The notes under the pieces were generated by a model. The model worked only from the letters and a program-made list of their open reading frames with translations, made no database searches and was not told where the DNA came from. A DNA stretch of 38,356 nt, from NCBI GenBank assembly GCA_001629255.1, contig LURZ01000036.1, positions 1-38,356 on the forward strand, read 5' to 3'. A program made the translations under genes and the position numbers. Each line of letters opens with the position of its first letter. The stretch's first letter is position 1. Below are positions 1 to 38,356 of this stretch, piece after piece. The DNA comes from Marine group II euryarchaeote REDSEA-S42_B7 (GTDB taxonomy: Archaea; Thermoplasmatota; Poseidoniia; Poseidoniales; Thalassarchaeaceae).

Positions 1-3000
1 CTGCCAACATTTTCCAAGGTTTGGAGGAACTCGGGAATAGGCACTCCCAGGACTCGTTTCAGATCTCTGTGGCCAGCAACTAAGGCTCGCCCAGGCATAC
101 CCGCCATGATTATTGTGATCCTTCTTATCTCTTCACAACATGCTACCTACGGCATTGACTCCGGTATACCGGGAAATGACAGGTCCGCAAATGAGGTCGA
201 TCAGAGCATCTACGACTTGGCACCAGATATTCTGAGGCAGGATCTTCTAGGCTTGTTCTCAGTTATGAACAGCGAACAGTACGATCCCAGCGAATCAGGG
301 CTTTGGTATCTAGGGACCTTCGGACCGAGCTTCGGAGGACAAGGATGGAATGACGCATATCAGTGGCTTTCTGAGCAAGACAGCGACGTTCCATTCAGCG
401 AAAGACCGGCCTTCGTATCTTGGTGGGATTACGGTTTCCAGGCCCTTGCTTCCGGAGATCACCCCACCGTGGCAGACAACTTCCAGTCAGGAATCCCGAA
501 TAGCGGTGCAATGCTCCTATCTTCAGGACAAGAGGACACTCTATCTTTGTTCATCTCAACACTTGCCTTCGGTGACAGGAAGCTGAATGATATGGTTCTT
601 GGAGAAGACTTCCTGGCTGCATTGGAACCAGAACTGTCCGGAGAACAAATCCAGGAGTTCCAAGATATACTATCGAATGAGGACCTCGAGTTCCTGAAAA
701 CGCGATCAATGGCAGTAGTTGCAGAATACGGCGAGGTACAGATGCTAAAGGGCAATCCGTTGGACGATTACGGGATTCCCTTATCCGATGCAGGTCACAT
801 GTTCTTAATCATAAAGGAAGGCGAACAGTTCGAAGAACCCACGACTAATGAATCAGAGGCTAAGACCCTTTTCAACAACGCACGTGGGTCAGGATTGAAT
901 TCAGAGTACGAAATTCTCGATTTTGAAGACGCGAAACATTACAGCATCGGCGGCTACCTTTACACCCGAGACATAATTGACGACTACTACGACGTATCTA
1001 CTGCAATTCACCGCACTAACGCGAAGTTCGGCATGGCTAGGGCCTTCCTGACAGCGGCATTGGACCTAGAACAACTCGTAAGCGTCTATCACAAGATTTC
1101 CTCAATCGACAACTATGAGGTGTCCGACTTCGAGAAATCCCATGGAAGCACAACAACAAGGAATCATGAAATCAGATACTTTGCCGTAGACAATCGCCTC
1201 TATCCACTGGGCGGAAGGGCATATCAGGATTTCCAGTCTTACCACAGAGGGGCATATTCAGGGATCTTCCATGCACCTACGGGCCTCTCCGGCCTAGATA
1301 TGGATACGTACATCACAACTACCTATGAGACCAATCAGGGGCCTAAGAACCTCCAGGAATTCTTGGACCAGCAGATGTCGGACCTCAGGGCACAGGCATC
1401 AGGTGCGTCCACTGGGGAGGATATGATCCAATTAACCGATAGGAGCTACCAGCATCAAGCCGGATTCTTTGACACAATGATTGCTAGGACCTACGTCGGA
1501 TACGGGACGTCTACCCTTGGATTGCCATCGATCAGCGGACAGGTAGGAGATGCTGATACCCCATCGACTTGGATTCTCCCAAACTCACTCACAGGGACTC
1601 CCGGGAGTTACTTACAGGGCTCTATGGCCCTCCCAGGAGCGATGATGAATCACTTCGTTCTATCCAATTGGTATGACCCGACTAATGGTTCACATTGCCA
1701 GGAAATCCAGATTTTCGGAACAGCTTCCACGGTAGCAGGCTCGACCAAGCTGACCGACGTCATGCTGTCAACAGACGCTACACTCTCAACCGGTTGGTCC
1801 GCTGTTCAGTCAGGCGGTCCTTGGGAAGTATCACCGATTGAAGATGGAGTTATTCCCACTGGATCCTCGATTCCCACCTACAGCAGCGCAATCTCATTCG
1901 AGGCCAAGACCTTGGACATCAGCAATGGCGCTACAAGCACAAGCAATGCAACAGATTTCGTTCTAACCGGGAAGGTAGACAAGTACTGCGGCTCAATCTA
2001 CGACTCCAACAGGAATGTGAAGATTCTGAAGTACTACAGCGGAGCCACTCTGGAGGGGACTGTGTCTCTAGACGGGATCGGTCCAGTCCCAAATGCCAGG
2101 ATACTGATTGAGAGAGACGCATTCAGTGGGGAGGAGGTAGAAGTCGACGGTCAGGTCGTTGACAGAGATTCCAGAACATACTGGATCCCCATCGGTAGCA
2201 CTCAGGCGAATGAAGATGGACTCTTCTCCTTCAAGGTACCAGCAGGAAAGATCCGGGTATCCGCCTTCTCGGGAGAACCAGATTTAGAATCAGCCAGAAC
2301 ATCAATTATATCGGGATCAGGCTCCTCCATGCAAGAACTATTCGTAGAGACCTCCCAGAATAGGAATGTGAATGCGATAACGGGAATCCTTGGGAACGTA
2401 TACGGCTCCACATGGCTATCCGAAACAATCGTCAATGTATCCGGAACAGATGGACACAGCAATGGCCGAGAAATAATTCAGGCTCCTATCTCGGTGGCCC
2501 CATCATCCGCTGCAGGAATCCTGGAATGGTCCGGCGAACTTGACTTCGACGGAGAACCTGTACTTTCAGCTCAAGTTATCCTCACACCATCCTCAGAAGA
2601 GGTTTCCATTCAACCCTATGTTGCCATGACCTCCAATGGAACCATGGAGGGCGAAGACCTGGAGTTCACTGGAACCGGAGAAGCGACATTCATGGGCGAA
2701 GGATCTGTAGAGAGCATGGGTTCAGTTTCCGTTCGGGAATTCACCGGTTCTCACACCCAGACCATCTACGACAACCACAGCATCACAGGACAGGGGCAGT
2801 TCTCCGGTACGGGCACCTTCGATGGCTCAATCACAGGCGACTTCCCCGGTTGTTCAGGAGACTCCGTCCCGGATGGCTCGGATGCATGCTTAGTTAGTGA
2901 GGACAACTACATACTGAACGGAACAATAAACGGCTCTGGAAAGTTCACTTCATTCGGGATTAGCGAATTCACAAGAAATCTATTCCAGGCCACATTCATA

Positions 3001-6000
3001 GGATCCGGCATATTCACCACAGACTCAAACCAGAATCTTTCGTCATACGGCACAATAAATGGTACGGGCACCTTCTCTGGACACGCTCTGTTCAGCGGGC
3101 CCATGGTCAGTCCTGGTTCGTTCCACGTTGTAGACGCTCTACCTGGAGAATATCTGTTATCCGTAGACTTCGGGGACGGAGACGCTGTGGAGTTAACGGC
3201 ACCATTCAGAATCCCACTATCGTCAACAGATATCCAAACCCCAGTTACGATTTACGGAGGCGCAATAAAGGGCCAAGTATCCCTTTTCTCCGGTAAACCA
3301 GTTTCCGAGGAAAGAGTATCCATATTCTCAATTAACGGGTCGAGCGAAGACTCTGTACTTGAGTGCCAAGGAGTAATTACCCATCCATGCTACGTATCTA
3401 CAGATGAAACCGGCTCTTTTGCAGTCGGCCCAATTGTGCCAGGAACCTACATCGCCGAAATAGATTCAGACGAGGACGGATTCCCAGAATTGTCACAGAT
3501 TTTCACCTTTGAATCAGATCAAGCTACGTTGGTCACATTCCCATCCGAGATACCTAAAACTTCTGATATCACATTCACCCTTTCGGACGAAGGAACGAGC
3601 GTAGACGACCTAGAGTTGCAGTTCTTGCCCGAGGATCAGAATAGAGCACCAGTATCCGTGATTTTTGACAACGAATCAAAAACCTACCACGCAGAATTAC
3701 TCCATGGTGATTGGGTTCTGAACTACACTCTGGGTGACAATAAGCAACTATGGCAAAGGGTGAAGGTAGCCGAATCAGACATATCTGATTCGTTCCAATT
3801 CCTGGTTAGTCAATCCGTTAATGGAATAGTTTTGAACAAACCAAACAAGGACGGATCGGCCCCGCAGATTGAGTCAAGAGTGATTAATCAACAGGTCGTA
3901 TTCCAGTGGGAAGGATTCGCCATAACCGCGACCACTGACTCATTCGGGGAGTTCAGTGCCCTTCTACCACGTGGAGCATTTGTACAGGCGACTGTTGAGA
4001 GGATGATTGGTGCTGGTGGCTTCTATTCTAACGGTACCAGCTTCGAGGTAGAAGAAGGGATGGAAAACGTCACTATAGAACTAACAGATTCCATGATGGT
4101 GCTTGGCGAAGTAAGCCTGAACCGAGAAGGTAATACGTACAACCAAGGATTCTCAGGTTGGTATCCAGTCCATGCCCTAGCGAACAACCTCGATGGTGAA
4201 ACAACTGCTGTATGGAGGGAGGAAGTTGATGACTTGGGGCGCTTCGATATGCTCCTACCAGTAGGAAACTGGTCATTCACACTCGACGCAGGGGGGATGT
4301 CCTCTAATTCCGTGACAAAGGAAGTCAACATCTCCATGGAAGGAGTTGTAGAATTGTTGGCTTTACCACTGGAGAACAGTACCGTCCGCATCGATTTCTT
4401 CATCGACCACGAGGGAGACAACAATGCATCAAATGGCACTCCTGTCAACTATCCCTTCGAAATAAATGCTGAAGTAATGCTGGAACCGGGAAGATACCGA
4501 ATCGTGGTCGAGAGGGCTAACTCTTCTGCCGACGAGCCGTTCGATACGCTCTATGACACGAACGAAATATTCGATGTGGAAATAGACGCCTCAACGATTG
4601 AGCGTTCGGTTGGTTTCGAACCAAGATGGCTGACTAACATCACTTTTAGAAACGAGAGCGGGGAAGTAATGCCCAATCACGAAATAAAACTTCAATCAGT
4701 GGACACTGGATGGACTCAGACATACTTCACTGATTTAGAGGGAATGCTTGTAGAGTACCTCGAAGAAGGGGACTGGATCGTGATCGTTGAAGATTTCGAG
4801 ACCAACTCGGATGTCTTCGAGGGTCTCAGAATGGACATTACTGTGAACCAGGATTCAGCGGGAACCAGCTACGACTTCTACACCCAGGAGCTAGCGCAAG
4901 TCACCTTGACTCTGCAGTCATCCTCAGAAGTGGCCAATGCTGAGGAAATAGAAATCACGGTCACGTCACAAGAAGGGCTAGGCTCCTTCCAAACTTCGGT
5001 TGACGGCCTTGAACAGGCTCTGGAAATCAGACTCGTCCCAGGGCTGTGGAACGTAGAGGTAAATCAAACCAGTCAGGATGGAGTCAGAATTCTCTTGGCC
5101 AACTCCACTCTGATCGAGTCAGGAGTCAACGTGGGTCCCGATCACCAGATCTACATGACGGTGCAAAAGCTAGTTAGGGTCAGCGGCAAAGTATTTTGGG
5201 ATCTCGATGCTGATGGTACTCCTGGTTTCTCTGAGGGCCTGGCAAATGCAACCATTAACCTTGTTGGAAACGACGACAGTCAACAAATCACCACTAGCGA
5301 TAGCGGAGAATGGTCCACTTACCTGCCCTCATTGAGCACGTGGAACCTCACAGTCGAGAAGACAGGATTCGACACCCAGAACGCAACCATAGAACTCGGA
5401 GAAACATCGCTCATCGAGGATATCGAGATTTCTGCAGGAGAGGTAGAGGTCTCAGGGACAATCTCCTATTTGGATCAAGCTTGTGTTTCCGGTGGTGACT
5501 GGTCTGTTTCCATAATTCCATTTCACGGAATTGCCAGAGATCGCGTACTAGTCTCAGGAAACAGTGAAGGAGAGTGGACAACGCTTCTACGACCGGGAAG
5601 CTGGGTCGTTTACTCCACAACATCTGACGTAACACCAGGGTGTCAGGGACTAGTGTCAATCGACCCCCTGGTTGTCGGAGTTGAAGGGGGTACAGTTGAC
5701 TCTGAACTCACGATAGGGGGAACCCTGAACCTAGATACAAGTTGGCTTGATTTCGAGGGAGGGGAGCACGAACTAATTGAGATTGAAGACTACGACCTAG
5801 TGATCGATTTCAACTCAATGTCCTGGAACGAGGAGCTTGACGAGGACGGCACTCTATCGCTACTGCTTCTCCCTGGAACTATTCAGACATCCAGCGACTT
5901 CGAATTAAATGAAGAGGGCAGGAACGTTTCCTATTCTGGAGGAAAGGGAGTTACAATCAGGGCTGGTCAGGAAAGCCCGCTAACCACTCTCAGCATAGAG

Positions 6001-7419
6001 AGGGTTTCCAAACAAGATGTGACCCTCTCCGTTCAGGGCCCGGATACTATCCAGGTCCAGGTGTTGGATCAGACTTGCACAAACGACGACGATGCAGACG
6101 GTGTAATCAACGGTGAGGACGCATTCCCACAGGATTCCAGCGAGTGGAGCGATAACGACGGTGACGGTATAGGCGATAATGAAGACCCAGACGATGATGA
6201 AGATGGGACTATCGACATCGACGATGATTTCCCACTAGGGCAGGGGCTCTTCGAGAATCAAGACCTTGGTTGCAAGTACAATGATGCGTACTTCAATGTC
6301 ACAGTGGATTACCAAGGTCACAACTCATTCGATGAATACACAGTAGTAGGTACGGTCCCTGGAGCCGATGGTGCGCAGTGGAGTGTGGAGTTCCAGAACT
6401 CTACAGGTTTTTGGTCGAACACCCACTCTTTCGACTTGGGCCTAGGAAACTCAGACTTATCGGATCAAATCAAACTTAGAGTAGTTCCCGCCTTTGTGGG
6501 CTCTGCACACCACTTCCCCTCGGGGCACATGGTCCTGGTCAAACTCTCAACAAACCAAGGATACTCCTCTCAAATCGAACTTACAGTGGAAGTGCCTCCG
6601 GCTAGAGGATTAGAGATATATGAGCCAGACAACGTGTACTTTGATGTGGAAGAAAGAGCTGTGACTATGGAGATACCGTTCAAGAACACCGGTAACTCGG
6701 ACGAACTATTCTTCTTCGAATTCGAACAGAGCGATTGGTGGGAGGTTGCCGGACCCAGTACACAACCAGCATCACCGTTCTCGGATGGTACTGCAACCTT
6801 CACTTTCGTTAGATCTAGCGAAGTAGAACTCCCAAGTCAGTACACTGAAGAAATAACATTCACGGTCACTGATCAGAATAACAACTCATACCCGGGAGAA
6901 ACCATACTTGTAATGGACGCCCCATCTTTGTCCATAGACGGGAGCACAGTCGACCTCCTTGGAAGCGACTTCGCGACATTCGGGGAAATTGAGACCTATT
7001 CTTTGAATATCACCAATTCAGGTAATGTAGACGCAGACAGCGTTACTCTGGCTGCAGCGCTATGCTCGGATATAAGATGTGAAAATTTCGTTGGAGTCAA
7101 CGCAACATCTAGCGGTTCAGTTCCAGCAGCTGGCGAGTCCACATTCTTGATTAATATGGATTTCACTCAGTTTGACGAGTCAAAGAAGTACTTCATCAAA
7201 TTCTACCTCGAGGGAGAACTTACTGATGAGATATCTGAACCATGTAATGATATCCTACCTGAAGGCGAGACATCTTGTGTATTCGAAGCGCAACTCTGGA
7301 CTAGCTCCGAGGAAAACGACGGTCTCCAGTACCTATCCTATGTTTTCCTGGTCATGCTAATAGCTGCACTCCTGTACTTCACTAGGAGGCCAACCAGACG
7401 AGTTAGCGCCCCGTTCTAA
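1..7419 (+). CDS. aglB: Giant AglB/STT3-type oligosaccharyltransferase, 5' end outside the window
   Basis: Transfers a lipid-linked glycan to Asn of N-x-S/T sequons on the outer face of the membrane. The frame is open from base 1 with no stop, so the first in-window ATG (106) is internal, not the start. Bases 100-155 encode a hydrophobic segment (IPAMIIVILLISS) after a basic loop, fitting the last helix of the STT3 membrane domain. WWDYG, the family's catalytic signature, is at 421-435, followed by GDHPTVADN, as in archaeal AglB. The AglB-like soluble domain runs to about 1550. About 1,900 further residues follow: carboxypeptidase-regulatory/Cna-B-like beta domains (for example about 2040-2290, 3250-3520, 5170-5430), a Gly-rich repeat block (2650-3110), Asp-rich calcium-type repeats (6079-6240), a CARDB-like region and a C-terminal membrane helix (7330-7383) with a short basic tail. 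This is far longer than ordinary AglB (roughly 600-1,100 residues). The OST identity is strong; the domain names in the tail are inference. Confidence 0.85.
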   Translation: MPTFSKVWRNSGIGTPRTRFRSLWPATKARPGIPAMIIVILLISSQHATYGIDSGIPGNDRSANEVDQSIYDLAPDILRQDLLGLFSVMNSEQYDPSESGLWYLGTFGPSFGGQGWNDAYQWLSEQDSDVPFSERPAFVSWWDYGFQALASGDHPTVADNFQSGIPNSGAMLLSSGQEDTLSLFISTLAFGDRKLNDMVLGEDFLAALEPELSGEQIQEFQDILSNEDLEFLKTRSMAVVAEYGEVQMLKGNPLDDYGIPLSDAGHMFLIIKEGEQFEEPTTNESEAKTLFNNARGSGLNSEYEILDFEDAKHYSIGGYLYTRDIIDDYYDVSTAIHRTNAKFGMARAFLTAALDLEQLVSVYHKISSIDNYEVSDFEKSHGSTTTRNHEIRYFAVDNRLYPLGGRAYQDFQSYHRGAYSGIFHAPTGLSGLDMDTYITTTYETNQGPKNLQEFLDQQMSDLRAQASGASTGEDMIQLTDRSYQHQAGFFDTMIARTYVGYGTSTLGLPSISGQVGDADTPSTWILPNSLTGTPGSYLQGSMALPGAMMNHFVLSNWYDPTNGSHCQEIQIFGTASTVAGSTKLTDVMLSTDATLSTGWSAVQSGGPWEVSPIEDGVIPTGSSIPTYSSAISFEAKTLDISNGATSTSNATDFVLTGKVDKYCGSIYDSNRNVKILKYYSGATLEGTVSLDGIGPVPNARILIERDAFSGEEVEVDGQVVDRDSRTYWIPIGSTQANEDGLFSFKVPAGKIRVSAFSGEPDLESARTSIISGSGSSMQELFVETSQNRNVNAITGILGNVYGSTWLSETIVNVSGTDGHSNGREIIQAPISVAPSSAAGILEWSGELDFDGEPVLSAQVILTPSSEEVSIQPYVAMTSNGTMEGEDLEFTGTGEATFMGEGSVESMGSVSVREFTGSHTQTIYDNHSITGQGQFSGTGTFDGSITGDFPGCSGDSVPDGSDACLVSEDNYILNGTINGSGKFTSFGISEFTRNLFQATFIGSGIFTTDSNQNLSSYGTINGTGTFSGHALFSGPMVSPGSFHVVDALPGEYLLSVDFGDGDAVELTAPFRIPLSSTDIQTPVTIYGGAIKGQVSLFSGKPVSEERVSIFSINGSSEDSVLECQGVITHPCYVSTDETGSFAVGPIVPGTYIAEIDSDEDGFPELSQIFTFESDQATLVTFPSEIPKTSDITFTLSDEGTSVDDLELQFLPEDQNRAPVSVIFDNESKTYHAELLHGDWVLNYTLGDNKQLWQRVKVAESDISDSFQFLVSQSVNGIVLNKPNKDGSAPQIESRVINQQVVFQWEGFAITATTDSFGEFSALLPRGAFVQATVERMIGAGGFYSNGTSFEVEEGMENVTIELTDSMMVLGEVSLNREGNTYNQGFSGWYPVHALANNLDGETTAVWREEVDDLGRFDMLLPVGNWSFTLDAGGMSSNSVTKEVNISMEGVVELLALPLENSTVRIDFFIDHEGDNNASNGTPVNYPFEINAEVMLEPGRYRIVVERANSSADEPFDTLYDTNEIFDVEIDASTIERSVGFEPRWLTNITFRNESGEVMPNHEIKLQSVDTGWTQTYFTDLEGMLVEYLEEGDWIVIVEDFETNSDVFEGLRMDITVNQDSAGTSYDFYTQELAQVTLTLQSSSEVANAEEIEITVTSQEGLGSFQTSVDGLEQALEIRLVPGLWNVEVNQTSQDGVRILLANSTLIESGVNVGPDHQIYMTVQKLVRVSGKVFWDLDADGTPGFSEGLANATINLVGNDDSQQITTSDSGEWSTYLPSLSTWNLTVEKTGFDTQNATIELGETSLIEDIEISAGEVEVSGTISYLDQACVSGGDWSVSIIPFHGIARDRVLVSGNSEGEWTTLLRPGSWVVYSTTSDVTPGCQGLVSIDPLVVGVEGGTVDSELTIGGTLNLDTSWLDFEGGEHELIEIEDYDLVIDFNSMSWNEELDEDGTLSLLLLPGTIQTSSDFELNEEGRNVSYSGGKGVTIRAGQESPLTTLSIERVSKQDVTLSVQGPDTIQVQVLDQTCTNDDDADGVINGEDAFPQDSSEWSDNDGDGIGDNEDPDDDEDGTIDIDDDFPLGQGLFENQDLGCKYNDAYFNVTVDYQGHNSFDEYTVVGTVPGADGAQWSVEFQNSTGFWSNTHSFDLGLGNSDLSDQIKLRVVPAFVGSAHHFPSGHMVLVKLSTNQGYSSQIELTVEVPPARGLEIYEPDNVYFDVEERAVTMEIPFKNTGNSDELFFFEFEQSDWWEVAGPSTQPASPFSDGTATFTFVRSSEVELPSQYTEEITFTVTDQNNNSYPGETILVMDAPSLSIDGSTVDLLGSDFATFGEIETYSLNITNSGNVDADSVTLAAALCSDIRCENFVGVNATSSGSVPAAGESTFLINMDFTQFDESKKYFIKFYLEGELTDEISEPCNDILPEGETSCVFEAQLWTSSEENDGLQYLSYVFLVMLIAALLYFTRRPTRRVSAPF
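2650..3110 (+). repeat. Gly-rich short repeat block inside the AglB ectodomain
   Basis: The translated sequence repeats a short unit of the form [T/N]-G-[T/S/Q]-G-x-F-x-[G/S], for example FTGTGEATF, GQGQFSGTGTFDG, NGSGKFTSFG, GSGIFTT and NGTGTFSG. It alternates polar Gly/Thr/Ser with an aromatic residue and carries several N-x-S/T sequons. A regular beta structure (solenoid or hairpin stack) is likely but not proven. This is a protein-level repeat; no exact long DNA repeat was seen. Confidence 0.6.
6079..6240 (+). repeat. Asp-rich calcium-type (thrombospondin type 3-like) repeats in the AglB tail
   Basis: The translation reads DDDADGVINGEDAFP, DNDGDGIGDNEDPDD and DEDGTIDIDDDFP, the DxDxDG calcium-ligand pattern of thrombospondin type 3 repeats. 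It probably forms a rigid Ca-binding spacer between the beta domains and the membrane-proximal part of the ectodomain. Calcium binding is inferred from the pattern. Confidence 0.75.
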
Positions 7420-7451
7420 TACTACCACCTCGGAGATAGGGTTGGACAAAC

Positions 7452-8687
7452 ATGCGTGGAATCTCGCATCTCGAACTCATGCCAGAACCCGAGGACCCAA
7501 GCCTACTTACCGCAGTAGACACAGATGCACCGGGTTATCCTGGAAAGGCATATGGCCTCACTGATGAGGAAGCAAGGAAGCTAAGATGGCCAATGGGTCC
7601 AATTATCAACTTCCTTTGGCCATGGGGTGCAGTAGGATTCTCAGCCATAGTAGTCTCAGTTATGCTTGTGTACCCTTCAATATATTCTGTACTTGGTAAC
7701 GTCCTGGATTCAGAATGGGCTTTCGAGGACTCCGGCATTAGAGCACTCCAGAGTTCTGGAACAATGGGGGAAGGCGTCAATGTCTGCATCGTAGACACGG
7801 GAATTGACATCAACCATCCCGACTTCTATGACCTGTCTTTGGAAGGCTTCCGAGACTTCTATACTGAGGTCAATGAACCGGTTCGAGACATCGGACAAGC
7901 TAGTCATGGAACCCTGATGGCAGGGCTATTAGTCGCAAACGGATCATTTGTCGGTGCAGCACCAGAAGTCTCCCTATCCGTGGCTATAGCGCTTGGACCC
8001 GATGGCAAGTCTGCAAATGAGAGAATGGTCTCTCAAGCGATAAGATGGTGTAGAATTTCACAGGATGCAGATATCATATCGCTCAGCCTAGGCTCTGAGC
8101 CAGGTTCTATTTTCGCTTCTTCATCAGATACCACCGTAGCAGTAAAAGAGGCTCTTACAGAGGGTATTTTCATAGTCGCAGCGGCAGGAAATATTGATTC
8201 AGAGCAGAACTCCTCGGACGTTTCGTCCCCTGCAAGTCTCCCAGGAGTTATTGCTGTAGGGGCGCACGGAAAATCAGGAGATCCATGGAAGGATAGCGCC
8301 AGGGGGTCATTGGTCGACCCAGAAACAGGTGAAAATAGGACCTTCCCGGACCAAAAACCTGAGATTGTAGCCCCAGGAGTTGATCTTTGGTCCTGTATAG
8401 ATAGCGAAAGAGACCCTCCATACGCCTTCTCAACAGGAACAAGTGACTCCACCGTGATGGTTACGGGTGCACTGGCCCTAATTATTGCAATTCACGGAGA
8501 ACAAATTGCAGGTGATGACGGGGAAATCGACGAGCAAGAGATGCGACTGGTCAAGGTTGCACTGGCTAACTCTGCCAAGAAAACAGCAGGTCAGGTTCAG
8601 ATACATGACCAGAAAAGCGGATACGGTCTACTAGATGCAATTGAGTGGTCTGAACAGGTCCAGAAGGAGTTCGGATTAGGAACTTAG
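7452..8687 (+). CDS. Membrane-anchored subtilisin-like serine protease (S8 family)
   Basis: 411 residues. The catalytic triad is visible: Asp115 in VDTGID, His152 in SHGT, Ser331 in GTSDST, with the oxyanion Asn247 in AAAGN. The serine loop reads GTSDST rather than the usual GTSMAxP, but the nucleophile is present. A short N-terminal region (1-50) precedes one hydrophobic segment (about 52-78), and the protease domain starts almost at once, so this looks like a type II membrane protein with the catalytic domain outside and no classical inhibitory propeptide. It lies 32 nt after the oligosaccharyltransferase on the same strand with no clear promoter between, so co-transcription is likely. A plausible job is processing or quality control of exported surface proteins, perhaps of the neighbouring giants. 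The family is certain; the substrate is unknown. Confidence 0.93.
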   Translation: MRGISHLELMPEPEDPSLLTAVDTDAPGYPGKAYGLTDEEARKLRWPMGPIINFLWPWGAVGFSAIVVSVMLVYPSIYSVLGNVLDSEWAFEDSGIRALQSSGTMGEGVNVCIVDTGIDINHPDFYDLSLEGFRDFYTEVNEPVRDIGQASHGTLMAGLLVANGSFVGAAPEVSLSVAIALGPDGKSANERMVSQAIRWCRISQDADIISLSLGSEPGSIFASSSDTTVAVKEALTEGIFIVAAAGNIDSEQNSSDVSSPASLPGVIAVGAHGKSGDPWKDSARGSLVDPETGENRTFPDQKPEIVAPGVDLWSCIDSERDPPYAFSTGTSDSTVMVTGALALIIAIHGEQIAGDDGEIDEQEMRLVKVALANSAKKTAGQVQIHDQKSGYGLLDAIEWSEQVQKEFGLGT

Positions 8688-8732
8688 ACTACCGATTCAC
8701 CTGATGCAAAGTGACGCCGGCGTAACGTATGG

Positions 8733-8738
8733 TTATAT
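8733..8738 (+). promoter_or_regulatory. TATA-like box of the beta-helix surface protein gene
   Basis: TTATAT begins 30 nt before the ATG at 8763, the spacing expected for a leaderless archaeal transcript. This favours 8763 over the next in-frame ATG at 8781 and suggests the gene has its own promoter although the protease gene is close upstream. Confidence 0.55.
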
Positions 8739-8762
8739 TGGCAAGTTGTCGTCCGAAGACCA

Positions 8763-11700
8763 ATGGGTCGGGACAAAAAGATGCGGTCTTTCTCCCTTAC
8801 AGGATTGTTCCTGTTCAGCATTCTGCTTTCTCTGGCTTTGCCGGCTGGCACAGTTTCAGCCTCCAACGAGACTACTTCGGGGACGATTACCGGGACCGAG
8901 ACCTGGGCAGGAGTGCACACTCTCACTGGTGATGTGACGATAGCTCCCGGTGCCAAACTCATCATCAATCCAGGAGCCACGATCGAGTTTCCAAACGGAA
9001 CTCATCTTGATGTCAGAGGTAGCCTATGCGCTGGAGTGGCTTCATGCGGTGCATCGTCCAATGCAGGTCCCGCTATGCGAATCAACCTAAGGTGGAGTGA
9101 ACCGGTAAACGCGAGCGCAACCGGAGAGTGCTACGGGATGAGCTACGGAAACCAAGAGATTTGGATAGACGATCCTTCTTGCAGTGAAGGCGTTCTGATG
9201 AGGAGTTCTATAGATCTGGCTGAGACTGGCCTGAGATACGTCACTTTCGATAGTGCATGGGGCATTCCACAATACATCTCGGCAGTAGGCGAGTTTCGGT
9301 ATGGGGCCCTAGTCCTTGATGGTGCCAGCCCTACCCTCACTGAACTGTCTTTCAATCAAATCAACACATCCAGCGTGCTAACTACTAACCTGGCCCAACC
9401 GTCATTCAATGGGGGGGACTTTGCAGTTGGTATAGATGCAAATACCGGAATAGTCGGAGCTGCTCTCCAGATTTATTCCTCGGGCTCGTCTGTGAGTCCA
9501 TTCTCCTTGTCCGACATTTCATTGACTGGAACAAACAACGGTTGTGGTAACAGGGATAATGGCAGGCACACTATTTGGGCCGAGAATTCATTCATAGAAA
9601 TCGACAATGCTGAAATCCAATCTGGGGATTTCGGCATCGGACTATGGACTTCTGCCGGTAGTGTAACAAATTCCATCATCAATGTGAATTGCAATGGAAT
9701 TGACTTAAACGGAAAAAAGGCAGTCGGAGGGACATCATTCAACTTCGATATTTCGAACAATGAAATAACAACGGTTAACGGACCAGGGATTACTTCCGCC
9801 GCAGGCGCACTTGTGGATATCACGGACAATGATATCGGAGGCGCTGCTTCCGGATCAGGGGTGCTCGTTTACAATAGCGAGGCCCACATCCATCGGAACG
9901 AAATCGGACCAATAGGGGGATACTTTGGATTATGGCTGGGCGGTTCTTATGACGTGATCGCCGAGAACAATTCAATTTTCGAAACTTCTCTGACTCCAGT
10001 AGTAGCAGGAATGTACTCATATTCTATCCAGGCTGCATCAAGACTCTATCTGGCAAACAATTCGATTTCGTATGACGGAACCGGAACCTGTAGTAGTGAT
10101 ACTAATTGGGGGGGCCAGTTCTCCTGTCCAGTTTTACATGCATACTTGACGGGTGTGACAATGTATGACAACATAATCACTGCTAGCGGGACAGCCGATG
10201 GAATTAGGGCCGTGGGCTCACTCTTGGATATCCAGAGGAACTCCTTCGATGTCCAGAAGACCGGCGCAGTGATCAAGAACTACGACAGCGGGTATGCAGA
10301 CTCACAGCAATATGGATCCCTGGCCTACTTCTCGGAGAACGATTGGAACCAAGCCGAATCAGTATACAACGTAACTAAGAGCTCAGTAACTGCCCAGTCT
10401 GAGTATATTCCATCCCCACCCAGTGGGGAATATCCAGTCAAACTATCATGGCCAGATCAGGAGGCCTGGCCCGACAACCAATTCCAGGGCGCAATTATCC
10501 CAACTCCTGTCAAGGATTGCAATAATTGTCAGAATATGACTCCGAGGAACTTCCCATTAGGAGTGAGCATGGATAACAACTCCACGGTCTTCACTTTTGC
10601 AGACCTCACAAACTTAGACCTGTCAAAAGTGCAGATTGCAACGCAGCCAACACACTTCGCAGTCCAGGTAAGTAGGGCAGAGTTGGTCAGGTTCCAGACT
10701 CTTATTGGAGGGGAAAAGGTCAGTGATGCTCTAGTCATAGTAGAGGATGCAGTTGGCAACGATCTGTACAGAGTTAACTCTGGCGGTGATGGATTCACAC
10801 CTTGGATAGCACTTCCCTCTAACTTCCATCTAGACTTCAGAGGACTAGGTGGGGGGGACAACCCTGATGGCTTCGCTGATGACGAGTACGAGGACTCATG
10901 TTCCGATGGAATTGACAATGACGGTGACCTGATAATTGACACAGATGATCCCAGTTGCGACTATGATGCGGGAACAAGGGAACTATCTTTGTACAGATAT
11001 ACCGCCTATAGATTCGGATATGGATATTATTCAGGAGAATTCACACTTGAAGAGAACTCTCTGCAAGAGATAGCTCATCTAGAGAATCAGGCACCAACGG
11101 TAATTGTAACACAAGAAGAGGGGCACTCCTTCCGAAGAATAGTCAATATTACAGGCAGCGCACACGATGGGACCTTGGCCAACAGCTATCCCACAGATGA
11201 GAGGGCACAATGGGATCAAGGCGGATATGTTCACGAAGTTCAGGTCAGAAATCCATTTACAGGATCATGGGAGAGTGCAGAATATGCTATTGATACTAGC
11301 GGGGTTGACGAGGGCAAAGTAACCCGGTTCAACAGACCCTTCAGTTCATGGTACTACAGCATTGACATGACGGGTTTGGCAGGAGAGGGCGATTATACCT
11401 TCGAATTCCGAGCCTTCGATGGGATAGACTACAGCACGGTAGTATCTAGGACCGTCAAACTAAACACACAACCCCCCACTGTATTCGTCTCATCGCCTAG
11501 CTCATTTTCGTCACATGACGAAGGCTCAGTGGTTTTCGATGGATATGCCCAGGACCCATACGGGTGTCCAGATGCCTGTAACAGCGACATCGGTTTGGTA
11601 TACATGGACATATCTGGACCCAATTACCAGGTTACAAGCCCAGTCCAGACAAATGAAGACGGGACCTGGGATTGGGAATGGGACTTCAGCACTAGGCCTA

Positions 11701-13049
11701 GAGAACTAACAACCTACACATTCACAATTTGGGCATCTGACTCCGACTTCTGTATTGGTGAAGTTGACGAGTGCCAGCCCGTTACACTTACTCTAACAAT
11801 AGACAACAGAAACAGCCAGCCTACGATTAGCGTAAACCAACCCGTGTCAGGGACACGTGTTTCTTCTTCAGCGGACACCCTGCTTAGTGGAGTGGCTAGA
11901 GACTTCGATGGAGGGGTTACCAGAGTCAATCTGGAGGTAAAGGATGTTTCAAACGATTATGTCACCGTGCATGAGACAAGCACAGGGGAGTTTTCTGAAG
12001 AAGGCGAGTGGGAGATAAATTGGGATACTACCCAACTTAGACATGACGCAGAGTACCAATTGAGGTTCCGCTCATATGACGGCATAGACTACAGCAGTTG
12101 GGTAGATGTGATAATCACCGCCGATAACCCTCCCAACGTTGGCAATAATCAACCGGAGTTCGCCCAAGCCGATTGGCAGAGCGAGATTATCCTCTATTGC
12201 GATACTGAATCAATTTCGGTTGACAAGTGCACAACCGCAGAGATTGACTTGAAAGAATACTTCTCAGATATTGATAATGACATCCAGTTCATATCAGTTT
12301 ACAATGATCCATCCACTGACTCTGATGACATTTTCCCGCTCGTTGTGGGTGTAGGAACTGACGGGATAGCCCGGTATGATCCGGCCGATATGCTATTTTA
12401 TGAGGAAAATATGGATGCATGGACACTGAATGATGTTATTTTCATCGCTACAGATGCATGGGACTCAAAGGCAAACTCACTACCGGTCACATTCCGGGTC
12501 CTTCCTCTAGAATTTACTATTCAAGAACCTAACCAGACTTGGGTAGATTTGGACGGAATTGCGATTTATTCAGGAATCGGACTGCCAGGAAAGCAAGTCT
12601 CAGTATCAATAGGTGGGAACCCAGTAAACACCACGGTAGTTCAAGAAGATGGAACTTGGGAACTAGGAGTCCCAGCCTCAAGGATCAAGGGAGAATCCTC
12701 TATTCCCGAATTCTCATATGCTGGCCAGAATACTGAAGTGACCCCTATCTCCAAGGGTGAGCCTACCACTGACTCAACAAACATGGCGTTAATCTTAGGA
12801 ATGGCCGGATTGGTATTGGTAGCTCTGGTGGTGCTTGCATTCTTCAGCGGATTTATAGGCATAGAGATTGAAGAAGACGAGGAGCCAAATAAATCTGCTA
12901 AGATTCCAGAAGGTGAAGAATGGTGGTCAGGAGAATCGAATGAAAATTCCGATGAAGAAAGAGGACTAGAGAGGTATGACGACCATCCCGGGTGGCTGTG
13001 GGATGCCGATTCAGAGGAATGGGTCCCGGATCCAGATTTTCAGGAATAA
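8763..13049 (+). CDS. Giant surface protein: beta-helix plus Ig-like domains, C-terminal membrane anchor
   Basis: 1,428 residues. An N-terminal signal peptide (about 1-34) ends near VSASNE. Residues about 35-560 look like a right-handed parallel beta-helix, with many short hydrophobic/Asn-rich turns resembling pectate-lyase-like folds. Around 710-740 is the Cys-Asp motif CSDGIDNDGD...DDPSC, known from secreted calcium-type proteins. Three Ig/cadherin-like segments follow (about 775-1130: GSAHDG, DGYAQD, SGVARD), then a membrane helix (about 1341-1366) and an acidic cytoplasmic tail ending in HPGWLWDADSEEWVPDPDF. No catalytic residues could be assigned with confidence, so it may be adhesive, structural or a glycan-binding or glycan-cleaving protein. 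Numerous N-x-S/T sequons make it a candidate substrate of the oligosaccharyltransferase upstream. The architecture is well supported; the function is not known. Confidence 0.85.
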   Translation: MGRDKKMRSFSLTGLFLFSILLSLALPAGTVSASNETTSGTITGTETWAGVHTLTGDVTIAPGAKLIINPGATIEFPNGTHLDVRGSLCAGVASCGASSNAGPAMRINLRWSEPVNASATGECYGMSYGNQEIWIDDPSCSEGVLMRSSIDLAETGLRYVTFDSAWGIPQYISAVGEFRYGALVLDGASPTLTELSFNQINTSSVLTTNLAQPSFNGGDFAVGIDANTGIVGAALQIYSSGSSVSPFSLSDISLTGTNNGCGNRDNGRHTIWAENSFIEIDNAEIQSGDFGIGLWTSAGSVTNSIINVNCNGIDLNGKKAVGGTSFNFDISNNEITTVNGPGITSAAGALVDITDNDIGGAASGSGVLVYNSEAHIHRNEIGPIGGYFGLWLGGSYDVIAENNSIFETSLTPVVAGMYSYSIQAASRLYLANNSISYDGTGTCSSDTNWGGQFSCPVLHAYLTGVTMYDNIITASGTADGIRAVGSLLDIQRNSFDVQKTGAVIKNYDSGYADSQQYGSLAYFSENDWNQAESVYNVTKSSVTAQSEYIPSPPSGEYPVKLSWPDQEAWPDNQFQGAIIPTPVKDCNNCQNMTPRNFPLGVSMDNNSTVFTFADLTNLDLSKVQIATQPTHFAVQVSRAELVRFQTLIGGEKVSDALVIVEDAVGNDLYRVNSGGDGFTPWIALPSNFHLDFRGLGGGDNPDGFADDEYEDSCSDGIDNDGDLIIDTDDPSCDYDAGTRELSLYRYTAYRFGYGYYSGEFTLEENSLQEIAHLENQAPTVIVTQEEGHSFRRIVNITGSAHDGTLANSYPTDERAQWDQGGYVHEVQVRNPFTGSWESAEYAIDTSGVDEGKVTRFNRPFSSWYYSIDMTGLAGEGDYTFEFRAFDGIDYSTVVSRTVKLNTQPPTVFVSSPSSFSSHDEGSVVFDGYAQDPYGCPDACNSDIGLVYMDISGPNYQVTSPVQTNEDGTWDWEWDFSTRPRELTTYTFTIWASDSDFCIGEVDECQPVTLTLTIDNRNSQPTISVNQPVSGTRVSSSADTLLSGVARDFDGGVTRVNLEVKDVSNDYVTVHETSTGEFSEEGEWEINWDTTQLRHDAEYQLRFRSYDGIDYSSWVDVIITADNPPNVGNNQPEFAQADWQSEIILYCDTESISVDKCTTAEIDLKEYFSDIDNDIQFISVYNDPSTDSDDIFPLVVGVGTDGIARYDPADMLFYEENMDAWTLNDVIFIATDAWDSKANSLPVTFRVLPLEFTIQEPNQTWVDLDGIAIYSGIGLPGKQVSVSIGGNPVNTTVVQEDGTWELGVPASRIKGESSIPEFSYAGQNTEVTPISKGEPTTDSTNMALILGMAGLVLVALVVLAFFSGFIGIEIEEDEEPNKSAKIPEGEEWWSGESNENSDEERGLERYDDHPGWLWDADSEEWVPDPDFQE

Positions 13050-13073
13050 TCGGAGTAACAGGTTCTCCTAACA

Positions 13074-13079
13074 TTATTG
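13074..13079 (+). promoter_or_regulatory. TATA-like box of the STAND NTPase gene
   Basis: TTATTG begins 29 nt before the ATG at 13103, consistent with a leaderless transcript. This favours ATG 13103 over the TTG at 13094, which lies only 20 nt from the box. Confidence 0.4.
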
Positions 13080-13102
13080 AGTGAGTCTAAGAGTTGGATA
13101 TC

Positions 13103-15631
13103 ATGACAGCGGGCACTTCTTCACGACCTGGGGTGCAGGAAAGGATATTCCTGCATCTAAGTGACTATGTAGATCATACCGATAAAGTCGAAGTCCCATT
13201 CGCACTGTCCCAGATGGGCATCGCAAATGCGGTATCCATTGCTAGATCTAATGTTCCCAGGGCAATATCTGGCATGAAAGAGGCCGGCCATCTTGTGGAA
13301 CGCCAGGCCCATGTCACCGGGGTTTCTAGGAAGAGGAAAGCCTACTTCCTTACCGACGAGGGTGCCAAGGTTGCAGACGAAATTTGGTCTAGGATATCTG
13401 AGAATAAGGTACGAGTTATTCATTCAGATGGCCGCTCCGAATCTTCAACTCTTGTTCAAGCAATCGAGTCATCCGAACTCCCACTTAGACATGTGGACAT
13501 GCTTCGATACATGGACGATTCAGGGACAATTGACCTGTCAGGACTTTCATCCGAATTGGTTGAGAGGGACCTATCCAAACACATCGAGAAACAGCTTGTT
13601 TCCTCCTTAAATGACCTTCCTAGAACTAGGAGATTCTATGGTAGGGAGAAAGAATTGGACGTAATGGCTAAACTGCTCGAAGCCAAATCCGCATCAATTC
13701 TGGTACCAGGGATTGCAGGAATTGGGAAGACCTCACTTTCTACAAAGATTCTCGACCGATTTACACACCGGAGAAACCTCCTTTACCATAGATGTCAGGA
13801 CTGGGAGGGATCTAGGGCCTTTCTTGAGGCATGCGCCGAGTGGCTATCAGCGGTTGGACATAACGACCTGTCTGATTATTTGGCTTCAACCCCAGTTCCT
13901 CAGACTAGTATGGCTGTGAACCTAATCTCTGCAGGTTTATCCGAATCTCCTTCATTGATTGTAATAGACGATCTGCACAAAGTTGGCGATGAGACGCTAT
14001 ACTCAATTTTGAGGGAATTAACCCTAAGAATTCCCTCCCTAAATGAAGTCGGACTTGTGATGTTCTCCAGATCATTCAGGATGGTAGTCCCTGAATCCGA
14101 CCAATCTGGTAATATCGTAACCTTGGTCATGCCTCTACAGGGACTAGATGAGGAATCCAGCAGGCAGATTCTCACGGCCATGCCAAAGATGGACTCTGAT
14201 CAATTCATGCACATTTACTCGTTGTCCAGAGGGCACCCATTAATTCTTGAACTAATCAATAGGGGTAATGTTGCTGAAACCTTCCACGCCACATTAGAGG
14301 CATTTGTGGAGAAGGAGATTTTCAGTAGGCTTTCAGGAACAGAGAAACGTCTATTAGGAGCCATTGCGGTTTTCAGAGAGCCAGTTCCTATCCAAGCAAT
14401 CCATCAAATCGAGGGTAGCGTAGATCTAATTGATGAATTGGTCGAAAAGGGACTAGCCAGACAGTCAGATGCAGAAAATTTCGATGTTCACGATCTAGTG
14501 AGAGAGTTCTTACTAAGATCCATGGAACACGAAATGAAAACAGATCTCCATGCTTCAGCAGTGAAATGGTATAGGGGGAAAATGGACGATGCAGCTGATC
14601 GGATAGAGTTCATTCACCACTTGAGCCAAACTGGAGATGAAGAGGGTCTAGCAGAGGTTTTGCTTACCGAAGGACACGGCCTAGTAAGTTCTGGACACAC
14701 AGAGCTTCTCTCAATCCTCAACTCTCTGGAAAGTAGTGATTTCGACACAAAGAGTCGTGGTCTAATCAGAGAACTAAAGGGAGATATACTGACCATTCAG
14801 GGAAGGTGGGACGAAGCTGAGGAGCAATACGACATTGCAACAAAGCACGTTGGCGCTAACATGCCAAGCTCCGAATTAGCACGTCTGTTATCAGCCAGAG
14901 CAGACATAGCCGTCAAGAGGGGTGCAATGGACGATGCTCTCGAGCTGCATAGGAACGCACTCAAGATTCAGATTGAGATTAGAGACGCAGTAGGTGCCGC
15001 TAGGACTTACAATAATATGGGTCATATTTTCCGACGAAGGAGGGATTCTCGTCGCGCTCTCGAGGTCTACGGGAATGTCGAGGATCTTCTGGAAAAAGAG
15101 AAAGATCCAGAACTAAATGAGGCTAGAATTAGATTAGCATCTGCATTTATTGAGATGGGCGAGCTAGATAGGGCAAGGGAACACGCTCTTTTTGCCTATG
15201 AGAATACCAAGGACTCCAATCAGGATTTCCTTCACGCTAGATCCAGAGCGGTTCTTGGCAGATACTATGCAAAAATTTCAGATAATGACCTAGCGCTTCT
15301 ACATTACTCCGGCGCACTCGACACCCTATCCGATCAGAATGATCCACAAAGTACAGTCGAAGTAGAGATGCTACTCGGACAGGTCTTGATAGATGCAGGT
15401 AGAAGGGAGGAAGCAGCCGAGCACTACCTAAACGGTCTAGCCATAGCCGAGTCAAATGACTTTAGAATGCTGCAGGGAGAGTTACTAGCGAGACTGGGAG
15501 AAGTCGAATCCGATCGATCTCAGAGGATGAACTATCTCCAGAGATCGCTCTCTCTATTCAGGGAGCTCGGAGCTGTTGGAAGGATGAAGGAAGTCCAGAA
15601 CTCAGTCCACAGGGCTGTAATGGGAAGATAG
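13103..15631 (+). CDS. Winged-helix / STAND NTPase / TPR protein
   Basis: 842 residues from ATG 13103. Residues about 10-95 look like a MarR-type winged helix with a wing-like segment (VTGVSRKRKAYFLTDEG). A short linker leads to FYGREKEL, the usual entry to a STAND/AAA NTPase. Walker A is GIAGIGKTS at 203-211 and Walker B is LIVIDD at 285-290, followed by a winged-helix-like part (VHDLVREFLL). From about 530 to the end there are tetratricopeptide-type helices (GRWDEAEEQYD, GAMDDALELHRNA, GELDRAREHA, GRREEAAEHY). STAND proteins of the MalT/AfsR/NLR type bind a ligand or partner through the repeats and oligomerise with ATP. No nuclease, protease or TIR effector was seen, so DNA-binding regulation is the simplest role; an Avs-like immune sensor is less likely. 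The stop codon directly abuts that of the convergent gene. Confidence 0.85.
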   Translation: MTAGTSSRPGVQERIFLHLSDYVDHTDKVEVPFALSQMGIANAVSIARSNVPRAISGMKEAGHLVERQAHVTGVSRKRKAYFLTDEGAKVADEIWSRISENKVRVIHSDGRSESSTLVQAIESSELPLRHVDMLRYMDDSGTIDLSGLSSELVERDLSKHIEKQLVSSLNDLPRTRRFYGREKELDVMAKLLEAKSASILVPGIAGIGKTSLSTKILDRFTHRRNLLYHRCQDWEGSRAFLEACAEWLSAVGHNDLSDYLASTPVPQTSMAVNLISAGLSESPSLIVIDDLHKVGDETLYSILRELTLRIPSLNEVGLVMFSRSFRMVVPESDQSGNIVTLVMPLQGLDEESSRQILTAMPKMDSDQFMHIYSLSRGHPLILELINRGNVAETFHATLEAFVEKEIFSRLSGTEKRLLGAIAVFREPVPIQAIHQIEGSVDLIDELVEKGLARQSDAENFDVHDLVREFLLRSMEHEMKTDLHASAVKWYRGKMDDAADRIEFIHHLSQTGDEEGLAEVLLTEGHGLVSSGHTELLSILNSLESSDFDTKSRGLIRELKGDILTIQGRWDEAEEQYDIATKHVGANMPSSELARLLSARADIAVKRGAMDDALELHRNALKIQIEIRDAVGAARTYNNMGHIFRRRRDSRRALEVYGNVEDLLEKEKDPELNEARIRLASAFIEMGELDRAREHALFAYENTKDSNQDFLHARSRAVLGRYYAKISDNDLALLHYSGALDTLSDQNDPQSTVEVEMLLGQVLIDAGRREEAAEHYLNGLAIAESNDFRMLQGELLARLGEVESDRSQRMNYLQRSLSLFRELGAVGRMKEVQNSVHRAVMGR

Positions 15632-16435
15632 TCAAGAAGCCAGAATTTTGCTGGGCCCTGCCTTGCCAGTCCAGTAGCTGAACTCAGGGCCCAATTGTTT
15701 TGAGATCGAGATATTTCCTTCGAACTCGTCCCCTATCGCTAGAAGGACCTCACTCTCAGCAAGGTGGGGTGCGTTATTACTCTCCGAGAGGTGGCAAAGA
15801 ACGATGCTCCTCAGATCCTTATTCATTGAACGAAGTAGTACTTCTCCAGCTTGGCTATTGGAAAGGTGACCTCCTCTTCCTGAGATTCTCCTCTTTAGGG
15901 AATCAGGATAAGGGCCAGACATGAGTCTCCTATGATCGTAGTTAGCCTCTATAGAAATATGGTTACAACTTGAGAGATGCTTGACTAAGTCGTCTGGAGC
16001 CTCCCCTAAATCGGTTACAATCGCTGCTCTATCTCCGTTCCCATCGCTAGCAACCAATGCTACGTTATCTGCATCATCGTGGGGTACAGGTATGGCTAGC
16101 ATACTCAAATTAGGCGAAAAATGAATTCTTTCCAGACTTCCAAATTCTACGAACTCGCCTTCTACTAGCCCCATCCTTGAGGCGGTTCCCCCATTACAGT
16201 GCAGAACTGAAGACCATTTTTTCGATGCATTTAGTGCAGATCCTGAATGATCCTTGTGATGATGAGTTACGACAATAGAATCTATTGATTCCGGTTCAAA
16301 TCCTCCTATCCTGAGCCTTTTCTCTGTCTGTCTCAGGCTGAACCCACAATCAACCAGGACATTATACTCTCCAGAGGAAATCAAGGTAGCATTTCCACGA
16401 CTTCCTGAACCGAGATGAGTAATGCCGATCCCCAT
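15632..16435 (-). CDS. YycJ/WalJ-like metallo-beta-lactamase-fold hydrolase
   Basis: 267 residues. The N-terminus LGSGSRGNATLI, the metal motif THHHKDH (His58, His60, Asp62, His63), a later EANYDH and the C-terminal CHLSESNNAP match the YycJ/WalJ/VicX branch of the metallo-beta-lactamase superfamily (family pattern HLSxxNN). Members bind two metal ions and are thought to be phosphodiesterases or DNA exonucleases linked to repair. The length is typical and all expected metal ligands appear present. It is divergent from the giant calcium-repeat gene and convergent with the STAND gene, with the two stop codons adjacent. The substrate is not deducible from sequence. Confidence 0.88.
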   Translation of the reverse strand: MGIGITHLGSGSRGNATLISSGEYNVLVDCGFSLRQTEKRLRIGGFEPESIDSIVVTHHHKDHSGSALNASKKWSSVLHCNGGTASRMGLVEGEFVEFGSLERIHFSPNLSMLAIPVPHDDADNVALVASDGNGDRAAIVTDLGEAPDDLVKHLSSCNHISIEANYDHRRLMSGPYPDSLKRRISGRGGHLSNSQAGEVLLRSMNKDLRSIVLCHLSESNNAPHLAESEVLLAIGDEFEGNISISKQLGPEFSYWTGKAGPSKILAS

Positions 16436-16594
16436 AATTGGCTGTCTGCCTCGAGGCGCTCTTTGAACAAATCCGTCCTCATCAGATGATAATCTCTATT
16501 TCCCCTAGGGCAATTTTCTACGCGCTTCCCATCGTGATATGTCCGAACGACGCTCCATCACCATGATAAATCTCTGAAGTTGGGAATTAGATAA

Positions 16595-16600
16595 GGGTGA
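16595..16600 (+). promoter_or_regulatory. Shine-Dalgarno site of the calcium-repeat giant
   Basis: GGGTGA lies 4 nt before the ATG at 16605 and can pair with the conserved 16S 3' end. It supports this start and shows that some genes here use leadered initiation while others look leaderless. Confidence 0.5.
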
Positions 16601-16604
16601 GCTA

Positions 16605-19600
16605 ATGCGTAGGAAGCAGACTGCGTTGCTGGTTTCCCTGCTGATTTTTTCTAGCCTTGCTTTTGTTTCACAGACAAGGCCACAATCTCCGGTTTCATCC
16701 ACGGATCCCAATGAGGCCGAGGGTACAGAATCGCCCGTTACGGACCAGGACGGTGACCTAGTCCCCGATCTATACGAGGTTATCTTTGGTGAATCGCTCG
16801 AGATTGATTTGTCCGGAATGGAGATGGCCATTTCTGGTCTGAATCCCTCTGACTCTACAGACAACTCATCTGACCACGATAGAGACGGTTTGACTGCGTT
16901 ACAAGAATACTGCTGGCCTTACACATTGGATAACTGCTTCGAGGAGAGAAGCACGCTAACAGGAAAACCACCCGAAGAAACTGAATCCGGGCTAAGGGAA
17001 TACTTGGATCCAAGGGTGTCTGATACAGATGGTGATGGACTTCCTGATGGTTATGAAGTTCACATGTGTACATTAGGGGGGCTCTACAAAAAGGACCCAA
17101 ACGATCCACTAAATCCGAATAATTTCTGGGAATGTCGGTATTTCGATCCTCTAGACCCAAGTGACGTGAACATAGATTTCGATAGATGTGAGGCCGACTT
17201 CAGTTGGGGTTGTGGAGATGGATTCGACTTCAATAGTGACGGGGAAATAGATGTGGGAGAAATGTTCACCAACGCAGAGGAATATTTGTTTGGAACTCCT
17301 GATGACTGGGTTACTGAAAGAGACGGCTTGTGGTGCTGGGGTCAGATTGAGGGTCTTACCGAGGACTCTTGTCAGGACCAGTTTGAGAGGCCAACGGGCG
17401 AATCTGGTTGGATGGGGAGCGATCCGAGATTCTCAGACTCTGACTATTTCTTCTGGGATGAACTAGCTCCATCCCAATTGGAGATAATTGGAGACGGTAT
17501 TCCTGATGGCTGGGAGGCTCATTATGGGCTTGACCCATTGAATGCTAGTGATGCCACGATAGACTCGGATTTTGATGGATGGGATATTGATGGGGATGGG
17601 TTTGTTACACAGGATGTTACAACTGATACCTCTCAGTGGGGCGAAGCATTCAGTAACTACGAAGAGTATATGGTGGATTTTGATGATAGGTCGAGTGTAG
17701 TCCCAGGAGTAAGGGGCTTCGAGATGTTCGCTGACCATGGCAACACAATTAGTTTCGATCATTCTACCGCAATTAGACTCACTGACTCATCCGTTCACAG
17801 CATCATAGCCGACCAACCAAGAGAGAGGCTCGTAATTGGGAGCAAATATGGGATTACAGTTCTTGATCCATTTCGAGGGACCTCCTCCTCATTTGAAATG
17901 CCTTCGGGACTCGAGATCAATGTCATGGAGAGGAATTCAGCTGGAGGTCTAGATTTCCTATTACTAGGTTCAAACATCGGTTTTCACACGATTATTATGG
18001 AAAACGGAATACCGATAATGGAGTCAATGACTACTAACGAGATTGGTGAAATCTCAGTGATTTACCCGATAGAATCTGAGTCTATTGACTTGGGGGTCCT
18101 ACTAATTGGTAAAGAAGCATGGAAGGTTACGTTCTCCGCGGAACAGTCGACGCTTATTCAATCTGAGATTTCAGCAATAGAACCTCTCTTTTCGCTTCTT
18201 GAAGATGCAAAGGCAACGGTAAATTCAATCGCTCAGGCTAAGATTTTCGGTAGAACCCCGATTCTCCTGGTGGGGACCGACTTCGGATTAATTGCATGGA
18301 ACTCAACAGATGCCTCTGAGGATATCGGTAGCCCCTGGTGGGTGTTTACGTCCAACAATGCTGATGAATTCGTTAATCCTGATATACTCGATTCGAGAAA
18401 GACTGCAGTCGTCAACAGCATAGTCGTAGAAGAGTCAAACAGTGGCTCAGATGATGTTTGGCTGGGCATGGGGGGAGGACTTCATCAGATTACCATGGAC
18501 CTATTCATCTCTCAACCAAGAGAGTCCATCAGCAATGAAAGGATGCTCAATCTAGACGGTCTTCTTTCTGGATCAAACGACGTCAGAGCAATATTACCCA
18601 TAGAAGGGACGATAGTTCTTGGATCTACGGACGGAACTTGGTGCTTGGAGGGTGATTCGGACGGAATACTCGGAACTAGGCTAAATCAAACTGACATACC
18701 CGGACTTGTCACAACACTGACATCACTGGAGAGAGATGGGGAGACGTGGATTTTCGCTGGAATATCCCCGGGGAGATTCATGAATATCGCGCCAATGGAC
18801 CCACACTCCCATGACTCTGATCTAGATGGGATGCCCGATGGCTGGGAGTTTGCCTACGGGCTAGATCCTACAGACCCATTCGATGGCTCAAGGGATAATG
18901 ATGCAGATGGAGTATCCATTGGCGTCGGAATTGGATTTGGATTTGACAGATACTGGAGTAATTTGGAAGAATATCGCTTCACAGCTCCCTCCGAATACGG
19001 ACACAATGGCACAGATCCCAGAGTTTCAGACACTGATGGAGACGGTCTAACCGATGGCGAAGAATACTGGGGGTGGTTCCTAGAGCCCACTAATTTTGAG
19101 TGTCATTATCTCAATCAACAATATCTCTGCGATTCTACGCTGGGTCAATCTGCATCAGACGTCCACATGGGGGGTTGGACTGGGACCGGATCCAGTGGTG
19201 GGAGTGATTTGCCCACTGATCCAACCAATCCCGACTCGGATGGCGATGGAATGCCTGATGGATGGGAAATAAAGCATAGGAGATGGATAGGGGACGTATA
19301 TACCGGGGGAAACGACTGGACTTTGGACCCGAATAACCCAGATGATGCGAACGAAGACGCTGATGGGGACGGTCTGACAAATCTTTGCGAGTACGAATGG
19401 GAAAGGCTGCGGGAAAGATCGATACTTACCGGAATACAATCTCATGGGGAATCTCCCGATTCAGTATTAAATTGGACTCCTACTAACCCCAACCAAGTCG
19501 ACTCAGACGGAGACTCACTACCAGATGGTTGGGAGGCAAGATACTCCTGCAACTGGCCTTCATCCAGTTCAGGAATAAATCCAATGAATGGCTCAGACGC

Positions 19601-22310
19601 ACTAAAGAATCCAGATGGCGATGGTTTCGACATAAACAAAAACGGACTCATCGATCAAGAAGAGGCCTTTGTCAACTGGTTAGAATATCACATGAAATCA
19701 GAAATCCTTCTACAGGACTCAACTCACTCTGGAATGAAATATCCCGATAATTTCACCTCCAACTTGCCCCATCACTCATGGCAAGGCCTGGCAAATGAGG
19801 CATTCGGCGAAAGGACCGGTGAATACTACTTGTCACTGTGGGTTGGACTGCCCAATGACGATATCGGTTCAGCAGACCCTCTAAATTCAGACTCGGACAA
19901 TGATGGGATGCCCGATGGTTGGGAGATTTTCCATGCCAGGTGGAGTTTGTTTGATGATGACTGGACCCTAAATCCAGTTAACGGAGGTGACGGGCTAGGA
20001 GACCCAGACTTAGATGGAATGTCAAATTGGGAAGAGTATAATTCAATTGATAGCGAAATAAGTGAGACAGACTCCTCCATCTCATCTCCTCAGTTCTACC
20101 TGACCGACGCGGCTGGAGCCCTTGTCGAGACTCCTTGGATCGGTGCCGAATCGTCATTATCATTTGGGCACTTTCTGACAGCTGAACAGGCTGGCTTAAC
20201 AGGTACTTCATCGGACCCCAACAACCCCGATACTGACGGTGACGGGCTGTTAGATGGGATAGAAGTTATTTTCACCACCTGGAACTCTACTGACTCGGTG
20301 TGGACACTGAACCCCCTAGTTCCAAATCAGGGCGGGTATGACTCGGATGGAGATGGGATAGGGGACTTGGTGGAATTGAATCTAACATCAAACTTACCAA
20401 TTAATGGGGAAAACTACCCACTTGGCGTACCAAACTTTGGTGATGAGGCCCGGGAAATCGATAACATAGCCTTCGAAAATAGAGTTTTTAGGATTTTATT
20501 CAGTAAAGAGGGAAGGGCTGACCTAGGAATGGAACAGTACCTCGAATGGAAGTCGGGGATGCCAGCAAAGCCGATGTTACAAGCAATATTCGGAGTAACT
20601 GACCCAAAGGATCCAGATACCGACCGGGATGGAATGGTTGATGGGTATGAGTACTGGTTCTCTGAATGGGATCTTGAGGAGAACAAATGGACGATGAACC
20701 CTCTTACCGACACCGATGTAGATTTTGATTCCGATGAGGATTCTTTCGACTGCAACGGCGACGGAGAGATTTCTGACTCTGAGTCATTCGACAATCTAGC
20801 CGAGTTCGACTCTAGGTGGTATGGAAAGAGGCTAGAGGTCGGGAACGTTCCAAATGGAACTACTCCGGTATCATACGGAAGAGACACCGTTAATGCGCTT
20901 ATGGAGGAGGAGGGACTAACCAATTCAGCAGCATGGGATCGGCTTTACTCAATATTCTCTACAAAGAGCTTGAAATCTTCTGAGAAGATCGGACTGATTA
21001 ACCAGGAAGACCCCGATAATTTCAACAAATCTCTGATTGGAATCAGCGATCCCACAGACGATGATTCCGATGGAGATGGGATGCCAGATGGATGGGAATA
21101 CTGCTATTCAGTATATTCTGAGGTTCTACCTGTAAACTCACTACGTTGGTCGCTAAACCCATTGAATCCTCTAGATGTCGATTATGATCCAGATGCAGAC
21201 GGTTGGTTGGATAGGGATATTCTAGATACTCCAGCAATTCAAGGAGTCTGGGTGGACAGGTCCTTTTCTCCATTTTCAGCGGATCAGCAGTTTGGAAATT
21301 CGGCCAACTCCCTATATTTCACTAATATTATGGAATACAGAAATGGGACAGGGCCACTGAACCCGGATTCCGACTCAGACTCTGTGATGATGTCGCCCGT
21401 TATTGCCAACGGAGTAGTCATAGATTATCGCCAAGACATGAGCCTTTCAGATGGTAGAGAGATATTCAAGTATGGAACAAATCCATTGGATAACGACACA
21501 GATGGAGACATGATGCCTGATTTCTATGAGTTCCACAGGGGTTGGAACGAGACAAACGATAATTGGTCTTCTTACTTGAAAATTCAGGTCCAGTGGATAG
21601 AAGTGACGCCTCAGAATTGGAAACCCATCCAGTTCTCCGATGGACAGATTACCAGGCCTCAATTAGATTGGACATGGTTTACCCATGATGCTACAGACCC
21701 TAGCGATGCTACTCAGGATGCAGATAATGATGGAGAATGGGAATGTTCTGGGGGAGTCTGTGATTATGTCCCATACAACAACTTCCAGGAATACTACGCA
21801 GTTGTAAACGCTACCCTTTCCTCCCCTTCAATAGTTAGAGCATCAGCTCTCTTTGACTGCTCAGGTGGAGATGTCGAAGAGTGGTGGCAACTTCGTGAGA
21901 CTCTGCTTGGGTCCTGTTCAGGATCAAACGCAGTCTCAAACTATCTCAGGATAAACAGAATAAATGACGAAGATATGCTTTATGCATTAATTATCGATGA
22001 CAACGATGTTTCATACCAAGATGTGAATTCTAGTGATGATGTCACAATGGTTAACGGGGCATGGACTGACGATTTCAACAGGATTGCAGGGGATCGATTC
22101 CATCTTCCAAACACTGGCCTAGGTGAGTATGCCTATGGTTGGTGGATTCTGGATATTGACGGAGATTTGGTTGCAGATGGCACAGATCCTACGAATTGGG
22201 ATACAGATGGGGATTGGTTAAACGACTTCTTCGAGATAGATGATGACCTATTGGATGGGATAAGGGGGAATAGCGGATCGCCAATACGCTACGATGACAG
22301 AACTTCCTAA
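16605..22310 (+). CDS. Giant secreted protein with calcium-type Asp repeats and a propeller-like insert
   Basis: 1,901 residues with a signal peptide (about 1-22; LLVSLLIFSSLAF). About thirteen copies of the unit [DS]-[ST]-D-x-D-G-x-x-D-G-[WY]-E occur, for example DTDGDGLPDGYE, DLDGMPDGWE, DSDGDGMPDGWE and DTDRDGMVDGYE, spaced irregularly by 40-200 residues. This resembles thrombospondin type 3/calcium-repeat proteins of marine archaea and bacteria. Residues about 380-725 (bases 17740-18780) lack the repeats and show blades such as RLVIGSKYGITVLD, LLLGSNIGFH, LLVGTDFGLIAWN and IVLGSTDGTW, a beta-propeller-like pattern. No C-terminal membrane helix or sorting motif was seen, unlike the other giants here, so it may be released or held by partners. 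It overlaps the next gene by 17 nt. Function is unknown; an adhesive, calcium-stiffened stalk is inferred. Confidence 0.85.
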   Translation: MRRKQTALLVSLLIFSSLAFVSQTRPQSPVSSTDPNEAEGTESPVTDQDGDLVPDLYEVIFGESLEIDLSGMEMAISGLNPSDSTDNSSDHDRDGLTALQEYCWPYTLDNCFEERSTLTGKPPEETESGLREYLDPRVSDTDGDGLPDGYEVHMCTLGGLYKKDPNDPLNPNNFWECRYFDPLDPSDVNIDFDRCEADFSWGCGDGFDFNSDGEIDVGEMFTNAEEYLFGTPDDWVTERDGLWCWGQIEGLTEDSCQDQFERPTGESGWMGSDPRFSDSDYFFWDELAPSQLEIIGDGIPDGWEAHYGLDPLNASDATIDSDFDGWDIDGDGFVTQDVTTDTSQWGEAFSNYEEYMVDFDDRSSVVPGVRGFEMFADHGNTISFDHSTAIRLTDSSVHSIIADQPRERLVIGSKYGITVLDPFRGTSSSFEMPSGLEINVMERNSAGGLDFLLLGSNIGFHTIIMENGIPIMESMTTNEIGEISVIYPIESESIDLGVLLIGKEAWKVTFSAEQSTLIQSEISAIEPLFSLLEDAKATVNSIAQAKIFGRTPILLVGTDFGLIAWNSTDASEDIGSPWWVFTSNNADEFVNPDILDSRKTAVVNSIVVEESNSGSDDVWLGMGGGLHQITMDLFISQPRESISNERMLNLDGLLSGSNDVRAILPIEGTIVLGSTDGTWCLEGDSDGILGTRLNQTDIPGLVTTLTSLERDGETWIFAGISPGRFMNIAPMDPHSHDSDLDGMPDGWEFAYGLDPTDPFDGSRDNDADGVSIGVGIGFGFDRYWSNLEEYRFTAPSEYGHNGTDPRVSDTDGDGLTDGEEYWGWFLEPTNFECHYLNQQYLCDSTLGQSASDVHMGGWTGTGSSGGSDLPTDPTNPDSDGDGMPDGWEIKHRRWIGDVYTGGNDWTLDPNNPDDANEDADGDGLTNLCEYEWERLRERSILTGIQSHGESPDSVLNWTPTNPNQVDSDGDSLPDGWEARYSCNWPSSSSGINPMNGSDALKNPDGDGFDINKNGLIDQEEAFVNWLEYHMKSEILLQDSTHSGMKYPDNFTSNLPHHSWQGLANEAFGERTGEYYLSLWVGLPNDDIGSADPLNSDSDNDGMPDGWEIFHARWSLFDDDWTLNPVNGGDGLGDPDLDGMSNWEEYNSIDSEISETDSSISSPQFYLTDAAGALVETPWIGAESSLSFGHFLTAEQAGLTGTSSDPNNPDTDGDGLLDGIEVIFTTWNSTDSVWTLNPLVPNQGGYDSDGDGIGDLVELNLTSNLPINGENYPLGVPNFGDEAREIDNIAFENRVFRILFSKEGRADLGMEQYLEWKSGMPAKPMLQAIFGVTDPKDPDTDRDGMVDGYEYWFSEWDLEENKWTMNPLTDTDVDFDSDEDSFDCNGDGEISDSESFDNLAEFDSRWYGKRLEVGNVPNGTTPVSYGRDTVNALMEEEGLTNSAAWDRLYSIFSTKSLKSSEKIGLINQEDPDNFNKSLIGISDPTDDDSDGDGMPDGWEYCYSVYSEVLPVNSLRWSLNPLNPLDVDYDPDADGWLDRDILDTPAIQGVWVDRSFSPFSADQQFGNSANSLYFTNIMEYRNGTGPLNPDSDSDSVMMSPVIANGVVIDYRQDMSLSDGREIFKYGTNPLDNDTDGDMMPDFYEFHRGWNETNDNWSSYLKIQVQWIEVTPQNWKPIQFSDGQITRPQLDWTWFTHDATDPSDATQDADNDGEWECSGGVCDYVPYNNFQEYYAVVNATLSSPSIVRASALFDCSGGDVEEWWQLRETLLGSCSGSNAVSNYLRINRINDEDMLYALIIDDNDVSYQDVNSSDDVTMVNGAWTDDFNRIAGDRFHLPNTGLGEYAYGWWILDIDGDLVADGTDPTNWDTDGDWLNDFFEIDDDLLDGIRGNSGSPIRYDDRTS

Positions 22311-22827
22311 CTCTACATTTCATTTGCTACCGCCTCTTCAGAATATCATGGACGAAGGGAGGGCCGTTCCTACTCCGAACTCTGAGGTGAACGAGAAGTT
22401 GCTTTTCCTCAGAGAAAATATGGTCCATCTGACAAATCAGCTAAGTATGCCGATAATCGAGGTCGCGCTGGTCGTCTCAAAATACATCAGAATTGTGCTA
22501 GAATCTCTCGAGAATGCCGCTGAAGCAGCCGGGGAGGAACTTCCAACCTCTATCCTGAATCCCTTACCATTCGATTCTGACAATGAAAACACCGAACTCC
22601 CTGGAATCGAGTCATTTCCCCTAGAGAAGCTAATTGACAGGGTAGATTACGATAGGATGGACATTCTGGATACGATGGTTAGGACAATTCTGAATGAGAG
22701 CCATATGGAATTTATTCCAGCCTTACAGGAGCTTAGAGACTGGGAATTAGAAATAAGGAAACAACTCTCCAGTGCATCCAGTCCAGGGGCCCTATTTAGT
22801 CCACTTTCTCTGAGAGATGATTTCTAG
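22294..22827 (+). CDS. Unknown mostly helical protein
   Basis: 177 residues, no recognised family. It starts inside the last codons of the calcium-repeat gene (17-nt overlap), suggesting translational coupling. ATG 22348 (MDEGRAVP) is a possible alternative start that removes the overlap. It is predicted to be mainly alpha-helical with a hydrophobic stretch near residues 48-70 (LSMPIIEVALVVSKYIRIVL) that is amphipathic rather than a clear membrane helix. No signal peptide, no cysteines and no catalytic motif were seen. It ends in CTAG, whose TAG on the other strand is the stop of the convergent gene. Confidence 0.65.
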   Translation: MTELPNSTFHLLPPLQNIMDEGRAVPTPNSEVNEKLLFLRENMVHLTNQLSMPIIEVALVVSKYIRIVLESLENAAEAAGEELPTSILNPLPFDSDNENTELPGIESFPLEKLIDRVDYDRMDILDTMVRTILNESHMEFIPALQELRDWELEIRKQLSSASSPGALFSPLSLRDDF

Positions 22828-23141
22828 TCAAGGCTATTCTGAGATTTAGCTACAATCCCACTAGAGATCCACCAAGCATCAGCAATGGACCATACGAATA
22901 AGAACGGCCAGAGAAAGGCCGGGATCAATGGAAACTGGATTAAGAACCATTCTCCAGCCTTTCTGTGCTGCCTGTTGAAATGCTGTCCAAGGAATAGGAA
23001 AGGAACTAGTGAAAGAGCTACCGCAAACAGGGGCCGTACTGCCCCCCATGGTCCGATTCCACCGCTGAGCTCACTCCAGATTGCAGATACGACCCCAAGA
23101 GGTCTGAAACCCCTTTTTTCAGAGGCCTCTATTTGGACCAC
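22824..23141 (-). CDS. Small membrane protein, unknown
   Basis: 105 residues from GTG 23141. That start is chosen because a TATA-like box lies about 33 nt upstream and because the longer reading from ATG 23261 adds an unlikely His-rich leader. Two hydrophobic helices are visible (about PLFAVALSLVPFLFLG and FPLIPAFLWPFLFVWSIADA) joined by a short basic loop (HFNRQHRKAGEW). No family was recognised. Its stop overlaps that of the convergent gene within a CTAG palindrome. Confidence 0.6.
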   Translation of the reverse strand: MVQIEASEKRGFRPLGVVSAIWSELSGGIGPWGAVRPLFAVALSLVPFLFLGQHFNRQHRKAGEWFLIQFPLIPAFLWPFLFVWSIADAWWISSGIVAKSQNSLD

Positions 23142-23166
23142 GTACTCTTCCGCCACAATGCCTGCG

Positions 23167-23174
23167 AATATTAA
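23167..23174 (-). promoter_or_regulatory. TATA-like box of the small membrane protein gene
   Basis: On the minus strand the sequence reads TTAATATT, about 33 nt before the proposed GTG start at 23141, fitting a near-leaderless transcript. Confidence 0.4.
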
Positions 23175-23288
23175 GAGGGCATGAATTTGCCGACTATTCT
23201 TAACCCTATGATGAGAACTATGGACAACCGGTAAGAAGCCAGAATGGGACAATACTATCAATGAGTTCGTACCTAGACTAGAAGAATC

Positions 23289-23777
23289 TCATGACGATTG
23301 GAACCATTCCGCAGCATCCCCATCGGAGTCCATAGCATACTCATCTCCTACTTCCCTAGGGACTCTTTCTCTTCCGGTGTGCCAAGTCTGTTGCTCCAGC
23401 CATATCTCTATGTCCTCCCCCTCCAATGTGACTTCAATCAATCCTCCAAGTGCGTATTCCTCCAGTACGAATGAAACCTTACCAATAGAGGCAGATTGTC
23501 TAGAGAGATAGAACACCGTCCCTCCCTTGTGGGCCTTCATTGCCATAGCATCCAACGCGGTGTCTAGGACTCTATTTTCCCTTAGGATCGATAGAAGACC
23601 ATCAATAGAGTGAATTTCTGCGGAAATGACCTCAGAACTTCTTGTCACGGGAAATGAGAATCTCTCTGGGTAATTACTAGGTTCCCAATCAGGAAAAATA
23701 GAATTGACAGAGTCTTTGACCTTATCTGGATCATCATGACTTCGGATTAATGTAGAAACTCGCACCTTGGGATCCAC
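23289..23777 (-). CDS. UPF0201 family RNA-binding-like protein
   Basis: 162 residues. The N-terminus (VRVSTLIRSHDDPDKVKDSV then IFPDW), the middle LRENRVLDTALDAM followed by GGTVFYLSRQSASIGKVSFV, and the end (LGGLIEVTLEG then WLEQQTW) match the archaeal UPF0201 family (annotated as exosome-associated or RNA-binding in some databases, function not established). It has the expected length with a short acidic C-terminal extension. The GTG start is supported by a TATA-like box 27 nt upstream; a second GTG four codons in is the alternative. It is divergent from the zinc-ribbon membrane protein gene. Confidence 0.82.
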   Translation of the reverse strand: MDPKVRVSTLIRSHDDPDKVKDSVNSIFPDWEPSNYPERFSFPVTRSSEVISAEIHSIDGLLSILRENRVLDTALDAMAMKAHKGGTVFYLSRQSASIGKVSFVLEEYALGGLIEVTLEGEDIEIWLEQQTWHTGRERVPREVGDEYAMDSDGDAAEWFQSS

Positions 23778-23798
23778 ACTCTTCCGAATTACTGGGCA

Positions 23799-23804
23799 TT
23801 AATA
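23799..23804 (-). promoter_or_regulatory. TATA-like box of the UPF0201 gene
   Basis: TATTAA on the minus strand begins 27 nt before GTG 23777, the classic leaderless spacing in archaea. It supports a non-ATG start for this gene. Confidence 0.55.
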
Positions 23805-23866
23805 GTGATAACCAGACTTGTCCATTTTTCACGAAAATTCAAACCATTTCCAACTCACGATTGTCC

Positions 23867-24625
23867 ATGGTCCAACGTTCTGGCTTAGTCTCATTTGCCC
23901 TAATTATGATTCCAAATATCATAGTAATTGCATTCAGGACCCTTTCTCCTGAGCTAGATGAAGCGCTTACAAATGACGATTTAGGTCAAGTCCTGACTCA
24001 TTTATTTGCTACGGCAATTGGGATAATTCTAGCCTTTAGGTACTCCCGAGTGCATGATCACGAATTCCGTCGCTCAAAGGCCATAGATGCCCTATCTAGA
24101 ACATACAAAATGGAAGATAAGGGACTCTGGGAAAAGGGGGAAGTTGCTATTCAGAGGCTAGAGGCCAGGGCGCATTCCGACTTCAAAGGGAGAAAAGCCT
24201 CACGCTCTAGGATGAGGATGCAAGGCAGTATAGGGCAGATAAATAGGGAGTTGGGAGAATTAGAACACAATGAAGATGACTCCGAATATTCTGTTTCTGT
24301 GGACGGAATTGAAATCATCAAAGAAACTAAGGAAGAACACAAATTGCCTGAGAAAAAAGCATCCCAGATAGTAGCAAATTTCTTTTCTTCTCTGGTCGAT
24401 AAATCAGCAAACAAGAGAGCGGAAAAGAATAAACAAGAAGTAAAGAAAAATCAATCCATTATGAAAGAGAGAATCGATGATTTTCAATCGGTTAGCGCTA
24501 CTAGAGGCTCTCAGTGGGTAATTCCAGATGGTACTCAAAAGAAAACAAGATTTTGTGAATCATGCTCTACATATAATTACGCAGTTTCGGATTATTGTAC
24601 AACCTGTGGTTCTTTCATGAATTGA
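23867..24625 (+). CDS. Membrane protein with a cytoplasmic C-terminal zinc ribbon
   Basis: 252 residues from ATG 23867; the TTG two codons earlier is an alternative. Two hydrophobic helices near the N-terminus (about 7-24, LVSFALIMIPNIIVIAF; about 44-60, HLFATAIGIILAF) are joined by an acidic loop. A long charged, partly coiled-coil cytoplasmic region follows, ending in a zinc ribbon with paired Cys: FCESC at the start and YCTTCG eighteen residues on. No known family was recognised. The architecture suggests a membrane-tethered adaptor. The secreted/membrane protein at 30.2-32.2 kb has the same membrane-plus-terminal-ribbon plan. dnaJ follows 45 nt downstream. Confidence 0.75.
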   Translation: MVQRSGLVSFALIMIPNIIVIAFRTLSPELDEALTNDDLGQVLTHLFATAIGIILAFRYSRVHDHEFRRSKAIDALSRTYKMEDKGLWEKGEVAIQRLEARAHSDFKGRKASRSRMRMQGSIGQINRELGELEHNEDDSEYSVSVDGIEIIKETKEEHKLPEKKASQIVANFFSSLVDKSANKRAEKNKQEVKKNQSIMKERIDDFQSVSATRGSQWVIPDGTQKKTRFCESCSTYNYAVSDYCTTCGSFMN

Positions 24626-24635
24626 TGGGGAACGG

Positions 24636-24658
24636 TTGATATGGCCCCTTTCGGGGCC
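24636..24658 (+). promoter_or_regulatory. dnaJ promoter region with an inverted repeat
   Basis: A TATA-like TTGATAT (24636-24642) lies 35 nt before ATG 24671. Immediately after it is a perfect 6-bp inverted repeat, GGCCCC-TTTC-GGGGCC (24643-24658), between the TATA box and the probable transcription start. In this place it would act as a DNA operator rather than an RNA hairpin. If transcription begins further upstream it would instead be an mRNA stem-loop near the start codon. Confidence 0.4.
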
Positions 24659-24670
24659 CAAGTCGGGCCT

Positions 24671-25813
24671 ATGTCTGGTAAGCGAGATTATTACGATGTT
24701 CTTGGCATTTCCAGGGATGCTTCTGAGGGCCAAATAAAACAGTCATTTCGTTCATTAGCCAGAAAATACCACCCAGACAAGAACCCCGATAACCCTGAGG
24801 CAGAATCCATGTTCAAGGAGATCCAAGAGGCATATGCAATACTTTCCAATCCAGAAGAGAGGAGGAAGTATGATGTCTTTGGGCATGAAAGACCAGGAGG
24901 GTCCCCATTCGGATCTCGTGGCTTTCAGGGCGTAGATATCAACTTCGATGACCTATTCGGAGGAGGTTTTGAATCAATTTTCAGTCAATTCTTCGGTGGT
25001 CAGCAGCAAGACAAATCACATGGATCCGATCTCTTGGTCAGACACTCAGTGCCGTTTCAGGCTGCGATGGATGGTATGGATGATGATATAGAAATTGAAG
25101 TACTGAAGCATTGCTCTTCATGCAATGGCTCGGGATCTAATATCGAAGGCGGATCTAGGACTTGCCCATCTTGCGAGGGAAGAGGCAGGATAGATGAGAT
25201 TTCGATGATCGGTCCATTCAGACAACGAGTAAGGAAGGATTGCGCGCCGTGCAGGGGTTCAGGTAGGCTTGTCACTGACCCCTGCTCCGAATGTAATGGC
25301 GATGGTAGATTATTGCAGTCAATTCAGGTAAAATTCTCTGTAAGTCCGGGAATCACATCGGGCAATCGTCTTAGAATGCGCGGACAGGGCGAAGCTCCAA
25401 ACACTCTAAATGGATATCCAGGAGATCTATATATCGAGATAGATGTAGAAAAACACCAATGGTTCGAAAGAGACGGGGCGGATCTTCTAATGGCACTTCC
25501 GCTGAGTTTCGCTGACCTAACATTGGGCACTACAATAGAGATACCCCACATAGATTCTGAAAATCTGTCGATAAAAGTCCCCCCTAGCTCTAATCCAGGC
25601 GAAACAATCACAATTCCCGGAAGGGGCCTGCCCTTCAATGGAAACTCACCCAGAAGAGGTTCAGTTACTGTAGTTCTGAGACTTCAATCCCCAAAAAAGC
25701 CTACTCGTTCCCTCAAGAATAAGATCAAAGAAATCAGAGCTGAACTTGAAGAATCAATTCCTCCGATAGAAGAGAGAATTAGGGAGGAAGCCAACTCTAG
25801 AAGGAGTCGTTAG
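24671..25813 (+). CDS. dnaJ: Chaperone DnaJ (Hsp40, type I)
   Basis: 380 residues. It stimulates DnaK ATPase and hands over unfolded clients. The J domain at 1-70 has HPD at 34-36 within RKYHPDKN. A Gly/Phe-rich linker (about 70-112) precedes four CxxCxGxG zinc-finger repeats (Cys 148/151, 165/168, 191/194, 205/208) and two C-terminal beta domains. Domain order and length are those of canonical bacterial-type DnaJ. The start at 24671 (MSGKRDYYDVLG) fits the family better than the upstream in-frame ATG 24641, which adds a ten-residue leader. dnaK and grpE are not in this window. It is convergent with the next gene with only 2 nt between the stops. Confidence 0.97.
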   Translation: MSGKRDYYDVLGISRDASEGQIKQSFRSLARKYHPDKNPDNPEAESMFKEIQEAYAILSNPEERRKYDVFGHERPGGSPFGSRGFQGVDINFDDLFGGGFESIFSQFFGGQQQDKSHGSDLLVRHSVPFQAAMDGMDDDIEIEVLKHCSSCNGSGSNIEGGSRTCPSCEGRGRIDEISMIGPFRQRVRKDCAPCRGSGRLVTDPCSECNGDGRLLQSIQVKFSVSPGITSGNRLRMRGQGEAPNTLNGYPGDLYIEIDVEKHQWFERDGADLLMALPLSFADLTLGTTIEIPHIDSENLSIKVPPSSNPGETITIPGRGLPFNGNSPRRGSVTVVLRLQSPKKPTRSLKNKIKEIRAELEESIPPIEERIREEANSRRSR

Positions 25814-25815
25814 AG

Positions 25816-26922
25816 TCATTCTTCCTCCATTGATATGGTCTTTGCTGGAATCGCTGCAATCGGGCTCCCATCAACTATTCCTGATACGTGTATTTCTGCC
25901 TCTGGAGCTTTACCAAAAACCTCTAACCGAACAAAGGTAATAGTTTTCTCTTCTAGGTTTCCAAGGTATATTTCATCATCCTGGAACATCATTTCAGGAA
26001 TGACGCTGTCAATTTTTATTGGCTCACCAAGCGGAGTGTTAATTCTAATCGCTGCCATTTCCCATTTCGACCGAGCGGTCTTAATCCCTATTAGGAATGA
26101 TCCAGAACCTCCATTCACTCGCCACAATGAAATATCTATATTTTCCGTGAAATGCCTTATTTCTGGTTTTCCGAACTCTTCGGAAATTGCATTCCAAGAA
26201 TCTCTACCTAGAGTTGTAAGTGCCTCATTTATTTCCTCAAAATCTACGTTTCTCCTATCGGCGGAGAATCTCTCCTTCAGCAAACTCAAAACCTGCATCT
26301 CACTCTCTTCCAATTCCCTGCTTCTAAATGTCGAAGTTAGGATATTACCCCTATTCCACCAAATAACTACCAGCATTGGAAGGATTAGAAATAAACCAGC
26401 GAATACATAGAAAGGAGCGAACATCCAAGCCAAATTCACAAACTCTCCCGAATCATCGAAGTTTCCCATGTTCCTAATGATAAATCGATAATCCACTTCC
26501 TCCTCATAACTTCCTAGCCTTTCCAGTCTTATCGCATGGAATCCTTGATTTAGTGAAATTTCACCAATGTCTTCATTGGCATACTCTTCTATTGACCAGG
26601 TACTTTGATTGAGTCTTTGTATGCTAATGCTCACCGAGTCGCTACCAGATACGGAGAATCTGATTGTTGTCCAGTTTGAAGATGAAATTTCAATAGCATA
26701 CAGGTCAACAGAATCATTCAATTCGAAGGTTCCTAGGACGGTAGAATTATTTTCTGGCAATACAATCCAATTGCTCCCTACTCCTTCTGAACCCCATATT
26801 GTTTCAGGCGAGTCTAGGTCCTCTTCAATTAGAAACTCCGAATCGGCAACAACACCCTTTGTCAATGAAATCATCGCTATTATTACTATAGAAATCGCGA
26901 GATGCCGGTCCTCCATAGTCAT
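25816..26922 (-). CDS. Anchored surface protein with a cytoplasmic domain, unknown
   Basis: 368 residues. A signal peptide (about 9-27, ISIVIIAMISLTKGVVA) is followed by an acidic, sequon-bearing extracellular beta domain (about 28-155; NNST, NDS, NQST). One membrane helix (about 167-188, APFYVFAGLFLILPMLVVIWW) leads to a cytoplasmic domain of about 170 residues with no recognised family. The outside part resembles bacterial pre-peptidase-like beta domains (EISSSNWTTIRFSVSGSDSVSISI), an inference. A single-pass receptor-like layout is plausible. It is divergent from arcS with 56 nt between the start codons. Confidence 0.75.
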   Translation of the reverse strand: MTMEDRHLAISIVIIAMISLTKGVVADSEFLIEEDLDSPETIWGSEGVGSNWIVLPENNSTVLGTFELNDSVDLYAIEISSSNWTTIRFSVSGSDSVSISIQRLNQSTWSIEEYANEDIGEISLNQGFHAIRLERLGSYEEEVDYRFIIRNMGNFDDSGEFVNLAWMFAPFYVFAGLFLILPMLVVIWWNRGNILTSTFRSRELEESEMQVLSLLKERFSADRRNVDFEEINEALTTLGRDSWNAISEEFGKPEIRHFTENIDISLWRVNGGSGSFLIGIKTARSKWEMAAIRINTPLGEPIKIDSVIPEMMFQDDEIYLGNLEEKTITFVRLEVFGKAPEAEIHVSGIVDGSPIAAIPAKTISMEEE

Positions 26923-26978
26923 CGGGAGGACAACTAGGTCTTAGAATCCTTCAAGCGAAATGCTTCCATCGATGGCCG

Positions 26979-28757
26979 ATGGAAGAGCGGCCCCTGGCTA
27001 GAAGCACTATCTCTAGAGATAGGTTCTCCAGACTATTCTCTATTGGAGATAGGAATTCTCCCGAATCATATTCTCCATGTCTTATCATCGGTGAAAATGA
27101 CCCAGAATTACCAATTTCCATCGCTCCTTTGAATCTGAAATTAGATAACTCTGTAATTCCTTCTTCGATGGAAATATCTACACGTGCAAAATTATGCTAC
27201 CCATTTGATAGAAAAGACACATGGACAGCTTTTCAGGGCTTATCCCTTCCACCCAGCCTAATTGACTCAAACTCTGGCGAATTCCCTTCTGGAACTGAAT
27301 TTTTACCAATAACTTGGAGCTCGCTGCATCATGACTCATCCTTGCTAAAAACGAGCTTCAAACCTTCCATAATTGCATTAATGGATGCTCCCCAGCTTTC
27401 GAAAAATACTGGATTGATTGAAACCGCATTATTAACCATCAGAACCCACTTCCCATCTTCATTGATTTGGACCCCTGGAATATCAGGTCCTGACAATTGC
27501 GCACTACTTTCTTGGATGGGGGTAGACATTTTTGATTTGACTAGATCTAGACAAGCCTCATCACTCGGCGTATTACTGACTGAATCCGGACCAAGACTCC
27601 CCGAGCGTTCAACCAAGGAGGACTCCTCAATGATCTCCCAGTGCCAAATGTGGACCAATTCAATTTCATCTACTAGGTCTGCAATAAGGGCAGGTTCATT
27701 GAGGGAGCTAGCAGAACTTCAGAGTAGATCTAGTCCTAGGTCCGTGGAGCATCTTAGGCGGCATGATCAACTTACTCTAGAGAAGTCAGGAACAATAGGT
27801 ATGACACAAAGCTCTGTACAATTTGGAACACAATTAAGATGTCACTCATTCGAAAGTAGAAACGATGTAACAATCCGTCTTTGGAGGGAGGAGATTTCAG
27901 AGAAGTATGAGCCTTCAATGAGAACAAGAGACGTTTTGGTATTACTTCCTTGCTCTGCCAAAAAGCCCTACAGGTTGTCAAAAAGTCATTCTAGATTTAG
28001 GAAATCAATAGGCAATCGTAGAGTGCATGAGGTCATGATAACATCCCCTCTGGGATTAGTTCCAAGGGAATTGGAGGATATTTGGCCTGCTGCACACTAC
28101 GACATCCCTGTAACGGGAGATTGGGATGAAGATGAACTATCGATAATTAGACAGATGCTAAGTAGACTCGTTGAAAGGGTTGGCTATTCTTCTATTGTAA
28201 ATCACTCCGGAGTAGAAACTGGCTTAGTTGGAATAAATGAAATCGATACAAGGAAGGGAGAATCAGCGGGGTCAAAGGATTCCTTAGCTAGACTGAAGGA
28301 TGCCGTATCTTCCTCGTTCGAAAATGAGTCTGGAGAATTAGATTTCAGCCCTAGAGAGGAGAAGTTGAAATCTATATCTAGGTTCAAATTAGGCTCTGAT
28401 AAATGGCTTGATGGTTGCCAGATACGAGGGAGGCCGCCAATCTTCACCATCTCGAAAGACGGAGAACAGATGGCAAAATGGGACCCTCGAAGGGGAAGAT
28501 TCCTTTTCTCTAAGGCTAGCCTCAAGGATCTGTGGAGCCTTGGTATACTCAGGAAAGTAGAACTTATTCCTGGAATTGAATGGACAGGGGATATCTTCCC
28601 GAACATGATTAAGGATTATGATCCATCTATCCTTATGAGCGACGAATTGGCTGTAATTCAGGAAGGCGAACTCCTGGGCTCTGCTAGGGCAGTCGCACCA
28701 GGGTGGGAATGGCCATTTGGACCAGGAAAACTGGCAAAGTCGAGACATAGGTTTTGA
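26979..28757 (+). CDS. arcS: Archaeosine synthase ArcS
   Basis: 592 residues. ArcS converts preQ0 at position 15 of archaeal tRNA towards archaeosine; in several archaea it first attaches lysine. The core motif PCx3KPYx2Sx2H is complete: P324-C325, K329-P330-Y331, S334, H337. The N-terminal part is a diverged TGT-like domain, including SSLIWTPGISGPDNCALLSWMGVDIFD. The C-terminus (about 515-592, SDELAVIQEGELLGSARAV) is a PUA domain for tRNA binding. Length and order fit the family. It is followed by rps15 on the same strand. The preQ0-inserting arcTGT (tgtA) is not in this window. Confidence 0.92.
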   Translation: MEERPLARSTISRDRFSRLFSIGDRNSPESYSPCLIIGENDPELPISIAPLNLKLDNSVIPSSMEISTRAKLCYPFDRKDTWTAFQGLSLPPSLIDSNSGEFPSGTEFLPITWSSLHHDSSLLKTSFKPSIIALMDAPQLSKNTGLIETALLTIRTHFPSSLIWTPGISGPDNCALLSWMGVDIFDLTRSRQASSLGVLLTESGPRLPERSTKEDSSMISQCQMWTNSISSTRSAIRAGSLRELAELQSRSSPRSVEHLRRHDQLTLEKSGTIGMTQSSVQFGTQLRCHSFESRNDVTIRLWREEISEKYEPSMRTRDVLVLLPCSAKKPYRLSKSHSRFRKSIGNRRVHEVMITSPLGLVPRELEDIWPAAHYDIPVTGDWDEDELSIIRQMLSRLVERVGYSSIVNHSGVETGLVGINEIDTRKGESAGSKDSLARLKDAVSSSFENESGELDFSPREEKLKSISRFKLGSDKWLDGCQIRGRPPIFTISKDGEQMAKWDPRRGRFLFSKASLKDLWSLGILRKVELIPGIEWTGDIFPNMIKDYDPSILMSDELAVIQEGELLGSARAVAPGWEWPFGPGKLAKSRHRF

Positions 28758-28830
28758 TCCAATATCAATGGCATCCATGGCGTAGCGGTTAAAGAGGGAC
28801 AGCAGGTCGCCGGTCTCCTGAGGAATACAA

Positions 28831-29286
28831 TTGTCCAGAATGCACAGTAAGGGAAAAGGGGCCAGCGGTTCGAGCAAACCCCATTCTCAGACTCCTCCAG
28901 AGTGGTCAAATTATGACAAGAAGGAAGTCGAGGAACTAATTCTTCAACTCTCCGAAGAAGGAAACTCAAACGCATCGATTGGCACCATACTCAGGGATAA
29001 ACATGGAGTTCCTAACGTAAGATTGGTGACCGGGGAAAGAATTTCACAAACTCTTGAGAGACTGGGCAAGTCCGGAAAGCTCCCGGAAGATCTCATGAGT
29101 CTGATGAGGAGAGCCCTGAGATTGATTGACCATCTCTCTAAAAATTCCAAGGACATCCACAATAGAAGGCAGCTAGAACTGTGTGAATCCAAGATAAGAC
29201 GCCTCTCTAGATACTACAGAGAGAACAATCAGATTGACTCAAATTGGACCTACAAGAGGGACCAACTAAGGCTAATGGTCGAGTAA
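28831..29286 (+). CDS. rps15: 30S ribosomal protein S15 (archaeal uS15)
   Basis: 151 residues. It binds 16S rRNA in the platform of the small subunit. The archaeal/eukaryotic N-terminal extension (MSRMHSKGKGASGSSKP) precedes the conserved core: LRDKHGVPNVRLVTG, LMRRALRLIDHLSKN, and KDIHNRRQLELCESKIRRLSRYY in the family positions. The TTG start is chosen because it restores the family's M-[AS]-R-M-H-S beginning; GAGG 8 nt upstream can serve as ribosome-binding site. Starting at ATG 28840 would drop three conserved residues. It lies between arcS and a degenerate DHH-like gene. Confidence 0.96.
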   Translation: MSRMHSKGKGASGSSKPHSQTPPEWSNYDKKEVEELILQLSEEGNSNASIGTILRDKHGVPNVRLVTGERISQTLERLGKSGKLPEDLMSLMRRALRLIDHLSKNSKDIHNRRQLELCESKIRRLSRYYRENNQIDSNWTYKRDQLRLMVE

Positions 29287-29323
29287 TCACTAGAGATTTG
29301 TACTCTCTCTCTTCCGAAGCATC

Positions 29324-30169
29324 GTGAGAGACATATCAGAGCTCGACGTTTTCTCTCCTATTCGGGAGCCGTTTCGTAACTTTGCTAGAGAAGTTTGTGA
29401 TAGAAAAAAGAAGATACTCCTAATTTCTCAACCAAATATCACAGGGGCATTAGCTATAGCTCCAATAGAGGCAGCACTTCTTGATTCGGGCCTTCCTTAT
29501 CGAAGGAGATTCACAAATCAAAGTCCAGATTCAGAGACATTTGTCCACGTCGCTGAAGACTCAGGTAAAGGAAGAACCTTGAATGATGGGATTGTAATCT
29601 CCGAGTTCGTCGTTGAAGGGCTTAGGGGTAGTTCCGGAGATTCCAGGAAGGGTCCACTATGCACTGTGGCACAAGCGCATTTTCTAGCAACTGAGATTAA
29701 TCCAAGCAGTCAAAGGCTCAGAAGGTTAAGGCCATGGATCCTGTCAGGAAATTGGGTTGGCGACTCACTTGATAGGGCATACGATCCAGTTTACTCCTTC
29801 CTCCGAGACTATCTTTCTGAACAAGGAGTAATCAGAGTAGTTCCTGTGACTGAGGTAGAATCTCCAGAATCTGGTAATTACCCGTGGATTGAAGATGCCG
29901 AATTATGGAGAATGACTGATATTTGGCAATCCTCCGATTCGGAGAAAAGAGAACGTATAATGGGAGAACTCGCTATGCCAATTTTCAACTCAAAGGTCCC
30001 ATCAACGACCAGAGTCGAGGAACTTCTCTGGCATTGCGTAATTGCTCCAAATTGGGAATCGGATCTATCTTCTCAGATTTTCAGGGCCAACTTATTCTGG
30101 GATACAAAACAACCTGTAGAAGCAGCCAACGAAATTGCAGATTTGCTTGTCTCAATTGGCCAGATATGA
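29324..30169 (+). CDS. RecJ/Cdc45-like (DHH-derived) protein with lost catalytic motif
   Basis: 281 residues from GTG. The segment ILLISQPNITGALAIAPIE (31-49) aligns by eye with the first motif of archaeal RecJ-like DHH proteins (pattern [IV]SHxDADGxxAA), but His, Asp and the DG pair are replaced by Q36, N38 and T40-G41. No DHH triplet is found later; ISEF (about residues 95-98) lies where one might be expected. The protein is much shorter than active RecJ-like nucleases (about 450 residues). Genes for the RecJ-like GAN nuclease/Cdc45 homologue sit next to rps15 in several archaea (established context), and inactive versions exist in other lineages. A non-catalytic partner of GINS-MCM in replication is the inference. 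The stop abuts that of the convergent gene. Confidence 0.55.
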   Translation: MRDISELDVFSPIREPFRNFAREVCDRKKKILLISQPNITGALAIAPIEAALLDSGLPYRRRFTNQSPDSETFVHVAEDSGKGRTLNDGIVISEFVVEGLRGSSGDSRKGPLCTVAQAHFLATEINPSSQRLRRLRPWILSGNWVGDSLDRAYDPVYSFLRDYLSEQGVIRVVPVTEVESPESGNYPWIEDAELWRMTDIWQSSDSEKRERIMGELAMPIFNSKVPSTTRVEELLWHCVIAPNWESDLSSQIFRANLFWDTKQPVEAANEIADLLVSIGQI

Positions 30170-32179
30170 TTATTCTATCCTTAGGGTGCTTCCACATGCA
30201 GAGCAATCAATCCTCAGTGGTCTAATATCTGACTCGACAGGAACCTTCTTTCCGCAAGAAGGGCATCTCACCATTCCGCCCTTATTCAAATTTCTATGGG
30301 CTCCCGCATCTTCAACGACCGGAGATATTACTGAAGCGGGGAAAACAAGGAGTATACTGGAACATACAACACCTAGAACTATTGGCATAGGTAATCCGAA
30401 CCAGTAAATGGATAACGATAGAACGCCCAAAACTCCAATCATAATCATACTTGGCGCTCTTGTCCTCCTCCTAGTTAGAGCCATACCAATCCCTAGAGCC
30501 AAGCAAAGAGCGAATACTGAAATCATTGCTGATATCAACGGACTGAAGAGAAGGGCGTTTTCGGCTCCAAACTCCATTCTGAAGTCTGTATCGGATTCGA
30601 TATCGGAACTCTCCATAGTGATTATTTCCATCAATATCCACCTCCTGTGGGTATAGTCTATCTGTTCATTGTCTAGGTATATCCCTCCGAAACCAGAAAG
30701 CATCCCTGTTCTTATCTCGAATGAGAGTCCCACCGTATCCCAGAAATCATAGCCCCCTGGTCTTACAAAATCCTCAATCAGTGCTTGTCTGGAACCACTA
30801 TCGGAGACGTAGTATGTCGACGAAACTCTTAGTGAAATAGAGTCCGAATTAAATGCCCTAGAAGCCCCCAAGTCAATGCTAATCTCCAAAGGGCCAAAGT
30901 TGACCGGATCCACACCAAAAACAGCCTCTGGATCAACCATTAAACCACTGGAAAGGAACGATTTAAGATCGGACTTCGACCCTCTTAGATGGGTTTCTAG
31001 GGCCGACAGCTCCGAGTTGTCCACTCTACCGTTCTGCTTCTCTGAAGAGCTAACCTGATCTGAAAATGTATTCAGATTCCTCCACCAACTGTTTGACCCC
31101 AGGCTCTTATTTCCAATATTGTCTAGCCCCCATCTCATCCATTGGGACATAGCACCGTCGAATGATATAGTCGTCTTCCTCTCGATAGAGTTACCGTCAT
31201 ATTTGCAGTTGATTTCGACATCAAGTCCCGAGCCTCCAGTACGGGGTGGCTCTTCCTCAGGATACCAACTATTGTCTCCTGTGTCTTGACCGAGAGTAAT
31301 ATCATGAATTTTGTTCGCTTCAATAACTAATGAGCCCTGAAGGGAAATGTGGAAATCCGTCCTAACCGAACCTCCGCTACTCTCACTAGGATCCCAAACA
31401 AATGTGACATCCACCCAGTCTTCATTGGAGTTAACAATCGGGCTTTCTGCGATTTCAACATTCTGAACCAATAGGCCTCCAGATGAAGAGGTCCATATCC
31501 TGTCCCCGAAGCCAGAACTAAGTCTAACTGGAAAGAAAACCAGACTTCCCTTGACGCTAGCATCACGAATTTCTACATTTACAAGCGGGAATGACATAGA
31601 CATCGCAGCCGCATACTCTTCAGAGCCCCAGTAGAAGTTTATTCCAGATTCACTACCCGGATTTGAAAAAATCATACTCCTAACTGAGAATGTGATTTCG
31701 ATCTTGTCATTTTTAGAGTATTGACCGTCTTGCACCTCTATTGGAATAGAAAGCTCACCCGATTCGCTGAGATAAACTGCCGGGAGCTGTCCTGAGCTTT
31801 CGTAGGTATTTCCACCGATCTTTATTACAACTGTTGCGTTAGCAGAAACCCCCGTAGAATCTTTCACCTCATATGGGATGGTGAAAGTCCACGTTCCCGA
31901 AGAATAACTCCCCGATTCTCCCCAAACAATCATCCAGGTACCGATTTCAACCTCTCCAAAAACCGATGAAGTCACTTCCATGGACTTCTCCTCCTCTAAT
32001 TCATTAGAGAATGGGGTCAGTTGCCCACTATCTGCGTCTCCTATCAAAAATAGATCGAACTCATCTGGAGATTCACAGCAGTCATTGTTCTCTTGAGCAT
32101 TAGCCATCATGGGGGAAAAAACTACCATTATCATCATCGAGGAAAAAATGATTGCAAATCTTGAACTGGCTCCTTCCAC
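30170..32179 (-). CDS. Secreted/membrane protein with a C-terminal zinc ribbon
   Basis: 669 residues from GTG 32179. That start places a signal peptide first (FAIIFSSMMIMVVFSPMMANA). The longest reading, from ATG 32365, overlaps gltX by more than 100 nt and buries that peptide. Residues about 30-540 are a Ser/Gly-rich beta-sandwich ectodomain. Near the C-terminus three hydrophobic helices follow (ALLFSPLISAMISVFALCL, MIMIGVLGVLSLSIYWFGL and MPIVLGVVCSSILLVF). The last 35 residues form a zinc ribbon: CPSCGKK then CSACGS. No family was recognised. The ribbon should be cytoplasmic. It is unlikely to be an enzyme; a surface sensor or scaffold linked to an intracellular ribbon is inferred. Confidence 0.75.
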   Translation of the reverse strand: MEGASSRFAIIFSSMMIMVVFSPMMANAQENNDCCESPDEFDLFLIGDADSGQLTPFSNELEEEKSMEVTSSVFGEVEIGTWMIVWGESGSYSSGTWTFTIPYEVKDSTGVSANATVVIKIGGNTYESSGQLPAVYLSESGELSIPIEVQDGQYSKNDKIEITFSVRSMIFSNPGSESGINFYWGSEEYAAAMSMSFPLVNVEIRDASVKGSLVFFPVRLSSGFGDRIWTSSSGGLLVQNVEIAESPIVNSNEDWVDVTFVWDPSESSGGSVRTDFHISLQGSLVIEANKIHDITLGQDTGDNSWYPEEEPPRTGGSGLDVEINCKYDGNSIERKTTISFDGAMSQWMRWGLDNIGNKSLGSNSWWRNLNTFSDQVSSSEKQNGRVDNSELSALETHLRGSKSDLKSFLSSGLMVDPEAVFGVDPVNFGPLEISIDLGASRAFNSDSISLRVSSTYYVSDSGSRQALIEDFVRPGGYDFWDTVGLSFEIRTGMLSGFGGIYLDNEQIDYTHRRWILMEIITMESSDIESDTDFRMEFGAENALLFSPLISAMISVFALCLALGIGMALTRRRTRAPSMIMIGVLGVLSLSIYWFGLPMPIVLGVVCSSILLVFPASVISPVVEDAGAHRNLNKGGMVRCPSCGKKVPVESDIRPLRIDCSACGSTLRIE

Positions 32180-32261
32180 GTTACTCTGATTCGGACGGGC
32201 CCCTTCAATGCCACGCAAACTTTCCGTGAAAATATGCCAATTCAAAGGAAATTCAACTTCA

Positions 32262-33971
32262 CTAATTGTGTAGCCAAAGGAGCCTTGCAATCCCGTCTTG
32301 AATTCCTTCGAATCTAGCAAAACCCACTCGCTCAAGTTGGTAAACTTCTCCCTCTCCAAGTTCAAAGTCCTCTAGAACCCCGGTTACCTCAGAAATCTCC
32401 TCACCATAAGGTACTGACAATATTGCTTCTAAGGACAACTTCTCTGGAATCCAATGTACTATTTTCCTGTCATCGCTCTTATCAACCGACTCTATGGTTG
32501 CAGATGAACCTGAGATTATGATATCGGCGAAGTCTTTCAGCCTCAGTTTTCCTTCGACATAGTCACTATCTTGAATTGATACAGTCGTCCCGACTTCCCA
32601 CACTCTGAAACCATCTATTTCGCCATCTGGATGTCTAGGAATCATTACTCTTGAGGGGATATTTTCGGAACTAATATCCAGACTTTTAGGACTCGAGACG
32701 AAAGCCCTTCTTTCGCAATTACCGTCTATTATTCTAGAGTTAAATGACTCCAATGTCTTCAGTGATATTGAGATATCCTTCTGAGTAAGGCCAACTTCTT
32801 TCCAAAGCTCTGCTAGAGAGCGAGGATCAAATCCGCGACGACGCATCGCTCTAAGTGTAGGGAGCCTCGGATCGTCCCATCCCGAGAATTTCCCGGAATC
32901 AATGGATGAAGACATCCCAGAGGTAGAGAAACCTCCAAACTCATGAATCTTAACCCTGCCCCAATACAATGGCTCGGGATAATCCCAACCGAAGTGTTCG
33001 TAGAGAATTGTCTGCTTTCTTGTGCTGTCCATCAAATCCTTTCCTCTGATGATGTGGCTCACTCCTTGCAGATGATCTTCAATGGCGCTTTGGAAATCTA
33101 ACAGAGGCCAAACCTTGTACGTATCGCCGACTATAGGATGCGGGGAATGCTGAATCCTTAGTGCTGGCCAGTCTCTCAAAGCGGGATTCGGCAGATCCAT
33201 TCCGGTCTTTACCCTAACAACAGCACCTCCCTCATCAATCTCTCCAGAGTTCATTTTATTCCAATCGTCCATGTTCTGCTGGACCGACTTATCCCTACAT
33301 GGACATTTAGTCTTTGAAACTCTGAACGCACGAAAATCCTGAGCAGTACATTTGCAAACATAGCCAAAACCCCCAGCCAACATCTTCTCAGCGTGTTGGA
33401 GATATATTGGCATCCGTTCGCTAGCTCTAATCACCACGTCTGCAGCCTTTCCTGACATCCATTCGAACTCTTCTTCTATCCAAGCATAAGCATCAATCAT
33501 TGGAGGTTTTACCTTAGTATCGGTATCATCAAACCTGAGTACGACTTTCCCTTGGTATTTATCAGCGTATAGGGAATTGATGGCTACTCCTCTCGAATGT
33601 CCTATGGATAAAGGGCCATTGGGGTTAGGGGCGAATCTCAGGATAACTTCTGATGTATTGCCTGGAAGATCCCTCAAACCCTCATTTTTCTTGTGCCTCT
33701 CCCTATCTAGGGCTTCGGGAGCTAAGCTCTCCAACTCTTTACGAACTCCTTCAATTCCATCTTCACGAGCTATAAAATTAGCCCTTGTGACCTCTTCCTC
33801 TACTAACAATAGTAGGCTCTTTACACGGGTTCTGAGTTGTTCTCTCTCTGCAAGAACTCTACCTAATACGCTTCCAGACTGCCCTTTTCCGCCGTACTCT
33901 ATAGCGTTCTGTAATGCATACTTGCGAACCGCATCTCGATCCTCCAATGCGAAAACTTCCTTCTCAGTCAT
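32262..33971 (-). CDS. gltX: Glutamyl-tRNA synthetase, archaeal type
   Basis: 569 residues. It charges tRNA-Glu, and in archaea that use the transamidation route also tRNA-Gln. The archaeal N-terminal helical extension (1-105) precedes the class I HIGH motif (SIGHSRG, 122-128; APNPNGP just before), FDDTDTK at 147-153, a Cys2-Cys2 zinc knuckle (C206, C208, C223, C225) and the KMSKS-equivalent loop STSGMSSS (349-356) followed by SGWDDPRLPTLRAMRRRG. The C-terminal beta-barrels are of GlnRS/archaeal GluRS type, not bacterial. The loop has Gly where some homologues have Lys. It ends 82 nt before the downstream gene and follows rnhB by 44 nt. Confidence 0.97.
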   Translation of the reverse strand: MTEKEVFALEDRDAVRKYALQNAIEYGGKGQSGSVLGRVLAEREQLRTRVKSLLLLVEEEVTRANFIAREDGIEGVRKELESLAPEALDRERHKKNEGLRDLPGNTSEVILRFAPNPNGPLSIGHSRGVAINSLYADKYQGKVVLRFDDTDTKVKPPMIDAYAWIEEEFEWMSGKAADVVIRASERMPIYLQHAEKMLAGGFGYVCKCTAQDFRAFRVSKTKCPCRDKSVQQNMDDWNKMNSGEIDEGGAVVRVKTGMDLPNPALRDWPALRIQHSPHPIVGDTYKVWPLLDFQSAIEDHLQGVSHIIRGKDLMDSTRKQTILYEHFGWDYPEPLYWGRVKIHEFGGFSTSGMSSSIDSGKFSGWDDPRLPTLRAMRRRGFDPRSLAELWKEVGLTQKDISISLKTLESFNSRIIDGNCERRAFVSSPKSLDISSENIPSRVMIPRHPDGEIDGFRVWEVGTTVSIQDSDYVEGKLRLKDFADIIISGSSATIESVDKSDDRKIVHWIPEKLSLEAILSVPYGEEISEVTGVLEDFELGEGEVYQLERVGFARFEGIQDGIARLLWLHN

Positions 33972-34015
33972 ATTTTACATTTGAACCAGACATCGGTTAC
34001 ATTTCACCATTCTTA

Positions 34016-34753
34016 TTATTCCCATTCATCTAGAGCCGATTGAAACACTCCGTTTCGTTCATTCGCTCTTGTTTGAATGGGGCGATTGTGGCTCTTGCTC
34101 CAGATTCTCTTTACATTCGCCCACTTTCTCCTGATACAATCCGCGAGAACTTCTTCCTCACACAATATCTCTAGGGCTTCCCTGGTCTTTGGGTCCGAGG
34201 GATATCCAGAACCTAGATCAATATTCAATTCCTGTGACAGCTCTTCCATCACTGAGTCCCTAACTACTTTGGCAACAATGCTTGCCGCTGCTACGACTTC
34301 ATCTCTGGAATCCATCTTATGCCCTGAATAAATCTTGCATTCATGCCAACCATCTCCAAGAGTCTTGGACACCATCTTACCGAACCTCTCTTCATCAACG
34401 TCACATGCATCGAGGAAAATCTCTAGATTCCCCCCAGGTTCGGCGGCATCTCCGATTGCTTCGGAAAAGAGGAGCTCCTCTAACGAATTCAGATTCCCAT
34501 CATCCATCCACTCGTCTATCCTTCTTGCGTCACAAATTACCAAACCAATGGTCCAATCTAATGATTCAGTGTAGGATAAAATCTCCTTGTACAGGCGATC
34601 CCTTTTCCTTTTACTCAAATTCTTCGAATCATCGACTCCCAAGTCTCTAAGAATCGATCTGTCCGCCTCAGGGATATTAAGTGCTGAAACAACTAGTGGC
34701 CCGATGGCGGGACCCCTTCCGGCCTCATCCACCCCTATGTGCCGTGCAATCAT
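34016..34753 (-). CDS. rnhB: Ribonuclease HII
   Basis: 245 residues. It cuts RNA-DNA hybrids and single ribonucleotides in DNA. The signature GVDEAGRGPAIGPLV gives Asp9 and Glu10; DSKNLSKRKRD, FLDACD (Asp115) and the later MDSRDEVVAAASIVAKV (Asp148) complete the four-carboxylate site. Start ATG 34753 is preferred over ATG 34828: it leaves the usual few residues before the motif and has GGAG 5 nt upstream, whereas the longer form adds 25 unrelated residues. Length and motif order are typical for archaeal RNase HII. Confidence 0.97.
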   Translation of the reverse strand: MIARHIGVDEAGRGPAIGPLVVSALNIPEADRSILRDLGVDDSKNLSKRKRDRLYKEILSYTESLDWTIGLVICDARRIDEWMDDGNLNSLEELLFSEAIGDAAEPGGNLEIFLDACDVDEERFGKMVSKTLGDGWHECKIYSGHKMDSRDEVVAAASIVAKVVRDSVMEELSQELNIDLGSGYPSDPKTREALEILCEEEVLADCIRRKWANVKRIWSKSHNRPIQTRANERNGVFQSALDEWE

Positions 34754-34758
34754 GCTTA

Positions 34759-34762
34759 CTCC
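34759..34762 (-). promoter_or_regulatory. Shine-Dalgarno site that decides the rnhB start
   Basis: On the minus strand GGAG is followed by 5 nt (TAAGC) and then ATG 34753. No comparable site precedes the upstream ATG at 34828. Confidence 0.6.
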
Positions 34763-34844
34763 AAAAGAACCAATTCCATCAAAACTACTGCTTTCCGACT
34801 CAAAATAGAGAAAATATGATCTCATCACTCCCCATTATAGTAAC

Positions 34845-34967
34845 ATGGGACCCACATGGCCCTTCAAGAAGAAGAAACCATCGAAATCGAAAGTGTCTAG
34901 TGCGAATTACATGAGGAATGTGGTTGAGTATGAGAAAAAAACCGGAAAGAAACAAGAAAAAAGGTGA
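34845..34967 (+). CDS. Possible small basic protein, opposite strand to rnhB/pheT
   Basis: A 40-residue reading (MGPTWPFKKKKPSKSK..., ending KKTGKKQEKR) in the 283-nt space between rnhB and pheT. It has 15 Lys/Arg, so it could be a nucleic-acid-binding peptide. It crosses an A7 run (34935-34941). A one-base change there would join it to a longer downstream reading (KGDKAHLKNEEFLNAIKLLSKDEG...) that runs into the end of pheT. No promoter or ribosome-binding site was clear and no homologue is known to me. It could equally be non-coding. Nothing else recognisable is present in this space (34754-35036). Confidence 0.25.
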   Translation: MGPTWPFKKKKPSKSKVSSANYMRNVVEYEKKTGKKQEKR

Positions 34968-35036
34968 CAAAGCCCATCTTAAGAACGAGGAGTTCTTGAA
35001 CGCCATTAAACTCCTTTCCAAGGATGAAGGTGAGAA

Positions 35037-36791
35037 CTATGATATTGGATCAGGGATTATCCTGTATATTGCCTCTAAGTCAATCTCTCCGGCTTGAATT
35101 GGGGATTTAATTCCGAAAAAGCCGCTTACTTTCGGGTCAATCTCTCCGAACTCCCCAATCTTCTCTTCTTGAATAAAAACATGGCTCCCCCTTCCACTTA
35201 TCCAAGGTCCATCCTCAGCATCTGTCGGTCTGAATTCAACATCATCTTGAATCGCCCCCATGTCCCTAAGTAAGGCCTGTACAATTCCCTTTGAAGAAGT
35301 GAATCCACTGCCTACTTCTGCACATGCCCAAGCCGCTCGCAGGAAGTTCTTCGAATCTCGAATGACGTCTCCAAGTTCGTAAACCCTCTGTGGTAGCTCA
35401 TGGTGGCGATTTGCTGCAAGCAGGCTTAGTAGCGAGGGTAGGACATATTGTCTTAGCAGAGTGTGATCTGATGTTATTGGATTTGCAATCTCTGTAACGT
35501 ATCCTTCATTCGGCCATCTAACATTTTCGAACTGGTCTCTTTCGTTTGAAAGAGTCAGGCTCTGCACCTCTTGCAGACCGCACGCCCTCAAGCTTTCGCC
35601 AACTCTCCTCTTTAGATTAGAGCTCTTCAATGGCAGCGCATCAAGATGTGTCGTAGAAAGCTTCAGTGGAAGATTCTGGAAACCGAAACCTATTGCGATA
35701 TCTTCCACAATATCAACTGGGTGCATGATGTCGCTCCTCCATCGAGGCATTTTGATTAGATGCTCAACCTCTCCAACTACGCAGTCCGACCACCTCCCCC
35801 TCTGGTTTGGACCATCTGTAACAGTGCGACTTCCTTCTAATGTGCCGCCCATTTTTTTGATTGAGGATGACAATTCTTCTGAGGCCAATTTTATTCCTAG
35901 AATTTTCTCAATAAGACTGTCGGGAACTCGATGAGTTATGGCTTCTCCTTTTGGAGACAAATACTGCTCTCCATCTGTATCATTTAGTTGGATACTCTCA
36001 ATCTCTCCTCCTCTCTCAGACATAGATAGACAGACGAGAAGTAGAGATGCTTCACACGCTCTTCTGTCCCAACCCGTCACATCGATGAAAAAGTCAGTCG
36101 TCTCCTCGCTTACTGTAGTGTGACTACCATTGATTATTGGTGGGAATGATAGCACCTTATCGTCAGAGTCCAGAATTATCGGGAATTTGTTAAGATCCTG
36201 CACGAGATGGGCATATTCAATTCCCTTAGGATGGTGTGTAAGTATTTTCTCAATACTCATCTCCTCCATACTAGCGAGAGGAGTGAAGGAAAATCCTGAC
36301 GACACAGTTGTTACTCGAAATGGAGGTCTCAGCGTACTAAGATCATGGACTCCAATCGAAGCGAATCTTCTCTTTCTCCCAAGTGTCATATGCAACTTTT
36401 CTTGATGATCCATCAAACTCTGAATGAAATCTCCCTTTTCCTCAGAATTAGCACCAGTATTTACGGCTCTAACAACTGCACCAACTACAACAGGCCTCAC
36501 AGTCGCCAGTTCGGAATCAACTGTGAGAGAAATTTCGCCTGTTGTCACAGCCATGTCTGGTTCTTCCTCACTTAGACAAAGGAATGACCTGGATGCCCTA
36601 CTCATTGTCTCATGACTAAGTAGGTCTGGACGATCGGGAAAAACCTCCACTTCTACAGACTGTTCGTCATTTCTATCAACGGGGCAACCAATGTCGGGGA
36701 GCCAATCTGACCATTCTTCCCATCGGTGGTCAATTCCATTGATTTTCTGCACAAATTCGAGAATAGAGTGTTTGAAGTCCAAGGTAGGCAT
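35037..36791 (-). CDS. pheT: Phenylalanyl-tRNA synthetase beta subunit, archaeal type
   Basis: 584 residues, the usual archaeal/eukaryotic length and shorter than the bacterial form because it lacks the N-terminal EMAP-like and C-terminal ferredoxin-like parts. The conserved VEVFPDRPDLLS is at about 48-59. The B3/4 editing-type domain and the B5-type region (HRVPDSLIEKILGIKL) follow, with MPRWRSDIMHPVDIVEDIAIGFGF in the family position and the catalytic-like C-terminal domain at the end. It pairs with PheS (not in this window) as an alpha2-beta2 enzyme. It starts 4 nt after the preceding minus-strand gene, so the two are probably co-transcribed. Confidence 0.96.
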   Translation of the reverse strand: MPTLDFKHSILEFVQKINGIDHRWEEWSDWLPDIGCPVDRNDEQSVEVEVFPDRPDLLSHETMSRASRSFLCLSEEEPDMAVTTGEISLTVDSELATVRPVVVGAVVRAVNTGANSEEKGDFIQSLMDHQEKLHMTLGRKRRFASIGVHDLSTLRPPFRVTTVSSGFSFTPLASMEEMSIEKILTHHPKGIEYAHLVQDLNKFPIILDSDDKVLSFPPIINGSHTTVSEETTDFFIDVTGWDRRACEASLLLVCLSMSERGGEIESIQLNDTDGEQYLSPKGEAITHRVPDSLIEKILGIKLASEELSSSIKKMGGTLEGSRTVTDGPNQRGRWSDCVVGEVEHLIKMPRWRSDIMHPVDIVEDIAIGFGFQNLPLKLSTTHLDALPLKSSNLKRRVGESLRACGLQEVQSLTLSNERDQFENVRWPNEGYVTEIANPITSDHTLLRQYVLPSLLSLLAANRHHELPQRVYELGDVIRDSKNFLRAAWACAEVGSGFTSSKGIVQALLRDMGAIQDDVEFRPTDAEDGPWISGRGSHVFIQEEKIGEFGEIDPKVSGFFGIKSPIQAGEIDLEAIYRIIPDPIS

Positions 36792-36795
36792 TAAT

Positions 36796-37725
36796 TCACC
36801 CTAGTTCTAACCACATTTTCAGCGGACGTTCATACCCCACAAGCCTCAGTCCGGATATTGCAGCAGTATCATAGTCATTGGCTCTGAGATTCCTCCTTCC
36901 AATCCTATCTATTCGATCAACCCCTATATCTCTCATCCAACCCCGTATTTCCTTTCCTAGAACCTCAATCTTTGAATCCACGTTCCCACCCATGTAAGGA
37001 GAAACTATAGCAGTACAGCCAGATGCTACAGCGATTAGCATATCCTTGGCATCCGGTTCAAAGTCGATCTCCAACATCACGAACTTACCTGTCTCACTAA
37101 TTCCCATTGCCTTCGATGCAAGGCCAATCTTCGGTAGGGAAGACGCAAGTCTTGAACCACTGGGAGTTGAACAGATAACTACTGCACCGTCTAGTTCCAA
37201 GTCCATCACCAATCTGAACACTCTCTCAATTCTGTCAATCCTTCCCCTAAGCAGAATTATCGCGTTATTATCCATTCTACTCCTCATAGAAATCAGCATA
37301 GCCTCAATTTCTGAGTCATTAAGACCGGGGAAATCAGTAATATCCAAAATTATTCCTGAACAATTTCTAACGAAGTCTATTGACTCTGCGAACTCCTTCT
37401 TACCCACCAGAAGCAGGTCATTAGTCCTCGTTCTAGAGCGAACAATTGCTGGAGCTACAACCTCGTCCCATTCTTCCGAACCCAATGTAGTCTGGCAGCT
37501 AATTAGCCAGGGAATTTCAAGTAGCGTGCCTTCTGAATCAGAGTCACTTTGCACAAGAAGAGTATAGTGATCCAGTATTGCATTATCTGCAAGAGAGTCC
37601 TCATTAGGGTGCAAGGAAATCTTCTCAAATCCTTCTAAGATTGAGCACTCCAGGTGTCTATCTCCCTTGTGGATTATCTCTCCCGGTTCTAGAACCAAAG
37701 CATCATCATTTAGCTCAAGTCCCAT
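36796..37725 (-). CDS. Divergent glutamate-synthase-like FMN (TIM-barrel) domain protein
   Basis: 309 residues from ATG 37725. The longer reading from 37863 would overlap the preceding gene by 149 nt; the shorter start overlaps by 11 nt, typical of coupled genes. The C-terminal half resembles the glutamate synthase central domain: ISETGKFVMLEI, an AVASGCTAIVSPYMGG strand-loop, then WMRDIGVDRIDRIGRRNLRAND, like the family's GvxxxxexxGRxxL end. The Cys cluster that ligates the 3Fe-4S centre in active enzymes is not seen, nor a clear GEGG motif. Position after a GXGXG-domain gene matches the archaeal order of split glutamate synthase genes (established knowledge). The assignment rests on this context plus weak motifs, so an altered reaction or a non-catalytic role is possible. 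Confidence 0.6.
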   Translation of the reverse strand: MGLELNDDALVLEPGEIIHKGDRHLECSILEGFEKISLHPNEDSLADNAILDHYTLLVQSDSDSEGTLLEIPWLISCQTTLGSEEWDEVVAPAIVRSRTRTNDLLLVGKKEFAESIDFVRNCSGIILDITDFPGLNDSEIEAMLISMRSRMDNNAIILLRGRIDRIERVFRLVMDLELDGAVVICSTPSGSRLASSLPKIGLASKAMGISETGKFVMLEIDFEPDAKDMLIAVASGCTAIVSPYMGGNVDSKIEVLGKEIRGWMRDIGVDRIDRIGRRNLRANDYDTAAISGLRLVGYERPLKMWLELG

Positions 37726-38230
37726 AGGTTCTAGGATTTTTGAGAACTCTTTGATTTCTGATTTCTTTATCGATCTCATTTCCAGACATTCTAGATCCAA
37801 GGTAATCTCCTGCATGTCCTCTGACCAACAAGATTCCTCCTTCCATGGCAGAACCCGTTTCACTACCAGAAGAGCCTTGGATGGTTATCTCCCCCCCTCG
37901 CATCCCAAATCCAGCTTTATTTCCTACATCCTTCTCAACCACGGTCTTTCCTTTGACATGGAATGCCGCTATCATCGATCCAGTACTTCCTCTAAGAGTT
38001 AGCGTCCCTCCTCTATTAGCGGCTCCTACAAATGGCCCTAGATTGCCCAGGCATAGTACCTTGGCCCCTTCCGGAAGGTGTGTTAGCACGCCAAACTCTC
38101 CATCCTTTGGCCTCTCGTCTCCGGCTCTTCCCCATCCAATTTTCACTGGCCTGTCTTGCTCGAGAGCCTGCTCAACGTATCTATCCAGATCTCTATTGAG
38201 TTTCATACTCTTGATTGCCAACTCTTTCAC
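37715..38230 (-). CDS. Glutamate-synthase-like GXGXG domain protein (domain 3)
   Basis: 171 residues from GTG 38230. The start MKELAIKSMKLNRDLDRYVEQALEQ matches the family's opening helix, and a run of eight G on the minus strand (38237-38244) lies 6 nt upstream as a ribosome-binding site. The longer reading from ATG 38317 would overlap the preceding gene. Repeats of the form GG-x-[ILV]-x-[ILV]-x-G form the single-stranded right-handed beta-helix (NRGGTLTLRG, MRGGEITIQG, MEGGILLVRG, each followed by an SGS/HAGD-like turn). The same fold occurs in formylmethanofuran dehydrogenase subunit C, but the N-terminal helix and neighbour favour the glutamate synthase type. It is shorter than usual (about 230-250) because the last turns are missing and the protein ends in a basic tail. 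Confidence 0.8.
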   Translation of the reverse strand: MKELAIKSMKLNRDLDRYVEQALEQDRPVKIGWGRAGDERPKDGEFGVLTHLPEGAKVLCLGNLGPFVGAANRGGTLTLRGSTGSMIAAFHVKGKTVVEKDVGNKAGFGMRGGEITIQGSSGSETGSAMEGGILLVRGHAGDYLGSRMSGNEIDKEIRNQRVLKNPRTYGT

Positions 38231-38236
38231 TTTGGT

Positions 38237-38244
38237 CCCCCCCC
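38237..38244 (-). promoter_or_regulatory. G-tract ribosome-binding site of the GXGXG gene
   Basis: Eight consecutive G on the minus strand, 6 nt before GTG 38230. It can pair with the CCUCC of the 16S 3' end through G:C and G:U pairs and supports this start. Because it precedes the start codon, length variation would change translation rate rather than reading frame. Confidence 0.45.
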
Positions 38245-38279
38245 TTTGTAATACTCTGTAATCAGAAGGAGGCGACCCA

Positions 38280-38356
38280 TTATTGACTCTTCCCGAATTC
38301 GCTATGTTCATAGGCATCCTTCAGACTAGGAACTCCATAGGCAATAACATGGGGAA
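38280..38356 (-). CDS. 3' end of an upstream gene, probably glutamate-synthase amidotransferase domain
   Basis: The last 24 sense codons (PHVIAYGVPSLKDAYEHSEF...) and TAA stop of a gene continuing past the window edge. The frame is open to the edge and the stop lies 49 nt before the GXGXG gene's start. In archaeal and glxBCD-type operons the class II amidotransferase gene precedes the GXGXG gene, so that is the likeliest identity, but too little is visible to confirm it. Confidence 0.4.
   Translation of the reverse strand, partial: PHVIAYGVPSLKDAYEHSEFGKSQ

Follow-up and report, generated by a model that had tools for sequence, protein, structure and literature searches.

A near-universal GXGXG-barrel gene of Ca. 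Poseidoniia, interrupted in one assembly and probably encoding a flavin-free relative of GlxC-GlxD

The analyzed window is a stretch of 38,356 nucleotides, which constitutes an entire contig of the 1.19-Mb genome (70.8% complete) of Marine group II euryarchaeote REDSEA-S42_B7. At its right end two open reading frames (ORFs) of 200 and 355 aa are located upstream of pheT (Table 1). The first-pass annotation interpreted this region as a split glutamate synthase (GltS) cluster, composed of a partial upstream gene, a short GXGXG protein and a barrel-like protein devoid of 3Fe-4S cysteines. A PF01493 match and alignment confirmed the presence of a GXGXG protein and, after it on the minus strand, of a barrel-like protein lacking these cysteines. 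The partial upstream gene does not exist, since the terminal segment is intergenic and in relatives a divergent GAPDH gene lies just beyond the window edge; GAPDH and pheT are the conserved neighbours identified.

Table 1. Features distinguished at the right end of the window.
Feature	Coordinates	Strand	Remarks
Intergenic/promoter region	38231..38356	.	Divergent GAPDH starts just past the window edge in relatives
N-terminal half of the gene (to residue 149)	37784..38230	-	GTG start at 38230, N-terminal helix, loop KIGWGRxGDExPK, GXGXG beta-helix; aligned to intact 513-aa homologues
Deletion junction	37782..37783 (about)	-	107 bp of relatives missing, frame shifted; DNA alignments and genus-wide BLAST
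C-terminal half: degenerate GltS/GlxD-type barrel and tail	36796..37782	-	Stop at 36796-36798; homology, HHalign, AlphaFold/Foldseek
Conserved tail motif of the C-terminal half (Poseidoniia)			RRNLRAxDYDTAAISGLRLxGYxRPLxMW
ORF as first read, 200 aa	37715..38317	-	29 non-conserved upstream codons, 149 native codons and an out-of-frame end
ORF as first read, 355 aa	36796..37863	-	From GTG 37863; native coding only from about 37782
pheT (phenylalanyl-tRNA synthetase beta)	35037..36791	-	TIGR00471, 1e-120; 4 bp downstream of the gene; same arrangement throughout MGII

By its named relatives, the genome belongs to Ca. Thalassarchaeaceae (MGIIb, Poseidoniales). In the nearest relatives a single 513-aa gene spans both ORFs; the nearest homologues include those of REDSEA-S11_B3N4, REDSEA-S43_B8 and single-cell genomes such as AG-457-A01. 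DNA alignment to these relatives revealed that the window copy alone has a clean 107-bp frame-shifting gap, with flanks that are otherwise nearly collinear. A BLAST search of 28 genomes of the genus found about 105-107 bp between the halves in all seven relatives that match both sides of the junction. Microhomology at the junction amounts to 2 bp ('GA'), without a long flanking repeat. The final GXGXG repeats and the linker are deleted, and the last ~22 residues of the 200-aa ORF are out of frame. The shortness of the GXGXG protein, noted at first pass, is thus genuine in the window ORF but is a product of the break, not a native trait. The assumption of two separate genes is contradicted by the single ORF of the relatives and by the missing 107 bp; a split archaeal GltS operon was likewise rejected, as the alignment identifies one gene, broken in the window. 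The predicted start at 38317 extends the ORF spuriously upstream. Just upstream of the conserved GTG start there is a run of eight G, which varies between relatives.

The protein encoded by the 355-aa ORF is matched in 57 of 60 genomes of the same family, mostly within open frames longer than 500 aa, and the gene is unbroken at 131 of 134 Thalassarchaeaceae loci (excluding the window's own, and with some genomes contributing two loci). Broken frames also occur at the other three (L048, L062 and L201; ~2%), possibly reflecting assembly errors, so isolated breaks represent a background in these draft assemblies. The dN/dS values (Nei-Gojobori, window versus closest relatives) were 0.09-0.15 for the N-terminal part, 0.10-0.14 for the C-terminal part and 0.07-0.11 for pheT. 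The low values in both halves indicate strong selection until very recently, and therefore either a very recent break or an assembly error. As judged by sequence comparison, the two predicted ORFs are halves of one gene broken by a deletion. With the gene intact in relatives and the gap confined to the window, this copy is best read as either a broken allele or the result of mis-assembly.

Residues 56-176 of the intact protein form a GXGXG beta-helix. PF01493 scored above the gathering threshold in the intact homologue (45.1 bits versus a cut-off of 32.5; E 1e-11) and below it in the broken window copy (24.6 bits; E 2e-5). Among solved structures, FwdC and then GltS are nearest to this part, and its best-scoring known relative is FwdC/FhcC, formylmethanofuran dehydrogenase subunit C (TIGR03122, 2e-18; PDB 5T5I, 1e-23). 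Membership in the FwdC family was rejected (66.6 bits versus the TIGR03122 cut-off of 130.65), and, unlike FwdC, the Poseidoniia protein carries an unrelated extra barrel domain. The C-terminal ORF of the window has no Pfam or NCBIfam match, and the FMN barrel family PF01645 is matched in neither the window nor the intact homologues in the Pfam search. Although the C-terminal ~310 residues have no family match, the AlphaFold model is confident (mean pLDDT 89, pTM 0.87). Foldseek paired the model with FMN-dependent and related barrels (flavocytochrome b2, hydroxyacid oxidases, IMPDH and GltS), and its first domain with FwdC. The TM-scores were moderate (0.3-0.39 by query length), because the query comprises two domains.

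Column entropy in 50 MGIIb sequences was 0.64 bits for a loop at residues 28-53, 0.53 for the tail (480-510) and 1.08 for the GXGXG part; the barrel body, at 1.65 bits, is the least conserved. Part of the loop is modelled with low confidence (residues 35-37 below pLDDT 50). Loop and tail are our best candidates for the working surface, for which the barrel may serve as a scaffold. The family profile was matched in 144 of 146 genomes of the class (MGIIa, MGIIb and MGIII), including all 34 that are at least 90% complete; MGIII members are more divergent than those of MGII. The MGIIa and MGIII labels of the surveyed families are presumptive. No publication describing this protein family was found among the titles and abstracts consulted.

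Alignment with A. brasilense GltS and Rhizobium GlxD revealed that the motifs DGG/EGG, (S/G)R(Y/F)G(M/V), GQGAKPGGGG, GGIRSGAD and LGADAVAIGT, which we take to bind FMN in GltS, are absent from the Poseidoniia proteins. The 3Fe-4S segment (CxxxxxCxxxxC) is wholly missing from the Poseidoniia rows; its cysteines (A. brasilense 1102/1108/1113) presumably ligate the cluster. FMN and the 3Fe-4S cluster are the cofactors of GltS (PMC8097209). The family alignment proposed as a check by the first-pass annotation thus found neither set of ligands intact, in agreement with its suggestion that the redox machinery has been lost. Its key argument, the missing cysteines, fared less well: they are truly missing, but this alone is weak evidence of degeneration, because they are likewise missing from Rhizobium GlxD, in which the FMN motifs DGG, SRYGM, GQGAKPGGGG, GGIRSGAD and LGADAVAIGT are kept. 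It is the loss of the FMN site that indicates degeneration of the barrel. The C-terminal domain is accordingly classed as a shortened GltS/GlxD-type barrel devoid of FMN motifs and 3Fe-4S cysteines. This degeneracy is class-wide, and it is borne out by the confident AlphaFold model and, as described below, by a graded series in other Thermoplasmatota and an HHalign match. Since both sets of elements are lost, there are strong grounds to consider the intact protein unable to run the glutamate synthase half-reactions.

Homologous GXGXG and barrel proteins were found with the same profile search in other classes of Thermoplasmatota, both as two-gene forms (L210, L212 and L217) and as fusions (L214, L222, L215 and L216). 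Several of them keep PF01645, FMN motifs and/or cysteines, unlike the Poseidoniia members, which keep none. PF01645 is matched by L212 (3e-72) and L214 (1.6e-48), both with cysteines, by L210 (1.7e-44), without cysteines, and by L222 (5e-11); it is not matched by L217 or by the tested MGIII proteins. The L210 barrel (L210:6200-7483), which has a GXGXG partner, represents an intermediate state, with several FMN-type motifs kept and the cysteine cluster lost. All these proteins share with Poseidoniia a C-terminal tail of the form LRAxDxDxAAxTGxxLxGYxxxLPMW (or close to it), which contains the motif GxxLxGYxxxLPMW. An HHalign comparison of the Poseidoniia C-terminal domain with the Thermoplasmatota barrels gave a match of 98.3% probability (E 1.8e-14) that is confined to the second half of the barrel. 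No significant match was obtained with the true Poseidoniales GltS barrel. The graded loss across Thermoplasmatota suggests that several independent decays may have occurred.

Adjacent Rhizobium genes encoding a GXGXG protein and an FMN-binding glutamate synthase cover 97% of the fused L214 protein in alignment; they come after a glutamine amidotransferase gene, i.e. in the glxBCD arrangement. Together with the PF01645-positive homologues, this upholds the part of the earlier assignment that linked the locus to glxC-glxD, but not the split operon. As in rhizobial GlxC-GlxD (glxBCD) and in MgsB-MgsC, a GXGXG protein precedes a GltB2-type barrel, and as in Rhizobium GlxD the 3Fe-4S cysteines are missing and the C-terminal tail is related. 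Unlike these systems, the Poseidoniia protein is one chain with a shortened barrel, has lost the FMN motifs and has no GlxB/MgsA amidotransferase alongside. MgsA, MgsB and MgsC are, respectively, a GlxB-type amidotransferase, GltB3 and an FMN-binding GltB2, encoded in the operon mgsABC-gmaS (PMC6237917). Neither mgsA nor gmaS neighbours are present in the loci examined. The GltS alpha subunit (Azospirillum 1EA0/2VDC; Synechocystis Fd-GltS) has the same domain types, GXGXG and FMN barrel; it differs in its amidotransferase, FMN, 3Fe-4S cluster and reversed domain order, in which the barrel precedes GXGXG.

A true three-gene GltS cluster is patchily distributed in the family, at another locus. 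In some Poseidoniales (L085:4598-10010 and equivalents in L084-L103) it comprises a true FMN/3Fe-4S barrel of 441 aa, an amidotransferase-GXGXG fusion of 859 aa and a second barrel of 503 aa, which matches PF01645 only weakly and has the motif CVGCLRC in its N-terminal part. Several members of the window's genus do not have the cluster. Orthology with the gene described here was rejected, as both occur in the same genomes at separate loci and HHalign gave no significant match. The window's own genome was searched for another glutamate synthase, also proposed at first pass, and yielded no PF01645 match, which at 70.8% completeness is no proof that GltS is absent; glutamate dehydrogenase is encoded on contig C21. 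Judging from gene content, species without GltS presumably make glutamate by glutamate dehydrogenase.

In all 138 MGII loci where both genes were found, pheT follows on the same strand, with a spacing of -60 to +150 bp in 129 of them (most commonly 9 bp). The partner in MGIII is an upstream idsA (polyprenyl synthetase), at a gap of 3-42 bp in four of five loci, and in other Thermoplasmatota classes it is aspS or hutH. In the MGIII loci L218, L219, L220 and L225 two genes of the same strand directly precede it, one of Nudix type that probably encodes an IPP isomerase, and idsA. A GXGXG-barrel gene stands beside a histidine ammonia-lyase-like gene in L222:4149-7571 and L224. No common pathway is evident from partners that differ by lineage (pheT, idsA, aspS, hutH). 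An amidotransferase was identified neither among the annotated neighbours in the loci examined nor as a domain in the protein.

Several alternative readings were considered. The lineage might carry two genuine separate genes, a real split pair of the glxC/glxD type; the window does contain two ORFs, and two-gene forms exist in other Thermoplasmatota classes (L210, L212, L217). Given that near relatives all have one ORF, that the break takes 107 bp including GXGXG repeats and linker, and that the upstream half ends out of frame, we regard this as extremely improbable. It is also very unlikely that the locus encodes a functional glutamate or N-methylglutamate synthase, of the glxBCD/MgsABC type but operating without Fe-S. 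The domain order is that of GlxC-GlxD and Rhizobium GlxD equally lacks the cysteines, but GlxD's FMN motifs are absent and no amidotransferase is among the annotated neighbours. The N-methylglutamate-type chemistry put forward at first pass is not supported, on these same two points.

An ordinary pseudogene, no longer needed in the window's species, seems rather unlikely. The frame-shifting deletion, with its 2-bp microhomology and without a long repeat, looks like a real one; however, further damage was not seen, both parts are under selection like pheT, and 3 of 134 other family loci are also broken. Another reading is a repurposed enzyme, whose barrel lost FMN and gained a new substrate site and reaction. 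Strong purifying selection and the two hyper-conserved segments speak in its favour, and the invariant loop, with residues 35-37 modelled at low confidence, could be a substrate lid; the altered barrel might bind a new ligand or cofactor. Against it, conservation is lowest in the barrel body, a catalytic motif was not recognised and the operon partners vary by lineage (pheT, idsA, aspS, hutH); we consider this reading unlikely.

It is most probable that the window carries a recently broken or mis-assembled copy of a near-universal Ca. Poseidoniia gene, whose intact form is a GlxC-GlxD-derived, flavin-free pseudoenzyme under selection. The product of the intact gene is a fusion of ~513 aa, joining a GXGXG beta-helix of the GlxC/GltB3/FwdC type to a shortened GltS/GlxD-type TIM barrel from which, as its sequence shows, the FMN-binding and 3Fe-4S elements have been lost. 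Such a protein would most likely have a structural or ligand-sensing function, with the invariant N-terminal loop (28-53) and the C-terminal tail (480-510) as its predicted working surface. In MGII it probably shares a transcript with pheT, as the conserved close spacing suggests. We tentatively hypothesize that fusion of a GlxC-GlxD core, together with the loss of FMN and Fe-S, gave rise to a new kind of protein with a binding or regulatory role, near-universal and apparently single-copy in marine groups II and III. This role, possibly connected with PheRS or amino-acid status, would rely on a new N-terminal loop and the old C-terminal tail.

To our knowledge, marine group II has no cultured representatives, and most of its proteins are uncharacterised. 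These organisms outnumber all other planktonic archaea in surface waters (PMC6461757). A conserved GltS/FwdC lookalike without a redox site could mislead reconstructions of nitrogen assimilation, and the 'split' gene of the window is a warning, as the break is limited to one assembly. The family provides a clear case of stepwise cofactor loss in a redox enzyme, with intermediates still present in related classes.
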